64,000 nucleotides of DNA from Pirellulales bacterium (lineage in GTDB: Bacteria; Planctomycetota; Planctomycetia; Pirellulales; Lacipirellulaceae). Both the position numbers and the translations under genes were made by a program. Every line of letters begins with the position of its first letter. The first letter of the stretch is position 1. Where the stretch lies: NCBI GenBank assembly GCA_019636345.1, contig JAHBXQ010000002.1, forward strand, positions 372,001 through 436,000, written 5' to 3'. Shown here piece after piece: positions 1-64,000 of the stretch. Under the pieces are notes generated by a model that made no database searches, had not been told where the DNA came from, and saw nothing but the letters and a program-made list of their open reading frames with translations.

Positions 1-633
1 GCCTTGGCTGGCGAATCCGGCGAAGATGCCGAACGTGTGGATGCTTTCGCTGACGCCGCCGGAGATGGCGAAGTCGCATTCGCCCAGCCGCAACATCTGG
101 GCGCCCTGAATCAGCCCCGCGTTTCCCGCGGCGCACGCGGCCCCGATCGTGTAGTGGGGGCCGGTGATCCCCATGTTCAGCGTGATCTCGCCCGCGGGGT
201 TGTTGGCCACTGTGCGGGGGTTGTGATGATGCGACCAGACCTTCGTGTCGTAGTCGAACGCCTTGATCTCGTTGATTTCGTTCTCGGTCTCGACATTGCC
301 GTGTTCGGTGACGCCGATATAGACGCCGACCCGCTCGGGATCGACGTTCGGCCAGTCGACGCCGCTGTCGGCGACCGCTTCCTGGGCGCAGTAGATGCTG
401 ATCGACCCGGCGCGGGTGCCGCGGCGAACGTCTTTGCGCTTCTGGTAGCGCAGCTCGTCGAACCGAACCTGCCCGGCCAGCGTGTCGCCGACGTAGCGGA
501 TGTTGTACCGGTCGACGCCGCTCTTGCCGGCCAACAGCGCAGCCCGATAGTCGGCCAAGTTGTCGCCGTTGGGTGCGGTCAGCCCGATGCCGGTGATTAC
601 GATGCGGTGGTCGTCGCGGTCGTTGCGGATCAT
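1..633 (-). CDS. Beta-ketoacyl-ACP synthase (FabF-like), 3' end cut by window edge
   Basis: The minus strand is open from an ATG at 633 to base 1, 211 codons with no stop, so the C-terminal half lies outside the window. The start reads MIRNDRDDHRIVITGIG, the usual N-terminal strand of a condensing enzyme, and near residue 165 there is an AACAAGNAGL motif that holds the nucleophilic cysteine of the thiolase fold. The family joins malonyl-ACP to an acyl chain in fatty acid or polyketide synthesis. The conserved histidines lie in the missing part, so fatty-acid and secondary-lipid roles cannot be told apart. It faces away from xylB across a 346-base gap. Confidence 0.85.
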   Translation of the reverse strand, partial: MIRNDRDDHRIVITGIGLTAPNGDNLADYRAALLAGKSGVDRYNIRYVGDTLAGQVRFDELRYQKRKDVRRGTRAGSISIYCAQEAVADSGVDWPNVDPERVGVYIGVTEHGNVETENEINEIKAFDYDTKVWSHHHNPRTVANNPAGEITLNMGITGPHYTIGAACAAGNAGLIQGAQMLRLGECDFAISGGVSESIHTFGIFAGFASQG

Positions 634-979
634 GGCGGGACGTCGCACTGGCCCTCCCGGGCGGGGAGGGAGCGGGGGAGGGGGGCGTCGGAGCCGGCGA
701 CCCCACGAGCGGTCGAGCCGAGCCTGCGGCAGGCATGGCCCCTGGTGGCTCGGGACCGCCGCCGGATCGCGAATCCGTGAAGCTACTCCCGCCCGCGGAG
801 TTTGACAACCCGGCGGCCGCGGGTGTTGCAATTGCGGGCAAAAAACCGTGAGATTGCGCTGCAGGTAACCGGCCAGCCAGCGGCTGGATATACTCGCATC
901 GCCGGTTTCGTCGCCGCGCCTGCCAACCCCGCGACCGCATCACTCATCCCCTCGCTCCTAACCCCTTATCCTCCGCCCC
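634..979. other. Intergenic region between divergent KS gene and xylB
   Basis: A purine-rich GGGAGGGAG stretch around 655-675 is on the plus strand; its complement upstream of the minus-strand KS gene is pyrimidine-rich. The middle part (about 820-900) is less G+C-rich and is the likely place for two divergent promoters, but I find no well-spaced -35/-10 pair and no hairpin with a T tract. Confidence 0.4.
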
Positions 980-2497
980 ATGTCTCACCTCATCGGAATC
1001 GACGTCGGCACCAGCGGCACGAAAGCCATTGCCATGACCCCCGCGGGGAAGATCCTGGCCGCGGCCAGTGCGGGTTACCCCTGCCAGCACCCCAGGCCGC
1101 TCTGGAGCGAGCAGGACCCCGAGGATTGGTGGCAGGGAACTGTGAAGGCGGTCCGAGCGGCGATGAAGGGGGCGGGGCTCAAGCCGGGCGACGTCGCCGC
1201 AATCGGGCTCTCGGGGCAAATGCACGGATCGGTTTTCCTCGACAAGGAGGGGCGAGTGATTCGCCCTGCGCTGTTGTGGAACGACCAGCGGACCGCGGCC
1301 GAGTGCGAAGAGATCGAGCGCCGCGCCGGGGGGCGCAAGGCGCTTATCAAGCTGGTCGCCAATCCGGCGCTCACGGGCTTTCAGGCGCCCAAGGTCCTCT
1401 GGCTGCGCAACCACGAGCCGAGGCACTTTGCCAAGCTCGCCAAGGTGCTGCTGCCCAAGGATGAGATCCGCCGACGGCTCACTGGCGACTACGCCACCGA
1501 GGTGAGCGACGCCAGCGGCACGCTGCTGTTGGACGTGGTGAAGCGGCAGTGGTCGAAGCCGCTCTTGGCGAAGCTGGAGTTGGAGGCGGATTTGCTCCCC
1601 CGCTGCGTCGAATCGGAGGAAGTGACCGGCACGCTCACTCCCGAGGCGGCCAAGCAACTGGGGCTGACCACGGCCTGCAAGGTCGTCGGCGGCGCCGGCG
1701 ATTGCGCGGCCGGGGCGGTCGGCACGGGGATTGTCGCTTCGGGGCTCATGGCCAGCTCGCTGGGCACCAGCGGCGTGATGTTCGTCCACAGCGACCAGCC
1801 GCAGTTCGACCCGCAGGGCCGGCTGCACACGTTCTGCCACGCGGTGCGCGGCAAGTGGCACATGATGGGAGTCATCCTCTCGGCGGGCGGGTCGCTCTCT
1901 TGGTTTCAGAACGCGCTCTGCACCGTCGCCGCGGCTGGCGGCAAGCGAAAGGCAGTCGCCACGTTCGACCAACTCGTGTCCGAGGCTGCCGCGACCCCGA
2001 CCGGCGCCGAAGGGCTGCAGTTCCTGCCCTATCTGGCCGGCGAACGCACGCCCCATCTCGACCCGCACGCCCGCGGGGCGCTGGTGGGACTCACGCTCGC
2101 CCACGGGCGCGGACACGTCGTCCGGGCGATCCTCGAAGGGGTGACGTACGCGCTGCGCGACAGCCTCGCCCTGTTCGAACAGCTTGGCGTCCCCGTGAGC
2201 GGAGTGCGCGCCACCGGCGGCGGCGCCAAGAGCCCCTTCTGGCGCCAAATGCAGGCTGACATCTTCGGCAAGAAGGTCTTCGCGATGGCAGCCGACGAAG
2301 GTCCCGCGTACGGGGTGGCGCTCTTAGCCGCCGTCGGCGCCGGCGAATATAAGAGCATCGAGGAAGCGTGCAAGGCGACGGTCAAAACAACCGAAGAAAC
2401 CAAACCTGACGCCAAGGCCCGCAAGGCGTACGACGAAGCGTTTCCAAAATTCCAGCGACTGTACGCCGCGCTCAAGGACGAGTTCCCGCGCTCGTAA
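980..2497 (+). CDS. xylB: Xylulokinase
   Basis: A 505-residue FGGY-family sugar kinase that phosphorylates D-xylulose to xylulose 5-phosphate, feeding the pentose phosphate pathway in the cytoplasm. It begins MSHLIGIDVGTSGTKA, the phosphate-binding loop of the family, and carries SGQMHG near residue 78, which is typical of xylulokinases, ALLWNDQRT near 100, and GGAGDCAAGAVGTG near 237 with the expected catalytic aspartate. The length fits the family. It stands alone; the partner isomerase xylA is about 52 kb away in this window, so the pathway is not a single operon here. Confidence 0.93.
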   Translation: MSHLIGIDVGTSGTKAIAMTPAGKILAAASAGYPCQHPRPLWSEQDPEDWWQGTVKAVRAAMKGAGLKPGDVAAIGLSGQMHGSVFLDKEGRVIRPALLWNDQRTAAECEEIERRAGGRKALIKLVANPALTGFQAPKVLWLRNHEPRHFAKLAKVLLPKDEIRRRLTGDYATEVSDASGTLLLDVVKRQWSKPLLAKLELEADLLPRCVESEEVTGTLTPEAAKQLGLTTACKVVGGAGDCAAGAVGTGIVASGLMASSLGTSGVMFVHSDQPQFDPQGRLHTFCHAVRGKWHMMGVILSAGGSLSWFQNALCTVAAAGGKRKAVATFDQLVSEAAATPTGAEGLQFLPYLAGERTPHLDPHARGALVGLTLAHGRGHVVRAILEGVTYALRDSLALFEQLGVPVSGVRATGGGAKSPFWRQMQADIFGKKVFAMAADEGPAYGVALLAAVGAGEYKSIEEACKATVKTTEETKPDAKARKAYDEAFPKFQRLYAALKDEFPRS

Positions 2498-2532
2498 AGC
2501 CAACCACGAAGTGGCGAAGGGCACGACGCTCC

Positions 2533-3561
2533 TCACCGCCATTCCACTCCCAGCATCTGGCAGTTGATCCCCGAGCCGATGCCTAGCAGGGCAACGCGCT
2601 GGCCTTCCTGCAAGAACCCCGTCTCTGCGGCCATCGCCAGCGCCGACGGCAATGCCGCAGCGCCGGTGTTTCCCAGCATCTCGAACGTGCTGTAGTCGAT
2701 CGTCGAGTCGAGTTCCAACTGCTCGAACAGCAGCTTGCGGTGGGCGATCCCCACTTGGTGGCAGATCGTGCGGTCGATGTCGCCTCGCTCCCAACCGACC
2801 TCGCTCAAGAACTCACCGAAGGTCGCTTGGCCGGCTGCGACTCCCTCGCGCAGCAGCAGTTCGCTGTCGGTGTGCATGAAGGTCTCCAGCCCCGAACTCT
2901 GGCACAAGTCGTTGTGCGTCGTGTGGGCGCGGACGGCGCCGCCGAGGAGGCGCGAGGCGCGAGGGGCGAAGGATGAGTCGCTCAAGACCGCTGCGGCGCT
3001 CGCCGAGCCGATCGTCAGCGACGCCACGAGCGGTTTCACGTCGCGGCGCTTGAGCGAATGGTCGGTGTTGAGGCGGTGAATCGTGTTCTCGACAAGCGAC
3101 CGTCCGTCCTCCGTGCCGACGACGAGTCCCGCGCGAATCTGCCCCAGCTCGATCATGTTCGCCACAAGGGTCATTCCGGTGAGGATCCCGAGGCAGGCGT
3201 TCGAGACGTCGAAGATCGCGCATTCCGGCGGCAGCCCCAGGGCATGGTGGACCCCGCAGGCGGTTGCCGGTTCGAGGTAATCTCGGCAGACTGAGCCGTG
3301 GACCAGAGCGCCGATTTCGGCAGGGTCGATTCCCGCTGCGGCGAGCGCCTTGCGACCGCTTTCGACGCTGATCGCCCCGATGAGCGTTCCGGGCGGGAAA
3401 AACCGCCGCTCGCGGATCCCTGTCATCAACTCAAGCCGCCCCGCAGGAAGCTTGAGCCGCTGGTACGCCGGTGCGAGCCTGGCCTCGATCGATTCGCTCG
3501 CGATGCGCTCCTCCGGAAGCGTGTAGCCAAGTCCGGCGAGATGGACGCGTTGATACCGCAT
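2533..3561 (-). CDS. 3-oxoacyl-ACP synthase III / OleA-like thiolase
   Basis: A 342-residue condensing enzyme of the FabH/OleA type. The cysteine sits in DVSNACLGIL (about residue 125), the histidine in ICHQVGIAHRKLL and the asparagine in MLGNTGAAALP. The SVCRDYLEPATA segment and the ending LLGIGSGINCQMLGVEW are closer to OleA, which joins two fatty acyl-CoAs head to head for long-chain olefins, than to E. coli FabH as I remember those families. No oleB, oleC or oleD neighbour is visible, so the substrate is open. It converges on xylB with a 35-base gap. Confidence 0.82.
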   Translation of the reverse strand: MRYQRVHLAGLGYTLPEERIASESIEARLAPAYQRLKLPAGRLELMTGIRERRFFPPGTLIGAISVESGRKALAAAGIDPAEIGALVHGSVCRDYLEPATACGVHHALGLPPECAIFDVSNACLGILTGMTLVANMIELGQIRAGLVVGTEDGRSLVENTIHRLNTDHSLKRRDVKPLVASLTIGSASAAAVLSDSSFAPRASRLLGGAVRAHTTHNDLCQSSGLETFMHTDSELLLREGVAAGQATFGEFLSEVGWERGDIDRTICHQVGIAHRKLLFEQLELDSTIDYSTFEMLGNTGAAALPSALAMAAETGFLQEGQRVALLGIGSGINCQMLGVEWR

Positions 3562-3885
3562 CGGCGTGACAGTCGGAGCTGGGGAAACGGGCCGAATCCG
3601 CCAGAATAGGTCCCCCTGCCTCGCCAGTAAACGCCCGCGGCGAGGCGAGCCGAATCACGACGGCGCGACGATCTCCCCGGTTGGATCAGTGAACAGGCGC
3701 CCACTTCGACCGCAAGGTCAGACCCTTGCCAGTCCGCGATCTTTCTTGGTCGTGTTCATTGTGCTGTCGTGGTGGAGTGAGCCATTCCCGCCGTCAGCTC
3801 GACCTGGTATGTAAAGTATACTTGACTTTATGTAAAGAATGCTTTACAATGCGGACGTCAAGCAACGATTCGGGCTGCAGGTGTC
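3562..3885. other. Intergenic region upstream of the XRE operon
   Basis: This 324-base gap separates the divergent thiolase and XRE genes. The only clear content is the promoter/operator block at 3810-3850, which is strikingly A+T-rich against its surroundings. Confidence 0.5.
3810..3850 (+). promoter_or_regulatory. Promoter with two tandem palindromic operator half-repeats (XRE operon)
   Basis: TTGACT at 3822-3827 and TACAAT at 3845-3850 are spaced by 17 bases, a near-consensus housekeeping promoter. TGTAAAG (3831-3837), AATG, CTTTACA (3842-3848) is a perfect 7-base inverted repeat ending inside the -10 box. A second, imperfect copy, TGTAAAG-TATA-CTTGACT (3810-3827), lies exactly 21 bases upstream and covers the -35 box. 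Two sites two helical turns apart over the promoter suggest cooperative autorepression by the XRE protein encoded 36 bases downstream. The repressor assignment is inference. Confidence 0.8.
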
Positions 3886-4101
3886 ATGAAAGTCCACTTA
3901 AAACGACTTCGGCTCGAGCGCGACGGCATGACCCAGCAGGATCTTGCCGTCCGCATCGGCGTGACGCGGCAGACGATCATCGCCATCGAGCGGGGCAATT
4001 ATCAGCCGTCGGTCGAGCTGGCCCTCCGCCTGGCCCGGGTCTTTGGCATGCCAGTCGAAGCGATTTTCGAACTGGCTGAAGAAAGCGAGCAGTCGCCATG
4101 A
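3886..4101 (+). CDS. XRE-family helix-turn-helix regulator (Cro/C1-like, 71 aa)
   Basis: A minimal DNA-binding protein made of one HTH_3 domain. The helix-turn-helix reads MTQQDLAVRIGVTRQTIIA, then IERGNYQPSVELALRLARVF and a short acidic tail, the pattern of small YgzD-like repressors that travel with membrane proteins. The start is the first ATG after the promoter, with a weak GCAGG site. Its stop overlaps the next gene (ATGA), so the two are translationally coupled. It probably binds the tandem palindromes in its own promoter. Confidence 0.9.
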   Translation: MKVHLKRLRLERDGMTQQDLAVRIGVTRQTIIAIERGNYQPSVELALRLARVFGMPVEAIFELAEESEQSP

Positions 4102-4838
4102 ACGCGGGAATTGTCAGCAAACGGAAGGTTGGGGGGCAAATGGGGATCACCCCTTTCACTTGGCTTGCCGTCGGCTTGGTCGCGTCGGGGCTTGCTCTGG
4201 GAGTGACGGTCCACCGCGGGTGGATGATCCTCGCCGCTCTGGGGGCGTTCGGTCCCGGCGTGTTGCGGGAGTTGGGGGTGCTCCGCGATTTCGATGAGCT
4301 GCAACAGGCCGCTGCGGCCAAGGCGGGACTGCGGGCCTATCTGGCGACCGGCGTCGCACTGTTCGTCGCGGTCATCGGCCAAACTTGGAATCGGCTCGAC
4401 CTGGGGACCGATCTGGTCCCCGCGTCGCTCGTGCTGACCGTGGCCCTGGTGGTCTACTACGCAAGCTACTGCCTCAGCTTCTGGGACCCGAAGGTCGCGG
4501 TGTCGCGGGTGCTGTGGGCCTTTGGCCTGCTGTGGCTGGCCTTTGTGTTGATGAGCCACGGCAACGAACCGGTTGCGGCGCTCGCGGAGGGGTTGATCGT
4601 CCCCGGGCCGTTCATCTTGGGAGCGCTGCTCTGCAAACGCTGGCCGCGGGCCGTCGGGGCGGGGTTGCTCGTCGCGTGCGCGGCGATCATCTGCTTTTTC
4701 GGCATGTATCAACTCGGTGACGCGGAGTCGCGGAACCACGCGGGGCGAATGTACACGATCACGCTGATCCCGTTGCCATTGGCGATCGCCGGCGTGGCGC
4801 TTGTCACCGCGGAACCCGACGACGAGGAATCGAAATGA
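4098..4838 (+). CDS. Polytopic membrane protein in XRE-CPBP operon
   Basis: A 246-residue protein with about seven hydrophobic segments, for example near residues 19-50, 75-95, 110-130, 140-160 and 170-200, and a charged end (EPDDEESK). I do not recognise a named family. The start overlaps the XRE stop by 4 bases; MGITPF, 14 codons in, is an alternative start closer to the first membrane helix. Its stop overlaps the CPBP start. Small XRE repressors are often paired with membrane proteins of unknown function, so a regulated membrane or stress module is plausible, but its function is unknown. Confidence 0.8.
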   Translation: MNAGIVSKRKVGGQMGITPFTWLAVGLVASGLALGVTVHRGWMILAALGAFGPGVLRELGVLRDFDELQQAAAAKAGLRAYLATGVALFVAVIGQTWNRLDLGTDLVPASLVLTVALVVYYASYCLSFWDPKVAVSRVLWAFGLLWLAFVLMSHGNEPVAALAEGLIVPGPFILGALLCKRWPRAVGAGLLVACAAIICFFGMYQLGDAESRNHAGRMYTITLIPLPLAIAGVALVTAEPDDEESK

Positions 4839-5590
4839 GCTTGCAACCCGAGCGGTCCACGGACGAATCGCCGGTCGCCCGCCGGCGCGATCTGGCCGCG
4901 GTGCTCTTTGCGCTGGTCCTGCCGACAATCGTCACCTGGCTCTACTTCTATCATGCTGAGCGGTGGCCCAGCGCGGTGCAGGGGGCGGTGTTCGGAACGG
5001 TCAAGGTCCTCCAATTCGCATTCCCCGCGGCGTGGGTCGTGTTCGTTCTGCGTCGGCGGTTGCGGCCCGGTTGGTCGGGAACGAGCGGCGTCGGGTTGGG
5101 GCTGGCGTTCGGGGGGGCGGTCGCCGCGGCGATGGTCGGGCTCTATCTCGGCTGGCTCCGCCAGGCGCCGGAGTTTTCCGAAGCTGCCGAAGCGATGCGG
5201 GCGAAGGTCGCGGGCTTGGGACTCGACAGCGCGGCCAAATACGTCGCAATCGGCGTCTTCTACAGCGTCTGTCACTCGCTCCTCGAAGAGTACTACTGGC
5301 GGTGGTTCGTGTTCGGCCAGCTTGAGCGGTTCGTCCCCGTGAATGCCGCAATTGCGATCTCCTCCTTGGGGTTTATGTCCCATCATGTTCTGGTGGTGGG
5401 AAAGTACTTCGGCTTCACGAACTGGCTGACTTGGTTTCTGTCGTTGTCCGTCGCTGTCGGAGGAGCAGCGTGGGCGTGGCTTTACCGGCGATCCGGTTCC
5501 CTGTGGGGCCCCTGGGCGAGCCACTTGGCGGTCGATGCCGCGATTTTCAGTCTCGGGTATGCGATCGTCTGCGACCTGTGGCAGGGCTGA
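4835..5590 (+). CDS. CPBP family intramembrane metalloprotease
   Basis: A 251-residue membrane protein with the three CPBP (CAAX protease and bacteriocin-processing, formerly Abi) motifs: EEYYWRWFVFG (the EExxxR motif, about residue 151), the FMSHH motif near 177 and SHLAVDAAIF near 232. The glutamates and histidines would bind the active-site metal inside the membrane. Relatives mature or degrade membrane peptides and some give bacteriocin self-immunity. It is the third gene of the XRE operon (ATGA overlap). The substrate is unknown; no prenylated-protein or bacteriocin gene is adjacent. Confidence 0.88.
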   Translation: MSLQPERSTDESPVARRRDLAAVLFALVLPTIVTWLYFYHAERWPSAVQGAVFGTVKVLQFAFPAAWVVFVLRRRLRPGWSGTSGVGLGLAFGGAVAAAMVGLYLGWLRQAPEFSEAAEAMRAKVAGLGLDSAAKYVAIGVFYSVCHSLLEEYYWRWFVFGQLERFVPVNAAIAISSLGFMSHHVLVVGKYFGFTNWLTWFLSLSVAVGGAAWAWLYRRSGSLWGPWASHLAVDAAIFSLGYAIVCDLWQG

Positions 5591-6387
5591 GCCGGATTGC
5601 AGCAGACGTCGCATGGCGGAGAAACCGCAGCAAAACGCGGGCGTCCGGTCATCCCCTCGCGCTTCGTCGGCTCGATTCAGATCGCGAACGAGGGAACGAT
5701 CCGTCGAACCGGTTCCATCGCAGCGGTTGTGAACCAAGTCCGTGGATCGAGGTTGAGCTCTCCGCGCACCTCAGCGGGCAAACCGCCTACGATTCTTGTG
5801 ACGCGAGGGGTCGGAATCCGCCTCACGCGCAGCGTATTCGCCCGTTCGCGCAGCCAGCACTGCTAGCGGCGACCACACGATGTTGAGGCGTGCGGTCTGC
5901 CGTGTCGCAAGATAGGCGATTCGTTTGTGCTGCGTGACGAAGTTGATACCCTGCGGCCGACTTGCATCCTTTCCGACCGCGTGACACGGTCGAACAGCAG
6001 AAGGAGATCGAGGCCAATAGGATAGGGAAATCGATCGGCGTGGCGCCGGTCGAGACGAAAGACGGCCTGCCGGGCCGGGCGTTCGTCTCGCAAAGCCTTG
6101 CGTCGTGACGCCGCCTCCGGCAGTACGGATGGCAGCAGGGCCCATGGAAGGGACCCGACGTTCGCTCGGCAAGGCCGAGGGAGGACGTTGGCCTGCGACT
6201 CCGCTTGCTTCTCGGTTCTCGCTCGACGGGCGTTTCTCGTCGGAGTTTGGGCAGCCGCTGGCGGTTCGATTTCTCGCCGAGCGCCGACATTCCGCCCCGT
6301 CCAGCCGGCAAGGGTTTGCCGGGGGGCTCCTCGACTGCTGCCACTTCCCCCGTGCGCCACGACGGCGCTGGAAAGGACGAGCAAACG
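5591..6387. other. 797-base gap with no supported gene
   Basis: Open frames here look like noise: Arg/Pro-rich, without a ribosome site or recognisable motif. No tRNA-like T-loop, tandem repeat or strong hairpin was seen. It probably carries the promoter and leader of the C26 gene at 6388. Confidence 0.4.
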
Positions 6388-7131
6388 ATGACCAAACCGC
6401 TGATTGCGATCAATCTGGATTACCGCACTGGGAAACAAGACGGACAGGCTTTCTCCTTCGTGGCTGCCGACTACTACGACGCCATTCACGAAGCGGGGGG
6501 CCTGCCGCTGCTGTTGCCTCCCTACAACGACGAGGCTGACCTCGAAGCGGTGCTAGAGCGAGTCGACGGCGTGCTGATGATCGGCGGCGCCGACCTCGAC
6601 CCGCGTCGCGACGGCTGGATGCTGCACCCGACCGTCCGGCTGCAGGACCCGCGGCGGGAATCGTTCGATCGGATGCTGATGCGAGTCGTCAGCGAGCGGC
6701 GGATTCCCGTCTTGGGGATCGGCGCCGGGATGCAACTGCTCAATATCGCCAACGGCGGCAATCTCATGCTCCACATTCCCGAGGACATGCCGACCGCGCT
6801 CCCCCACTTCGATCCGCTGGATCCCGATCATCGCCACACGCTGGTGCTCACGCCAGGGTCGATCATGGACCGCGTCTACGGCGACGGCGAGCTGCGGGTC
6901 AACAGCATGCACCACATGGCGATCGACGACTTGGCGCCCGGCTTTGCCGTGACCGCCCGCTGTCCGGACGGGGTCGTCGAGGCGATCGAGAGCGAGATGC
7001 CCGATTGGTTCGCCCTGGGGACGCAGTTCCACCCCGAATCTCGCACCGCGTCGGCGCTCGATCTGCGAATCTTCGAGGAGTTCGTCGTGGGCGTGACCGA
7101 GTTGCGGACCGCGGTTCGGCTGGTCGCTTAA
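6388..7131 (+). CDS. Class C26 glutamine amidotransferase-like protein lacking the catalytic cysteine
   Basis: A 247-residue protein with the fold signatures of gamma-glutamyl-GABA hydrolase (PuuD-like): IAINLDYR at the N-terminus, FVAADYYDAIHEAGGLPLLL, MIGGADLDP near residue 68 and QFHPES near 216, which keeps the His and Glu of the triad. The nucleophile elbow, normally GICRG(M/I)Q, reads GIGAGMQ, so the cysteine is Gly112. Hydrolase activity by the known mechanism is therefore unlikely; it may be a binding or regulatory pseudo-enzyme. The ATG at 6388 matches the family N-terminus; longer upstream frames are not supported. Confidence 0.85.
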   Translation: MTKPLIAINLDYRTGKQDGQAFSFVAADYYDAIHEAGGLPLLLPPYNDEADLEAVLERVDGVLMIGGADLDPRRDGWMLHPTVRLQDPRRESFDRMLMRVVSERRIPVLGIGAGMQLLNIANGGNLMLHIPEDMPTALPHFDPLDPDHRHTLVLTPGSIMDRVYGDGELRVNSMHHMAIDDLAPGFAVTARCPDGVVEAIESEMPDWFALGTQFHPESRTASALDLRIFEEFVVGVTELRTAVRLVA

Positions 7132-7308
7132 CGCTTGAGTTGATTTACCAGGAGATGGCACGGGCGAGCGTGCGGCGACCTCCCGCAAGGCCGCCGCCGC
7201 TCGCGCTCGACCAGGACGCGAGAGCAAGTGCACCACGCCCGCGGAGCCGGCCAGGACGCCGCCCGCGGGCTTTCATTTGGTGTCGGATGACTTGCCGTAC
7301 GCCGCCAA

Positions 7309-7887
7309 TCACAAATCGCCGACCACCCTCAAAAACTCCCTCATCCAAGCCGGATTCGCCGGCCAAGCGGGGGCGGTGACGAGATTGCCGTCGACATGGA
7401 CGCTGTCGAGGCTCGGGCTGGGGGGCGCCCATGTGGCGCCTGCTTGTTCCAATTGGGGGCGGACGCTTGGGTAGGCTTGGCACTCGCGGCCGCTCACCAC
7501 CCCCGCGGCTGCCAAGATCATCGGTCCGTGACAGGTCGCGGCCACCGGTTTCCCTGCAGCGAAGAAGTCTCGCACCAAGGCGAGCACTCGCTCGTCGAGT
7601 TGCAGGTACTCCGGCGAGCGTCCCCCGGGGATGACCAACGCGTCGTAATTCGCGGCCCGTGCCGCTGCAAAGTCGGCGTTCAGCGGGAAGTTGTGCCCCC
7701 GCTTTTCGGAGTAGGTCTGCTGTCCCTCGAAGTCGTGGATTGCCGTCACGACGACCTCGCCGGCCCGCTTGTCGGGGCAGACGACGTCGACCGCATGGCC
7801 GACCATCTGCAAGATCTGCAGCGGGACCATGCATTCGTAATCTTCGACGAAGTCGCCGACGAGCATCAGGACGCGTTTGGCAGGCAT
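7309..7887 (-). CDS. DJ-1/PfpI family protein
   Basis: A 192-residue protein of the DJ-1/PfpI/ThiJ fold. The nucleophile elbow AATCHGPM places Cys119 and His120, and GDFVEDYE near residues 11-18 supplies the acidic partner. [12 protein letters not shown] is typical of the PfpI branch. Relatives act on reactive carbonyl damage or as proteases or chaperones, and the branch cannot be assigned from sequence alone. It lies 74 bases downstream of the YbgC-like gene on the same strand and may share its transcript. Confidence 0.88.
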
Positions 7888-7961
7888 GGCGGGAAGGGGG
7901 GAGGGAGTTAGGAAGGGAAAGCTGTCGAGTCATGACGGCTGACCGCTGTCGACGACTCGCT

Positions 7962-8342
7962 TCAGTCAGCCACGAGAAACTCAGGCATGCGGCGGATGGT
8001 TCCGGTCGAGTCAATGCAAGCGATCACGCTTTGGCCTTCGGCAATCTTTGTCGAGTCGACGTAGACGTCGTAGCGGTGCTCAATTCGAGCCATCGTGGCC
8101 TTGGTCACTTCGGTGACGATCCGCACCCGGTCGCCGAATCGAGCGGGGCGGAGGAACTTGCAACCGACGCTGTGGACGACCAGGAACACGCCGTCCCGTT
8201 CCAGGTCGGCGTAGTCGTGCCCCATCGCTTTGAGCATCTCGACCCGCGCCAACTCGAAGTACTTGAAGTAATTGGCGTGATGGACCACCCCCTGGCCGTC
8301 GGTCTCGTAGTAGCGAACGTCGATTGCCAGTTCGTGTTGCAT
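7962..8342 (-). CDS. Acyl-CoA thioesterase, YbgC/4HBT hotdog family
   Basis: A 126-residue single hotdog domain. YYETDGQGVVHHANYFKYFE near residues 11-30 is the signature of the 4-hydroxybenzoyl-CoA/YbgC group, with the catalytic aspartate in ETDG. The length is typical. Such enzymes release acyl groups from CoA or ACP in the cytoplasm, and YbgC itself is linked to the Tol-Pal cluster, but no tol genes are visible. The start is an ATG that directly precedes the conserved first strand. Confidence 0.9.
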   Translation of the reverse strand: MQHELAIDVRYYETDGQGVVHHANYFKYFELARVEMLKAMGHDYADLERDGVFLVVHSVGCKFLRPARFGDRVRIVTEVTKATMARIEHRYDVYVDSTKIAEGQSVIACIDSTGTIRRMPEFLVAD

Positions 8343-8441
8343 GTCGGGGCGGACGGGGCGGGGTGCGCGGGACGGCGACTCGAGGGGGACCCCTATCCTA
8401 AGCGGTCGCAGGGGGCCGGCCTAGCCGCCTCGGGGGGAGCG

Positions 8442-8470
8442 TTGCACCAGGGCGCCAGCAGTCGTATAGT
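8442..8470 (+). promoter_or_regulatory. Predicted promoter of the double-ACT gene
   Basis: TTGCAC at 8442-8447 and TATAGT at 8465-8470, with a 17-base spacer, lie 88 bases before the ATG of the ACT-domain gene, in a gap between divergent genes. Confidence 0.55.
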
Positions 8471-8558
8471 GTTGACTGGCAACGCCTTGGGCGTCCTTGA
8501 TTCACTCCTTTCCCGACGGCCGGCGGGGTTCGCCGGGTTCCCTTCAGGAGTTCTCTTG

Positions 8559-9050
8559 ATGAGCAGCGGCGAACACCACGGAACCGACTTCGCCACGATG
8601 CGCGGCCGCGACTATCCGTCGATCCGACAGTTCACCGTGTTCATCGAGAACCGCGTCGGGCAGCTGCTGGAGGTAGTCCGCCGGTTCGAGGGAAGCAACG
8701 TGCGGATCGTCGCCCTGACGATTTCCGACTCGACCGAGTGCGCGGTGGTCCGGTTCCTGCTCAGCGACCCCGAGGCGGGTCGCGAGCTGCTGGAGCGGGC
8801 CGGGCTGGCGATCATCGAATCGGATCTCATTGCCGTCGAGTTGCCCGAGTCGCCGCAGCCCATGCTGCAAGTTTGCACGGCTCTGCTGCAAGCCGAGGTG
8901 AACATCACCCAGGTCTACCCCCTGCTGGCCCGTCCCCGCGGCAAGCCGGTCGTGGCGTTGATGGTCGACAACATCGAGATTGCGATTGATACGCTTGCCG
9001 ACAAAGGGTTCGTGGCGATCAACGAAGACGATCTGAAAGACATGCACTGA
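8559..9050 (+). CDS. Tandem ACT-domain protein
   Basis: A 163-residue protein of two successive ACT-type domains. The first starts at IRQFTVFIENRVGQLLEVV (about residue 22) and the second at MLQVCTALLQAEVNITQVYP (about residue 101). ACT domains bind amino acids or other small ligands and regulate metabolic enzymes; the layout recalls small regulatory subunits such as that of acetolactate synthase, but no partner enzyme is adjacent. The ATG at 8559 is chosen over longer frames because TTCAGGAG stands 8 bases upstream of it. Confidence 0.85.
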   Translation: MSSGEHHGTDFATMRGRDYPSIRQFTVFIENRVGQLLEVVRRFEGSNVRIVALTISDSTECAVVRFLLSDPEAGRELLERAGLAIIESDLIAVELPESPQPMLQVCTALLQAEVNITQVYPLLARPRGKPVVALMVDNIEIAIDTLADKGFVAINEDDLKDMH

Positions 9051-9195
9051 GCGGCCCGTTGCGCCCGTTGCCCGTCGCATGCCGGGCGTCGAAACTGAGG
9101 CCAGAGCGACGTCGTCCGACCTTGCTCGCACTTTGGGTCGTCATCCGCGGCGTCTGCGTCCTGCTTTGCTCCTACTCCCGCCGAGTTCGACCCCG

Positions 9196-9909
9196 ATGCC
9201 GATCAACGTCACCTGCCCCAAGTGCCTCACTAAATTCACGGTCGGGGATCAGCATGCCGGGAAGACCGGCGCGTGCCCCAAGTGCAAAGGGCCGATCACT
9301 GTCCCGACGCTCGAAGAACAGGTCGTGATCCACGCCCCTGAGTTCGGCGAGGCCGGCGCCAAGGACGCCAAGGGACGCTCGGTTCTCAAGCCGATCTCGC
9401 GCAAAGAAACGAAGTTCCAGCTCAACGCGTTTCTGATCATCGCGGGGGCGGCGCTGTTGGCCGTCGGCATCGCGTTTCTCGCCGGTCGAAGCCTGGACGA
9501 AGCCCAGCAGACCTGGGCGCTGGCGATCGGCGCCGTGCTGTTGGGGCCGCCGCTGGCGTACGGCGGGTACAGCTTCCTCCGCGACGACGAATTGGACGCC
9601 TACGCGGGGGGCGAGCTGATCATCCGCTGCGCGGTCTGCGGGCTGGTGTTCGCGCTCTGCTGGGGCGTGTACTGGTTCCTGGGACGACAACTGTTCGGCA
9701 ACGACACGTTCGACGACGGCTTGCTGGAAATCTACCAAATCGGCATCCTCATCGGGGTCGCCGCGGGGATTGGCACGCTCGCCTCGTTCGCTTCGTTCGA
9801 TCTGGAACCGATCAGCGGCTTTTTTCACTTCGTCCTGTACTTCGTCGTTTGCATCGTGTTGCGGGCGATCATGGGTCTCGCTTTGCTCCCGGGGATGGGG
9901 GGCGGGTGA
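9196..9909 (+). CDS. Zinc-ribbon membrane protein
   Basis: A 237-residue protein. Residues 1-35 form a four-cysteine ribbon (CPKC...CPKC), similar to the MJ0042-type ribbons common in planctomycete membrane proteins, followed by a basic linker and about five hydrophobic helices (residues 75-95, 105-125, 140-165, 175-200, 210-232). Its function is unknown. It ends 34 bases before the HD gene and may be co-transcribed with it. The same architecture appears elsewhere in this window, at 27907, 58579 and 62018. Confidence 0.8.
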   Translation: MPINVTCPKCLTKFTVGDQHAGKTGACPKCKGPITVPTLEEQVVIHAPEFGEAGAKDAKGRSVLKPISRKETKFQLNAFLIIAGAALLAVGIAFLAGRSLDEAQQTWALAIGAVLLGPPLAYGGYSFLRDDELDAYAGGELIIRCAVCGLVFALCWGVYWFLGRQLFGNDTFDDGLLEIYQIGILIGVAAGIGTLASFASFDLEPISGFFHFVLYFVVCIVLRAIMGLALLPGMGGG

Positions 9910-9943
9910 CGAGTCCGCACTTGGCGGTTCAACAAACCAATTC

Positions 9944-11299
9944 ATGCGAGCGCCCGCCGTGTCCTCCCTTCGCAACATCCCCGAAGTCGCCGCGCTTCAT
10001 GCGAGCCGCTCGGTGGTGCGGATTCCGCCGGAGACCGACGTCCCGCTCACGCCCCGCGTGCGGCGGATCGTCGACGCGGCCCCGTTTCGCCGGCTGGCCC
10101 AGGTGAGCCAGTTGGGGCTCGTGCGGTTGGTCTACCCGGCCGCAAATCACACGCGGCTTGAACATTCGCTGGGCGTCTATCGCACGGCCCTGTTGTTTCT
10201 CGACCGCCTGGCCGCCGACGAGCGGTTCGCGGCGCTGGTCGAACCCGCCGACGCCGAGCGGTTCTTGTTGGCGGCGCTGGTGCACGACGTCGGGCACTGG
10301 CCCTATTGCCACCCGATCGAGGATCTCGACCTGCCGGGCTTGCCGACGCACGAGGAGTTTGCGGAGCAGTATCTCGCGGAGTCCGAGTTCGTGACGCTGT
10401 TGACCGACGACTGGGGAGCGACTCCGGCGCAGATCATGGATCTGCTCGCCGGCGATCCGCCGACCGTCGCGGGGCGCGTCCTGGCGAGCATGCTGTCCGG
10501 GCCGATCGACGTCGACAAGATGGACTACCTCATGCGGGACAGCCTTCACGCCGGCGTCCCGTACGGTCGCAACTTCGACCAGCAGCGGCTTGTCCACAGT
10601 CTGTGCCTGAGCGAGACGGGCGACGCGCTGGCGATCTCCGACAAGGGCAAGACCGCGGCTGAGATGATGGTCTTCGCCCGGTACGTCATGTTCAGCGAAG
10701 TTTACTGGCATCACGCCGTGCGTTCGGCGACCGCGATGCTGCAGCGGGCGTTTTTCCTGCTCTGGTCCGAAGGGCGGCTCGACTGCCCGACGCTGTTCCC
10801 GCTGACCGAGCGGGAGATGGAACAGGCGCTGGTCGCCGCGGCGGCGGGGACGCCGGCTGCGGACCTGCTTGCGGGGTTGTTCGGCGAGCGCCGGCAGCTT
10901 TACAAACGAATCGCCCAGTGGAGCGTGCTCGAGGATGCGGAGTCCTACGACCGCCTCGCTCGACGGCCCTACGAGTGGCTGGCAAAGCTGTCGGCCGAGG
11001 TGGCCGGCGAACTGTCCGCGTCGCTCGGCGCGCCGGTGGCGCCGCACGAGGTGCTGTTCGACGCCCCGCCGGCGGCGCTCGAGGTCGAGTTTGACATCGA
11101 CGTTCATTTCGCCAAAGCGGGCCGCTATCGCCGACTCGGCCAGGTTTCGCCGGTCGTGCGGACCCTGGCGAAGAAACAGTTCGACGACTACGTAAAACGC
11201 GTACGACTGTTCGTGCACCCGCGGTTGGCGGAACGGCTGGGCGACGACATCACGTGGCAATCGGCGCTGAAGGCGGCCCTGGCTGCGACCGCGGAATAG
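9944..11299 (+). CDS. HD-domain phosphohydrolase, dGTPase/SAMHD1-like
   Basis: A 451-residue protein of the COG1078 type. RLEHSLGVY near residue 70 and LVHDVGHWPYCHPIED near 110 give the H...HD metal site, and the DVDKMDYLMRD block near 190 contains the distal aspartate. Family members hydrolyse dNTPs or related nucleotides. The ATG at 9944 is preferred; a GTG at 9959 (VSSLRNIPEV) is possible. The C-terminal 150 residues lack a familiar motif but fit the length of the family. Confidence 0.88.
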   Translation: MRAPAVSSLRNIPEVAALHASRSVVRIPPETDVPLTPRVRRIVDAAPFRRLAQVSQLGLVRLVYPAANHTRLEHSLGVYRTALLFLDRLAADERFAALVEPADAERFLLAALVHDVGHWPYCHPIEDLDLPGLPTHEEFAEQYLAESEFVTLLTDDWGATPAQIMDLLAGDPPTVAGRVLASMLSGPIDVDKMDYLMRDSLHAGVPYGRNFDQQRLVHSLCLSETGDALAISDKGKTAAEMMVFARYVMFSEVYWHHAVRSATAMLQRAFFLLWSEGRLDCPTLFPLTEREMEQALVAAAAGTPAADLLAGLFGERRQLYKRIAQWSVLEDAESYDRLARRPYEWLAKLSAEVAGELSASLGAPVAPHEVLFDAPPAALEVEFDIDVHFAKAGRYRRLGQVSPVVRTLAKKQFDDYVKRVRLFVHPRLAERLGDDITWQSALKAALAATAE

Positions 11300-11411
11300 T
11301 GCCGGCGAGCGGTTACGCAGTACGCCGGGGCAGAGGACGCCAACGCCCGGCAGAAGGTTGCGCCCCCGCCGCGGTCGGCGTGCCGTCGTGGTTCAACCGC
11401 AACGAGGTCGC

Positions 11412-12881
11412 CTACGCCAGATCGCGATCTTCAAAGAACAAAAGCGCCAACAGAAGCGCCACGCCGCAGTACAGCAGCGTGTAGAGCAGCGCATATCCCA
11501 GGTACGCCATCGGCACGCTCGAATCGCCGGCGATCGCCCCCTCGATCTCAAAGTGGTCGAGCACCGGCAGGATCGTCGACACCAACCGGCCGAAGAACCG
11601 CACGAACACGATTTCGTTCAAGGCCGACTGGCTCTTGACGATCAGCGCCGCGAGATGCCCCAGCACGTAGATCGAACCGCAGATGACCAGATTCGGGAGC
11701 ATCGGCAGCCGGGTCGAGACGGCGACGCTGATCGCCGCGAGGACGACCGATTCGAAAAACGCCAGCACCAGCCCCGGGACGATCCGCACGATCTCGGCGT
11801 GACACTCGGGCCAAGCGGGCGTGGTCTTCGACGATTCGCGCGCGTCGTACACCACCTTGAACGACACGCAGACCAGGAACACGACCCCCAGAATCACGAA
11901 CATCAGCACGATCGGCCAGACGATGCCCAGGAACTTGCCCAGGAGGAACTGGCGCCGACCGACCGGTTTAGAGAGGACGGTCAGCGCAGTGCGGCCTTCG
12001 ATCTCGTCGGCCACCGAGGTGCTCGCCGACCACAGGGCCATGATGATCGCCAGCACTTTGATCGTCGTCATGCCCGAGGTCTTGAGCATCTTCACGTCCT
12101 CGCCGAACGTGTTGTACGGGATGAATACGTAGGCCACGAGCGCCACGACCCCGATCCCCGTGAGCAGCGCAAAGAGCGGTTGCGAGATCGTTTCCTTGGC
12201 GGTCGCCGCAGCGATGACCGACGCCCGCGGGGCGAGCCAGCGGACGAGGAAGTACAGTCCGAACAGTCCGATTGTCCCTGCCGCGGCGATCGGAATCTGG
12301 TGGACCTGCGGCGTTTTGACGTCGGTGACGGTCTCGACGACGACCTTCGCGGGATTGTCGGTCTCGTTGGTGACGTACAGGCCGGTCACCTCTCCCTCGA
12401 ACCCCCGGGGGCGAGGGCTGCTGGGGGTCCAGCGGTACTGCACGCCCCCTTCCACCAGCAACAGCGGCTCGACGTAGGTCTTCCCTTTCTCCGAGTTGAT
12501 CGCCACGTCCTCCTCGCTGGTGATCACGTATTCCTGCAGCTCGTCGCTGCGGAACGCCAGTTCGAGGGCGTGATCGTCGGTCTTCGCGGGGACGGTCGCC
12601 GTAGCGCTGGCGGAGCCGATTTGGTTCAGCCGGGCGAGCGACTCGCCGACTTCGCGGACCGGCATCGTCGGCGACGCGAACACCGCCAGCGCACAGAGCG
12701 CTATCGCGACGTAGCTCAGCGGCTGCAGCACCCCTTCTTGGACGGCGCCCAGGATCGCGTCGCCCGCGGGACGCTTCACCAGCCGCAGCACGCCCCACAG
12801 GACGACCAAAGCCGCAACCCCGATCAGCACGCCGACCGACAGGACCCAAATGGGAGTCAACCAGATGTAGAGCTTTTCCAT
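11412..12881 (-). CDS. ABC-2 type transporter permease
   Basis: A 489-residue inner-membrane protein. Two helices near the N-terminus (residues 6-28 and 55-75) are followed by an outward domain of about 120 residues and then by six or more helices. The segment SVADEIEGRTALTVLSKPVG near residue 280 is the cytoplasmic coupling motif of NosY/GldF-like ABC-2 permeases. No ATPase gene is adjacent, so its partner is encoded elsewhere. MEKLYIWLTP is chosen as the start; an upstream GTG at 12959 overlaps the acylphosphatase stop (GTGA) and would add 26 residues by translational coupling. Confidence 0.85.
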   Translation of the reverse strand: MEKLYIWLTPIWVLSVGVLIGVAALVVLWGVLRLVKRPAGDAILGAVQEGVLQPLSYVAIALCALAVFASPTMPVREVGESLARLNQIGSASATATVPAKTDDHALELAFRSDELQEYVITSEEDVAINSEKGKTYVEPLLLVEGGVQYRWTPSSPRPRGFEGEVTGLYVTNETDNPAKVVVETVTDVKTPQVHQIPIAAAGTIGLFGLYFLVRWLAPRASVIAAATAKETISQPLFALLTGIGVVALVAYVFIPYNTFGEDVKMLKTSGMTTIKVLAIIMALWSASTSVADEIEGRTALTVLSKPVGRRQFLLGKFLGIVWPIVLMFVILGVVFLVCVSFKVVYDARESSKTTPAWPECHAEIVRIVPGLVLAFFESVVLAAISVAVSTRLPMLPNLVICGSIYVLGHLAALIVKSQSALNEIVFVRFFGRLVSTILPVLDHFEIEGAIAGDSSVPMAYLGYALLYTLLYCGVALLLALLFFEDRDLA

Positions 12882-12955
12882 GGCAATCGCGACCAGCGCT
12901 CGGGAGTTGCGTAGTGTGCGTGAACGAGGGATGAGAACTTCGGCGGCCTCGGCGA

Positions 12956-13234
12956 TCACGTTCGCGTCGGGCGAATCTCGAACGAGAGGTACTCGCCGCT
13001 AGCGGCGAGGGCGTCTACCGTCGCGTCGCGAATGTTCCCGCTCATCTCGTCGGCCACCGCGGCGAGGAAGTCGTCGACCTCGGCGGGCTCGCCTTCGGCC
13101 ACCAAGTGCACGCGGCCGTCGGTCAGGTTCTCGACATAGCCGGTCACCCGGTACCGACCGGCGATCGTGCGGGCCGTATAACGGAAGCCCACCCCCTGCA
13201 CTCGACCACGGTAATGCGCTTCGCGTCGGACCAT
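12956..13234 (-). CDS. acyP: Acylphosphatase
   Basis: A complete 92-residue acylphosphatase, which hydrolyses carboxyl-phosphate bonds such as those of acetyl or 1,3-bisphosphoglyceryl phosphate. The phosphate loop YRGRVQGVGFRY with its arginine is at residues 8-19 and the catalytic asparagine is in GYVENLTDGRV at about residues 32-42. The enzyme needs no partner. It is just upstream of the ABC-2 permease on the same strand; no functional link is known. Confidence 0.93.
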   Translation of the reverse strand: MVRREAHYRGRVQGVGFRYTARTIAGRYRVTGYVENLTDGRVHLVAEGEPAEVDDFLAAVADEMSGNIRDATVDALAASGEYLSFEIRPTRT

Positions 13235-13467
13235 GGCGGCGTGGGAAGGATCGTCCTAACTTCTCGCCGGCCAAGCGGTTGGGTCGCCCGGAACACGGCC
13301 GAACTGCCCAGTATACCAGCCCGGAAGACCGCTGCCAGTCTTGACCGTCAGGGGGCCGATCCCTACGCTCCGCGGCCCGTGGAAGCCCGACTTTGGCGAG
13401 CCTAGCCGGCCGGGAGTCGCGGCGCCGCGGGACGTTTCCTCTCACCCCGTTCTTTTCGAGTAGCGCC

Positions 13468-14739
13468 GTGCCCCTGCGAGCAGCCCTGGTCGTTGCGGCT
13501 TGGTTGGCCCTCTGGGGTATAGCCGCTCCGGCGCCGGCTGCCGGCGTCGCAGGGATGCTGCTGCTGACCAACGGCAATCTCGTCGAGGGGGTGATCGTCC
13601 GCAGCGGCGATTACTACCGAGTGATTCACGAGGAGATCGAGCTGCGCGTCCCCGCGGTGCAGGTCGACGCCTACTGCCGCACGCTCGACGAGGCGTATGC
13701 CATCCGTCGCGGACGCTTTCGCGACGATGGCCCGGGCCACCTGGAACTTGCCCGCTGGTGTCTGCGAAACGACCTTGTCGAGCAAGCGGCTCGCGAGTTG
13801 CTCGACGCCCGGACGCACGACCCCTCGCTCCCCGAAATCGCGGCAGTCGAACGGCAACTCATGTGGGCCCTGCGTCCTAACGCCGGCGGGAAGACGAAAC
13901 CTCCCGCCGCGGTCCCCCGGCAAGGAGTCGTCCAGGCGAGTTGGAACGAACCGGATTCTGCGCAATCTTCGCCGGCGCTTGCGACGCCGAGTCACGGGAT
14001 TGATCCCTCCGACGCGGCTCGAGCGCAGTTCGTTCGGTCGATTCAGCCGATGCTGATCCACTCGTGTGCAACTGCGGGCTGTCATCAGCGGGAGAACCGG
14101 TCGCCGCTGGCGCTCGATCGGATGGTTCTTGCCGGAGGGGGGAATCGCGCCGCGGTCGAACGCAACCTTGCCTCGGTATTGACTCTGGTCGACCGCACGC
14201 ATCCCGACGACAGCCGGCTGATCGCCCTGGCGCGACAGGCTCACGGGGATCCCGGCGCCGAGTCGTCGCCCCTCACGTCGAGGCAGACCGCGCTGTTGAT
14301 CGGTTGGGTTCGCGACGCCGTCGGCTACGTGCCGCCGCCTCCGGAAGCGGAGTCGACGCCGGAGGGTTTCGAGGAATTCGCTCCGGAATGGTCGCCGGAA
14401 GAACTCGCGGGGCTGCCGAGAGCGCCCCGTGACAAGCCGGTTGCCAGCGGAGTGCGATCCGGCGATTCCCCTGCGACCATATCGGCGTCAGCCGCACCGA
14501 CCGGGTTTGCTTCGGGTTCCGGCGAACCAACGAAGCCGGCGGCCGTGCCCCGCAGGCTTGCGGTTCCCGATCCGTTCGATCCAGCCGAATTTCATCGCCG
14601 CATTGCTGCTCGACAAGCGGCGCGTCCCGTCGCGGACACGGCGGCGCCGAGCGGGGAACTCAAGGTGTCCGGCGTCTCGCAGGTTGAAGCGGACGAGGCG
14701 GATGCGCCTACTCCGTCCATCCCAGAGCCGACGCCGTAA
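13468..14739 (+). CDS. Exported protein with single CX4CH motif, function unknown
   Basis: From a GTG start the product (423 residues) begins VPLRAALVVAAWLALWGIA and PAPAAG, a clear Sec signal peptide; an ATG at 13393 would bury this signal, so the GTG is preferred. Residues 35-110 are a short structured part; residues 150-290 hold CATAGCHQRENRSPLAL, a CX4CH pattern reminiscent of the haem-binding modules of planctomycete cytochrome-like proteins but with a non-canonical spacing. The last 130 residues are rich in Pro, Ala and Glu and look disordered. No family is recognised. Its 3' end overlaps the convergent lipoprotein gene by 32 bases. Confidence 0.65.
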   Translation: MPLRAALVVAAWLALWGIAAPAPAAGVAGMLLLTNGNLVEGVIVRSGDYYRVIHEEIELRVPAVQVDAYCRTLDEAYAIRRGRFRDDGPGHLELARWCLRNDLVEQAARELLDARTHDPSLPEIAAVERQLMWALRPNAGGKTKPPAAVPRQGVVQASWNEPDSAQSSPALATPSHGIDPSDAARAQFVRSIQPMLIHSCATAGCHQRENRSPLALDRMVLAGGGNRAAVERNLASVLTLVDRTHPDDSRLIALARQAHGDPGAESSPLTSRQTALLIGWVRDAVGYVPPPPEAESTPEGFEEFAPEWSPEELAGLPRAPRDKPVASGVRSGDSPATISASAAPTGFASGSGEPTKPAAVPRRLAVPDPFDPAEFHRRIAARQAARPVADTAAPSGELKVSGVSQVEADEADAPTPSIPEPTP

Positions 14740-14980
14740 TCTGGGGCGTGGCGCCGACGGGAGCGTACGCGGCAGCGGGACTGGCGTCGTCGCTCGCCTC
14801 AACTGGCGGCGCCGAGATCGTCCCAATGACGGGTCCCCCCGAGAACGCCGACCCGGACCGCCCATAGGGGTTCGAGTACGAGCTTCCCGCAACCGGCGGG
14901 CTCGTGTCGCAACTATCGCTGCAGATGCGGCATCCTCCGCCGGCCAGAAGGCACGCCATCGCTACGGCCAATCGACGCAT
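14708..14980 (-). CDS. Small cysteine-rich lipoprotein
   Basis: A 90-residue product beginning MRRLAVAMACLLAGGGCRI, a lipoprotein signal peptide with its lipid-bearing cysteine at residue 17, followed by CSDSC and a Gly/Ser/Pro-rich region (NPYGRSGSAFSGG). I recall similar small lipoproteins with a CxxC near the N-terminus in planctomycetes, but no function. The ATG at 14980 is chosen because the signal peptide begins there. It is the last gene of the minus-strand run and overlaps the neighbouring gene tail to tail. Confidence 0.6.
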   Translation of the reverse strand: MRRLAVAMACLLAGGGCRICSDSCDTSPPVAGSSYSNPYGRSGSAFSGGPVIGTISAPPVEASDDASPAAAYAPVGATPQITASALGWTE

Positions 14981-15129
14981 GGTTCGGTCTCCCCCTCGTG
15001 GCGCCGGGTCCGCTGCGCGCAGAGTTCGCGCACGCGGCCGCGGCAAAACGCCTGATCCTTCGATCGGCGCCGCAGGCGCGCGGCGTTGAGCCAAGCCGGC
15101 GAGAAGCCCGTTTCGGGACGAGCTAGCTG

Positions 15130-15804
15130 CTAGCCCCCGTCCAGCTCAAGGGCCGCGGCAATCCGGGGGTCGGCAAGGGTGTCGGCGATGAACTGCGCGC
15201 CTGGGAACTCGTGATTGCGGCTCCGTCCCGAGGGAACTGCGACCGCGTACGTTCCCGCGGCGACCGCGGCGCGGCAGCCGATCTGGCTGTCTTCCAGTAC
15301 GAGCATCTCGACGGGTTCGACCCCGTGCCTCGCCGCCGCCAGCAGGTAGACGTCGGGCGCCGGCTTGCCGTGCTCGATGTCCTCGGCCGACAGCACGAAC
15401 GCGAAGCGGTCCGCGAGACCGCTTAATTCAAGCACCCGGGTGACGAACCCTCGGCCGCTGCTCGTGGCGATTCCTTTGGTGATTCCTCCGCGCTCCAGGC
15501 CCGCGAGCAGATCGAGAAGGCCCGGCATCGGCGCGAGTCGCTCGGGGAGCAGCGACGCAAAGATCTCGGCCGATTCCTCGGCAAGTTCTTCGGGGGTGTC
15601 GTTCAATTCGTGCCAGTCGATCATCACCTGGAGGGCCAGGAGCGATTTGCGGCCCATCATCTCGTCGAGCAACTCGCCGGTGATCTGTTTGCCGCGACGC
15701 GCGAGCACGACGCCGCCGACCTCCTGATAGAGCTCCTCGGTGTTGAACATCAGTCCGTCGAGGTCAAACGTGACGGCCCGCAGCGGCGGCGTTGGCTTGA
15801 GCAT
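15130..15804 (-). CDS. HAD-superfamily hydrolase (beta-phosphoglucomutase-like)
   Basis: A 224-residue HAD phosphatase. Motif I is FDLDGLMFNTE near residue 14, motif II is in ATSSGRGFV, motif III is the lysine of GKPAPDVYL and motif IV is VLEDSQIGC. The helical cap between motifs I and II is the C1 type used by beta-phosphoglucomutase and sugar-phosphate phosphatases. The substrate is not predictable. MLKPTPPL at 15804 is the preferred start; an upstream ATG at 15834 adds 10 residues. Confidence 0.88.
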   Translation of the reverse strand: MLKPTPPLRAVTFDLDGLMFNTEELYQEVGGVVLARRGKQITGELLDEMMGRKSLLALQVMIDWHELNDTPEELAEESAEIFASLLPERLAPMPGLLDLLAGLERGGITKGIATSSGRGFVTRVLELSGLADRFAFVLSAEDIEHGKPAPDVYLLAAARHGVEPVEMLVLEDSQIGCRAAVAAGTYAVAVPSGRSRNHEFPGAQFIADTLADPRIAAALELDGG

Positions 15805-15954
15805 CGTACTGGGCGCAGGCGAGTGCAGGGGCAAAACCAGCAGGATAGCAGATTTCGCGGCCAGCGCCGCGGGCGCGACTCAATCGCAATCCCGTTCAGA
15901 GCCGCTGGCGGATCATGCGCCGGCCAGCCGTCGTCCTTTGTCGCAGTCCCAGGC

Positions 15955-18210
15955 TCAACCGACGAGCCCGGCCCGGACCATCCGCCAGCAGCGGTGGATG
16001 CGGCGATTGCGGAAGTCCTCGGGGACCGTCTGACGGCTGATCTCGCGGATGCTGGCTCGTTCGGCGAGGGACTGCTCGTCGAGTTGAAACCGTCGCGAGT
16101 TTGTCGAGAAGAACAGCACGCCGCCAGGAACGAGTTGTTCGAGCACATCCGACAGCAGCGCGACATGGTCGCGCTGCACATCCCAATCTTCTTTCAGCCG
16201 TTTGCTGTTCGAGAATGTCGGCGGGTCGACGATCGCCAAGTCGAACGGCGGTTCGCCGTGAAGCCCCGCAAGAAACTCGCCGGCGTCGCTGCGCACCAGC
16301 CGATGCGGGGCGCCGCGCTCGCCGCTCGTCGTGAAGCCGTTGAGTCGCATGTTTTCCGCGGCCCAGTCGAGATAGGCGCCCGAGAGATCGACCGTCGTCG
16401 TCGAGACGGCCCCCCCCGCCGCGGCGTAGACGCTGAACGACCCGGTGTAAGCGAACAGATTGAGCACACGTCGTCCGGCTGCGGCGTCGCGCACCATGCT
16501 GCGCGTGACGCGGTGATCGAGGAATAGACCCGTGTCGAGGTAGTCCGACAGATTGATCAGGAACTTGAGCCCCCCTTCGTGAACCACGCGCGTCACGCCC
16601 TGGTCGGAGAACCGCTCGTATTGAGACGCGCCCCGTTGGCGGCGGCGATGCTTCAGAAACACCGCGTCGCGGTCGATTTCGAGGATCTCCCCGGCCGTGC
16701 GGGCCATCAGGTCAAGCCAGTCGGCGTGTTCGGCCGGGGTGCGATCGTGCGGCCGCTCGAACTCGGCGACGTGGAGCGCATCTTCAAATCGATCGACCAC
16801 CAACGGCACGTCGGGGACGTCCCGCTCGTAGAGCCGGTAACAAGTGATCCCGCGCTTCGTCGGCCAGCGCCTGAGGTGCCGCGCGCGAGCCCGCAGGCGG
16901 TTGGCGAATTCCTCGGCTTGGCGCGTCGACTCGGCCCGCAGACCGCCGAAGGCCGGTTTGCGCGACGGGGCGGGGGGAGGCGCCGTGACGTGCGTCTCGC
17001 TCGGAGCTTGTGCGGAAGGGGGCTGCTCGACCGCCGGGACGTTCGGCGGCGCGTCTTCGCTCGGTGACTCGGCCGCTTGGTGCGTTTTCGGCCGCGGGCC
17101 GTGAAATTGGTAGTAAGTGCATGCCAGGGGGCCGTTGTACAGTTTGCGGCGACGGTCGGCCTCTTGTCCGACGAGCTGCTCGAAGTCCTCGCGGGCCGAC
17201 AGAATGAAGTGCGACCATGTCTTCAGTCGCCGCAGCACCGCGGGCATCGACCGGTAGAGCGCCGTGATCTCGGCCTCCTCGCCCAGCCGCACGCCGTAGG
17301 GCGGGTTCGTGACGATGCAACCGTAGTGTTTGCTGCTGGAGAGATCGGCGAATTCGCGCTGCTGGAAGTGGATGTCGTCGGCTACTCCCGCTAGTTGGGC
17401 GTGATGGCGGGCGAGCTTGAGCGCCTCGGCGCTCGCGTCCCAACCGATGATTCGCTCGACGAGGGCCGGCTTGGCAAGCTCGGCGGCCTCTTCGCGGGCT
17501 TGCCGCCAAGCGTCGTGCGGAATTGCCGCGAACGATTCGCCTGCGAACTCCCGGCATCGTCCGGGGGCGAGGTTGCGGCCGATCATGGCCGCCTCGATGA
17601 CGATCGTCCCCGTGCCGCAGAACGGATCGATCAACGGCTTGCCGTCGCGCCAGAAGCTGAGCTGCACGAGCGCCGCGGCCAACGTTTCGCGCAACTGCGC
17701 CTCGGCGGCCAGCGTCCGATACCCCCGCCGATGTAGTCCGGGGCCGGTCGTATCGACGTCGAGCGTCGCGCGATCGTCGACGAGCGACACCTCGACCGGC
17801 ACGGCAGCGCCCGTTTCGGGAAGCGCCGCCACGCGATGGGCAGCGAGCAACCGATCGACGATCGCCTTCTTCACCGTTCGCTGACACGCTGGCACGCTGG
17901 CAAGCTGCGATTTGTGCGAGCGGCCGCGAACCAGGATCGCCGCGTCGGGGGCGATCCACTCCTCCCACGGCAACGACTTGGCCGTGTCGAACAACGTGTC
18001 GAAGTCGGCCGCGGGAAACTCGGCCAGTTCCACGACCACCCGATCGGCCGAGCGAAGCCAGAGGTTTGCCCGGCAAACGGCCGCCGCGTCGCCGGCAAAG
18101 GCGATTCGCCCGGGGCGGGCCGTCTTCGCTTCGTATCCCAACGCGGCCAACTCGCGCACGACGACCGCCTCGAGTCCGAACGCACTGGTGGCGATGAGAC
18201 GCAGCGACAT
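15955..18210 (-). CDS. rlmL: Bifunctional 23S rRNA methyltransferase RlmKL
   Basis: A 751-residue fusion that methylates 23S rRNA at G2445 (N2, RlmL half) and G2069 (N7, RlmK half), by analogy with E. coli. The N-terminal THUMP region (residues 1-160) is followed by a first methyltransferase with DPFCGTGTIVIEAAM and VTNPPYGVRLGEE. A Pro/Ala-rich linker of about 60 residues (roughly 390-450) separates it from the second methyltransferase, with LNLFAYTGSFSVYAAAGG and DPPTFSNSK. The linker is longer and more disordered-looking than I expect from the enterobacterial protein. The start MSLRLIATSAFG fits the family; an ATG 19 codons upstream is possible. Confidence 0.92.
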   Translation of the reverse strand: MSLRLIATSAFGLEAVVVRELAALGYEAKTARPGRIAFAGDAAAVCRANLWLRSADRVVVELAEFPAADFDTLFDTAKSLPWEEWIAPDAAILVRGRSHKSQLASVPACQRTVKKAIVDRLLAAHRVAALPETGAAVPVEVSLVDDRATLDVDTTGPGLHRRGYRTLAAEAQLRETLAAALVQLSFWRDGKPLIDPFCGTGTIVIEAAMIGRNLAPGRCREFAGESFAAIPHDAWRQAREEAAELAKPALVERIIGWDASAEALKLARHHAQLAGVADDIHFQQREFADLSSSKHYGCIVTNPPYGVRLGEEAEITALYRSMPAVLRRLKTWSHFILSAREDFEQLVGQEADRRRKLYNGPLACTYYQFHGPRPKTHQAAESPSEDAPPNVPAVEQPPSAQAPSETHVTAPPPAPSRKPAFGGLRAESTRQAEEFANRLRARARHLRRWPTKRGITCYRLYERDVPDVPLVVDRFEDALHVAEFERPHDRTPAEHADWLDLMARTAGEILEIDRDAVFLKHRRRQRGASQYERFSDQGVTRVVHEGGLKFLINLSDYLDTGLFLDHRVTRSMVRDAAAGRRVLNLFAYTGSFSVYAAAGGAVSTTTVDLSGAYLDWAAENMRLNGFTTSGERGAPHRLVRSDAGEFLAGLHGEPPFDLAIVDPPTFSNSKRLKEDWDVQRDHVALLSDVLEQLVPGGVLFFSTNSRRFQLDEQSLAERASIREISRQTVPEDFRNRRIHRCWRMVRAGLVG

Positions 18211-18307
18211 GGGGGGGACGGAGGGGGAGGGGCGAGCCGAAACGCGCATAGCGCAATCCCTGATCATCGCAGCGCGGGGGAGCGTCGCCTAGTGCGAGGG
18301 TTCCGCC

Positions 18308-18775
18308 TCAAAGCCGGCAGGGCGGGCTGCCGGTGCAGAAGAGTTTATACCGGGCCACGCCTCCGGCGTGGCTTACGCGCAGCTCGACCAGCGAGCCGCA
18401 GCGAGGGCAGTATTCCGGTTCGACGAAGGAGGCCCCGCGATCGGCGGCGCTCTGGCAGCCGACGCAGCGGCGTGCATCGGGGACGATGGCGAGCCGTTCC
18501 GGCGGGATCGGCTCGCGGCAAATCTCGCAGACGACGGCCGTATGCCAGTCGCCCCGATCTTCGCGGTCACCAGGGCGAATTGCGAGCCCCTCGGCCCCGC
18601 AGCGATCGCACTTCAGCCGCGGCCCGTAGCTGGTCAGCAGTTCGCGGACCAACTCCTCCGGCGGGTCGGGCGAGCGGCGCAACAGGCCGAGGGTGCGCAG
18701 TCGGCGCGCGAGCTCGACCTCCCCGGCCAAGGTCCACCACCGACACGCCGGGCATTCCAACTGCATTGAGAGCAT
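18308..18775 (-). CDS. Zinc-knuckle protein with TraR/DksA-type finger
   Basis: A 155-residue cytoplasmic protein with several cysteine pairs: CPAC near residue 8, CDRCG near 56, CEICREPIPPERLAIVPD with CVGC near 83-107 (the TraR/DksA C4 finger pattern) and CPRCG near 123. DksA-type fingers often occur in RNA-polymerase-binding or nucleic-acid proteins, but the coiled coil of DksA is absent, so a general DksA role is not supported. It lies between purU and rlmKL on the same strand. Confidence 0.72.
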   Translation of the reverse strand: MLSMQLECPACRWWTLAGEVELARRLRTLGLLRRSPDPPEELVRELLTSYGPRLKCDRCGAEGLAIRPGDREDRGDWHTAVVCEICREPIPPERLAIVPDARRCVGCQSAADRGASFVEPEYCPRCGSLVELRVSHAGGVARYKLFCTGSPPCRL

Positions 18776-18805
18776 CGGGTCGTTGCTCGGGGAGAAGCAA
18801 TCGCG

Positions 18806-19669
18806 TCACATCGCCGCGCGCACCGCGACGACGTGATTGAAGTGGAGCGTCACCTCGCCGGCGGCGGCGCGGCGGACCCCTTCGACCAAGCATGCCGGTT
18901 CGTTCTCTTCCTGTCCGCGACGGATGATCTCCTCCAGAGGCGTTCCCGGGGCCACCGAATACGCGTTCTGGCAGATGATCTGATTGCCCGCGTCGAGTTC
19001 CGGCACGATGAAATGGCAGGTCGCTCCGTAGGTCAGCATCCGCACGGCGTAAGCGTCATGGTACGGTCGCAGTCCCGGGAAGCTGGGGAGCAGCCCGTGG
19101 TGGAGATTGATGATCCGCCCTCCCGCGTACTTCCAGCAGCTCGCCGGCGGCAAGACCCGCATGTACCGAGCCAGCACGATGAAATCGATCTGCAGCTCGT
19201 CGCAGACGGCGATCATTCGCTCGTCGTCGGCGACTCCGTTTTCGTCGCCGATCGAAAACCAGGGGACGCCGAACTCCTCGGCCAAACCGCGGCACGCGGT
19301 GCGATTGCTCACGAGCGCCGCGGCTTCGGCGTCGATTCGTCCGTCGCGAATCGCCGTGAGCACGGCCCGAGGCGTTTCCTGGCGATAGGTGGCGCAAATC
19401 GCCAGCCGCGGTCGACGGCTCCCCCACGGGGGGGACCAAGTGCGGACCGACAGGCCGGTGCGGCGGCTCACTTCGCGCATCGCGTCGGCGAGCGTCTCTT
19501 GCTGGCCGGCGGGCAAGTCGATCCGCGTGACCATCGAGAACACCGACTCGGCGTCATGGTCGAACATCTGAATCTCGGCGATGTTCGCTCCCAATTCGGT
19601 CACGCAGTGAACGATCGGGTCGGCGAGTCCCCGATTGTCGGGCCCGACGGCAGTGATGACGACTTGCAT
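18806..19669 (-). CDS. purU: Formyltetrahydrofolate deformylase
   Basis: A 287-residue enzyme that splits 10-formyl-tetrahydrofolate into formate and THF, balancing one-carbon units. Residues 1-80 form an ACT regulatory domain (VITAVGPDNRGLADPIVHCV), and the rest is a formyl-transferase fold with INLHHGLLPSFPGLRPYHDA holding the catalytic histidine and ELDAGNQIICQ holding the aspartate. The length is that of the family. An open frame extends 130 codons further upstream, but the ACT domain starts exactly at the chosen ATG. Confidence 0.92.
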   Translation of the reverse strand: MQVVITAVGPDNRGLADPIVHCVTELGANIAEIQMFDHDAESVFSMVTRIDLPAGQQETLADAMREVSRRTGLSVRTWSPPWGSRRPRLAICATYRQETPRAVLTAIRDGRIDAEAAALVSNRTACRGLAEEFGVPWFSIGDENGVADDERMIAVCDELQIDFIVLARYMRVLPPASCWKYAGGRIINLHHGLLPSFPGLRPYHDAYAVRMLTYGATCHFIVPELDAGNQIICQNAYSVAPGTPLEEIIRRGQEENEPACLVEGVRRAAAGEVTLHFNHVVAVRAAM

Positions 19670-19928
19670 GATCCAGAGTTCCTTCGCCCGCGGCGGACGC
19701 CGGGGCCCGGCGAATCTGCCAAATATCGGCAGGGGATTGCAGGGCGTCAAGCGACGCCAACCGCAGATGAACGAAAACCGACGTGACGTCGTCCGCGCTG
19801 CGTTGCGTTTAGCTGCGGTTGCGCTCGTGGAGCTTTGCCGCTTTGGCGGTTGAGCAAGAAAGCGGGACGAGACGCTCGTTCCGCTCGACTGCTGCGCATT
19901 GCGCCGAACGACGCGCCCGGCGAATCTG

Positions 19929-20831
19929 TCAGATGCCGGCCAGCGCCTCGGCGGCAGCCAGGGCGGGCTCCAGTTCCTGCAACAACTCTGACATCTGTTC
20001 CGTTCGCAACCCCAAACCGTAGTAGACGTCGTCTCCCGGCGGAACGGCTTCGGGGACGCCAATCGCCGTCAGTCCGCGCAGCTCGGTCAAGTAGTTGGCC
20101 AGACAGATCACGTTGAGCAGTTCGCGATCCTTGCCCCGGAATTGGCTCGGTTCGCGATGGTACGCAATCGCGTCGCACGTCCGTCGCGGCAACAGCGACT
20201 TGGCGGCGATGTACGAACTGAGATCGGACCGCGAGAACGTGAGCACGTGCCGTTCGGCTTCGATCGCTTCGATCCCCTCGTCGGTCATGTCGAGGACGCG
20301 TCGCCAGTTCGGGCGCATGTACTGGTCGATAAGCAGCGTGCCGATGTCGTGCAGAAGTCCGGCGAGGAAGGCCTCTTCCGGCTCGGCGCGGCGACACACC
20401 TTCGAGATGACGCGGGCCACTTCGCCGACGGCGACCAAGTGCCGCCACAGCCCGGTGCGAGAGTAGTTGCGATACGGCTCGCCGGAATCAGTGAGCCGCG
20501 CCACGTACACCGTGATCGCCAGATTGCGCACCTCGCGGAACCCGAGCAGGGCGATCGCCGTACGCAGATCGCCGACTTGTTGGCGCAGTCCGCGATACGC
20601 GGAGTTGACGCTGCCGAGGATCCGAATGACTAGGGTCGGGTCCTGTTCGACGACGTGCAGCAGGTCCTCGACGTCGGCGTGTTCGTCTCCCGCGACGCTC
20701 AGCACCCGCTGGGCGACGCCGGGCAACGCCGACAGTTCGCACACGCGCGTGAACAACCGCTCGAGCGCTTCCTGGTGCTTGACCGACCGCGAGGGGACGA
20801 CAAGCGTGACGGCGGGCGAGAGAACACTCAT
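19929..20831 (-). CDS. HDOD-domain signalling protein
   Basis: A 300-residue protein built mainly of one HDOD domain (residues 25-220): LSALPGVAQRVLSVAGD, LVIRILGSVNSAYRG, AIALLGFREVRNLA and FLAGLLHDIGTLLIDQY. HDOD domains resemble HD phosphodiesterases, but most lack activity and serve as partner modules in signalling. Here the HD pair appears in LLHDIG, so metal binding cannot be excluded. No receiver or GGDEF domain is fused. It heads the minus-strand run that continues with purU. Confidence 0.87.
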   Translation of the reverse strand: MSVLSPAVTLVVPSRSVKHQEALERLFTRVCELSALPGVAQRVLSVAGDEHADVEDLLHVVEQDPTLVIRILGSVNSAYRGLRQQVGDLRTAIALLGFREVRNLAITVYVARLTDSGEPYRNYSRTGLWRHLVAVGEVARVISKVCRRAEPEEAFLAGLLHDIGTLLIDQYMRPNWRRVLDMTDEGIEAIEAERHVLTFSRSDLSSYIAAKSLLPRRTCDAIAYHREPSQFRGKDRELLNVICLANYLTELRGLTAIGVPEAVPPGDDVYYGLGLRTEQMSELLQELEPALAAAEALAGI

Positions 20832-21173
20832 CGACGGCGCAGGCGAACGACGGGAGGCGGCGAGGCGGTTCCGGGTCGGCTTACCAGGGCCGGTTGGGAC
20901 GTAGCTCGCGATACAGCAAACCTACCACGTTCGGGGGGGACGCCTGACAACGGGGCTGAAATTCCCGAGTTGCGGGTCTCCGTACAGGCGGCAGAACCGG
21001 TCCACGCCGAGCGACGCGAACGCCGCCGCAGCCGTTTTGCCCCGGGGGACGTTGCGACCTAAGTTACAGTGCGGGATCGTTCGCCTCCGGCGGTCGCCCC
21101 GCCCGCTTTGCATGCGCGCCGCGCTTGTTCACCCCGCAGAATCGCCTCTCGAATTGTCTGGTCAGGATCGCGT
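20832..21173. other. Intergenic region between divergent HDOD and AAA genes
   Basis: No gene, repeat or hairpin is supported. A TACAGT at 21065-21070 could be a -10 box for the AAA gene, but the nearest -35-like hexamer is too far away. Confidence 0.35.
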
Positions 21174-22652
21174 ATGAGCAGCGCCTCTGCGAACGCAGCT
21201 TCCGCCGCGGTCGAGCCGTTGTCTTCCGACGATTCGGCGGCGCGCACGGTCAACGATCTCGAATCGCTGCTCGATCGGATCAACCGCCTGACGCAGGTCG
21301 GGGGCGAGGGCGGCAACGCAAACGCAGCCCGACCCTTCCGTCCGACTGCCGCGGCGCCCTCGGTCGCCGCCGTACCGGAACTCGAGGAAGACGCTGAGTG
21401 GACTCCCCCCGAGCCGAAGTCGCTCGACGAGGCGGGAGTCACCGAGGGCCAGCTCGAGCACCTCGTTCTGAAAACGCTGGCTGCGTTCGGCGACCTGTCG
21501 GGCCGTGACGTGGCGGTGCAGCACTCGATGCCTTTCTGCCTCGTCGAGCCGCAGTTGCAGGCGATGAAGCTTGCCCAATTGGTGGCGTTCCGCGGCGCGG
21601 CGCCGATGAACGACTACCTGTACCAACTGACCGACTTGGGGCGCGAACGAGCCAAAAAGCTGTCCGAACAGTGCAGCTACTTCGGCGCTGCGCCGGTGAC
21701 GCTCAAGGCCTACGTCGAGTCGGTCCGACAGCAGACGCTCACCAAGTGCCATCCGACCGAGACCGATCTCAAGCGAGCCTTCGAGGATCTGCTCGTCAAT
21801 CCGCACATGCTGCGGCGGCTGGGGCCGGCCGTGAACTCGGGCCGCGGGATGTTCCTGTTCGGCCAGCCCGGCAACGGCAAGACGAGCATCGCCGAACGCG
21901 TCACCCGCGCCTTCGGCGACTGCATTTGGATCCCCCGGGCGGTCTGCATCGACGGCGAGATCATGCGGATCTTCGACCCGGCCGTCCACGAGCCGGCGCC
22001 GCTGAAGGAGACCACGGGGCCGCTCGACAAGCGCCCGTTCGACCGCCGCTGGGTGCGAGTTCGTCGCCCCACGATCGTCGTCGGCGGCGAATTGACGATG
22101 GACTCGCTCGAGGTCAACGCCAGCGCGGGGGTCGGGGTCAGCGAGGCCCCGATCCAGCTCAAAAGCAACTGCGGCACGTTGGTGATCGACGACTTCGGCC
22201 GTCAGCGAATGACGACCGACGAACTGCTCAACCGGTGGATCGTCCCGTTGGAAAAACGGTACGACTTCCTGCAACTCGCCAACGGCAAGAAGATCCAGGT
22301 GCCGTTCGACCAACTCATCATTTTTTCGACGAACCTGGAACCGCGCGACTTGGTCGACGACGCCTTCCTGCGGCGGATTCCCTACAAGATCGAGGTGATC
22401 GACCCGTCGGAGGAGGAGTTTCGCAAGCTGTTCGAGATCATGGCGCCGAAGCTCGACGTGAAGTTCGACCAGGCGGCGCTCGACTACTTGATCGAGGCCC
22501 ACTACCGGTCGGTCAACCGCCCGTTCCGCGCGTGCCAGCCGCGCGACCTCTTGTTGCAGATCGTCAATTACTGCCGCTACAGCGAACGCCAGCCGGCGAT
22601 GTCGCAGGAGTTCTTCGACTACGCGGTCGAAAACTACTTCGCCGTCATGTAG
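21174..22652 (+). CDS. AAA-family ATPase with N-terminal accessory domain
   Basis: A 492-residue protein. Residues 1-90 are Ala/Glu-rich and low in complexity. Residues 95-180 ([20 protein letters not shown] and [15 protein letters not shown]) look like a winged-helix fold. The ATPase core has Walker A GQPGNGKT near residue 228 and Walker B TLVIDDFG near 340, and an arginine-rich [14 protein letters not shown] near 400. A ribosome site-like CAGGA lies 7 bases before the ATG. I recall similar ATPases in planctomycetes near pilus or secretion genes, but none is visible here. Function unknown. Confidence 0.8.
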
Positions 22653-22675
22653 CGACGCGACCGCGCCCCGCGGCC

Positions 22676-23251
22676 TCAGCCGCGCGACAGTTCCAGGCCG
22701 AAGTCGAGCGGCAGTTGCCGGTCGCTTGCTTCCGCACCGGCCAACTCCTTGAAGAGCAGGCTCGGCTGGATGTCGCGGTTGTGCTGGTACTTGCTGTCGT
22801 ACTCGACGATCTCGCCGGTCAGTTCGTGATAGAAGATCTGGCAGATCGGCACGCCGGGGTAAATGCGGATCGGCTGCACCGCGAACATCTCCAGCGTCCA
22901 GTAGCCGCAGAACCCCACGTCGCCGAAGCCCGCGGTGACGTGCACGAACAAACCCAGCCGACCTACGGACGATCGGCCCTCGATCTGCGGGACTAAATTG
23001 TGGGTCTCGGTCCGCTCGACTGTCCGGCCCAGGTAGAGCTGGTTCGGGCTCAGCACGAGCCCCTCCTCGGGGATTCTCACCCGGCGCACTCGATTGGCCT
23101 TGGCCATGTCGAGGACCACCTCTTCGTACACGATCAACTCGTCGTGAAGCGTGAGGTTGTAGCTGTTGGGGTTGAGTCGCGTCGGCTCGAACGGATCGAT
23201 CTGGATGTCGCCGCCGAGTCGCTGCAGGATCGCCGGTCCAGTGAGAATCAT
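22676..23251 (-). CDS. dcd: dCTP deaminase
   Basis: A 191-residue enzyme of the Dcd/dUTPase fold that converts dCTP to dUTP for dTTP synthesis. The signature EGRSSVGRLGLFVHVTAG (about residues 108-125) and GFCGYWTLEM are present, as is the C-terminal segment with the YQHN that closes over the substrate. Whether it is also a dUTPase (bifunctional form) is not decided. The ATG MILTGPAIL is chosen over a TTG three codons upstream. It lies 63 bases downstream of nth on the same strand. Confidence 0.92.
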   Translation of the reverse strand: MILTGPAILQRLGGDIQIDPFEPTRLNPNSYNLTLHDELIVYEEVVLDMAKANRVRRVRIPEEGLVLSPNQLYLGRTVERTETHNLVPQIEGRSSVGRLGLFVHVTAGFGDVGFCGYWTLEMFAVQPIRIYPGVPICQIFYHELTGEIVEYDSKYQHNRDIQPSLLFKELAGAEASDRQLPLDFGLELSRG

Positions 23252-23314
23252 TGCGAGCAAGCCTCTGTGGCCGTCGGGGGCGGTCGTCCGCCGCGAGCTG
23301 ACACAGCCGCTATT

Positions 23315-24040
23315 CTAACCGGCGACGCCGTTTTTCGGGCAGAAACTTTTCATGGAACAGCCGTCGCACGCCGGCTTGCGGGCCTTACAGACCTGCCGGC
23401 CGTGAAAGATCAGCCGGTGCGAAAAACCGATCCATTCGTCTTGCGGGACCAGTTCCATCAGGTCCCGTTCGATCTTCACGGCGTCGGCGAATTCGGTGAG
23501 CCCCAGCCGTTGGCTGAGCCGTTGGACGTGCGTGTCGACGACCACCCCCGTCGGCAGTCCGAACGCGGTCCCGAGCACGACATTCGCCGTCTTGCGACCG
23601 ACCCCGGCCAACGCAGTCAGTTCGTCGAGCGTTTGCGGGACCTCGCCGTCATGCTCTTCGACCAGCGCCCGGCTGCAGGCCTGGATGTTCTTGGCCTTGT
23701 TGCGAAAGAAGCCGGTGCTTTGGACCGCTTTCTCAATCGACGCCAGAGGCGCCGCGGCGAATGCGGCGGGATCGGGATACTTTTTGAAGAGTCCCGGGGT
23801 CACTTGGTTGACCCGCTCGTCGGTGCACTGGGCCGACAAGATCGTCGCCACCAGCAGGTGGAACGGCGTCTCGTGCTCCAGTGCGCACTCGACCTCGGGA
23901 AAGTCTCGCTTGAGTTGCTTGACGACTCGGGCGGCTTGCTTCTTCCGCTCGGCAAGTGCGAGCGCGGGCTTCCTTGCCGTAGCTTTCCTCGCGGCGGGCT
24001 TTCCCTTCGCCGCCGCACGAGCACGTTTGGGGGCGGGCAT
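23315..24040 (-). CDS. nth: Endonuclease III (HhH-GPD DNA glycosylase)
   Basis: A 241-residue glycosylase/AP lyase of base excision repair for oxidised pyrimidines. LAGVGRKTANVVL holds the helix-hairpin-helix lysine, VVDTHVQRLSQRLGL the catalytic aspartate, and the 4Fe-4S cluster ligands follow the C-X6-C-X2-C-X5-C spacing in the tail. The first 35 residues are Lys/Ala-rich (RARAAAKGKPAARKATARK), an added basic tail relative to E. coli Nth that may bind DNA. The ATG MPAPKRAR is the only start that leaves this tail in frame without the noise upstream. Confidence 0.93.
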   Translation of the reverse strand: MPAPKRARAAAKGKPAARKATARKPALALAERKKQAARVVKQLKRDFPEVECALEHETPFHLLVATILSAQCTDERVNQVTPGLFKKYPDPAAFAAAPLASIEKAVQSTGFFRNKAKNIQACSRALVEEHDGEVPQTLDELTALAGVGRKTANVVLGTAFGLPTGVVVDTHVQRLSQRLGLTEFADAVKIERDLMELVPQDEWIGFSHRLIFHGRQVCKARKPACDGCSMKSFCPKNGVAG

Positions 24041-24706
24041 CAGCGTGATCCTGGGGAAACAGAATGCCGAACTCACCGCGGAGCCGGGCGTTGCCGGGAC
24101 GCTTGTCGCCCCCGACGATTCTCGGCGACGGAACCCGCATGTCAACCGCCGATTCAGGGCCAAGCGAGCGCACAACCGGCGCCTTGGCAGCGAGTGCTGG
24201 CACGCATTGGCGGCGATCCACAGTCCGTTTGCCGGATTTGCTTGGCCTCCACGCTTCCCGATCTGCCGATGACCGGCATAGGGCTCGGCGATTGCGGTCT
24301 CAGGGACGAGAAGAAGCGACCAACAGCTCGGACTCGCAAGCGTGTCGAGCATGCATTGCCAAGTTCGCTCCAAGCGGAGCGATCAGGGCAGGGGAGGGGG
24401 GACGCCCTGACGGAGGGCGCTGCCTCGCGGAGACTTCGTCAATTCGTTGAAGAGCCCGGGCGTTCTTGCAGGGCGTCACCTCTCCCAATGCTCTCTCCCA
24501 GAAGGGGGAGCGACTCTTGATCCAAGCCTGCGAAAACAGTCGCTCCGACGACGCAGGGCGTCCCCTCGGCTCGCCCCGTCGGAAAGCGGATTATTCCGGC
24601 TGCGTGACCAGCCCTCGGTCCTGGTGGCCGAGGTCCGAGCCGCTGCCTATAATCAACCAATCGTCCCGCCCCCGACTCGAAGTGCACCGATCAGGTGACC
24701 TCGCCG
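24041..24706. other. 666-base gap with no supported gene
   Basis: No conserved frame, tRNA or dispersed repeat is seen. TATAAT at 24648-24653 could be the -10 of the following gene, but its -35 region is poor. One short GC hairpin lies near 24401-24417. Confidence 0.4.
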
Positions 24707-25123
24707 ATGCCTGCCGAGCCGCTCTCCGACGCCGATGAAGCCCTCGTCGACGACGCCCTTTACCGGCAGGGGATCGAGCATTTCAACGCCTGCGACTTCT
24801 TCGAGGCCCACGAGGTGTGGGAGGAGTTGTGGACCGACTATCGCGGTCCTCTGCGAAAGTTTTTTCAGGGGTTGATCCAGTCGGCGGTGGCCCTGCACCA
24901 CTTCGGCAACGGCAATCTCCGCGGGGCCCGCAAGGTGTACGGCACGAGCCGGGCGTACCTGACCGACTATCGCCCCGGGCAGTTGGGACTCGATCTGGAC
25001 AAGTTCCTCGCCGAGTTCGACCGTTGTTTCGCCCCGCTTGTCGACGACCCCGACGCGATGAGAGGGATCGAAGTCGATCCCGAGACGATTCCGGAGATTC
25101 ACCTGCAAGCCGACTCCGCCTAA
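24707..25123 (+). CDS. DUF309 family protein
   Basis: A 138-residue helical protein of the DUF309 family, recognised from FNACDFFEAHEVWEELW near residue 25 and FFQGLIQSAVALHHFGNGN near 50. The His and Glu residues of the AHEVWE motif are typical; the family's biochemical role is not known. The ATG at 24707 is used; a GTG at 24695 would add 4 residues. The next gene starts 55 bases downstream on the same strand. Confidence 0.85.
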   Translation: MPAEPLSDADEALVDDALYRQGIEHFNACDFFEAHEVWEELWTDYRGPLRKFFQGLIQSAVALHHFGNGNLRGARKVYGTSRAYLTDYRPGQLGLDLDKFLAEFDRCFAPLVDDPDAMRGIEVDPETIPEIHLQADSA

Positions 25124-25178
25124 GGGCGCGAACGCTTCGCCCCTCGATCCGCGCTGTACCTGCCGACGAGCCCTCGCC

Positions 25179-25907
25179 ATGTTGCCTTGGAACGCTGACG
25201 ACCTCGCCTTTGACGAATCCACGTTTTCCGGCGTCGGGCGGCTGTTTCCCCTGCCGAATCTGGTGATGTTTCCGCACGTCATGCAGCCGCTGCATATCTT
25301 CGAGCAGCGGTATCGCACGATGCTCAACGAGGCCCTCGACAGCGACGGCCTGTTGGCGATGGGGGTCGTCACCGGCGACTTCGAGTCCGAGCGGCCGCCG
25401 GTTTGTCCCCACGTCTGCCTCGGCAAGGTGGTCACCCATCACCGGCTCGACGACGGGCGGTACAACGTCCTGCTGTTGGGGATGCGGCGAGCGCGGATCG
25501 TGAGCGAACTGCCGGACGACCGGCCCTTTCGTCGAGCCGAGCTGGAGCTGCTCGACGATTTCGCCCCGACCGCGGGAGACGACGATCGGGCGGAGTTGCA
25601 GCGCGAACTGACTGAGCGGTTCGGCGAATCGCTGCAGGGGAGCGCCCTGGTCGACGAAGCAATTCGCAGTTTTCTGTCCGACGAGGCGCCCCTGGGGGTG
25701 CTGACCGATCTGGTGAGCTTCGCCGCTCCGCTGGGGCTTGAGGAAAAGTGCGCCTTGCTGGCCGAGGGGAACGTCGATCGCCGGGCCAAGCTGCTCAATC
25801 GCTGGCTTCGCAGCCATGCGAAGGGGGCGTCCACGCAGCCGCCGGCGCCGAAATTTGCCGCGCAGAAGTCCTCGTTGCGGTTCCCGCCCCGATTCAGCTC
25901 GAATTGA
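25179..25907 (+). CDS. Lon-type substrate-binding (LON N-terminal) domain protein
   Basis: A 242-residue stand-alone protein of the LON substrate-binding domain. LFPLPNLVMFPHVMQPLHIFE near residue 22 is the hallmark, and the beta-rich core continues to about residue 130; the remainder is helical. There is no ATPase or protease domain, so it cannot be a Lon protease; stand-alone members are widespread and of unknown function. It directly follows DUF309, a pairing that may be functional but is not explained by sequence. Confidence 0.87.
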   Translation: MLPWNADDLAFDESTFSGVGRLFPLPNLVMFPHVMQPLHIFEQRYRTMLNEALDSDGLLAMGVVTGDFESERPPVCPHVCLGKVVTHHRLDDGRYNVLLLGMRRARIVSELPDDRPFRRAELELLDDFAPTAGDDDRAELQRELTERFGESLQGSALVDEAIRSFLSDEAPLGVLTDLVSFAAPLGLEEKCALLAEGNVDRRAKLLNRWLRSHAKGASTQPPAPKFAAQKSSLRFPPRFSSN

Positions 25908-26157
25908 CCGGCGAGATTCTGGCGCATTGGCGTCGAGCAACGCGGGTTTCCGATCAGTTCCCGCTAGCCGCGCTGATCATCGCCCCTGGCGCCGTGCCGT
26001 TCGGTGAACTCCGCCGACGGTCGGCGGTTGACGCCTTGCATCCCATCGGCGATTCTCTGCGGAGCGCCGCAGGCTCTGGCTTTCAAGCCTTCGTTCGAGT
26101 GCATTGAGGGCTGGCCCCGTATTTCAGTTGTTCGCTCGCCCGACTGGCAGGTTCACG

Positions 26158-26802
26158 ATGCCCACGACTTCTCGCGACGCCGGCAGCCTCTCCGGCGAAA
26201 TCGACGACGCCCCCCCCGCAGCGGCCGACGACGCCATCGTCGACCTGCCGCGGATTGAACGGGCCGTGCGTGAAATTCTGGCCGCCGTGGGCGAGGACCC
26301 GGACCGCGAAGGATTGCGCGAGACGCCGGCCCGCGTCGCCCGGATGTACAAGGAACTGTTCAGCGGGCTTCACAGCGATCCGCGGGTTCACCTGCAAAAG
26401 TTTTTCACCGAAAAGTACGACGAGATGGTCCTCGTCAAGGACATTTCGTTCAACAGCATGTGCGAGCACCACATGTTGCCGTTCATCGGCAAGGCCCACA
26501 TCGGCTATGTCCCGAACGGCAAGGTCGTGGGGCTGAGCAAGTTGGCCCGCGTCGTCGAGGAAGTCTCACGCCGCCCGCAGGTGCAGGAGCGGATGACCGA
26601 GCAGATCGCCGACCTGTTGGTCGAGGAACTGCAGGTGAAAGGGGTCGCGGTGGTGATCGAGGCGGCCCACTCCTGCATGTCGATTCGCGGAGTTCGCAAG
26701 CCGGGGAGCGTCTGCGTCACCTCGGCGATGAAGGGGCTGTTCCGCTCGAACCTATCGAGCCGCTCGGAGATCATGACTCTGATCTACGGCAACCAGAGTT
26801 AG
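26158..26802 (+). CDS. folE: GTP cyclohydrolase I
   Basis: A 214-residue enzyme that opens GTP to dihydroneopterin triphosphate, the first step to folate and other pterins. [20 protein letters not shown] holds zinc ligands Cys and His, and [17 protein letters not shown] the second zinc Cys and active-site histidine. The first 30 residues ([20 protein letters not shown]) are variable. The ATG at 26158 is preferred to an ATG at 26104, since the added peptide has no family match. Confidence 0.95.
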
Positions 26803-27000
26803 CGGCCTCGAGGCGACCAGCTCTTTGGCTTGCAGGCCTCTGTCCGCCGGATCGTTCAGCCCGAGTTCACGCCCCCGCTCGCTGACGGTTGCTGCTGATT
26901 GTCGCCGGCTGTTTCCGGGCAGCGACGGCCCTGCCGCTTGGTCGCGGCGTCGTTTACCATGCGGGATTCCCTGCGGATTCCTCGGCTCGACGGCGGCGTC

Positions 27001-27759
27001 ATGGTTCTCTTCGCTCAGTTCCTGCTTCGACTGGCCTTCGGGCTGGCCGCTTGCATGGCGACCGTGTCGCCGCGGCTCGTGTCCAGCGGTTACTTTCGCA
27101 ACCATCTCTACGTGACGCTCGGGCTGGCGGCGATGGCCGCGTTGGCGACCGGGGCGATCGGCTCGGGGGGCATGGCGGCGGCCATCGCGGCCGCGGGGGC
27201 CAGTTACGTCGGCGCCGTCTGTTGGCTCTACGAGAAGCCCGCGGCCGGGAAGATTGCTCTGGTCGCAGTCGCGTTTGCGGCGCTCGCGAGTCTCTGGCAA
27301 CTCAGCGATGCGACGGCCGGTTCGGCCGCGCTCCCCGCGGTCGCCGTTCTGCGGCGGATCAACTTGGCGACCTCGGGGCTGCTGGTCGGCGCCGTGACCG
27401 CCGCGATGCTGCTGGGGCATTGGTATCTGAACGCCCCCGGGATGAAGCTCGAACCCCTGCGGCGGCTGATCGCGCTGATTGTCCTGGCCATTGTGCTGCA
27501 AGTCGCGGTCTGCAGCGTTGGGGCCTGTCTTTCCTGGAAGTCGGGAGCGACGTTCGACGGGGGGACCCTGGCCCTGTTGGCCATTCGCTGGGGCTTCGGA
27601 CTGATTGGCGTGGCAGCCCTGGCGTGGATGGCCCGCAAGACGCTCGAGATCCCCAACACGCAGAGCGCGACGGGCATTCTCTATGTCGCGGTCATTGGCT
27701 CCTTCACCGGGGAGGTGATGTCGATCCTGCTGGCCGCGGAACATGCGTATCCGATGTAA
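27001..27759 (+). CDS. Polytopic membrane protein of unknown function
   Basis: A 252-residue protein with about eight hydrophobic segments and short loops, and the segment GHWYLNAPGMKLEPLRRL near residue 139 between helices. It is not a transporter family I can name. The ATG at 27001 places the first helix (FAQFLLRLAFGLAACMA) at the N-terminus; longer frames add non-hydrophobic residues. It lies between folE and a zinc-ribbon protein on the same strand. Confidence 0.72.
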   Translation: MVLFAQFLLRLAFGLAACMATVSPRLVSSGYFRNHLYVTLGLAAMAALATGAIGSGGMAAAIAAAGASYVGAVCWLYEKPAAGKIALVAVAFAALASLWQLSDATAGSAALPAVAVLRRINLATSGLLVGAVTAAMLLGHWYLNAPGMKLEPLRRLIALIVLAIVLQVAVCSVGACLSWKSGATFDGGTLALLAIRWGFGLIGVAALAWMARKTLEIPNTQSATGILYVAVIGSFTGEVMSILLAAEHAYPM

Positions 27760-27906
27760 CGCGGCGGGGGCTGGGAGACCATGGTCCCATAATCCCTCCG
27801 CCCCCGCCCCTCGTCTTCGCGGGGCGGTTGTGGTTCAATGAAATGAACGTACGTCCATTCTCGCGTGAGTTCTCGACGGGCGCCGCGACGCCCGCGCCGG
27901 TGGAAT

Positions 27907-28362
27907 ATGAACGTCGCCTATGCGTGTCCCCAATGTCACGGGGTCGTCCGATTGAGTTTTGACGCCGCCACGCGGGATCTCGTTTGTCCGGCGTGCCGTC
28001 AGGCGATTGCCGTCCCTGAGGGGGCGGTCGTCGGCGACCGGGTTCAGCGGTGCTTGGCCTGCCCCAGCACCGACCTGTTCGTGCGAAAGGACTTTCCGCA
28101 ACGGCTCGGCGTGCTGCTGGTGGCCATCGGCATCATCGGCAGCTCGATCGCCTGGCACTACGGCAACCTGTGGTGGACCTTCGGCATCCTATTCGCCACG
28201 GCCCTGGCCGACGTCGTGCTGTATCTGGTCGTCGGCGACGCGCTGATGTGCTACCGCTGCGGGGCCCTCTACCGCGGCGTCGCCGAAATGGACACGCACG
28301 GGGCGTTTGATCTGGAGACCCATGAGCGGTATCGCCAGTTGGCGGCGCGGTTGAAGGGGTAG
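27907..28362 (+). CDS. Zinc-ribbon protein with two membrane helices
   Basis: A 151-residue protein. A four-cysteine ribbon (CPQC...CPAC) fills residues 7-35, a further CLAC follows near residue 52, and two hydrophobic helices cover about residues 68-87 and 93-113. After the helices CYRCG (about residue 116) and an amphipathic tail follow. Of the same type as the gene at 9196 but without close similarity beyond the ribbon. Its function is unknown. Confidence 0.72.
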   Translation: MNVAYACPQCHGVVRLSFDAATRDLVCPACRQAIAVPEGAVVGDRVQRCLACPSTDLFVRKDFPQRLGVLLVAIGIIGSSIAWHYGNLWWTFGILFATALADVVLYLVVGDALMCYRCGALYRGVAEMDTHGAFDLETHERYRQLAARLKG

Positions 28363-28453
28363 GGGGTGATCGGCGACTGATTGCTTCGCGTTTTGCTTTC
28401 TCAATCCCTTGCGCCCCTTTCTCGGCCCTAAGCCCTCAGCCCCCCTCCCCCCC

Positions 28454-31435
28454 ATGGACCCTGACCAGCGCCGCATCGAGGAGGACTTGCGCGGCCAGCT
28501 TGACGGGTCCGTGCGGTGCGATGATCTGTTCACGCAGCTCTACGCGACCGACGCCAGCATCTACGAAGTTCGCCCGCTCGGGGTCGTGCGTCCTCGCCAT
28601 GCGGGGGACGTCGCGGCCGCGGTTCGCTACGCGGCCGAGCATGGCATTTCGATCCACGCCCGGGGAGCCGGCTCGGGGCTCGCCGGCGAGTCGCTCGGGC
28701 GGGGGCTGGTCGTCGACTTCTCCTGCTATCTGCGGCGGATCGGCGCCATCGACGACGACTCGGTCGTCGCCCAAGCCGGAGTCGTCGTCGCCCAACTCAA
28801 CGCGGCTCTGGCGAAGCGCGGTCGTCTGTTGGGGCCCGACCCGGCCACCGCCCAGGTGACCACGATTGGCGGCACGCTGTCGGTCGATTCGTCGGGGAGC
28901 CGCTGGCCCGCGTACGGCTCGGCCCGCGACCACGTGCTGGAAATCGAAGCCGTGCTCGCAGACGGACAAATCGTCCGTCTGCGGCGCAATCACGTCGCCG
29001 ACGTCCCTGTTCAACCATCAGCAGCCGACGACCTCGCATCGCAGCACGCCGAGCGGTTGGCTGCCGGAGTGCGGGCGATCTGCGACAAACATCGCGAGCC
29101 CTTGGCCGCGAACCCGGTGAAAGCCTGCGTCGACCGCAGCGGTTATTGGCTGCCGCAGGCCGTGCATGCCGAAGGAGTCGATCTCGCGCGGCTGTTGGTC
29201 GGCAGCGAGGGGACGCTCGCCTTGATCACCGAGGCGAAGCTGGCCACAGCGCCGCTGCCGCCTTACTCCGGCAGCGTCATGCTGTTCTTCAACTCGTTGG
29301 AGCGGGCGGCGGCCGCGGCTGCGCTGCTGGCTGAGCGCCAAATCCAAGCCTGCGATCTCATGGATCGCCGGCATTTGACGCTCGCCCGCGAGTCGGATCC
29401 GAGGTACGAGTTTCTCATCCCCGCGGCGACCGAGGCGGTGTTGCTCGTCGAGCAAGCCGCATCGACCGCCGACGAGTTGCGTTACGCGCTCTTGTCGGTC
29501 GTCGACTTGCTCGTCACGAAACAGCGTTTGGCGGTTGACGCCCATCTGGCGGCCGACGCGCACGACGATGCATTGTTGTGGCAGCTCGCGCGTCGCTACA
29601 CCCCCACGTTGTACCGCCTGCGGGGAGCGACCCGCCCCGTGCCGTTCGTCGAAGACGTCGCCGTCCCCCCCGCGCGGCTCGAGGAATATTTGCGGCTCGC
29701 CCAGGAGACGCTCAAGCGATTTCAGGTCACCGCCTCGATCTTCGTCCACGCGTCGCACGGGCAATTGCATCTTCGTCCGCTGATCGATTTGTCGTCTCCC
29801 GCCGAAGTGGCGCGGCTCGACGATCTCGCCCTCGCGCTCTACGAGCACGCCTGGCAACTCGAGGGAACGATTAGCGGCGAGCATGGCGAAGGGCTGAGCC
29901 GGACGCCGTTCGCCGAGCGGCAACACGGGCCCCGCCTGGCTGCGTTTCGCGAACTCAAGGATCTGTTCGATCCGCAGGGGATCCTCAATCCGGGCAAGAA
30001 ACTGCCGATCGACCCCCGCCGCGTCAGCGATCGGTTGCGAAAGGTCACGGCGTCGCAGCCTGTCGAGTCGGCGTCCGAGCCGGAGCGACTGTTCGATTTG
30101 CAACTCTCCTGGAGCGCCGACGACATGGCGCTGACGGCCCGGGCATGCAACGGCTGCGGGGCCTGCCGCACGCAGGACGAGGCGACGCGGATGTGCCCCA
30201 TCTTCCGCCATGCCCCGCGCGAGGAGGCGTCGCCTCGGGCCAAGGCGAACCTCGCCCGCGGGATGCTCACCGGCAGCTTGCCCCGCGAGATCATGCTCGA
30301 AGACGCCGCCAAGAAGGTCGCCGACCTCTGCGTCCACTGCCACATGTGCCGGCTCGAGTGCCCGGCCGGGGCGGACATCCCGAAGCTGATGGTCGAGGCG
30401 AAGGCGCAATACGTGGCGACCAACGGGCTCCCCGTGGCCGACACGCTGTTGGCGCGGATTGACGACCTGTGCCGGTGGGCGTCGCGCGTGCCGCAGCTCG
30501 CGAATTGGGCGATCGGCAATCGGTGGTCGCGCTGGGTGCTGGAAAGAACGCTCGGAATCGCCCAAGGGCGCAAGCTGCCGCGGTTCAGCCGCAAGCCGTT
30601 TCTGCGTCGCGCAGTGCAGCGCCGGCTTCACAAACTGCCGGTGGACGAGCGGACGGCAGGGCCCAAGGCGCTGATCTTGGTCGACACGTTCGCCAACTAC
30701 TGCGACCCGCAGTTGGCCGAGGCGTTCGTGGCGGTGCTTGAGCACAACGGGGTCGAGGTCTTCGTCCCCGCCGAGCAGCAGCAGGCCGCGATGCCGCTGG
30801 TGGCCGCGGGCTTCGTCGAGCGGGCCCGTCGCGTCGCCGAGAAGAACGTCGCCGTCATGGCCGAAGCGGTGCGGCAAGGCTACACGGTCGTCTCGACCGA
30901 GCCGTCGGCGATCCTGGCCGTCAGGCACGAGTATCTGCACCTGCTCCCCGGCGACGCCGACGCGGAACTGATCTCGCAGAACGCCATGGAGGCATGCCAG
31001 TACCTGTGGCGACTGCATCAGCAGGGAGTCCTCCGGCTCGACTTTGAACCGCTGCCGCTTAAGCTCGGCTACCACAAGCCGTGCCATATGGCGGCGCTTG
31101 ACGCGGGGGATCCGGCGGTCCATTTGCTCAATCTCGTTCCCGACTTGCATGTCCGCCGATTGGAGCACGGTTGCAGCGGGATCGCCGGGCTGTACGGATT
31201 CAAGCGGAGCAATTACCGCAACAGCCTGCGGGTCGGGCTGCCGCTGATGACGGCGATGCGCACCGGTCGCTTCCATGCCGGGACGACCGAGTGCAGCACT
31301 TGCCGCGTGCAGATGGAGCAAGGCGCCGCCAAGCCGACGGTCCACCCCGTCAAGCTGCTCGCCTTGGCGTACGGATTGATGCCGGAGGTTCGCGATCTGC
31401 TGCATCGCCCGGCGTCGGAACTGGTGGTACGATGA
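28454..31435 (+). CDS. FAD- and Fe-S-binding oxidoreductase (GlcD/GlpC-type fusion)
   Basis: A 993-residue fusion. Residues 20-230 form the FAD-binding PCMH domain (RGAGSGLAGESLGRGLVVDF, GPDPATAQVTTIGGTLS), residues 250-540 the FAD-linked oxidase C-terminal domain with GTISGEHGEGLSR. Two 4Fe-4S motifs, CNGCGACR and CVHCHMCRLEC, lie near residues 566 and 627, followed by a CCG/heterodisulfide-reductase-like part (HKPCHM, HGCSG, CSTCR). The architecture is that of glycolate/D-lactate dehydrogenase-type enzymes passing electrons to a quinone. The substrate is not identified. The stop overlaps moaD (ATGA). Confidence 0.9.
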   Translation: MDPDQRRIEEDLRGQLDGSVRCDDLFTQLYATDASIYEVRPLGVVRPRHAGDVAAAVRYAAEHGISIHARGAGSGLAGESLGRGLVVDFSCYLRRIGAIDDDSVVAQAGVVVAQLNAALAKRGRLLGPDPATAQVTTIGGTLSVDSSGSRWPAYGSARDHVLEIEAVLADGQIVRLRRNHVADVPVQPSAADDLASQHAERLAAGVRAICDKHREPLAANPVKACVDRSGYWLPQAVHAEGVDLARLLVGSEGTLALITEAKLATAPLPPYSGSVMLFFNSLERAAAAAALLAERQIQACDLMDRRHLTLARESDPRYEFLIPAATEAVLLVEQAASTADELRYALLSVVDLLVTKQRLAVDAHLAADAHDDALLWQLARRYTPTLYRLRGATRPVPFVEDVAVPPARLEEYLRLAQETLKRFQVTASIFVHASHGQLHLRPLIDLSSPAEVARLDDLALALYEHAWQLEGTISGEHGEGLSRTPFAERQHGPRLAAFRELKDLFDPQGILNPGKKLPIDPRRVSDRLRKVTASQPVESASEPERLFDLQLSWSADDMALTARACNGCGACRTQDEATRMCPIFRHAPREEASPRAKANLARGMLTGSLPREIMLEDAAKKVADLCVHCHMCRLECPAGADIPKLMVEAKAQYVATNGLPVADTLLARIDDLCRWASRVPQLANWAIGNRWSRWVLERTLGIAQGRKLPRFSRKPFLRRAVQRRLHKLPVDERTAGPKALILVDTFANYCDPQLAEAFVAVLEHNGVEVFVPAEQQQAAMPLVAAGFVERARRVAEKNVAVMAEAVRQGYTVVSTEPSAILAVRHEYLHLLPGDADAELISQNAMEACQYLWRLHQQGVLRLDFEPLPLKLGYHKPCHMAALDAGDPAVHLLNLVPDLHVRRLEHGCSGIAGLYGFKRSNYRNSLRVGLPLMTAMRTGRFHAGTTECSTCRVQMEQGAAKPTVHPVKLLALAYGLMPEVRDLLHRPASELVVR

Positions 31436-31677
31436 ATCTCACGGTGCGATTGTTCGCCGCCGCCCGCGAACGGGCCGGGGTCGGGGAAGCGGTCGTCGAT
31501 CTCCCGATCGGCGCGACCGTGGCCGACGTTCAGGCAGCGCTTGCGGAGGCCTGCCCTGCCTTGGGCCCGCTGTTGCCGAGTTGTTTGATTGCGGTGAACG
31601 CCGAGTATGCAGCCGAAGGGCGCGTCGTTTGCGAGGGGGACGAGCTGGCGCTGATCCCCCCGGTCAGCGGAGGCTAA
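31432..31677 (+). CDS. moaD: Molybdopterin synthase sulfur-carrier subunit
   Basis: An 81-residue ubiquitin-like protein ending in PPVSGG. The terminal Gly-Gly is adenylated and thiocarboxylated, then donates sulfur to precursor Z in molybdopterin synthesis. LFAAARERAG near residue 8 fits the family. The ATG overlaps the stop of the upstream oxidoreductase by 4 bases; an annotation using the longer frame would lose this coupled start. moaE follows 71 bases downstream. Confidence 0.93.
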   Translation: MNLTVRLFAAARERAGVGEAVVDLPIGATVADVQAALAEACPALGPLLPSCLIAVNAEYAAEGRVVCEGDELALIPPVSGG

Positions 31678-31748
31678 GCCGCACGCGTTTCGATCTCCCG
31701 TCGTGCCCCGCCTTCCCCCATTCGCCACTTACCGATCACCTTCCCCTC

Positions 31749-32207
31749 ATGTCCCGTCTCACGCACGATCCCATCGATGTCGCCGCAATGTTGGCTGCGG
31801 CCTCGCAACCCGCGGCAGGGGGGGTGGTGTTGTTTCTGGGGATCACGCGACAATTCACTGGCGCGGCCGAGACGATTGAGTTGGCCTACGAAGCGTACGA
31901 GGCGATGGCCGAGCGGAAATTGGAATCGCTCGCCGCCGCCGCTCGCCAGCGGTGGCCGCTGGCCCACGCCGAGATCGTCCATCGGTTGGGAGTCGTACCC
32001 GTCGGCGAGCCGAGCGTCGCGATCGTGGCAAGCAGCCCCCACCGGGCCGACGCATTCGCGGCCGGTCAGTGGCTGATCGACGAGCTCAAGGCCGACGCCC
32101 CCATCTGGAAACAAGAACGCTACGCCGACGGTCGCCGCGAGTGGGTCCACCCGCAACCGGCATCCACGACTGGAGAGCCCGCAAATCAAGCGAATGAGCG
32201 CGAATGA
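31749..32207 (+). CDS. moaE: Molybdopterin synthase catalytic subunit
   Basis: A 152-residue large subunit that forms the dithiolene with MoaD. FLGITRQFT near residue 30, HRLGVVPVGEPSVAI near 82 and the APIWKQE motif near 118, whose lysine is in the active site, fit the family. The C-terminal tail (TGEPANQANERE) looks disordered. With moaD and moaA it forms a partial cofactor cluster; moaC, moaB and moeA are not in the window. Confidence 0.94.
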   Translation: MSRLTHDPIDVAAMLAAASQPAAGGVVLFLGITRQFTGAAETIELAYEAYEAMAERKLESLAAAARQRWPLAHAEIVHRLGVVPVGEPSVAIVASSPHRADAFAAGQWLIDELKADAPIWKQERYADGRREWVHPQPASTTGEPANQANERE

Positions 32208-32346
32208 GCGGATCGCATGCGAGCCGGTCCTTCGCATCCGCTGGCGCACTTCGCACGACGAGTCTTCCGAACGACATTCCCAGTATCCTGTCAGTGACTT
32301 CAAGCGACCCGCTGTGTCGCGATTGTTCGCGATTCGCGGGACCCCC

Positions 32347-33375
32347 ATGAACACCGTTGATGTAGCCGCCGTCGCCGACGAACTCGCCCCGCTGGTTGAC
32401 GGGTTCGGTCGGCGGCATGAGAGCCTGCGGATTAGCGTCACCGATCGCTGCAATTTGCGGTGCACGTACTGCATGCCGGTCGAGGGGCTCCAATTCCTGC
32501 CGCGGAGCGAGTTGCTCACGTTCGAGGAGATCGCCAAGTTCGTCCGGGCGATCGCCCCGCTGGGGGTCCGCAAGCTGCGGCTCACCGGGGGGGAGCCGCT
32601 CGTGCGGCATGATCTGCCCGCCTTGGTCCGGCTGCTCGCCGCCGTGCCGGGGGTCGAGGACCTGGCGCTGACGACCAACGGGCTGCTTCTGGCTGAGCAA
32701 GCGGTTGCGCTGCGGGCCGCGGGGCTGCAACGACTCAACGTCAGCCTTGACGCCGTCAGTCGCGAGGGGTTCGAGCAGATCGCCCGTCGCCCGGGGCTCG
32801 ACCGGGTCCTCGCGGGGCTTGCCGCGGCGCAAAGCGCCGGGTTCGACAACATCCGGCTCAACGCGGTCGCCCTCCGCGGGTTCACCGAGGACGAGGCGAT
32901 CCCACTGGCCGAGTTCGCCCTGGAGCACGACTTGGAACTGCGGTTCATCGAGTTCATGCCGCTGGACGCCGAACAGCATTGGACCGACGCAGACGTGCTG
33001 ACCGGTCATCGCTTACGGGCGATCATCGAGGCGCGCTTCGGCGCGCTTGAGCCGCGCGACCGGCCGACCCCCAGCCAGCCGGCGACCGACTACTGGTACG
33101 CCGACCGGCGCGGTCGGTTGGGATTGATCAACCCGGTCAGCGAGCCGTTCTGCGGCGCCTGCGACCGGCTGCGCCTGACGGCCGAGGGGCAAGTGCGCAA
33201 CTGCCTCTTCTCGACTCGCGAGTGGGACGCGCGTGCGGTCCTTCGCAGCGGCGGCGACGCGGTCGAGCTGCGCCGTCTGGTCCGCAGTGCGATCGCCGCC
33301 AAGGCCGTGGCCCACGGCATCGGGCAGGGCGGCTTTCAACGGCCCGAGCGAGCGATGTACCAGATCGGCGGCTGA
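32347..33375 (+). CDS. moaA: GTP 3',8-cyclase
   Basis: A 342-residue radical-SAM enzyme for the first step of molybdenum cofactor synthesis from GTP. The radical-SAM cluster is CNLRCTYC near residue 36, with LTGGEPLVR as the SAM-binding motif. The second 4Fe-4S site, CGACDRLRL with a distal Cys in VRNCLF, is near residues 265-290. The tail QGGFQRPERAMYQIGG is close to the C-terminal GG of bacterial MoaA, which is functional in the family. The start at 32347 follows a 139-base spacer from moaE. Confidence 0.95.
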   Translation: MNTVDVAAVADELAPLVDGFGRRHESLRISVTDRCNLRCTYCMPVEGLQFLPRSELLTFEEIAKFVRAIAPLGVRKLRLTGGEPLVRHDLPALVRLLAAVPGVEDLALTTNGLLLAEQAVALRAAGLQRLNVSLDAVSREGFEQIARRPGLDRVLAGLAAAQSAGFDNIRLNAVALRGFTEDEAIPLAEFALEHDLELRFIEFMPLDAEQHWTDADVLTGHRLRAIIEARFGALEPRDRPTPSQPATDYWYADRRGRLGLINPVSEPFCGACDRLRLTAEGQVRNCLFSTREWDARAVLRSGGDAVELRRLVRSAIAAKAVAHGIGQGGFQRPERAMYQIGG

Positions 33376-33554
33376 GGACGGAAACCGGCATCCGAAGTTC
33401 TGAGCCTCAACGCCTGCCCGAATCACGAACGTTCCGGCTGTCGACAGCCTGCCTGCCCAGTTCAAGCCTCGCGTTTCCCCGCATCCTTTCCTTCCCATTC
33501 GATCCGTTCTCACGCCAGAAAACCAAATCTGTTTCGTATATCGGATGTCCCACT

Positions 33555-34715
33555 ATGCGGATCTATCTCGACAACGCCGCCACGAGTTGGCCCAAACCGG
33601 AACCTGTTTATGCCGCTGTTGAGCGGTGGATGCGCGACGAAGGCGCCTCCGCCGGGCGCGGGGCGTACCGCGAGGCTCAGTTCGCCCAGCGCGAGGTCGA
33701 CGCGGCGCGGCGCGGCTGCGCCCAGTTGCTCGGCGCCGACGACCCCGATCAGGTCGTCTTCGGCGGCAACGCGACCGACGGGCTCAATCTGGCGATCTTC
33801 GGCCTCGTGCGTCCCGGCGATCGGGTGTTGACGACCGTTTCCGATCACAACTCGGTGCTGCGTCCCCTGGCGACGCTCGGCGAGCGCGCGGGGGTGGAGG
33901 TGGTCCGCGTCCCCTGCGACGGCCAGGGATTCGTCGACCTCGACGCATGGCGCGGGGCGTGTCGCCGACCGGCCCGGCTGGCGGCGTTTCTGCACGGGTC
34001 GAACGTAACAGGCGCCGTCCAGCCGGTGGCCGAAATGGCGGCCCTGGCCCGCGAGGCTGGCGCTCTGGTGCTCGTCGACGCGGCTCAAAGCGTCGGTCAC
34101 CTGCCGGTCGACGTCGCGGAGCTCGGGATCGACTTGCTCGCCGCAAGCGGGCACAAGGGGTTGCTAGGGCCGGCGGGGACGGGGTTCTTGTGGATTCGCC
34201 CCGGCGTCGAGGCCGAGCTGTCGCCCCACCGCTTCGGCGGCACCGGGGCCGACAGCGACGCCCCGATCGCTCCCACAGCGATGCCACAGCGGTTCGAGGC
34301 GGGCTCGCTGAACGTCCCCGCACTCGCAGGGATTGCCGCCGCGTGCGAGTGGCTCGCCGAGCGGGGCGTGGCGTCGCTCGCCGTACACGAAGCCGAGCTG
34401 ACTGCACGTTTGCTCGGGGGGCTGGAGTCGATCGACGGCGTGCGAATCATCGGCCCCCCCGCGGGGAATCGACGCGCGGGCGTTGTGAGCTTCACCGTCC
34501 GCGGGTACGATCCGCAGGAGTTCGCCGCGATGCTCGACGCGACCCACGGCGTGCAATGCCGGGCGGGGCTTCACTGCGCCCCGCTGATTCACCGGGCGCT
34601 GGGGACCCACGAACTTGGCGGCGCGGTGCGGATGAGCGTCGGCTGGTCGCTCACGCTCGCCGATGTCGATGCCGCCCTTGCCGCCGTCGACGAACTGGCC
34701 GCGGCCGCGATCTGA
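33555..34715 (+). CDS. Cysteine desulfurase-type class V aminotransferase
   Basis: A 386-residue PLP enzyme. IYLDNAATSWPKPEPV at the start and SGHKGLLGPAG with the PLP lysine near residue 199 place it in the SufS/NifS group; the reactive cysteine is likely in CRAGLHCAP near residue 335. It removes sulfur from cysteine for Fe-S clusters or sulfur carriers, and its position after moaD, moaE and moaA suggests sulfur supply to MoaD. That link is inference. The ATG at 33555 leads directly into the family N-terminus. Confidence 0.9.
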   Translation: MRIYLDNAATSWPKPEPVYAAVERWMRDEGASAGRGAYREAQFAQREVDAARRGCAQLLGADDPDQVVFGGNATDGLNLAIFGLVRPGDRVLTTVSDHNSVLRPLATLGERAGVEVVRVPCDGQGFVDLDAWRGACRRPARLAAFLHGSNVTGAVQPVAEMAALAREAGALVLVDAAQSVGHLPVDVAELGIDLLAASGHKGLLGPAGTGFLWIRPGVEAELSPHRFGGTGADSDAPIAPTAMPQRFEAGSLNVPALAGIAAACEWLAERGVASLAVHEAELTARLLGGLESIDGVRIIGPPAGNRRAGVVSFTVRGYDPQEFAAMLDATHGVQCRAGLHCAPLIHRALGTHELGGAVRMSVGWSLTLADVDAALAAVDELAAAAI

Positions 34716-34765
34716 CCTGCCGCGTTTGCCGCTTGCGTGCGCCAATCGATTCTGAGAACCGCCTC

Positions 34766-35209
34766 ATGCCGAAGAAACCTGTCGACGCTGTCGAAACCTC
34801 CCAGCCGTGGTACGCCGAGGGGCTGCGTTTCAAGTGCACCGGCTGCGGCGATTGTTGCACAGGCGCCCCCGGGTACGTCTGGGTCAATCAGGCCGAGATT
34901 GACGCGATGGCGGCCCGTCTCGAACTGACCCCCGCAGCGTTTGAGAAGCAGTACGTTCGCGACGTCGGGGTGCGACGGAGCCTCAAGGAGCGGAAGAACT
35001 ACGACTGCGTGTTTCTCGATCCCGAGACCCGCCGCTGCGCCGTCTACGCCGAGCGACCTCGCCAATGCCGCACCTGGCCCTTCTGGGACTCGAATCTCAA
35101 GAGTCCCGAGGCTTGGGCCGAGACCTGCGAGGCGTGTCCTGGAAGCGGCCACGGCAAGCTCTACTCGCTCGAGGCCGTCCAGGAGCAGGCCGCAATCTTC
35201 CACGTCTAG
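34766..35209 (+). CDS. YkgJ-family cysteine cluster protein
   Basis: A 147-residue protein. The cluster CTGCGDCC near residue 24 with further conserved cysteines in CVFLDPETRRCAVYAERPRQC near 80-100 is the YkgJ/Fe-S-cysteine signature. The family probably binds an Fe-S cluster or zinc; its reaction is unknown. It follows the cysteine desulfurase by 50 bases, in line with a metal-cluster role for this small cluster of genes. Confidence 0.87.
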   Translation: MPKKPVDAVETSQPWYAEGLRFKCTGCGDCCTGAPGYVWVNQAEIDAMAARLELTPAAFEKQYVRDVGVRRSLKERKNYDCVFLDPETRRCAVYAERPRQCRTWPFWDSNLKSPEAWAETCEACPGSGHGKLYSLEAVQEQAAIFHV

Positions 35210-35235
35210 CCGTCCCGTCGGAGCCTGACGCTGGC

Positions 35236-35257
35236 GGGAGCCCCCTGCAGGGCTCCC
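35236..35257 (+). terminator. Hairpin after the YkgJ gene
   Basis: GGGAGCCC and GGGCTCCC form a perfect 8-base stem with a 6-base loop, 26 bases after the stop codon. There is no T tract, so intrinsic termination is only possible; it may stabilise the 3' end. Confidence 0.45.
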
Positions 35258-35346
35258 CGAGGAACGGATGCCGCTAGCAGCCGAAATTGGCAAATTATTC
35301 CGGTTGCGCTAATTTTGCGGGTCATGCCGGCCGATGATTGGTCCTA

Positions 35347-35362
35347 GGGACGCCTACGTCCC
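35347..35362. repeat. Perfect hairpin GGGACG-CCTA-CGTCCC
   Basis: A 6-base perfect stem with a 4-base loop in the noncoding leader upstream of HU. It could be part of an RNA structure with the palindrome 30 bases downstream. Confidence 0.45.
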
Positions 35363-35391
35363 GCTGCTGAGGCTGCGCAAGCCCCGTCGCC

Positions 35392-35411
35392 GTGCTGGCA
35401 ATTGCCGGCAC
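35392..35411. repeat. 20-base near-perfect palindrome in HU leader
   Basis: The centre GGCAATTGCC is a perfect palindrome and extends to 10 bases per side with a single G-T wobble pair. Flanking CCCCG and CGGGG (35382-35416) could lengthen the stem with a bulge. It may be an operator or an RNA stem; which of the two cannot be judged here. Confidence 0.5.
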
Positions 35412-35560
35412 GCGGGGAGGCTGAACCCGCAGTCCGGCAGCCGGTTCCTTGTCAATTTGGCGATTTGAGAGCTTTCCGGCGGAGCTCCCCGGCGACCGAA
35501 AGGCCGCCCGGGAGGGCCGAATCGGGTCGCCCCGGCGACCCTCGGTCCGGACCGGCTTTC

Positions 35561-35589
35561 TTGACTCTAGTCGTTATCACAATTACACT
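35561..35589 (+). promoter_or_regulatory. Predicted promoter of HU gene
   Basis: TTGACT at 35561-35566 and TACACT at 35584-35589 are separated by 17 bases, close to the housekeeping consensus, and lie 81 bases before the GTG start codon. Confidence 0.65.
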
Positions 35590-35670
35590 TGGAGCGAGAC
35601 AGCCGGCCCTCTCGACGCCTCGGGAGACCCCTCCCGCGGCAGGCTGAGACCTTCTCACAGGGGACTCGTC

Positions 35671-36102
35671 GTGACCAAGAAAGAGATTGTGAAAACCATC
35701 TCCGAGGAGATTGGTCTCACGCAACTCAAGACGAAGGAGATCGTCCAAAAGACGTTCGACGCCATCGTCGAGACGCTGGTCGAAGACAAGCGGATCGAAC
35801 TGCGAAACTTCGGCGTTTTCGAGGTCAAGCGGCGAGCCGCACGCAAGGCCCGCAACCCGCGGACCGGTGAGAAAGTCTTTGTGCCAGAGAAGTTTGTGGT
35901 GACGTTCAAGCCGGGCAAGGAGATGGAGGAGCGGGTCCGCGAACTTGAGCGCCAAGCCAACGAGGCCGCTCGCTTGCGGGCTTTGGAGGAGGAGGCGGCC
36001 CAACGGGCCGCAGCCGTCAACCACGCGCCGTCGCCGGCCGGGGGGCATTCAACCCTTGGCTCGGCAACAAGTTACGAACAACAACCCGGCGCCTCCGGAT
36101 AG
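35671..36102 (+). CDS. HU-family DNA-binding protein with C-terminal extension
   Basis: A 143-residue protein, start GTG, reading [20 protein letters not shown]. Residues 1-90 are a complete HU/IHF domain with [20 protein letters not shown] as the DNA-binding arm. The remaining 53 residues form a helix rich in Glu, Arg and Ala ([20 protein letters not shown]) then a Pro/Gly tail, longer than the 90 residues typical of HU. HU bends DNA and shapes the nucleoid; the extension could alter dimer or protein contacts. The translation start is supported by the family N-terminus; no better ATG is available. Confidence 0.93.
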
Positions 36103-36390
36103 TGCTTCAGTCATCGCTCCTGCAGCGATTGCCGAAGGCGCCAGCATGGTTGTCGCAAAGCCCCTCGGGCCCTTGACGCCCTAGTCGACCTCGACCTAAG
36201 TCGTTGCTCACGTTACGCTTCGCCCGCTTTTCGCCGTGCCGCAAGGATGCGACGCACCGCCGCTCTCAAAACGCCGCCAGCGCCCTTTTGCCGCCGTACC
36301 CCGGCGGACGCCACGCAGCCACGCAACATCAAGCCATTCACGACGTTACGCCCCCGGGCCGGACGTCGAGTCGCAGCTCAAGGAGGAGCA

Positions 36391-36615
36391 ATGCAAACCC
36401 AAAAATGGCTCTTGTCGGCAATAGCCGCCTGTATGATCGCCAGCAGCACGGGATGCTTTTTGCCGATCTACTCGGGTGATCCTACGCGGCGCGGGCAGCA
36501 ACTCTTCTACCAGTCGGAGAACCTGCGGTTGCTCCTCGACGAATGGGAGCGGATCTGGTTCCTCGACATGCCGTCGCACCTGACGCCGCATAGCACCCAC
36601 GGCGGCATCATCTAA
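36391..36615 (+). CDS. Small lipoprotein, 74 aa, conserved style
   Basis: A 74-residue product with a lipoprotein signal ([19 protein letters not shown] then TGC, lipid cysteine at residue 22) and a body [15 protein letters not shown] and [29 protein letters not shown] lies 3 bases before the ATG, a strong ribosome site that supports it being translated at a high rate. A terminator hairpin follows at 36636. I recall similar short lipoproteins in planctomycetes, with no known function. Confidence 0.75.
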
Positions 36616-36635
36616 CCGCCGTCTGTCGAATCGCA

Positions 36636-36664
36636 GCCCTCGGGCGCAGGCCCGGGGGCTTTGT
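36636..36664 (+). terminator. Predicted rho-independent terminator
   Basis: GCCCTCGGGC and GCCCGGGGGC make a 10-base stem (one G-T wobble) with loop GCAG, followed by TTTGT. It is 20 bases after the stop codon of the small lipoprotein gene. Confidence 0.7.
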
Positions 36665-36765
36665 CGCTGGCCGACCATGGCGCTTACGCGCCCCGGAATT
36701 GCCGGCCGGCGCGGCGCCGACCTGCGGCGCCTCATTGCGGCCCCCGGCGGTCGCGCGCTACATTG

Positions 36766-36869
36766 GTGCTTTGACACAGGCTCGATTGCGGGTTGGCGAC
36801 GACGCAACCTGTTGACCGAAAGCGGCGTTGCGTCGTCGCCAACCCGCAATGTCCGCTCTGACAAAGCAC
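36766..36869. repeat. 104-base palindromic repeat, copy 1
   Basis: The element starts GTGCTTTGACACAGG and ends CTCTGACAAAGCAC, with a long inner inverted repeat (GGGTTGGCGACGACGCAAC and its complement) around a loop of about 18 bases. A second copy of exactly 104 bases lies at 60948-61051 with identical ends. It contains no gene and ends 50 bases before the pyrD start. The structure is that of a MITE or REP-like dispersed element. Confidence 0.85.
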
Positions 36870-36919
36870 TCGCCGCTCGCCGACCTCGCGCGTCTTCCTC
36901 GCATGTTCGCCCGCCGCAC

Positions 36920-37861
36920 GTGACCGTTCCCGCCCCGCCCGCCGTCGATCTTGCGGTCCGACTCGGTCGCTTGCAACTTCCCAATCCGATCCTCGTCGCA
37001 TCGGGGACGTTCGGTTACGCCCGCGAGATGGCGCCGTTCGTCGACCTCGCCCGGCTCGGCGGGATCGTCCCCAAGACGGTCACGCGCCAGCCGCGCCCCG
37101 GTAACTCTCCCTGGCGTACGATCGAGACCCCCGCGGGGATGCTCAACAGCATCGGGCTCGACAACGACGGGGTGGACGCTTTCGCGGCAAACCACTTGCC
37201 GTACCTCGCCACGGTCGGGGCGCCGATCATCGTCAGCATCGCCGGCAAGAACGAATCCGAGTTCGTCGAAATGGCCGCGATGCTCGGCGAGCAGCCGGGA
37301 GTCGCCGCGATCGAGTTGAACATCAGTTGCCCCAACGTCTCGGGCGGGATCGATTTTGGCACGAATCCTGCGATGTGCGAGGAAGTCGTGAAGGCGTGCC
37401 GAGCGGCGACGTCCTCTCCGATCATCGCCAAGCTGACCCCGAACGTCACGAGCGTGGCCGAGATGGCCCGCGCCGCCGAAGCAGGCGGCGCCGACGCGAT
37501 CGCGCTGATCAACACCGTGCAGGGGATGGCCGTCGATTGGCGCCGGCGCAAGCCGCTGCTCGGGAACGTCGTCGGCGGGCTCTCGGGACCGGCGATCAAA
37601 CCGATCGCCTTGCGGTGCGTCTTTCAGGCGGCCCAGGCCGTGCGGACCCCGCTGGTGGGGATCGGCGGCATCGCCGCGATCGACGACGTGATGGAGTTCC
37701 TCGTCGCCGGGGCCTCAGCGGTTCAACTGGGGACGGTGAACTTCTACAATCCCACGGCGGCCGGCGACGTGCTCGACGCGCTGCCAGGCGCGCTGGCTGA
37801 AGCGGGGGTCGGCAGCGTTGGCGAGCTTGTCGGCGTCTTGCAGCTTTCCGCGGGACGCTGA
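36920..37861 (+). CDS. pyrD: Dihydroorotate dehydrogenase, class 1B-like
   Basis: A 313-residue flavoenzyme oxidising dihydroorotate to orotate in pyrimidine synthesis. [11 protein letters not shown], the substrate loop [17 protein letters not shown] with the active-site cysteine near residue 135 (the base in class 1 enzymes) and [11 protein letters not shown] fit class 1B. The partner pyrK is not adjacent. No ATG fits: the GTG at 36920 ([16 protein letters not shown]) is chosen because frames further upstream run through the palindromic repeat. Confidence 0.9.
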
Positions 37862-37927
37862 AGCGTCCGTACCGGCCTTGGCGTCCGACTCCTGACCCTC
37901 TCCCCTCTCCCCTCTGGCCTCTCACGC

Positions 37928-38899
37928 ATGCGCGTCCTTTCCGGCATTCAACCGACCGGCCCGTTTCATTGGGGCAATTACTTCGGCGCCATCCGGCAGT
38001 ACATCGAGCTGCAGGATCTTGCCGACGAATCGTATTACTTCATTGCGAACCTGCACGCGCTCACCACGGTGCGCGACGCCAAGTTGCTGCAACAGTACAC
38101 GCTCGACGGGGCGCTCGACCTGTTGGCCCTGGGGCTGAACCCGGACAAGGCGGTGCTGTTCGTCCAGTCCGACGTCCCCGAGGCGAGCGAGCTTTGCTGG
38201 CTGCTGATGACAGGCACGCCGATGGGGCTCTTGGAGCGGTGCGTCAGCTACAAGGACAAGCTTGCCAAGGGGCACAAGGCTGATGCGGGGCTGTTCACCT
38301 ACCCGGTTCTGCAGGCGGCCGACATCCTGGCGTATGACGCGACCATCGTCCCCGTGGGCGAGGATCAGTTGCAGCATATCGAAGTTTGCCGCGATATCGC
38401 CGGCAGTTTTAACCACCACTTCGGCGAGACCTTCACGATGCCTAAGGGGAAGGTGCTCGATCACTCGGCCAAGGTCCCCGGGATCGACGGCGAGAAGATG
38501 TCCAAGAGCTACGGCAACACGCTCGCCGTGTTCGACGACGAGAAGAAACAGCGCAAAGCGATCATGCGGATCGTCACTGACAGCCGGCCGTTGGAGGACC
38601 CCAAGGACCCGGCGGGGGACGTGCTGTTCGATCTGTACAAGCTCGTCGCATCCGAAGCGGAACTAACCGACATGGCCGCGCTGTACGCCCGCGGCGGATT
38701 CGGTTACGGCGAGGTGAAGAAGGCGCTGGCCGACGCGGCGGAGCGATACTGGGCCCCGGCGCGGGCGCGGCGGGCCGAGCTGGCCGCGCATCCCGACGAC
38801 GTTCGCGACATCCTTGCCGACGGCGCCAAGCGCGCCCGGGCCCAGGCGTCCCGAGTGCTGGCCCGCGCCCAGGCGGCGTGCGGGGTGAAAGGCTTCTGA
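37928..38899 (+). CDS. trpS: Tryptophan-tRNA ligase
   Basis: A 323-residue class I synthetase. MRVLSGIQPTGPFHWGNYFG contains the HIGH-like motif as PFHWGN, and MSKSYGN the KMSKS loop near residue 195. GEDQLQHIEVCRDIA is the tryptophan pocket region. The length is typical of bacterial TrpS. It follows pyrD by 66 bases on the same strand. Confidence 0.96.
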   Translation: MRVLSGIQPTGPFHWGNYFGAIRQYIELQDLADESYYFIANLHALTTVRDAKLLQQYTLDGALDLLALGLNPDKAVLFVQSDVPEASELCWLLMTGTPMGLLERCVSYKDKLAKGHKADAGLFTYPVLQAADILAYDATIVPVGEDQLQHIEVCRDIAGSFNHHFGETFTMPKGKVLDHSAKVPGIDGEKMSKSYGNTLAVFDDEKKQRKAIMRIVTDSRPLEDPKDPAGDVLFDLYKLVASEAELTDMAALYARGGFGYGEVKKALADAAERYWAPARARRAELAAHPDDVRDILADGAKRARAQASRVLARAQAACGVKGF

Positions 38900-38908
38900 C
38901 CCGAGGCG

Positions 38909-38970
38909 ACTGCTTTTTTTAGCCTGGCGAAGCGAGAGGAGGCCCGGCGTTCGGGCCGGGCGCTAACACC
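38909..38970 (+). terminator. T tract and GC hairpin after trpS
   Basis: A run of seven T at about 38912-38918, then CCCGGC and GCCGGG arms around 38942-38961 in GGCCCGGCGTTCGGGCCGGGC. The order (T tract before hairpin) is not that of a classic terminator on this strand, so it may be a dispersed GC repeat. Weak evidence. Confidence 0.35.
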
Positions 38971-39034
38971 CGTCGGCTTTCCAGCCAATCCACTATTGCG
39001 TCAGGCTGAAAAGCCTGCACCCCGGAAGCGAAGC

Positions 39035-39433
39035 ATGTCCGCACGCATTCTCGGCATCGGCACGGACATTATTGAGTGCTTGCGGATCGCGCAGATGATC
39101 GAGCGGCACGGCGATCTGTTCTTGCGCCGCGTGTTCACCGACGCCGAGGTCGAATACTGCTCGGCGAAGAAGGCGTCCACCCAACACTACGCCGGCCGCT
39201 GGGCCGCGAAGGAAGCGGTGCTCAAGGCCCTCGGGACCGGTTGGATCCGCGGGATCGGCTGGCGGGACGTCGAGGTGAGCCACCGCCCCGGAGGCGCACC
39301 GCAGGCCGAACTCCATGCCGGCGCTCGCGAAGTCGCCGAACGCCGCGGAATCGAGCAGGTCCACCTCAGCATCTCGCACTGCCGCAGTCATGCCGTGGCG
39401 TACGCGATCGCCGAAGGGAAAGACGACGAATGA
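39035..39433 (+). CDS. acpS: Holo-ACP synthase
   Basis: A 132-residue 4'-phosphopantetheinyl transferase that activates acyl carrier protein. GIGTDIIECLRI near residue 7 has the magnesium-binding aspartate, FTDAEVEYC follows, and AGRWAAKEAVLKALGTG near 53-69 holds the conserved Glu and Lys. Residues 100-125 (HLSISHCRSHAVAYAIAEG) complete the fold. The ATG MSARILGIG is preferred; 13 upstream codons have no family match. It converges on topA. Confidence 0.93.
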   Translation: MSARILGIGTDIIECLRIAQMIERHGDLFLRRVFTDAEVEYCSAKKASTQHYAGRWAAKEAVLKALGTGWIRGIGWRDVEVSHRPGGAPQAELHAGAREVAERRGIEQVHLSISHCRSHAVAYAIAEGKDDE

Positions 39434-39485
39434 CGCGCCTCGCGGTCCATTTTCTCCCCCCCGAGAAATGGACGTCGTGCAGTCG

Positions 39486-42179
39486 TCACGTCGACTTCTT
39501 GGCCGCTGATTTTTTGGCAGTCGCTTTCTTGGCGGCCGCCTTTTTTGGCGTCGCCTTCTTCGCGGCCGCTTTTTTCTTCGGAGCGGCCTTTTTCTTACCG
39601 CCTCCTTGGGCCGCTTTTTCGGCAAGCATCGCAACTGCTTCGTCGAACGTCATCTCCTCGACGCTCATCCCCTTGCGCAGCGACGCGTTCGTTTCGCCGT
39701 CGGTGACGTAGGGGCCGTAGCGACCGTCGAGGATCTGGATCGGCTTCTCCGTGGCCGGCGAAGGTTTGTCGAACGTCCGCAACGGTTCCTTCTTCGCCGC
39801 GCCGCGCCCGCGCGTCTTCGGCTGGGCCAAGAGGTGCAGCGCCTGCTCCAGCGTCACCTCCAGCGGCGACACGTCCGCCGGCAGAGAGCGGGTTTCCTCT
39901 CCGCTTTTCACATACGGACCGAATCGTCCGTTGAACGCTTGGACCGGTTTGCCCGTCTCCGGATGATCTCCCAGCGTACGCGGCAGGGTGAGGAGCTTGA
40001 GCGCCGTCTCGAAATCGACGCTCTCGGGGGTCATCCCCTTGAGCAACGACGCGTTTTGCGGCTTCTCCTCGTCTTCCATTGTGCCCCGTTGCACATAGGG
40101 GCCGAAGCGACCGACCTTCAGGTACACCGGCTTGTGCGTCTCGGGGCAGATCCCTAGCGGCTCCTCGGCGACCTGGGCCTGATCCAATAGCCGTAGCGCC
40201 GCCTCCAGCGTCACCTCGTCGGGGGGGAGATCCTCGGGGAGACTTGCGGTGCGGTCCCCTTGTTCGACGAACGGCGAATACCGCCCCACGCGGACGAACA
40301 CCTCGGGCCCGTCGGCCGGCTTGCCGATCGAGATCCGCCCGATGCGGGCCGGGTCGATCTCGTCGATCTTGTTCTCAAGCTGCTTCTTCAGCCCCGGCGC
40401 GCCGTTGCCGAAGTAGAACTGCTCGAGATACTTCACGCTCTCCTGCTCGCCGCGGCTGATCGCGTCGAGATCGTCTTCCATCTTGGCGGTGAATTGGTAG
40501 TCGACCAGCCGCGCCAAGTGCTCCTCCATCAACTGCACGACCGAGAACGCAACCCACGTGGGGACCAGCGCATTGGCCTTTTTGAACACGTAATTGCGGG
40601 CTTGAATCGTGTCGATGATCGACGCGTACGTGCTCGGCCGGCCGATGCCGCGCTCCTCGAGCGCCTTGGTCAGGGCCGCTTCGCTGAACCGGCTCGGCGA
40701 CTGGGTTTGGTGATCTTTGGCGTCGAGCTGCAGACACTGGAGCGTCTCTCCCACGGCGACGCCCGGGAGAATTCGCTCCTGGTCGGCCAACTCCGCGTCC
40801 GGGTCGTCGGAGCCCTCAACGTAAGCCCGCAGGTATCCTGGAAAGTCGATCGTCTTGCCGCTCACCTGAAACGTGCAGCCCTCGCCCTCGATCGTGATCG
40901 AGATCCGCCGACCGCGGGCGTCGGACATCTGGCTGGCGATCGTGCGCTTCCAGATCATATCGAACAGCTTGAATTCGTCGGCCCCCAGCTCGCCCCGCAT
41001 CACGTCGGGCTTCTCGAACGGGTGCCCTGCGGGGCGGATCGCCTCGTGGGCTTCCTGGGCGTTCTTCACCTTCGACTTGTAGAGTCGCGGCTCGGCGGGG
41101 AGATACTCCTTGCCGTAACTGTGTTCCACAAGCCCGCGGGCGTCGTCGATCGCCACCGACGCCAGATTCGTGCTGTCGGTGCGCATGTAGGTGATGTGGC
41201 CGTTTTCGTACAATGCCTGAGCCACCTGCATCGTCCGCCGGGCCGTGAATCCGAGCTTGCGGTTCGCCTCCTGCTGCAGCGTGCTGGTGGTGAACGGCGG
41301 GTACGGCTTGCTGGCGTACGGCTTCTCCTCGACCGCAGCTACGCGGAAGGCGCCGGTGCGGATCTTCGCAGCGAGGGCCTCGGCCGCGGGGCCGTCGAGC
41401 AGGGCCAGCCCTTCGTTGGCGAGCCTGCCCGTGGCGGGATTGAAATCTTTGCCCGTGGGAATCTTCTTGCCGTCCACGGTGACGAGCGTCGCTTCGAGCC
41501 GCTGGGCGTCGCTCTTGGCGAACGTCCCCGTCAAGTCCCACCACGCCGCCGATACGAATGCCATCCGCTCGCGCTCGCGCTCGACGATCAGGCGGATCGC
41601 AACGCTTTGCACCCGGCCCGCGGACAGTTTGGGACGCACCTTGCGCCACAGCAGCGGGGAGACCTCGTACCCGTACAGCCGATCGACGATGCGGCGGGTT
41701 TCCTGGGCGCGGACCAGCCCCTCGTCGATGTCGCGCGGACCCGCCAGGGCTTGTTGGATCGCGTCTTTGGTGATTTCGTGGAACACGAGCCGGTGGACCG
41801 GCACCTTCGGCTTGAGCAGCTCGAGCAGGTGCCAACTGATCGCTTCCCCTTCGCGGTCTTCGTCGGTCGCCAGATACAAGCGGTCGCTCTTGGCGAGCTC
41901 GTCTTTCAGCAGCTTGATCTGCTTCGTTTTGCCGGGCGAAACGACGTAGATCGGCTCGAACCCCTCGTTGACGTTGACGCCAAGGTTGGCCCAAGGCTCC
42001 CCTTTGTATTTGGCGGGGACCTCCTTGGCGCCGTGGGGAAGATCGCGGACATGGCCGATGCTCGCCTCGACGCGGTACCCCGACCCCAGGTACTTGCCGA
42101 TCGTGCGGGCCTTGGCCGGAGATTCGACGATCACCAGCGCCTGACCTGTGCCGGAGGAGGTAGCCTTCTTCTTGCCCAT
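39486..42179 (-). CDS. topA: DNA topoisomerase I with Lys/Ala tail
   Basis: An 897-residue type IA topoisomerase. The TOPRIM domain (LVIVESPAKARTIGKYLG, DEDREGEAI) occupies residues 12-130, and the nucleophilic tyrosine is in ITYMRTDSTN near residue 320. The C-terminal third holds four repeats of the form GRFGPYV. They are of the Topo_C_Rpt type; the usual zinc ribbons are absent. The last about 40 residues are repeats of AAKK, KAAAK and TPKK, resembling histone H1-like tails. M at 42179 (MGKKKATSSG) is chosen; an upstream start adds 14 residues. Confidence 0.94.
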   Translation of the reverse strand: MGKKKATSSGTGQALVIVESPAKARTIGKYLGSGYRVEASIGHVRDLPHGAKEVPAKYKGEPWANLGVNVNEGFEPIYVVSPGKTKQIKLLKDELAKSDRLYLATDEDREGEAISWHLLELLKPKVPVHRLVFHEITKDAIQQALAGPRDIDEGLVRAQETRRIVDRLYGYEVSPLLWRKVRPKLSAGRVQSVAIRLIVERERERMAFVSAAWWDLTGTFAKSDAQRLEATLVTVDGKKIPTGKDFNPATGRLANEGLALLDGPAAEALAAKIRTGAFRVAAVEEKPYASKPYPPFTTSTLQQEANRKLGFTARRTMQVAQALYENGHITYMRTDSTNLASVAIDDARGLVEHSYGKEYLPAEPRLYKSKVKNAQEAHEAIRPAGHPFEKPDVMRGELGADEFKLFDMIWKRTIASQMSDARGRRISITIEGEGCTFQVSGKTIDFPGYLRAYVEGSDDPDAELADQERILPGVAVGETLQCLQLDAKDHQTQSPSRFSEAALTKALEERGIGRPSTYASIIDTIQARNYVFKKANALVPTWVAFSVVQLMEEHLARLVDYQFTAKMEDDLDAISRGEQESVKYLEQFYFGNGAPGLKKQLENKIDEIDPARIGRISIGKPADGPEVFVRVGRYSPFVEQGDRTASLPEDLPPDEVTLEAALRLLDQAQVAEEPLGICPETHKPVYLKVGRFGPYVQRGTMEDEEKPQNASLLKGMTPESVDFETALKLLTLPRTLGDHPETGKPVQAFNGRFGPYVKSGEETRSLPADVSPLEVTLEQALHLLAQPKTRGRGAAKKEPLRTFDKPSPATEKPIQILDGRYGPYVTDGETNASLRKGMSVEEMTFDEAVAMLAEKAAQGGGKKKAAPKKKAAAKKATPKKAAAKKATAKKSAAKKST

Positions 42180-42766
42180 CGAATCACGCCCGTGTGCCGG
42201 GTTCGCCTTGCCGCGCGGCACGACGACCTGAATAGTTGAAGAAATGCGTGCGACGTCCGGGGCCGCGTCGGCGCCCGTTGTCGCTGTCTCTATATCCTGC
42301 CGGGAATGCTTGCGCCCTGAGCGAAGCTTTGCCAGTCGGCCTCACCGGAGCAAACCGCGCCAGCGACGCACGCTGTTCGGCGCCGATCGCAGCGGATGTT
42401 CCCCGGAGAGCGGTTTTTCGGGCCGCTGACCTCAGCCTCCCGCCCCGCCTGGCGGGGTTGTCGCCATTTTCGCCCAGCAGCGCGACACTTCTCCATCGAC
42501 TGCCTTGGCGGCGTTCGGTTCGCGATCCTGCTCGGCGGCGCCGACAGGGCCCCGGCGCACCGCACGACTCGACGATACTCCCGTTTGGGATTGCATTTAC
42601 GTCAATCCCCCCTAGAATCACGGTCCTAATTTCCGGGCCCTCGCAGCCCCGGCGGCGCGCGTGGGCGGCCTCTCGGCCGCGGCGCTCGGAGGTCATCATT
42701 ACTGCCCGCGCAGGTCTACTGTCAAGTAGCCGCATTCGCGGGTCGGCATGCTCTCAGGTCGATTCG
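42180..42766. other. 587-base gap between divergent topA and PpiD-like gene
   Basis: No gene is supported: the open plus-strand frame is Arg/Pro-rich noise joined to the real start at 42767. The region 42590-42630 is A+T-richer and holds a promoter. No repeat or tRNA was seen. Confidence 0.4.
42591..42618 (+). promoter_or_regulatory. Predicted promoter of the PpiD-like gene
   Basis: TTGCAT at 42591-42596 and TAGAAT at 42613-42618 have a 16-base spacer and lie 149 bases before the ATG of the PpiD-like gene. Confidence 0.5.
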
Positions 42767-45106
42767 ATGTCCAGTCCGTTCGGTTATTTCCGCAAGCGTC
42801 AGAAGGCGTTTCTGGCGGTGGCGACCGTCTTTATCGTGTTTGTGTTCGTGGTCGGCAGCGCGCTGGACCCTGGTTCCGGCCGCCCGGACGATCGCGGCGA
42901 CCAGAACGTCGCGACCTGGAACGGCGGCTCGCTGTCGGCCGAGAAGCTGGCGACATTGGTCCGCAATCGGCGTCTGACCAGCCAGTTCGTTCGCACCGTC
43001 GTCGGCGAGGGGATTCGCTCGGGGGGGAAAGTCGAGAACCTGGGGCTGCCGGGGCCGTTGGTCGACGCGCTGGCGGTCGATCCGCAAGCGACGACCGAGC
43101 AACTCGAATCGCTGGTCTTGTCGACCGAGATCATCGCCGGTTTGGCGGAGGGGGCGGGGATGTCCGTTTCCGACGGGGTCGTCAATCGCGTCCTCAGCGA
43201 GTTGGGGTCGCGACGCGTCCGATCGACCGACGTCGGCGCGATTATGCAGGGGCTGTTCGGCAACAACGCTCAGGCGGCCGAGGGGGTCGTCTTCAGCACG
43301 ATCAAACGCGTGCTGCTGACCTACTTTTACCAGCAATCGTTCGGCGACGCGGCCGCGACGATCACCCCCGCTCAGCGGTGGGAACAGTGGTTGCGGACCA
43401 ACGAGCGGATTTCGCTGCAGGCGGCCGTGCTGCCGGTCGACAGTTTTGCCTCCGAGGTCCCCGACCCGAACGACGCTCAACTGGCGGCGTTCTATGAGGA
43501 ATTCAAGGAGCGCGACCCCGCGGAGCAGGTTTCCGTGGGGGGCGTCGCGATGCCCTCGCCGAGCCCTGGTTTCGCCAAGCCGCGGCGGGTCAAGCTCCAC
43601 TTTCTCCGCGGCTCGGTGAGCGATCGAGCCGAGACGTTGCTCGACACGGTCACAGACCAGGAAATCGCCGACTACTACGAAGCGAACAAGCGGTACGAGT
43701 TCATTAAGTCGAGCCTCCCAGGCGCCGACGCCGAAGAGGACGAGCAAGACGAGGACGAAGAGGCTGCCGCGGACGAGTCGGAGGACTCGATGGACTCCGC
43801 CGACGAGTCCGAGTCGACCGAGGAGGAGCGGGTCGAAGTCGAGGACGACGAGGAAGACTCGCCCCCGGCCGGCCCCGAGGCTGCTGCCGCGACGGAGGAA
43901 GCGACGCCGGCGGACGGAGAGGGCGCCGCCGTGCGACGCACCAGCCCGTTCCGGCTGGCGGCGTTCCAGACCGAGGGCGCCGAGGAAGCCGACGTCGAGG
44001 ATTCCGCCGTAGCCGCCGACGATAGCGCTGCTCCGGACAATAACGCCGACGCAGACGAAGTGGCTGCCACGGGCGATCCTGGCGCCGAAGAGGAGGGCGA
44101 GGAAGAAGAGCCGGAGTACGAACCGCTCGAGGCGGTCAAGGAAGACATTCGCCGCGAGATCGCCCGTCGCAAGGCGATCGACGCCGTGCAAAGCGACATG
44201 CGCAGCGCGTACGAACTGCTCCGCAATCGCTACGGCGCCTACCGCCGAGCGGTCGCCGCCGCCGAAAAGGAGAAGCAGGATCTGCCCGAGTTGCCTGACG
44301 ACCTGACCGACCTCGCGTCCTTGGCCGAGAAGTACGGATTTGCGTTCGAGAAGACGGCCTCGCTGACTCAGCGACAGTTGTACAACGACACCCAGATCGG
44401 CCGAGCGATCGAGCCCGATCGGCAGGAGGAGGTCGTCGCCGAGGCCGCGTTCGGCCGGCAGCAGTCGGGCGAACCGTACTTCGCCCGCGAGCCGCTGGGG
44501 GATTGCTACGTAGCGGTCAAGGTGGAGGACGAGCCCCGCATGGTGCCGGCGTTGGCCGACATTCGCGATCGGGTCGAAGCGGCCTGGAGGCGGGTCGAAG
44601 CGGCGAAGCTCGCCGAGAAGAAGGCCCAAGAACTGGCCGCCGCCGCCAAGGCTGCGGATCGTTCCTTCGTTGAGTTCCTGGGGGACAAGGGGTACCAGAT
44701 CATCGACCCCACCGAGATGTTCTCGTGGCAGAGCTTCGGGCTCGTCGCCGCGGATCAGATCGCGCCGCGGATCAGCACGGTGCCGGGGCTTGAGAACGTC
44801 GGCAACGATTTTATGAAGGCGGCGTTCGAACTGCAGGGCGAAGACGTCGGCTCGGCGATGAATGTCGACCGTTCGGCCGCCTACGTGTTTCGCGTCGCCA
44901 CGCGCGAGCGGACGCTTGAGCAGCTCAAGCAAGACTTCCTCAAAGTGGGATGGAACACGCGCGACCAGCGGATCGGCGTCCCGTTGGGCCTCATGCAGCG
45001 AGCGGGGACGCTCTCGGCCCAGCGCGGACTCGACGAGCGCGTCGGGCTGGAGGTCAACCCCGAGTGGCAGCGCGAGCGGATGGAGCAGCTCGAGGGTCGC
45101 GAGTAG
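42767..45106 (+). CDS. PpiD/SurA-like membrane-anchored folding factor
   Basis: A 779-residue protein. One membrane helix at residues 13-33 (KAFLAVATVFIVFVFVVG) precedes a SurA_N-like part and ends with LGDCYVAVKVEDEPRMVPAL and a helical C-terminus that resembles PpiD. Between about residues 320 and 452 lies a very acidic insert (long runs of Glu, Asp and Ala). A classic parvulin active site could not be recognised, so peptidyl-prolyl isomerase activity is unproven. The start MSSPFGYFRKRQ is supported by the positive-then-hydrophobic pattern. A strong terminator follows. Confidence 0.78.
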   Translation: MSSPFGYFRKRQKAFLAVATVFIVFVFVVGSALDPGSGRPDDRGDQNVATWNGGSLSAEKLATLVRNRRLTSQFVRTVVGEGIRSGGKVENLGLPGPLVDALAVDPQATTEQLESLVLSTEIIAGLAEGAGMSVSDGVVNRVLSELGSRRVRSTDVGAIMQGLFGNNAQAAEGVVFSTIKRVLLTYFYQQSFGDAAATITPAQRWEQWLRTNERISLQAAVLPVDSFASEVPDPNDAQLAAFYEEFKERDPAEQVSVGGVAMPSPSPGFAKPRRVKLHFLRGSVSDRAETLLDTVTDQEIADYYEANKRYEFIKSSLPGADAEEDEQDEDEEAAADESEDSMDSADESESTEEERVEVEDDEEDSPPAGPEAAAATEEATPADGEGAAVRRTSPFRLAAFQTEGAEEADVEDSAVAADDSAAPDNNADADEVAATGDPGAEEEGEEEEPEYEPLEAVKEDIRREIARRKAIDAVQSDMRSAYELLRNRYGAYRRAVAAAEKEKQDLPELPDDLTDLASLAEKYGFAFEKTASLTQRQLYNDTQIGRAIEPDRQEEVVAEAAFGRQQSGEPYFAREPLGDCYVAVKVEDEPRMVPALADIRDRVEAAWRRVEAAKLAEKKAQELAAAAKAADRSFVEFLGDKGYQIIDPTEMFSWQSFGLVAADQIAPRISTVPGLENVGNDFMKAAFELQGEDVGSAMNVDRSAAYVFRVATRERTLEQLKQDFLKVGWNTRDQRIGVPLGLMQRAGTLSAQRGLDERVGLEVNPEWQRERMEQLEGRE

Positions 45107-45156
45107 TCGGGACGCAGATCGCGCTCGAAATCGGAAATGCAACCCCATCGCAGACT

Positions 45157-45196
45157 CCGAAACGCGGCAGGCGCCCCTGCCGCGTTTCGGATTTTT
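45157..45196 (+). terminator. Strong rho-independent terminator
   Basis: CCGAAACGCGGCAGG and CCTGCCGCGTTTCGG form a perfect 15-base stem with loop CGCC, followed by ATTTTTGC. It ends the PpiD-like transcript; the opposite strand lacks a T tract on its own downstream side. Confidence 0.9.
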
Positions 45197-45263
45197 GCAT
45201 TCACGAGTAAGAGTTTGTTTCGATCTTCGGGCTTCCGATCCCTGGCCCGGTCCGCATCTCGTC

Positions 45264-47486
45264 CTAACCCCGCTGCGGCTTGAGCACCACGACCGACAGC
45301 GGCGGCAAGGTCATTTCGACCGAGTACGGCCGGCCGTGGCTCTCGCGGCGTTCGGCCATAATGCCGGGGAAGTTCCCGACGTTGCTGCCGCCGTAGTAGC
45401 TTGAGTCCGTGTTGAGGATCTCGCGGTACCAACCCCCCCCTGGCATTCCCAGCCGATAGTTCGCCCGCGGCACCGGGGTGAAGTTGCAGACCACGACGAG
45501 GAAATCCTCGGGATCGACCCCTCTGCGAACGTAAGCCAGGATGCTGTCGGCGTAGTTGTGGCAGTCGATCCATTCGAAGCCCGTGTACTCGAAGTCGACC
45601 TGGTACAACGCGGGCTCGGTGCGATAGACCCGATTCAGGTCCGCGACCAGCTTCTTCACGCCCTGGTGGGTCTCCCACTGCAGCAGGTCCCACTGCAGTT
45701 CGCTCTCGCAGTCCCACTCATGCCACTGGGCGATGTCCCCTCCCATGAACAGCAGCTTCTTGCCGGGGTGGGTCCACATATACCCGTACAGCATCCGCAG
45801 GTTCGCGAATTTCTGCCACAGGTCGCCCGGCATTTGGTCCAGCAGCGACCCTTTGCCGTGGACAACCTCGTCGTGCGAGAACGGCAGCGCGAAGTTCTCG
45901 GTAAAGGCGTAGATCAGCGAGAACGTCAGCTCGTCGTGGTGATACTGCCGGTGGATCGGTTCGTGCCGCATGTAGCGCAGCGTGTCGTTCATCCACCCCA
46001 TGTTCCACTTGAGCGTAAAGCCCAGCCCGCCGAGGTAGGTCGGCCGAGAGACCCCTCCCCAGGCGGTCGACTCCTCGGCGATCGTCAGCACGCCAGGATA
46101 GCTCTGGTGGACCTGCTCGTTGAACTCCTTGAGGAGACTGATCGCCTCGAGATTCTCGCGGCCGCCGTATTGGTTGGGAATCCACTCCCCTTCGTTGCGG
46201 CTGTAGTCGAGGTACAGCATCGAGGCGACCGCGTCGACCCGCAGACCGTCGATGTGATACTTGTCGAGCCAAAACAGTGCGTTCGAGGTGAGGAAATTGC
46301 GGACCTCGTTCCGGCCGTAGTTGAACACCTTGGTCCCCCAGTCGGGGTGCTCGCCCTGGCGGGGATCGGCGTGTTCGTACAAAGCCGTGCCGTCGAAATG
46401 TGCCAGCCCGTGGCCGTCTTTCGGAAAGTGGGCCGGCACCCAGTCGATGATCACCCCCAGCCCGTGCTGGTGGCAGTGGTCGACGAAGTACATGAAATCT
46501 TCCGGCGTCCCGTAGCGACTGGTCACGGCGTAGTAGCCGACCGTCTGGTAGCCCCAACTGGGGGTGAACGGGTGCTCGCTCACCGGCAGAAGTTCCAAGT
46601 GGGTGTAACCCATCTCCAGGCAGTAGTCGACGAGCTTATGGGCGAGCTCGCGGTAGTTAAGCCAGTGATTCGGCCCCTGCGGTCCGCGCCGCCAACTGCC
46701 GAGATGCACTTCGTAAATCGACATCGGGGCGTCGAGCCCTTGGCGTTCCTGCCGCGAGGCCATCCACTGGTCGTCGTTCCACCGGTAGCCGTCGAGGTTG
46801 GCGACCAGATTGGCCGTCTTGGGGGGCACTTCGGCGGCGAAACCGTAGGGATCGCACTTCTCCTCGCAGTGCCCGCCGCGGAACTTCACCGAATACTTGT
46901 AAAGCAGTCCGGCCGACGCCTCGGGGATGAACAGCTCCCACACCCCGCTGGGGATGTGCTTGCGCATCGTATGCCGCCGACGGTCCCAGCCGTTGAAGTC
47001 GCCGACCACGCTGACGCTCTCGGCGTTGGGCGCCCAGACCGCGAAATTCACGCCGGTCACGCCGGCTGCCGTGCGCAGGTGGGCGCCAAGCTTGTCGTAA
47101 CTCCTCCAATGCCGACCCTCGCCCAGAAGATGCAGGTCGTATTCGCTCAGCATGGGAGAGAAGGCGTACGGGTCGTGCATCGTCGTTTGCTCGCCGTTGG
47201 GCGCTTGGGCGCGAAGCTGGTAGGTCCGTTCGGACTCGGGATTATGGATGTCGCTCGGGCAGATCGCCTCGTAAAGGCCGGCCGGGTGGATCCGCCGCAT
47301 CGGCTGCGCCACCCCGTGGGACGGGTCGACGACCCACGCCCGTTGCGTGTCGGGCAGGTAAGCCCGCACCGACAAAGCTCGCCGACCTGCGTCCTCGACG
47401 GGATGAGGCCCCAACACGGCGAACGGGTTCTCGTGATAGCCGTAAATGACCGGCGCTAGGGCCTGTAGCTCAATCTGCGAACGCAC
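45264..47486 (-). CDS. glgB: 1,4-alpha-glucan branching enzyme
   Basis: A 740-residue GH13 enzyme that makes alpha-1,6 branches in glycogen. The N-terminal domain ([13 protein letters not shown]) is of the long GlgB type, followed by a CBM48 domain with [20 protein letters not shown] near residue 145. The active-site block includes [15 protein letters not shown] with the nucleophile near residue 413, EEST for the general acid and [12 protein letters not shown]. The start codon is GTG. Upstream (47487-47560) is an A+T-rich stretch that probably contains its promoter. Other glycogen genes are not in the window. Confidence 0.96.
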
Positions 47487-47645
47487 GTGCCTATCCCAGT
47501 ATTTGTGGATATTGTTCTAAATCAAATCGCGACAGTTTGCCGACTTTTTTTGCCCAGACTTCCTGGTCGACCGAGCCTCTCCGGCTTGCGGCAAGCCGCT
47601 TTCCCAGCGGGAACAGGTCCTCTGCGGACCGGAAAAACTTGGCGC

Positions 47646-48233
47646 CTAGCCCGCGGCAAGGCTCCCGGCGCCCAGGGAATCGCCCAGGGAACACGCCGCG
47701 GCCGCGGCCCGTCGCAGCCGTCGTCCCGCTTCGCGGGTGAGCCGGCGAACGCGCCGCCGGCCCGAATCAAACCCCGACGTGCTCAGCGCCGTCGGCACGG
47801 GCGAGCATGCTTCGGCCGCGGGGGCCGGTTCACTTGGCCCGCCGAATTGCCACAACCTGCAGTCGACCTGGTGGAACTCGAGCGCCCGATCGATCCGCCG
47901 CCACAGATCGCAATCGCGCACCGGCACCCGCTTGCCGAATCGGTCCCAATGCCAGTCGTTGAGGCGCCACTCGGACAGCCCCCGACGCAGTCCTCGGCTC
48001 ACGTAGCGGCTCTTGGTGACCAGAGCCACTCGAGCAGGGTGGTCGAGCGCCTCCAGCCCGCGGACGACCGCCAGCAGTTCGAGACGCTCGGGGCAGTCGA
48101 TCGGCTCGACGTCGGTCGCGGCGAAGACGATGCCCGAGCCCAAATGCTCCAGCGAGAATCGCCAGCGGTTGCCGTCGATCGGGTTCGACTCGGCCTCGGC
48201 GAAGAGGAGGTACAGCGGAAGCGCACTGGTCAT
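47646..48233 (-). CDS. RNase HI-like protein lacking catalytic residues
   Basis: A 195-residue protein. The middle aligns by eye with E. coli RNase HI: ERLELLAVVRGLEAL matches the helix with Glu48 (present as Glu52), VTKSRYVSRGL matches the TDSQYV motif but has Lys74 in place of the metal-binding aspartate, and CDLWRRIDRALEFHQVDCRLW matches the later helix. The first strand reads LYLLFAEAES, without the DGS aspartate, and the C-terminal aspartate region is replaced by a Pro/Arg-rich tail. RNase H activity by two-metal catalysis is improbable. I recall similar forms in planctomycetes. It lies 159 bases upstream of glgB. Confidence 0.75.
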   Translation of the reverse strand: MTSALPLYLLFAEAESNPIDGNRWRFSLEHLGSGIVFAATDVEPIDCPERLELLAVVRGLEALDHPARVALVTKSRYVSRGLRRGLSEWRLNDWHWDRFGKRVPVRDCDLWRRIDRALEFHQVDCRLWQFGGPSEPAPAAEACSPVPTALSTSGFDSGRRRVRRLTREAGRRLRRAAAAACSLGDSLGAGSLAAG

Positions 48234-49192
48234 GACGGGCGGCTCGTGCAATACCCCGCCGTCGCGGTCTCTGGAGACCAACGACGCGAGAACGCCGCAA
48301 CCTAGCCTGCTTCCGTCAGGCCGTTTGCTCGTTCCTCTCCGGACCCGCATCCGTTGCGCGCCAAGTCGAGAGCGAACTCGACCCAGGGTACGGTATCGGC
48401 GCATCTTGCCTGATCACTTCACTCTTCGCAGGCGAAAGTTTTCACTTCGTCGGCGAACCGCGCGTCAGCCGCCTTGTTGGGCGAAGCTTGCGAATGATCG
48501 CCGCAGGGCTCACGCTCTTGGCGCGACCCGCCCTGTGCAGCGATGGGTTGACCGACTCTCCGGTCGAACAGGCCGAGACCAGCCGGCGTTTCACCTGGAT
48601 TTGCGACTTTGGTTGCGACAACTCCAGGGCCGCTCAGTTTTCTCGGGGCGCCATGCCCTTGTTCGCGTGGGCTGGAGGACGTGTCGGGAAAACAGGGCCG
48701 CGACGTCAGACCGTCGAGGCCATGCCGCGCTTCCGTTGGAACAACGGATCGGCCCTGGCGACAACTCGGGTTGAACCATGACCGCACGACGGACGTGCGA
48801 CGTCGTCGAGCCAGCGGCGCTCGGGGCCGCCTCTCCCTGTAAGCAAAGCCGAAATATGGCAGAAGCGGAAATACCTCCTGCGGGGGAGGGATCGAATCGG
48901 ATAAAGCAACTACTCCGTTCAGGGGGGGCGGGTTACGCAGCCGTCGTGGAGTCCGGAAAGTACGGCAGTATCGAGCGGACCGGCTTCGACAGAACTTTCT
49001 CGCGGGAAAGATGCATCGTCGTTTCGGCAATCCGCATAACCGTGCGCATTCCTGGGACCTACGCTTATAACGTCGACGGACGGCGCGGATTGTGCCAATT
49101 CGTCGAGTGATTCGTGGGTGTTTATCAACCAGTCGGCGAAACCCAGTCGCGGGCGACTCGAACAGTCGAGTCTCCCCGCATGCGAGGCGACC
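48234..49192. other. 959-base gap with no supported gene
   Basis: Several open frames cross the gap but none shows a recognisable motif, signal peptide or ribosome site. It has no obvious repeat, tRNA or strong terminator. Part of it may be a degraded gene. The last 100 bases (TTATAACG at about 49066) may contain a promoter for the 49193 gene. Confidence 0.4.
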
Positions 49193-49609
49193 ATGAATTT
49201 CGGCATGTATTTGGTGCGAGAAGGTCGCTTGACCAGCGACGAATTCTTCGCCCTCCTGGAACTGCAAATCGCCTCGCGTCCTCAGTTGGGAACCTTGGCG
49301 ATCGAAACCGGACGGCTCTCGGTTCGCCAAGTTTTTCAGGTGCTTCGCTGCCAGTGCGAATCGACCAGTCGGATGTTCGGCGAGGTCGCCGTCGAATTGG
49401 GATTCCTCACCGAAGAAGACGTCGCGGTGCTGGTGTATCAGCAATCGCAACGTTCGGCATCGCTGCCGGAATTGCTGGTCCTGCACGGCTATGCCGAGCC
49501 GGGGCTCGTGGAGCAATGGCTCGACGACTACCGGTCCTGTCAGGGTCGGGCTGCCGCGGCGTCCGGCGGTTTGACGGCGTACGAAGCCGCTTCGGCGGCT
49601 GTGTGCTGA
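49193..49609 (+). CDS. Helical protein resembling GspE/MshEN N-terminal modules
   Basis: A 138-residue soluble protein with two similar segments: FGMYLVREGRLTSDEFFALL near residue 3 and GEVAVELGFLTEEDVAVLVY near residue 62. Both have the G-x-L-T-x-(E/D)-(D/E) helix pattern seen at the N-termini of type II/IV pilus ATPases, where it can bind cyclic di-GMP (MshEN). The resemblance is by eye and partial. The ATG is 4 bases after a GCGAC stretch and no classic ribosome site is seen. Function unknown. Confidence 0.65.
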   Translation: MNFGMYLVREGRLTSDEFFALLELQIASRPQLGTLAIETGRLSVRQVFQVLRCQCESTSRMFGEVAVELGFLTEEDVAVLVYQQSQRSASLPELLVLHGYAEPGLVEQWLDDYRSCQGRAAAASGGLTAYEAASAAVC

Positions 49610-49984
49610 GCGCCTCGCGGCCTCGAGCCGGCCCGTGATTCTGGCACGCACGGAGTCTGCGGCCTGTCGTTTGCGGAGATGGTGGGCGGAATCGCGCGCC
49701 GAACATCGCCCCGCCCGTTGGCATATAGCTCAATATCTGCCGTCGACAGCCCTCCGGCACAGCCGTTTTGCCGCAACACGTGCTGCCTTGCCGGGCAGGG
49801 TGCAATCTTGCCGTTGTTGGCGAGTTCCCAATGGATCGCCGGGTGCGATGCTCCGAATCGCTGGCTACAATAAACGACTCAGGACAAGACTCGAATGCTG
49901 CGGTCGGCAGACGTGAGGCCATTCCCCGTCCCCCGATGTTCGCCGTATTCGTTGCCCCGACCCCGATGAGAAAGGCGATGCTCC
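49610..49984. other. Intergenic region before the M8-like protease gene
   Basis: No gene or repeat is supported. TACAAT at 49866-49871 is a good -10 box, but the -35 position is weak (GTGCGA). Confidence 0.4.
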
Positions 49985-50998
49985 ATGAGGCGACGTCTTG
50001 GAGCGTTCGCTGTGGCGTACGCCGTGATCGCCCTGGGCTGTCCTGGAGCGCGGGCGGCGTTCGAGTTGACGCTCAGCTACTCCCCAGAAATCACTGACCC
50101 ACAGCGGGCCGCAATCGAGCAAGGGGCCCAGACCTGGCGGGACCTCGTCCTGGGGTATCAGCCGGGGATTACGCTGACGGGCGTCGCCGTGGAGATCGCC
50201 GTTGCCGATCTCGGGGGGCCGGGAGGGACGCTCGCGCTGGCGTCCTCGCTCGTCAGCCGATTGGAAGGGGGATATTTGCTTTCCGAGTCGGGGCGGGTCG
50301 CCTTCGATCTTCACGACATCGACCTTGTGCTGGAAGACGGGCTCCTGGTCGATCTGGCGACGCACGAGATCGCCCACGTTCTGGGGTTCGGCACGAAGTG
50401 GGCTAGCAACAATTTGCAGACGCCCGGCAGCGAGCAATATCTCGGCCCTGCCGGTCTAAACGCCTATCGCTACGAGTTCGACGACGCCGCGACCTTCGTT
50501 CCCGTCGAACTTGACGGCGGGCTCGGCATGGCCGACTACCACTGGGACGAGTCCCAGACCGTATTCGATTTGCTGGGCCGGCCGCTGAGCGAGGAACTGA
50601 TGACCGGGTATCTGGGGACCGTGAACTATCTCAGCGTCACGACGATCGAGTCGATGCGCGACTTAGGGTTCGTGGTCGTCGATCGGTTGTTTACCGGCAT
50701 CGCGGGAGACGTCAATCAGGACGGAGTCCTTGACCTGTCGGACGTTTCCGCGTTCCAGGCCGGTTGGCTGGCCGACACGACCGCGCTCCACACCGTCGCT
50801 CGGACGAAGCGGGGCGATTTGGACCACAGCGGTCAGACCGAACAGGCAGATTGGGAGTCTCTCACGGCGGCTTTTTTCGAGGCGGGACTCGGCGACCTGC
50901 TGGACGGCCAGCATCCGTGGGGGAGCGAGGCGCCTGAGCCTGACCCGCGGTGGGCGCTGCTGTTGCTCGCGTGTTGGATGTGCCGACGCCGGGCGTAG
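49985..50998 (+). CDS. Leishmanolysin-like secreted metalloprotease with dockerin-like repeats and PEP-CTERM-like tail
   Basis: A 337-residue exported protein. Residues 1-25 (GAFAVAYAVIALGCPGARA) are a signal peptide. DLATHEIAHVLGFG near residue 124 is an HExxH zinc site; HWDESQ near residue 181 may give the third histidine and ELMTGYLG the methionine turn, as in M8-type proteases. Two repeats, GDVNQDGVLDLSDVSAF (about 240) and GDLDHSGQTEQADWESL (about 276), are type I dockerin-like calcium loops; the second is less regular. APEPDPRWALLLLACWMCRRRA at the end resembles a short PEP-CTERM sorting signal. Confidence 0.8.
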   Translation: MRRRLGAFAVAYAVIALGCPGARAAFELTLSYSPEITDPQRAAIEQGAQTWRDLVLGYQPGITLTGVAVEIAVADLGGPGGTLALASSLVSRLEGGYLLSESGRVAFDLHDIDLVLEDGLLVDLATHEIAHVLGFGTKWASNNLQTPGSEQYLGPAGLNAYRYEFDDAATFVPVELDGGLGMADYHWDESQTVFDLLGRPLSEELMTGYLGTVNYLSVTTIESMRDLGFVVVDRLFTGIAGDVNQDGVLDLSDVSAFQAGWLADTTALHTVARTKRGDLDHSGQTEQADWESLTAAFFEAGLGDLLDGQHPWGSEAPEPDPRWALLLLACWMCRRRA

Positions 50999-51017
50999 AT
51001 CTTCCCGTGTGCGCGAG

Positions 51018-51698
51018 CTAGCCTTCGGCCGCCTCTTCGTGGTCCTCGGTCTCGTCGTGGGTCTCGATTTCCTCGCCGTCGGCCGCGACGGCCGCGTCTT
51101 CTGCGATCGCCTCGTCGAGCGAGACGTCGACCAGGAAGTCGTTGTAGAGGAAGTTCCGCCCCAACAGGGCCGGATAGGTCATGTGCGAGCGGTCGTTGAG
51201 GGTCACGAGACACTCTTTCTCAAAATCGCCCACCCGCAGCCGGACTTCGACCTTGTAGCGGCTTTCGTGGTCCACGGACGTTTTGACGCGGACCGTACTG
51301 ACGATCTTGCCGGTCACCCAGGCCGCGTGCTTCTTGCCGTTGTGAAGCTGGAAGCGAATCTTCTTGCCGATGTTCTTCTTGCGGTCTTTCGATTCCCCCT
51401 CGATCTCCCATTTTTCGACGTGCAGGGAGGTGCTGTGGGCGCCTGTGTCGACCCGGGCCAAGAAGGGGATTCCGGTCTCTGCCTCGACGACGACCGCGGT
51501 GGCTCCGATGAGCCGCTTGCCGTCGACGACGTCTCCCGCAGCCGGCTTTTGCGGCTGAACCTTGGCGCCGGCTGTCCCAGGACGCAGGCCTCCCCCGAGG
51601 ATCGCCAGCGTCGCCACGAGGCAAAGACTCGCGGCCGCCGGGGCCGCTTTCCGCAGGGCCTTTCCCGCCCGATTGTTCCCAACCGCCAGAATTTGCAC
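51018..51698 (-). CDS. Retropepsin-like aspartic protease, RimB/ATP-dependent zinc protease type
   Basis: A 226-residue protein with a signal-like stretch at residues 21-40 and a retropepsin-like domain: ARVDTGAHSTSLH near residue 84 (the DTG active site), and TYPALLGRNFLYNDFLVDV near 173. The last 30 residues are acidic. These proteins are named ATP-dependent zinc proteases in databases and occur with ATP-grasp ligases. It is divergent from the transglutaminase/7TM and ATP-grasp pair across 275 bases. The start is a GTG with AAGGGA 8 bases before it. Confidence 0.85.
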   Translation of the reverse strand: MQILAVGNNRAGKALRKAAPAAASLCLVATLAILGGGLRPGTAGAKVQPQKPAAGDVVDGKRLIGATAVVVEAETGIPFLARVDTGAHSTSLHVEKWEIEGESKDRKKNIGKKIRFQLHNGKKHAAWVTGKIVSTVRVKTSVDHESRYKVEVRLRVGDFEKECLVTLNDRSHMTYPALLGRNFLYNDFLVDVSLDEAIAEDAAVAADGEEIETHDETEDHEEAAEG

Positions 51699-51973
51699 GT
51701 CGATCCCTTTTTTCCAATTTGTCAGGTTTCTACGATTTGGCTAATGATCAAACTCGATCGGCTCCCCGGGAGCAGCCACTTGCGGCTCGAAGGGGCGAAT
51801 TGCGGCAATCTGCGGCTGACCCCCGGGAAGGGCCGAACAACCGGCCCCAGGCCCCCAAATCGCGGCATTGAATCCAAACAATCCCCTTTGCGCAACGTAT
51901 ACTCTCTCAACATTTTGCCGTTTGACGCGCACCGTCGTCAAACGAGTCTCGGCTTTTTCTTGGTACGTCTGAA

Positions 51974-53584
51974 ATGGGCGCCCGTTCGCTGAGTAATCTC
52001 GCTGCGATTGCATTTCTCGTCCTGGGGGTGCTGGCCATCGGTCTGCGCTTCCGGTCCCGCGAGGCGATCCAGGAGGCTGAAACCGACAGCCGGTGGCGGG
52101 TCACCTACAACTACGAGCTCGAACCGAGCGGCGACTTGACCGGCGAGGCCCTCGTCTGCATCGGGCTGCCGCTGGAGACCCCTTTCGCGAAGATCGTCAC
52201 CCAAGAGTTCACCCACCCGGATCTCAAGGCGAAACGGGCCGATCCGCTTGCCTCGGGGACCCGGGAATTGCGAGCCGTCGCTATGCACGGCGGCAAATAC
52301 CCGCTGACGGCCGAGTTCGAGATTGAACTTAGCCCGAAGACGGGGGGGTGGAGCCCGTCGATGCCCAAGGAACTGCTCACGACCAACCGCCGGGTTTTGT
52401 ACCTGAAAGACGAGGACATGCTTCCCAAGAGCAGTCCGACCGTCCAACGCGAGATCCGCAAGATTCCCCGCAACGTGACGACCGAAAGCGAGAAGCTGCA
52501 GTGGCTGTTCGAAGTCTGCTCGCGCGACTTGCGCGGGATCAGCGGCGCCGACGATCCGCTGGCCGACGAAGTGCCGCAGGTGCTCCACGAGAGCAAGCGG
52601 GCGGCCACGCCGTTGGGCCGAGCCCGGACGTTCGTCACGTTGTGTCGCGCCGCGGGGATTCCGGCTCGGCTGGTGACCGGTTTTGAGTTGCGGCAGGCTC
52701 GCGACGCCCAGCCGCACGTCTGGACCGAGGTCTACACCGGCAAGCGTTGGGTTCCGTTCGATCCCGAGTTCGGCTATGCCAGGCGGATGCCGATCAACTT
52801 CTTTCCGGTTCGTCGCGGCGGGGCGCCGCAGGTGTGGCGAATTCCGGCCAATTCGGCGATGCAAGGCGTACTGGCCCGGTACGCCATCGAGCGGATGGGC
52901 CCTCCCGAGTCGCTGCTGCATAGCGAGATCCCGCACCCGGTGCAGATTCTCGATCTGACCCGCCTGCCGCTGGAAATGCACCAGGCGATGTCGTTGATTC
53001 TGCTGCTGCCGTTCGGGGCCGTCATCACGGCCGTGTTCCGCAACATTATCGGCCTCAAGACGTTCGGCACGTTCGCCCCCGCGCTGTTGGCGATGAGCTT
53101 CATCTACGCCGACTGGGGGACCGGCATCTTGATCCTGGCGGTCGTGTTGACCGCGGGGTTCACCAGTCGGCGCTGGCTTGAGCGACTGCGGTTGTTGATG
53201 GTGCCGCGGCTGAGCATTGTGCTGACGACGATCATCCTGTTCATCATGTTCGGGGTGTCGCTCTTGGACTATCTCAACCTGACCCCCAGCGCCCAGGCGG
53301 TGCTGCTGCCGATGGTGATCTTGACGACGCTGACCGAGCGGTTCTTCGTGACCAGCGAGGAAGACGGCCCTGCGTTCGCGATGAAGCTGGCGCTGGGGAC
53401 GCTCGTCGTCGCCTCGATCTGCTATGCGATTCTCGCCTGGGACGCGGTCGGCCAGTGGATCCTCGCCTATCCCGAGGCCCATTTCGTCACGATTGCGGTG
53501 TTGATGTACATCGGACGATACACCGGCTATCGATTGAGCGAGCTCGTGCGGTTCCGCGACTTCGTCAAGGGCCAGGAGGGCTAG
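51974..53584 (+). CDS. Inactive transglutaminase fused to 7 TM helices (UUP1-type)
   Basis: A 536-residue protein. A membrane helix at residues 8-25 precedes a beta-rich outer domain. Residues 165-265 resemble a transglutaminase-like core (TLCRAAGIPARLVTGFELRQ, AQPHVWTEVYTGKRWVPFDP) with the His and Asp, but the residue where the catalytic cysteine is expected (before RARTFVTLC) reads LGR, so it is probably inactive. From about residue 330 seven hydrophobic helices follow. It lies directly before the ATP-grasp gene. Its role is thought to be in membrane-linked peptide or glutamate modification, but the substrate is unknown. Confidence 0.85.
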   Translation: MGARSLSNLAAIAFLVLGVLAIGLRFRSREAIQEAETDSRWRVTYNYELEPSGDLTGEALVCIGLPLETPFAKIVTQEFTHPDLKAKRADPLASGTRELRAVAMHGGKYPLTAEFEIELSPKTGGWSPSMPKELLTTNRRVLYLKDEDMLPKSSPTVQREIRKIPRNVTTESEKLQWLFEVCSRDLRGISGADDPLADEVPQVLHESKRAATPLGRARTFVTLCRAAGIPARLVTGFELRQARDAQPHVWTEVYTGKRWVPFDPEFGYARRMPINFFPVRRGGAPQVWRIPANSAMQGVLARYAIERMGPPESLLHSEIPHPVQILDLTRLPLEMHQAMSLILLLPFGAVITAVFRNIIGLKTFGTFAPALLAMSFIYADWGTGILILAVVLTAGFTSRRWLERLRLLMVPRLSIVLTTIILFIMFGVSLLDYLNLTPSAQAVLLPMVILTTLTERFFVTSEEDGPAFAMKLALGTLVVASICYAILAWDAVGQWILAYPEAHFVTIAVLMYIGRYTGYRLSELVRFRDFVKGQEG

Positions 53585-53589
53585 CCACC

Positions 53590-54591
53590 GTGAGCGGCAA
53601 CTCCAACAAGTGGTTCGTTTGGCCCGACGAACTGCGTCGGCGCGGGATCCTGGGGATCAACCAGCGCAACGTCGATTACATCGGCGCGCTCAATCCTCGG
53701 CTCCTCTACCCGCGCGTCGACAACAAACTGATCACCAAGCAAGTCTGTCAGGCCCACGGCATTCCCGTCCCGGACACCTACTTCGTTCTCGATACGCAGT
53801 CCGACGTCACCAATTTCATGGAGACGCTGGGAGACCGCTCCGACTTCGTCTGCAAGCCGGCCCGCGGTTCCGGGGGACGCGGCATCGTCGTCATCAGCCA
53901 GCGCCGCGGCAACGATTTTTTCACGCCCGGCGGACGGCTCGTCACCGCCGGCGAACTGCGCTATCACCTCTCGACCACCATGTCGGGCTTGTATTCGCTC
54001 GGGGGACAAGTCGACGAGGTGATCGTCGAGCAGCGGATCGTGAATCACCCCGCTCTCACTGAAATCGTCGTCGGCGGAACCCCCGACATCCGCGTCATCA
54101 CCCTCCGCGGCGTGCCGGTCATGGCGATGACGCGCCTGCCGACCGAGGCCTCCCACGGCAAAGCGAATCTCCACCAGGGCGCCGTCGCCGCAGCGGTCGA
54201 TCTGATGACCGGCCGCACCTTCGGCGGCGTCTGTCGCGATCGCACCGTCGAGCGTCACCCGGACACCGGAGCGTCGATCATCGGCATCGAGATTCCGGAA
54301 TGGAAGCGGCTCATCAGCGCCGCAATGCGGCTGAGCGACGCCCTGGAGATGGGCTACGTGGGGGTCGATTTCGTGATCGACGTCGCCGCGGGGCCGGTCG
54401 TGCTCGAAGCGAACGCCCGGCCCGGCTTGGCGATCCAGCTCGCGCACCGCGAGGGGCTTGTCCCGCGGCTCAAGTTCGTCGAGGAATTGCTCGCAGCCGG
54501 CGCTTCGCACGAAGACCGCTGGAAAATCATCGAGAAGCTCTGCGAGCGGTTCGGCAGGCATGCGCCGCGGGGTGAGCCGGAGCGTTCCTGA
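53590..54591 (+). CDS. ATP-grasp ligase, alpha-L-glutamate ligase-like (RimK type)
   Basis: A 333-residue ATP-grasp enzyme. [17 protein letters not shown] near residue 94 is the nucleotide-binding loop, [18 protein letters not shown] near 165 the core strand, and [16 protein letters not shown] near 273 carries the Glu-Asn magnesium ligands. RimK-like ligases add amino acids to a peptide or protein C-terminus. With the neighbouring retropepsin-like protease and 7TM protein it forms a trio seen in other phyla. The start is the GTG 8 bases after the stop of the 7TM gene. Confidence 0.88.
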
Positions 54592-54820
54592 AGCTTTCGC
54601 GACGCCCCCGCGCGGCGAACCCGCCGAATCTCTCGACGCTCCTGGCGATTTCAAAGCCCAGCCGCGGGCCGATATTGCAATCGCGCACGCGAATTCAGCG
54701 ATGCCGGCAAAAACGGGGCCGCAGACGACGCGCCCCATTCTGTCGCGGGACGAGCGGGCTACAATGCGGGTTTTCGCAACTCGCCATCCCGATCGCCCGT
54801 CGCGCAAGGAGCCTTCCCCC

Positions 54821-56134
<1,314 letters not shown>

Positions 56135-56137
56135 CTT

Positions 56138-56261
56138 AAAAAGGGGACAGGTCCATTTCCTCCGCTCCATCTTCCGCTTCCTCAGCCCGCGCGGGGCGGG
56201 GGAATGTTCGAAAAGCTACCGACGCCTGCCCGCTGTGTTAATCTGGACCTGTCCCCTTTTT
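56138..56261. repeat. REPIN-like unit A (inverted REP pair)
   Basis: Inverted termini AAAAGGGGACAGGTCCATTT and TGGACCTGTCCCCTTTTT enclose about 85 bases with ATGTTCGAAAAG. The unit is nearly identical to the one at 60107-60225, in the same orientation. The termini match those flanking the tyrosine transposase gene at 57452, which suggests mobilisation by that enzyme. Confidence 0.88.
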
Positions 56262-56608
56262 GCCCTCCCCTTTTTGCCCAAAAAGGCGTCGTTGTTGAAA
56301 CCCCAAGAGCCGCAGGAGCGGCTGACGATATCCCAGTAATCGGACGGCAGAAGGATACCGCTGTAGCCAAGGACTGGCCTGGCCACCGAAGCCTTGATGA
56401 TCCGAACTGGACTCTGGCGAAGAATGATGCGTGGATTCAAGGCATCATTAGCAGGCGAGAGAAGGTCTACACCGGCTCTCCGACCAATCGACCAAACGTT
56501 TGGGACTCGATAAACAATCGAGAGACTGTCTACGGAAGAGAGCTTCGACAGTTGCAAGAGGCTGGCTACACCTGGGATGGCGATTATCTTGTCCCGCCGA
56601 CACCATGA
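56204..56608 (+). pseudogene. Orphan polymorphic-toxin C-terminal tip fused to REPIN sequence
   Basis: An open frame of 134 codons. Its first about 25 codons come from REPIN A (the same ATG and peptide start, MFEK, occur in unit C at 60172), so the start is probably not that of the original protein. From about residue 38 (AGAADDIPVIGRQKDTAVAK) the protein reads like the extreme C-terminus of RHS or other polymorphic toxins: DWPGHRSLDDPNWTLAKNDA, then TNRPNVWDSINNRETVYG and a terminal GYTWDGDYLVPP. This identification is from memory of toxin tips and has no catalytic residue check. The probable immunity gene follows 20 bases downstream. Confidence 0.55.
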
Positions 56609-56627
56609 GCCTGGAAGGAACTAGATA

Positions 56628-57134
56628 ATGGCAATGCTAGATAGAACCCTTGAGAAGCTCGCTTCCGAGTGCACGCATGGGTACGGGCCGTCTCCATTAC
56701 CGAATCAGATTGACGAAGAAGTCGAATCGCTAGTTCACGCGGTGGCGAGTGATGGCGAAACCGACCCTCTTACCAAGATGAACGAAACGCATGGATTCGT
56801 TCTCTTGGCGTACGCCGAGCGAATGGCTTCTCTGGCTGTTCGGGAAAACAGCGTTGATACCTTGTCGAAAGGGTTGGTGGCCCTACGCATTGCCAGCAAG
56901 CTCATCTATGTCAAGGAAGCTTTGCCAGTTCTTGCGCTGATGTACAACAGTGCAAACAAGCTTGGCATTGATCCAACGAATCTGTTCTCTACCTTGGTTC
57001 TCCGCGATGGCGATGAGCTAAAAGTGTTTGTAGACAGCTTCCTATGCCGATCCGCCGAAGATCGTAGTATTCAAGCGATGGGGTACGTTGAAGGCGAGGA
57101 TGAAGCAGGGTTTCGTTACGTAAGGACGTGGTGA
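56628..57134 (+). CDS. Probable immunity protein for the toxin tip
   Basis: A 168-residue soluble, mainly helical acidic protein (EVESLVHAVASDGE, HGFVLLAYAERMASLAVREN). I know no named family. It is visibly more A+T-rich than neighbouring core genes. An all-helical acidic protein directly after a toxin C-terminal domain is the normal position of an immunity gene. The second ATG (MLDRTL, two codons in) is an alternative start; no strong ribosome site is seen. Confidence 0.6.
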   Translation: MAMLDRTLEKLASECTHGYGPSPLPNQIDEEVESLVHAVASDGETDPLTKMNETHGFVLLAYAERMASLAVRENSVDTLSKGLVALRIASKLIYVKEALPVLALMYNSANKLGIDPTNLFSTLVLRDGDELKVFVDSFLCRSAEDRSIQAMGYVEGEDEAGFRYVRTW

Positions 57135-57152
57135 CCCGTGGGGGCAAATAAT

Positions 57153-57248
57153 CGCGCCGCCACAAACCCCCGCCAATCCCAGTGTGAAACCAGCGTGAGG
57201 TACAAAAAGTCGCGTCGCCGGAAACCTCCGCCAATCCCAGCCTGAAAT
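57153..57248. repeat. Tandem direct repeat, about 38 bases at 58-base spacing
   Basis: CGCGCCGCCACAAACCCCCG (57153) and CGCGTCGCCGGAAACCTCCG (57211) begin two similar segments that continue CCAATCCCAG. They lie after the immunity gene and could be remains of a repeated gene end. Confidence 0.5.
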
Positions 57249-57383
57249 CACCCTTAACCACCTCGAAGCAGCCCATCGAATTGTCGCCGCCCAACGACTG
57301 ATGACTCCGCCGAAGCCACAACCGACGAGAAAACCGACCGACGCGCGCAGCAGCAGTCGCACGCGGTCAGGGTTCTAGGGATG

Positions 57384-57421
57384 AAAAGGGGACAAGGGAT
57401 GAAAAGGGGACAGGTCCATTT
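57384..57421. repeat. REP sequence at 3' side of the RAYT gene, with partial duplicate
   Basis: AAAAGGGGACAGGTCCATTT at 57402-57421, preceded by a truncated copy AAAAGGGGACA at 57384-57394. Its inverted partner is at 58164-58181, so together they enclose the transposase gene. Confidence 0.85.
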
Positions 57422-57451
57422 CTGCCTTGCGTCCCACGGCATGCCTCAGCC

Positions 57452-58126
57452 CTAACCGTTCTTCTTCGGTCTGCCGCGGGGACGCAACGTGAAGTCCAAT
57501 CCTAGTCGTTTGGCCGTGCGAAGCGTCCAGGCGGCGCCGCCCAACGGAGTCCCCCGGTGGACGCTGCGTCGGAGGGCCTCGAGCTCCACGTCGCTCAAGG
57601 GCCGCTCGACGTGAGCCAGCCAGTTGCGAGGTTGCGACAAAGGCCAGCGCGCGAGGAGCCGCTTTTGTTCGCGCGTCCCGTGCAGGCGACGCCACAAACT
57701 GGACCACCGCCACGCGTCGGCAGCGCTCACAAGATTCGCGCGCAGGGGATTTCGCTCGACGTAGCGGACGACTTGATAGAAGTGTTCGTCGCTCTCCACG
57801 GGAAACGACTTGTAGCGGCCCTGGTAGACGTGACCGTAGCCGACCTGGCGTTTGTGGCGTTGCCAACGGGTGACGTGGGTCACGGTAAGCCGCTGCATGA
57901 ACGCGGCCAAGTCCTCGTCGTGCTCCGGCCACAACACCAAGTGCCAGTGGTTGGGCATCAACGAGTAGGCGCAAATTCGCATGGGCCGCACGGCGAGCGT
58001 CTCGGCCAAGATCTCCTCGAAGGCGACGTAGTCGGCCTCTTTGAAGAACAAGCGGTTCCGCCCCACGCTTCGATTCAAGACGTGATAGACCAATCCGCCA
58101 GGGGTGACTCGCGCGGCGCGGGGCAT
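57452..58126 (-). mobile_element. REP-associated tyrosine transposase (RAYT, Y1/IS200-like)
   Basis: A complete 224-residue HUH transposase. YSLMPNHWHLVLWPEHDED near residue 56 holds the HUH metal-binding pair, and GHVYQGRYKSFPV near residue 100 the region of the catalytic tyrosine; ERNPLRANLV follows. Such RAYTs are domesticated relatives of IS200/IS605 transposases that move REP sequences. The gene is complete and bounded by inverted REPs at 57402 and 58181. Confidence 0.9.
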
Positions 58127-58163
58127 GTCGTGAAGCTACCAAAGCTCTCCCATAGCGTCAATA

Positions 58164-58181
58164 TGGACCTGTCCCCTTTTA
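58164..58181. repeat. REP sequence at 5' side of the RAYT gene
   Basis: TGGACCTGTCCCCTTTTA is the inverse of the REP at 57402, 37 bases upstream of the transposase start codon. Confidence 0.85.
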
Positions 58182-58311
58182 TCCCCCACGCCTGAGCCTC
58201 CGGCGATTGACAGGCGATCAACGACTCCGGCACGTCCTGAGACATGACAATGGTGTCGCCGACTTCGCGATTTCAGAAAAGACCAGTTTCAATACCCCGG
58301 GGCGTGAACGG

Positions 58312-58398
58312 TTACGCTTCGGCGTACAAGGTTTCCAAGCCGGCCCGGGTTGATTCTTCGATCTGTTGTCGCTGTTCATCTGTCAGGTCAAATGTCAT
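58312..58398 (-). pseudogene. Short antitoxin-like ORF, probably truncated
   Basis: ATG at 58398 reads 28 codons, MTFDLTDEQRQQIEESTRA followed by GLETLYAEA, then TAA. MTFDLT-EQ starts are common in small planctomycete antitoxin-like proteins of about 60-90 residues as I recall them, so this may be a truncated copy. It is near the RAYT in the accessory region. No toxin partner is visible. Confidence 0.35.
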
Positions 58399-58543
58399 AG
58401 TGCGGGGCTCCGTGAGTAAGGTAAGTGAACCTACAACCCTAGCTCACGGGAGGCCATGGGGGGCGGGCGTACAGGCGGCACAACCCCACCGCCCCACGGA
58501 GGCCGGATCGTTGGTGCTTTCCCTCCCGCGGGTCAAAAAATCG

Positions 58544-58572
58544 TTGCCCTCGGGGAGCGAAATAGCTATTCT
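58544..58572 (+). promoter_or_regulatory. Possible promoter giving a leaderless transcript
   Basis: TTGCCC at 58544-58549 and TATTCT at 58567-58572 are spaced by 17 bases. The ATG of the next gene is 6 bases after the -10 box and has no ribosome site, so transcription could begin at the start codon. Confidence 0.35.
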
Positions 58573-58578
58573 CACGGC

Positions 58579-59220
58579 ATGTCTGACGACGCATTCAAAC
58601 AGCAGTGCCCACACTGCCAAACGGCATACATGATCGGCCCCGCACATTTCGGGCGTCGAGTGAAATGCGCGCGGTGCGGAAATGAGTTCCGGGCATTGTC
58701 GGGGCCACCTGTGCCCCCTCCGCCACCCCCCGCTACCCCGCCGTCGCCAATTGTCAGCGAGTCGGAGCGGTTCGGAATCAATACCGAACGGCGGCAACAG
58801 CGGTCATCGACTAGTTATCGCAAGCCGAAGCGAACCCGCGGTCAAAACATCAATGCCGTCGTTATTTGGTCATTGGTTGGCGTGTTCGTCCTACTACTGC
58901 TGGGAGTTGTACTCCAAGCGACAAGTTCATCATCATCTCGCGGCTACGATGATTCCGATGCAAACCCCATCGCGGCGCTGATTTTTGGACCGTTCTTAGT
59001 AGTCGCTGGTGGGTTGGTCTATTTGCTCCCAACTGTAGTTGCCTATTCTCGCGACCACAACAACACGATGCCGATAGCCCTAATCAACGTCTTTTTTGGT
59101 TGGACGCTGATAGGTTGGGTTGGAAGTATGGCCTGGGCTCTATCGTCAGATATCAAGAGCAAACGTGTGTATGTTAAGAAAGTAATCGTCCATGGCCACG
59201 ATGATGATGAGGATTGGTAA
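58579..59220 (+). CDS. Zinc-ribbon membrane protein with superinfection-immunity-like domain
   Basis: A 213-residue protein. The four-cysteine ribbon CPHC...CARC lies in residues 10-35, followed by a Pro-rich linker and two or three hydrophobic helices (residues 92-115, 132-155, 163-187). The part YLLPTVVAYSRDHNNTMPIA and VFFGWTLIGWVGSMAWA matches my recollection of the Imm_superinfect (T4 Imm-like) domain, which blocks phage DNA entry in T4, though most chromosomal members are untested. The gene is visibly more A+T-rich than core genes. The next gene starts at the base after its stop codon. Confidence 0.75.
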   Translation: MSDDAFKQQCPHCQTAYMIGPAHFGRRVKCARCGNEFRALSGPPVPPPPPPATPPSPIVSESERFGINTERRQQRSSTSYRKPKRTRGQNINAVVIWSLVGVFVLLLLGVVLQATSSSSSRGYDDSDANPIAALIFGPFLVVAGGLVYLLPTVVAYSRDHNNTMPIALINVFFGWTLIGWVGSMAWALSSDIKSKRVYVKKVIVHGHDDDEDW

Positions 59221-59706
59221 ATGCCATCCGCAACTTGCCCTCACTGCCGTGAAGAGTTTCAAGAGCGGCACTTGATTTACGCCGAACTATGCCCGCACTG
59301 CCGAGGCTTGGTCAACTCTAGCCAACAACTATACGGACGCGAACAAAAGGCGACCGTTGCATGGGACATCTCCGCCCTAACTGACTTTGCTGGGTGTGAG
59401 CCTATTCCGGACGGCCCATGGGAGCATGTTTGGCAAATGGGCGACGCGGTAGACGGTACTCGCGAGTTGATTTACCACGAAGAGAGGAATGGAATCGTTC
59501 TTATTCGATTGAGGCAGGAAGGGGCCCCGCCCGCAGATTGGCAGCGAGAGTGCGCCGAGGCTGGCATCGAGCCCTACGCAGTTGAGACAACTACTCACGA
59601 ACGAGCCGAGACTTGGTACGGAGTGCAGCAGGCCGTATCTATCAGTTTTCTTTCGTCGGAACTGTTTGGTGGCGTGATGCACCGGCTCGGTGAGCTGATG
59701 GGGTAG
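59221..59706 (+). CDS. Unknown protein paired with the zinc-ribbon membrane protein
   Basis: A 161-residue protein with two CxxC pairs at the N-terminus (CPHCREEFQ, LCPHCRGLV), a short zinc-ribbon-like part, then a soluble domain without a recognised family (VWQMGDAVDGTRELIYHEER). Its ATG follows the upstream stop codon with no gap, so the two proteins are probably produced together. Composition is A+T-richer than core genes. Confidence 0.65.
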   Translation: MPSATCPHCREEFQERHLIYAELCPHCRGLVNSSQQLYGREQKATVAWDISALTDFAGCEPIPDGPWEHVWQMGDAVDGTRELIYHEERNGIVLIRLRQEGAPPADWQRECAEAGIEPYAVETTTHERAETWYGVQQAVSISFLSSELFGGVMHRLGELMG

Positions 59707-59975
59707 GATGTTGGCGGTTGAAAATACAACTCGCTGTCCGCGGATAGGGCGGTGGGTCCGGCATAATCGGAACCCGCACATCGGACGACCGTTGAACCCC
59801 TCCCCCGGCCACCCCGCCACGCCACCACCAACACGCACCACCTGCCTTCACCATTTGTACCGAACTATCCGCTACCCAAACTCCAAACGCGGAACTCCCA
59901 CACCATGCAACGCACCAACGCGAATAGTTAAAGGGTCAAAATTCCGGGTAGTTTTGGGCCCCTGTCTATTTAATA

Positions 59976-60026
59976 GGTCCGACCGAAACCCAAACCACCA
60001 TTACCCCAACCAATTCGGTTCGGACC
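59976..60026. repeat. Imperfect inverted repeat
   Basis: GGTCCGACCGAA and TTCGGTTCGGACC face each other across about 25 bases of A+C-rich DNA; the arms differ by one inserted base. Confidence 0.5.
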
Positions 60027-60106
60027 GATTCACGCGAAGCGATGCTCACTCCACGCCCCCTGCCCGTAGCCCGACAAGAGCCAAGCCAGCAATGAGGCCG
60101 GGGTGG

Positions 60107-60225
60107 AAAAGGGGACAGGTCCATTTCCTCCACTCCATCTTCCACTTCCTCAGCCCGTGCGGGGCGGGGGAATGTTCGAAAAGCCGCCGACGCTTGTTCG
60201 CTGTGTTAATCTGGACCTGTCCCCC
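60107..60225. repeat. REPIN-like unit C (inverted REP pair)
   Basis: AAAAGGGGACAGGTCCATTT at 60107 and TGGACCTGTCCCC at 60212 enclose about 85 bases that match unit A at 56138 except for a few substitutions, in the same orientation. Confidence 0.88.
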
Positions 60226-60234
60226 TGTCCCTCC

Positions 60235-60253
60235 CTACGGCGCAGCGCCGTAG
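60235..60253. repeat. Perfect hairpin next to REPIN C
   Basis: CTACGGCGC and GCGCCGTAG are perfect 9-base arms around one A. A second stem, GGCGGGC and GCCCGCC, follows at 60265-60290. Confidence 0.6.
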
Positions 60254-60947
60254 AGCACCTGACAGGCGGGCGCTACGCCATGTGCCCGCCGTTGGCCGTC
60301 GGCGCAAACCCGAATAGACTAGGCATCCTATCGCCGACTAGACGCCCCCGCAATCTTTTTAGCGAAGTCGGCGATGCAACGTAGAGCGTGTCGAGTGTGG
60401 GCGAGATGCGGCCGAGTCCCTGATTGCCCCTAACGCCTGTCTCACTTCTGCAAAACATGGGGTAAAACTGCCAATTCCCCGAAGAGTCGTCGCCCCGACT
60501 ACCCGCCCAACAAGTTCGGCAAAGTCCCCGCTTTCTTGTAGAAAATGGGCCAGCGCGTCGCGTAGAACGAAGCGTGGACGCCGCGAATCGACGCCCCCCG
60601 CGGCAGAGCGGCCCGTGGCGACGACTGGGGCGATGGATGTGGCGACGACTGTGACGACCACAGCCGCGACGACGGCGACAGGCCCGGGGTTTTGCAACTC
60701 CCCCGCGAGTTTTGCTGGCAAAATTCCGGCCCGGTTCGGGGCGTGTCGCGCGGAAGTCGTTGCCGGCAAACGGGTTGGCGTGCGGCCCCCGCGCCGCCGC
60801 CCGGAGTTTTGCACGAGAAAATGATCGCTTTTTGCTCGCCGGCAAAATGACAACACGTTCTCCGCCGCGCAGCGGAGCCCCTCCGCTGCGCGGCGCCCCC
60901 AGGCGCCCTTCCCAGGGGCGCAATTGGTATCACGACCTCAATCCCTC

Positions 60948-61051
60948 GTGCTTTGACACGGGCGAGATTGCGGATTGGGGACGGCGCAAGATCTCACTCC
61001 GTCAACAGGTCGCGTCGTCGCCAACCCGAAAAAACCGATCTGACAAAGCAC
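60948..61051. repeat. 104-base palindromic repeat, copy 2
   Basis: It has the same length and the same ends (GTGCTTTGACAC, CTGACAAAGCAC) as the copy at 36766. The arms are less perfect here, and the loop region (CGTCAACAGGTCGCG) matches the reverse complement of the loop of copy 1, so the centre is inverted between the copies. It ends 15 bases before the stop end of the DUF4252-like gene. Confidence 0.85.
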
Positions 61052-61065
61052 TAGTAGAGCGATGC

Positions 61066-61764
61066 CTACTGTCCACGCGGGAGTCGCTCGACGGCGCGCT
61101 CTAGCTCGCGGTCGCCTCCCAATTCGAGCCACACCTTGGTCAGTTGTTCCGTGACTCGCTTCAGGCGGTCCGGCGAAATGTCGCACGCAGCGTTGACGAG
61201 CACCAATTCGTTTCCCTTGCCGGCCACGACGAACAGGCCCCGGAGCGCCCCGTCCTGACGGTGGGCGAACACGACGACCGATTCGCGAGGGGTGGCGACC
61301 TTGACGATCCGATCCCAGCCGGAGGCGTTCAGCTTGTTCGTGTAGTGATCGGCCACGGCCGGCGTCGACGCGGCCTGCGAACGACCGGGGTCGGCGTACA
61401 CCTGGACGCGGACCTCCTCGACCGTCCCTTCCAGGACGCGGACAATGTCGCGAATGCGGGCCACCTGCTCGGCGGCGACCGCCCGGGCCGGGTGCTGGCC
61501 GTCCGGCGACGGCAGCAGCCCCTGAGCGACGCCGGCGAGCGCCGCGTCCCCGAGGCCCGCCAAATCGCGAAACATCGCGGCGGTCAGCGTCAGCTCCACG
61601 TTGGCGCTCTCGGCGCCAGGGTGGTCGATCGGCACGAGCCGCGACGGCTCGGTCGCCGCCGCCACCGAGCTCTGAGCAACCGCGGTCGGGGTTGCAAGCA
61701 GGCCCGCCGCCGCGGCGAGCGATCCAGCTATTCTCAGCGTCCAAACGGTCGATTTGGCGTGCAT
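61066..61764 (-). CDS. Exported DUF4252-like protein
   Basis: A 232-residue protein with a signal peptide (residues 10-31, IAGSLAAAAGLLATPTAVAQ) and a soluble domain with VQVYADPGRSQ and RLKRVTEQLTKVWLELGG. I recall the pattern from DUF4252 proteins that occur with ECF sigma/anti-sigma genes; none is adjacent here. The stop is next to the palindromic repeat. Function unknown. Confidence 0.65.
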   Translation of the reverse strand: MHAKSTVWTLRIAGSLAAAAGLLATPTAVAQSSVAAATEPSRLVPIDHPGAESANVELTLTAAMFRDLAGLGDAALAGVAQGLLPSPDGQHPARAVAAEQVARIRDIVRVLEGTVEEVRVQVYADPGRSQAASTPAVADHYTNKLNASGWDRIVKVATPRESVVVFAHRQDGALRGLFVVAGKGNELVLVNAACDISPDRLKRVTEQLTKVWLELGGDRELERAVERLPRGQ

Positions 61765-62017
61765 CGCGGTTTTCTCCTGCGGGATTCGCTTTGAAGTCTG
61801 CGGGTCGCTCCCCCCTCCGACAGGTCGCGAAGAAGCGGGCGCCTGCCGGTCTATTCGCCCGCGGGCCGGCGATCTTGGGGGATTCGCTTCGGTTTGATCC
61901 TTGCCGAGCGCGAATCTGGGCCGGAACGATCGGGGCCGGGGTTCATGCCGGGCGTAAGAGGTTACAATGGAGCGACTCGATGGACGTCGATCGGCGCCCC
62001 CGTTGCGACCCCTCCTT

Positions 62018-64000
62018 ATGCGTGAAAACCATATCGCTTGTCCGGCGTGCTACGCCCCCCTGAAGTTCGTCGGGGAGCGAACGTCACTTGTCTGTCGGCA
62101 CTGCGGGCATCAGTTCGAAGTCGCCGCGCCGGCCTCGGCGTCCGACGTTCCGGCGCCCGCTCCGCGCCGACCCCGCCGACCGCCGGTCGAACTCGTCGAC
62201 CTGGCAGAAGAATCCCCGTCCGGCGGGATTCAGAACGTCGTCGTCGGAGCGGCGGTGGGCGTCATTGTCGCAGTGCTGGTCGTCGCAGCGGCGATCGCGC
62301 TCAAGTCGGACAGTGCCCCGGCCGAGGCCCGCGTCGAGCCCGCGGCGACCGACGTCGAACCTCCGCATGTGGTCGGTTGGCTGAGCAATAAGGTGCCGCT
62401 GATCGTCCTGGCCAAGCCTGAGGCCCGGAGTCCCGTAACGCACGAGGCTCCCCCGCCATCGTCCGCCGATTCGTCCGCCGAGCCAGCAACTGTCGCGGCT
62501 TCGCCGGAGGAGTCCCCGGGAGTCGTGCCCCCGCTGCGTTCCGGCGCCCTGCCGCCGGTCGTTGCGCAGGTCGAGGAGTCGCCGTCGGGGCCAGCGGCGA
62601 CTGCCCCCTCGCTCCCGACGGACCCCGGTCCTCCCTCGACCGATTCGCCCCGACTCGCTTCCTCCCGTCCCTGGCGCTATCACTGGCGGATCGGCGACGT
62701 CCACGACTACGAGTTTGAACTCGAGGCCGGCCTCCCGGAAGATCGGCAGGAGATTTCCGGGACCTGGAACCTGCGCGTCGCGGGGGTGCATCGCGAGCCG
62801 GAACCGGAACGCCTCTCCGCGCAAGGCACGGCGTTCGTCGTCGCGCCCGACGGGTATCTCGTGACGTGCGAGCACGTGGTGCGAGACGCGGCGCGGGTGA
62901 TCGTCCACCTGGGCGATCGGCACTGGCCGGCCGAAGTGCTTGCCGTCGACGCCCTGCAGGACTTGGCCTTGGTGCGTGTCGCGGCCGACGATTTGCCCGT
63001 GCTGGCGATTTCGTCCGCTGAGGACGTCGATCTGGGCGCCGAGGTGCGGGTGATCGGGTTCCCCTTGGCGTCGCTGTTCGAGAGCCGCGGCATCAAGATG
63101 ACGACCGGCACGGTCACCGGCCTCACGGAGACGAACCGGCAGGGGGTGCGATTATTCCAAGTCGACGCGTCGGTCAATCCGGGCAACAGCGGCGGCCCCT
63201 TGCTGAACGACGTCGGCGAGGTCGTCGGGGTCGCCAGCAAGTACCTTGCGGCGGCCACTCTGTCCAACGTCGGGATGGCGGCGCCGGCGGCCGAGGTCCG
63301 GCGGTTCTTGCGCGACGCCGGGCTCGAGATTTCCGCCTCGACCGCCTCGACCAAACTCACCGGCACTGAAATCGCCAAACGGGCCGTCCCCTCGGTGGCG
63401 TACGTCGAGTTGGAACTCGACCCCGAGGTCGCCCGGGTCTACAAGATCGAGTTCCGCGCCGATCACCGCGGAACGACGGTCGCCCCGCGCCGCGCCCCGT
63501 TTCCTGGCTGGCACGACTCGGCGCGGGTCGTGCGCACGCCGACGTTCCGGTCCGAGCCGGGAAGCTTTCACGTCACGAGCGACGGCACGGTCGACGAGTA
63601 CGAAGGGGGATACAGCCTCCCGTACGTACTCGACCCCGCGGCTGCCGTCGTCGTCGAGTCCGTCGCGCATGGCGGCAAGAGCAAATGGCATAGCGTGCGG
63701 GAGTCGACGTTCAGCGTCCCTCGGCCTGGGGCGCGGATCGAGTTTCCCTCGGTCATGCCGCACGGGTTTCCCGCTCCCCGTTCGTTTGCCGGCCGGACTT
63801 CGGGGAGCTTGTTCGGAACGGATGAGCCCGAGGCGGACCTGTACGACGCCCTCGAAACGATCGACTACGAGGTGCAAAGCGAGACGGAGGACGAGGTCGT
63901 GATCGCTCGGCAGTACGAGTTCAAGACGACCGACGGCTCGCCCCCGCTTTACCGCCAGCAAGGGACCGGCACGATCCGCTTCAGCAAGCGACGCGGCGAA
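62018..64000 (+). CDS. Zinc-ribbon, membrane-anchored trypsin-like serine protease (3' end cut by window edge)
   Basis: The frame is open from an ATG at 62018 to the last base (661 codons). Residues 8-31 form a CPAC...CRHCG zinc ribbon, residues 74-92 one membrane helix, and residues 100-210 a Pro/Ser-rich linker. The protease domain has VTCEHVVRDA (His, about residue 286), LQDLALVRV (Asp, near 317) and NPGNSGGPLLND (Ser, near 390), the HtrA/DegP order; no PDZ domain is visible up to the window edge. The domain after residue 450 is beta-rich and unrecognised. Confidence 0.88.
   Translation, partial: MRENHIACPACYAPLKFVGERTSLVCRHCGHQFEVAAPASASDVPAPAPRRPRRPPVELVDLAEESPSGGIQNVVVGAAVGVIVAVLVVAAAIALKSDSAPAEARVEPAATDVEPPHVVGWLSNKVPLIVLAKPEARSPVTHEAPPPSSADSSAEPATVAASPEESPGVVPPLRSGALPPVVAQVEESPSGPAATAPSLPTDPGPPSTDSPRLASSRPWRYHWRIGDVHDYEFELEAGLPEDRQEISGTWNLRVAGVHREPEPERLSAQGTAFVVAPDGYLVTCEHVVRDAARVIVHLGDRHWPAEVLAVDALQDLALVRVAADDLPVLAISSAEDVDLGAEVRVIGFPLASLFESRGIKMTTGTVTGLTETNRQGVRLFQVDASVNPGNSGGPLLNDVGEVVGVASKYLAAATLSNVGMAAPAAEVRRFLRDAGLEISASTASTKLTGTEIAKRAVPSVAYVELELDPEVARVYKIEFRADHRGTTVAPRRAPFPGWHDSARVVRTPTFRSEPGSFHVTSDGTVDEYEGGYSLPYVLDPAAAVVVESVAHGGKSKWHSVRESTFSVPRPGARIEFPSVMPHGFPAPRSFAGRTSGSLFGTDEPEADLYDALETIDYEVQSETEDEVVIARQYEFKTTDGSPPLYRQQGTGTIRFSKRRGE

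What the first reader, a model, noticed from the sequence alone, without database searches (positions are those of the whole stretch)
3810..5590. Operator-promoter cassette controlling an XRE / membrane protein / CPBP protease operon
Two palindromic sites, TGTAAAG-N4-CTTTACA and an imperfect copy 21 bases away, overlie the -35 and -10 boxes of a near-consensus promoter in front of three ATGA-coupled genes. Exact two-turn spacing predicts cooperative autorepression. The product set (small repressor, polytopic membrane protein, intramembrane protease) has no known task and could be a stress-responsive or self-immunity module.
Basis: partly seen in the sequence, partly recalled or inferred. Interest (0 to 1): 0.6.

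Follow-up and report, generated by a model that had tools for sequence, protein, structure and literature searches.

The report
Self-repressing promoter of a membrane-sensor operon
A small DNA-binding repressor and a multi-span membrane protein are made from a promoter built out of the repressor's own two binding sites; the same promoter-and-gene pair recurs in many bacterial phyla, and here a neighbouring membrane-protease gene has come under its control.

Summary
Two palindromes (3810-3827, 12 of 14 positions; 3831-3848, perfect) lie 21 bp apart over the -35 and -10 of TTGACT-17-TACAAT, before three genes joined by two ATGA overlaps. They are the only such sites (up to 2 mismatches) in the 5.18 Mb genome.

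All XRE+membrane-protein pairs found in relatives have the cassette, or a degenerate form of it, upstream. An exact scan of 84,980 genomes for the double site (about 0.03 chance hits expected) gave 28 loci in at least 8 phyla; 26 have a CylR2-type XRE in the same operon. Loci fetched by XRE sequence alone show tandem operators in 30 of 40 cases, against 0 of 20 weaker controls.

The protease orthologue occurs in 26 of 40 relatives, typically between fabH and a C26 peptidase, without XRE or MEM. The real module is XRE+MEM; the protease is a resident gene captured downstream.

Membrane partners, though very divergent, share a cytoplasmic D-E-x4-I loop (31 of 35, 2.3 expected). Best reading: an autorepressor held or released by a membrane partner, working like CylR1/CylR2 or SdpR/SdpI. 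Signal unknown. Self-immunity is not supported.

The parts
3810..3827 (.). Operator 1, TGTAAAGTATACTTGACT; its right arm contains the -35
   Evidence: conserved in relatives
3831..3848 (.). Operator 2, perfect palindrome TGTAAAGAATGCTTTACA; its right arm overlaps the -10
   Evidence: conserved
3822..3850 (+). Sigma-70-type promoter TTGACT-17-TACAAT
   Evidence: the final T of the -10 (TACANT) is kept in 93% of 29 cassettes although the search pattern did not demand it
3886..4101 (+). XRE repressor gene, 71 aa, CylR2/PbsX-type; the only such gene in the genome
   Evidence: HTH_3 E 1.5e-15; DR_2454 and CylR2 as nearest solved structures by sequence and fold; single match in own genome
4098..4838 (+). 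MEM, about 7-span membrane protein, 246 aa, cytoplasmic D66-E67 loop motif; proposed partner of the XRE
   Evidence: no Pfam family above cut-off; conserved XRE+MEM pair in relatives; DE motif
4835..5590 (+). CPBP-family intramembrane protease gene, 251 aa, active-site residues intact; resident gene captured downstream
   Evidence: PF02517 E 3e-14; E151, E152, R156, H183, H184, H230, D234 kept in at least 95% of 25 orthologues; conserved fabH-CPBP-C26 order
4098..4101 (+). ATGA stop-start overlap XRE/MEM
4835..4838 (+). ATGA stop-start overlap MEM/CPBP

Best explanation
A two-gene, self-regulated membrane switch. The XRE dimer binds both palindromes, which sit on one face of the DNA two helical turns apart and are also the -35 and -10 of the promoter, so bound repressor and RNA polymerase exclude each other (strongly inferred from sequence). 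XRE and MEM are made together and keep themselves at a low level. MEM is the receiver: when its unknown membrane-side stimulus appears, its cytoplasmic D-E-x4-I loop holds XRE at the membrane or otherwise prevents it from binding DNA, and the operon is induced (inferred from the conserved pairing and loop, and by analogy with SdpR/SdpI and CylR1/CylR2). In this genome the cassette lies between fabH and a resident CPBP protease gene, so the protease is now induced with the switch (inferred from synteny and the ATGA overlap).
For: Operator and promoter in the window. Same cassette in front of XRE+MEM in G013, G014 and G050, with degenerate versions of the same geometry in three more distant MEM loci. 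28 hits in at least 8 phyla, 26 with a CylR2-type XRE in the same operon. Loci fetched by XRE similarity only: 30 of 40 best matches have a tandem operator scoring above all 60 shuffles of their own upstream DNA, mostly at 21 bp or 25-27 bp; 0 of 20 weaker matches, mostly HTH domains in longer proteins, do. In ten such genomes exact sites fall almost only at these operons, so regulation is local. Invariant D, E and I in 18 divergent membrane partners; motif in 31 of 35 adjacent membrane ORFs of the XRE-selected loci against 2.3 expected; MEM aligns to that family across the loop (hhalign probability 81.5, E 1e-5). XRE fold matches DR_2454 and CylR2. CPBP is resident. Precedents: VanUG, a small autorepressor footprinted over two adjacent imperfect palindromes at its own -35 (PMC4405338); SdpI sequesters SdpR at the membrane (PMC1626106).
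Against: No binding, transcription or interaction data. The DE loop could serve the membrane protein's own structure rather than dock XRE. MEM matches no Pfam family above cut-off and its AlphaFold model is weak (pLDDT 64; no fold match). The MEM-to-4-span alignment covers only 64 columns. Ten of 40 XRE-selected loci show no convincing operator, and one of the 28 pattern hits (L073) has no XRE. The 28 hits had spacing fixed by the pattern. The profile used to select the 60 loci was built largely from operator-bearing XREs.
Confidence: 0.6

Rival explanations
1. XRE is an autorepressor of this operon, but MEM is only a regulated effector (for example a transporter or envelope protein); XRE itself, or another factor, senses the signal.
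For: Only the repressor side is firmly conserved by cis evidence; MEM has an extra C-terminal part (weak DUF7670-like match) that could be a functional domain.
Against: XRE has no ligand domain, only about 71 residues. The partners differ greatly except for a cytoplasmic loop motif, which fits a shared contact with XRE better than many unrelated effectors.
Confidence: 0.25
2. The three genes are one functional unit: the CPBP protease cuts MEM (or a MEM-XRE complex) to release or destroy the repressor.
For: ATGA coupling and an intact protease active site.
Against: CPBP orthologues live without XRE/MEM in the great majority of relatives, in a conserved fabH-C26 setting; XRE+MEM pairs elsewhere have no CPBP after them.
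Confidence: 0.08
3. A toxin-antitoxin or self-immunity pair with the membrane protein as toxin or immunity protein.
For: XRE repressors are common antitoxins; Makarova et al. 2009 (PMC2701414) list XRE + membrane-protein pairs and allow that they might be novel toxin-antitoxin systems, while excluding them.
Against: No specific match of MEM or CPBP in a defence or phage library; double operator absent from IMG/VR viral contigs; housekeeping surroundings; no peptide toxin gene seen next to it.
Confidence: 0.05
4. The palindromes are chance or serve an unrelated regulator.
For: The single-site count in this genome equals that of the reversed-pattern control.
Against: Double-site conservation across phyla, nearly always next to the same XRE type.
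Confidence: 0.02

Closest known systems
CylR1/CylR2 of Enterococcus faecalis (PMC3709268; CylR2 structures 1UTX, 2XIU)
   Same: Small stand-alone XRE repressor (40% identity, TM-score 0.84 to 1UTX) encoded with a membrane protein; repressor bound at its promoter until a membrane-linked signal.
   Different: CylR1 has three predicted spans, MEM about seven; the CylR pair also controls a divergent lantibiotic operon, absent here. Operator sequences were not compared.
SdpR/SdpI of Bacillus subtilis (PMC1626106)
   Same: Two-gene autorepressor + polytopic membrane receptor operon; the receptor sequesters the repressor at the membrane.
   Different: SdpR is not an XRE protein (ArsR family, own knowledge); SdpI is an immunity protein for a known toxin; no such toxin here.
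XRE + YoaS-like / PA2784-like / PA4076-like membrane gene pairs (Makarova et al. 2009, PMC2701414)
   Same: Recurrent XRE repressor + membrane protein gene pairs, noted and set aside there as not classical toxin-antitoxin systems.
   Different: No operator, shared loop motif or mechanism was seen in the passages read; whether MEM or the DE-loop proteins belong to those three groups was not tested, except that DUF2975 (YoaS family) loci here lack this XRE and operator.
VanUG repressor of the vanG operon (PMC4405338)
   Same: Small autorepressor footprinted on two adjacent imperfect palindromes overlapping the -35 of its own promoter.
   Different: Encoded with a two-component system, not with a single membrane partner.
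DR_2454 of Deinococcus radiodurans (PDB 9K3W)
   Same: Nearest solved structure (50% identity, rmsd 0.7 A).
   Different: Function not found described in the library searched.
DUF2178 membrane proteins (PF09946)
   Same: 4-span partners in the same kind of operon; share the DE-x4-I loop.
   Different: MEM itself does not match DUF2178 and is about twice as long.

Membership tests
CylR2/PbsX-type small XRE repressors | Stand-alone HTH of about 65-75 residues with short terminal strands | tested here: met
   71 aa; AlphaFold pLDDT 90.8; TM 0.84 to CylR2, 0.83-0.85 to DR_2454
CylR2/PbsX-type small XRE repressors | Recognition helix [ST]RQ[TS][IV] followed by xx[IL]ExxxYxPS | tested here: met
   alignment A3 of 24 members and CylR2 alignment
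CylR2/PbsX-type small XRE repressors | Binds an inverted repeat at its own promoter | not testable with these tools
   operator conservation only; needs gel shift
CylR1/CylR2 system | Membrane partner in the same operon | tested here: met
   MEM at 4098-4838 with ATGA overlap; pair conserved
CylR1/CylR2 system | Controls a divergent lantibiotic operon | tested here: not met
   the divergent neighbour is fabH (3-oxoacyl-ACP synthase III)
SdpR/SdpI system | Repressor of the ArsR family | tested here: not met
   HTH_3/XRE
SdpR/SdpI system | Membrane protein sequesters the repressor | not testable with these tools
   needs localisation or interaction assay
DUF2178 (PF09946) | Match to the Pfam model above cut-off | tested here: not met
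   MEM family gives DUF7670/DUF3169 below cut-off, no DUF2178
CPBP / Rce1-like intramembrane proteases | PF02517 and EExxxR, H, HxxxD motifs | tested here: met
   E 3e-14, 53.5 bits over cut-off 22.4; motif residues kept in at least 95% of 25 orthologues
Type II toxin-antitoxin systems | Partner is a recognised soluble toxin | tested here: not met
   partner is a polytopic membrane protein with no toxin family match

The most novel reading that the evidence does not exclude
A pan-bacterial class of one-step membrane switches: a CylR2-type autorepressor plus a membrane receptor marked by a cytoplasmic D-E-x4-I loop, driven by a promoter whose -35 and -10 are themselves the right half-sites of two operators set exactly two helical turns apart, with variable downstream genes (here a CPBP protease; elsewhere a signal peptidase-like or oxidoreductase-like gene) plugged in as output.
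Probability: 0.45. Interest if true: 0.65.

Novelty: new variant of a known kind. Interest (0 to 1): 0.5.

Why it matters
Small XRE + membrane-protein pairs have been noted for years and set aside without a mechanism. Here a single cis cassette and a single cytoplasmic loop motif tie very different membrane partners to one repressor type across at least eight phyla. That turns an 'unknown' gene pair into a testable switch, with clear targets (operator half-sites, D66/E67), and suggests that genes placed after it are outputs rather than parts.

Tried and rejected
XRE-MEM-CPBP as a conserved three-gene module: rejected by synteny. DUF2975 (YoaS-type) genes in the same and related genomes as carriers of the same operator: none have this XRE or the site. 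Viral or mobile origin: double operator absent from IMG/VR. Fold identity of MEM: model too weak (pLDDT 64) and no PDB match below E 0.3. A published description of TGTAAAG-N4-CTTTACA as an XRE operator: the sequence search of papers was swamped by unrelated hits; the XRE-palindrome survey PMC12565409 (223 motif clusters) gives no such sequence in its main text, so this motif may still be among its clusters. DUF2178 is mentioned in no paper of the library; the CylR2-DNA paper (PMC517608) is not held. Phasing of the 28 pattern hits is not evidence for 21 bp because the pattern fixed it; only the loci count for spacing.

Full report
What is in the sequence. Two 18-bp palindromes, TGTAAAGTATACTTGACT (3810-3827) and TGTAAAGAATGCTTTACA (3831-3848), have centres 21 bp apart. 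The promoter TTGACT-17-TACAAT (3822-3850) is built from their right arms: CTTGACt supplies the -35, CTTTACAat supplies the -10. Because the -35 hexamer starts at base 2 and the -10 at base 4 of the right half-site, a 21-bp operator spacing gives exactly the optimal 17-bp promoter spacer. Downstream are XRE (3886-4101), MEM (4098-4838) and CPBP (4835-5590), joined by two ATGA overlaps. The two sites are the only ones with up to two mismatches in the 5.18 Mb genome, and the XRE is the only gene of its kind there.

The module is XRE + MEM. A search of the family (44 genomes) found MEM in three other genomes, G014 (59% over 9-237), G013 (54%) and G050 (37%); each has the XRE directly before it (73, 75 and 51% identity) and the same double operator and promoter. 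A class-wide sample (398 genomes) added distant MEM genes; L055, L056 and L057 have the XRE and a degenerate double site with the same 21-bp geometry. The fourth added match, L058, is a weak partial one with neither.

The protease is not part of it. CPBP orthologues are in 26 of 40 relatives counting the window's own genome, and apart from the window none has XRE or MEM beside it. In most family members the order is divergent fabH, CPBP, then C26 peptidase, often then a DJ-1-like gene. In the window the same genes flank, with the cassette, XRE and MEM lying between fabH and CPBP. G013 and G014 carry XRE+MEM and CPBP at separate places. So CPBP has been brought under the XRE promoter here. Its catalytic residues are intact.

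Breadth. One exact scan of 84,980 genomes with TGTNAAGNNNNCTTGACNNNNNGTNAAGNNNNCTNNACA returned 28 loci in Planctomycetota, Spirochaetota, Bacillota, Gammaproteobacteria, Actinomycetota, Verrucomicrobiota, Chloroflexota and Bacteroidota. With 22 fixed bases in about 2 x 257 Gb, about 0.03 are expected for even base composition. Twenty-six have a small CylR2-like XRE in the same operon; in two Hymenobacter loci the operon runs from the palindromes in the other direction; in L068 the XRE frame is broken by one stop. L072 is cut off by the end of the fetched stretch, and L073 has no XRE. The order may be XRE-membrane or membrane-XRE. In 29 aligned cassettes the last base of TACANT, not fixed by the pattern, is T in 93%, which supports a working -10.

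A test not based on the pattern. The XRE profile alone was used to fetch loci from Chloroflexota (about 100 genomes) and the window's order (197 genomes). For each, the 1.2 kb upstream was scored for any pair of sites 18-40 bp apart against 60 local shuffles. Among the 40 best matches (L103-L121, L133-L153) 30 exceed every shuffle; spacing is most often 21 bp, with a second group at 25-27 bp. Among the 20 weaker matches, mostly HTH domains of longer proteins, none does. The profile came largely from operator-bearing XREs, so this shows family specificity rather than a property of all XRE proteins. In ten genomes reached through the loci, exact sites TGTNAAG-N4-CTTNACA lie almost only at these operons.

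The membrane partners. Eighteen partners of about 120-165 aa share only 12-26% identity with the first, yet D83, E84 and I89 are invariant; four match DUF2178. In the XRE-selected loci 31 of 35 adjacent membrane ORFs carry D-E-x4-[ILVMA], 2.3 expected by shuffling; the four exceptions are three loci where the script took a downstream gene of 440-500 residues and one with an altered motif (the true partner of L104 is the L074 protein, which has the motif). MEM has D66-E67 at the matching place, between its second and third helices, and profile comparison aligns MEM to the short partners across this loop. Positive residues at the N terminus and in this loop put it in the cytoplasm (inference from sequence), where the repressor is.

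The repressor. Its model (pLDDT 90.8) matches DR_2454 (50% identity, rmsd 0.7 A) and CylR2 (40%, 1.2 A). CylR2 is released from its promoter upon a signal thought to pass through the membrane protein CylR1 (PMC3709268). VanUG is a footprinted precedent for a small autorepressor on tandem palindromes at the -35 (PMC4405338). SdpI is the precedent for a membrane protein that sequesters its autorepressor (PMC1626106). Makarova et al. listed XRE + membrane pairs but set them aside (PMC2701414).

Judgement. Shown: the sites, promoter, overlaps, wide conservation of cassette with XRE, resident nature of CPBP, shared loop motif. Inferred: autorepression (very likely), cooperative binding (likely, from the phase), MEM as receptor that removes XRE (more likely than not), CPBP as output (likely). 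Unknown: the stimulus. Novelty is limited by the known CylR and YoaS-type pairs and by an XRE motif survey whose motif table could not be read.

Noticed in passing
L136, L139, L141, L144, L145, L149-L151 (Pirellulales-order relatives), L088, L119: A second operator geometry, with sites 25-27 bp apart (for example TGTAAAATAGACTTGACATTCACTGTGTCAAGTCTATCATACATT), in front of related membrane-XRE operons.
   Followed up: partly
L063 and L072 (Wenzhouxiangella): Three sites in a row, each 21 bp apart, the third downstream of the -10.
   Followed up: no
L073:4624-4662: A good double operator with no XRE in the 8 kb held, before a Na/Pi-cotransporter-like gene: possible target of a distant regulator or a chance match.
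   Followed up: no
G787:C31:71418-71463: A second pair of exact sites, starts 28 bp apart, elsewhere in a Hamadaea genome.
   Followed up: no
L078:3132-3800; region after XRE in L065, L077, L069: Other genes overlapping the end of the XRE-membrane pair (signal peptidase I-like; quinone oxidoreductase-like, by eye), as CPBP does in the window: the downstream gene varies.
   Followed up: partly
window 2533-7887: Conserved block fabH-like / CPBP / C26 peptidase / DJ-1-like in most family members; why this CPBP stays between fabH and C26 is unexplained.
   Followed up: partly
L068 about 603-815: XRE gene broken by one in-frame stop next to an intact-looking cassette.
   Followed up: no
L055, L056, L057: Distant MEM loci keep the 21-bp geometry while the second site drifts in sequence, as if repressor and operator changed together.
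   Followed up: no
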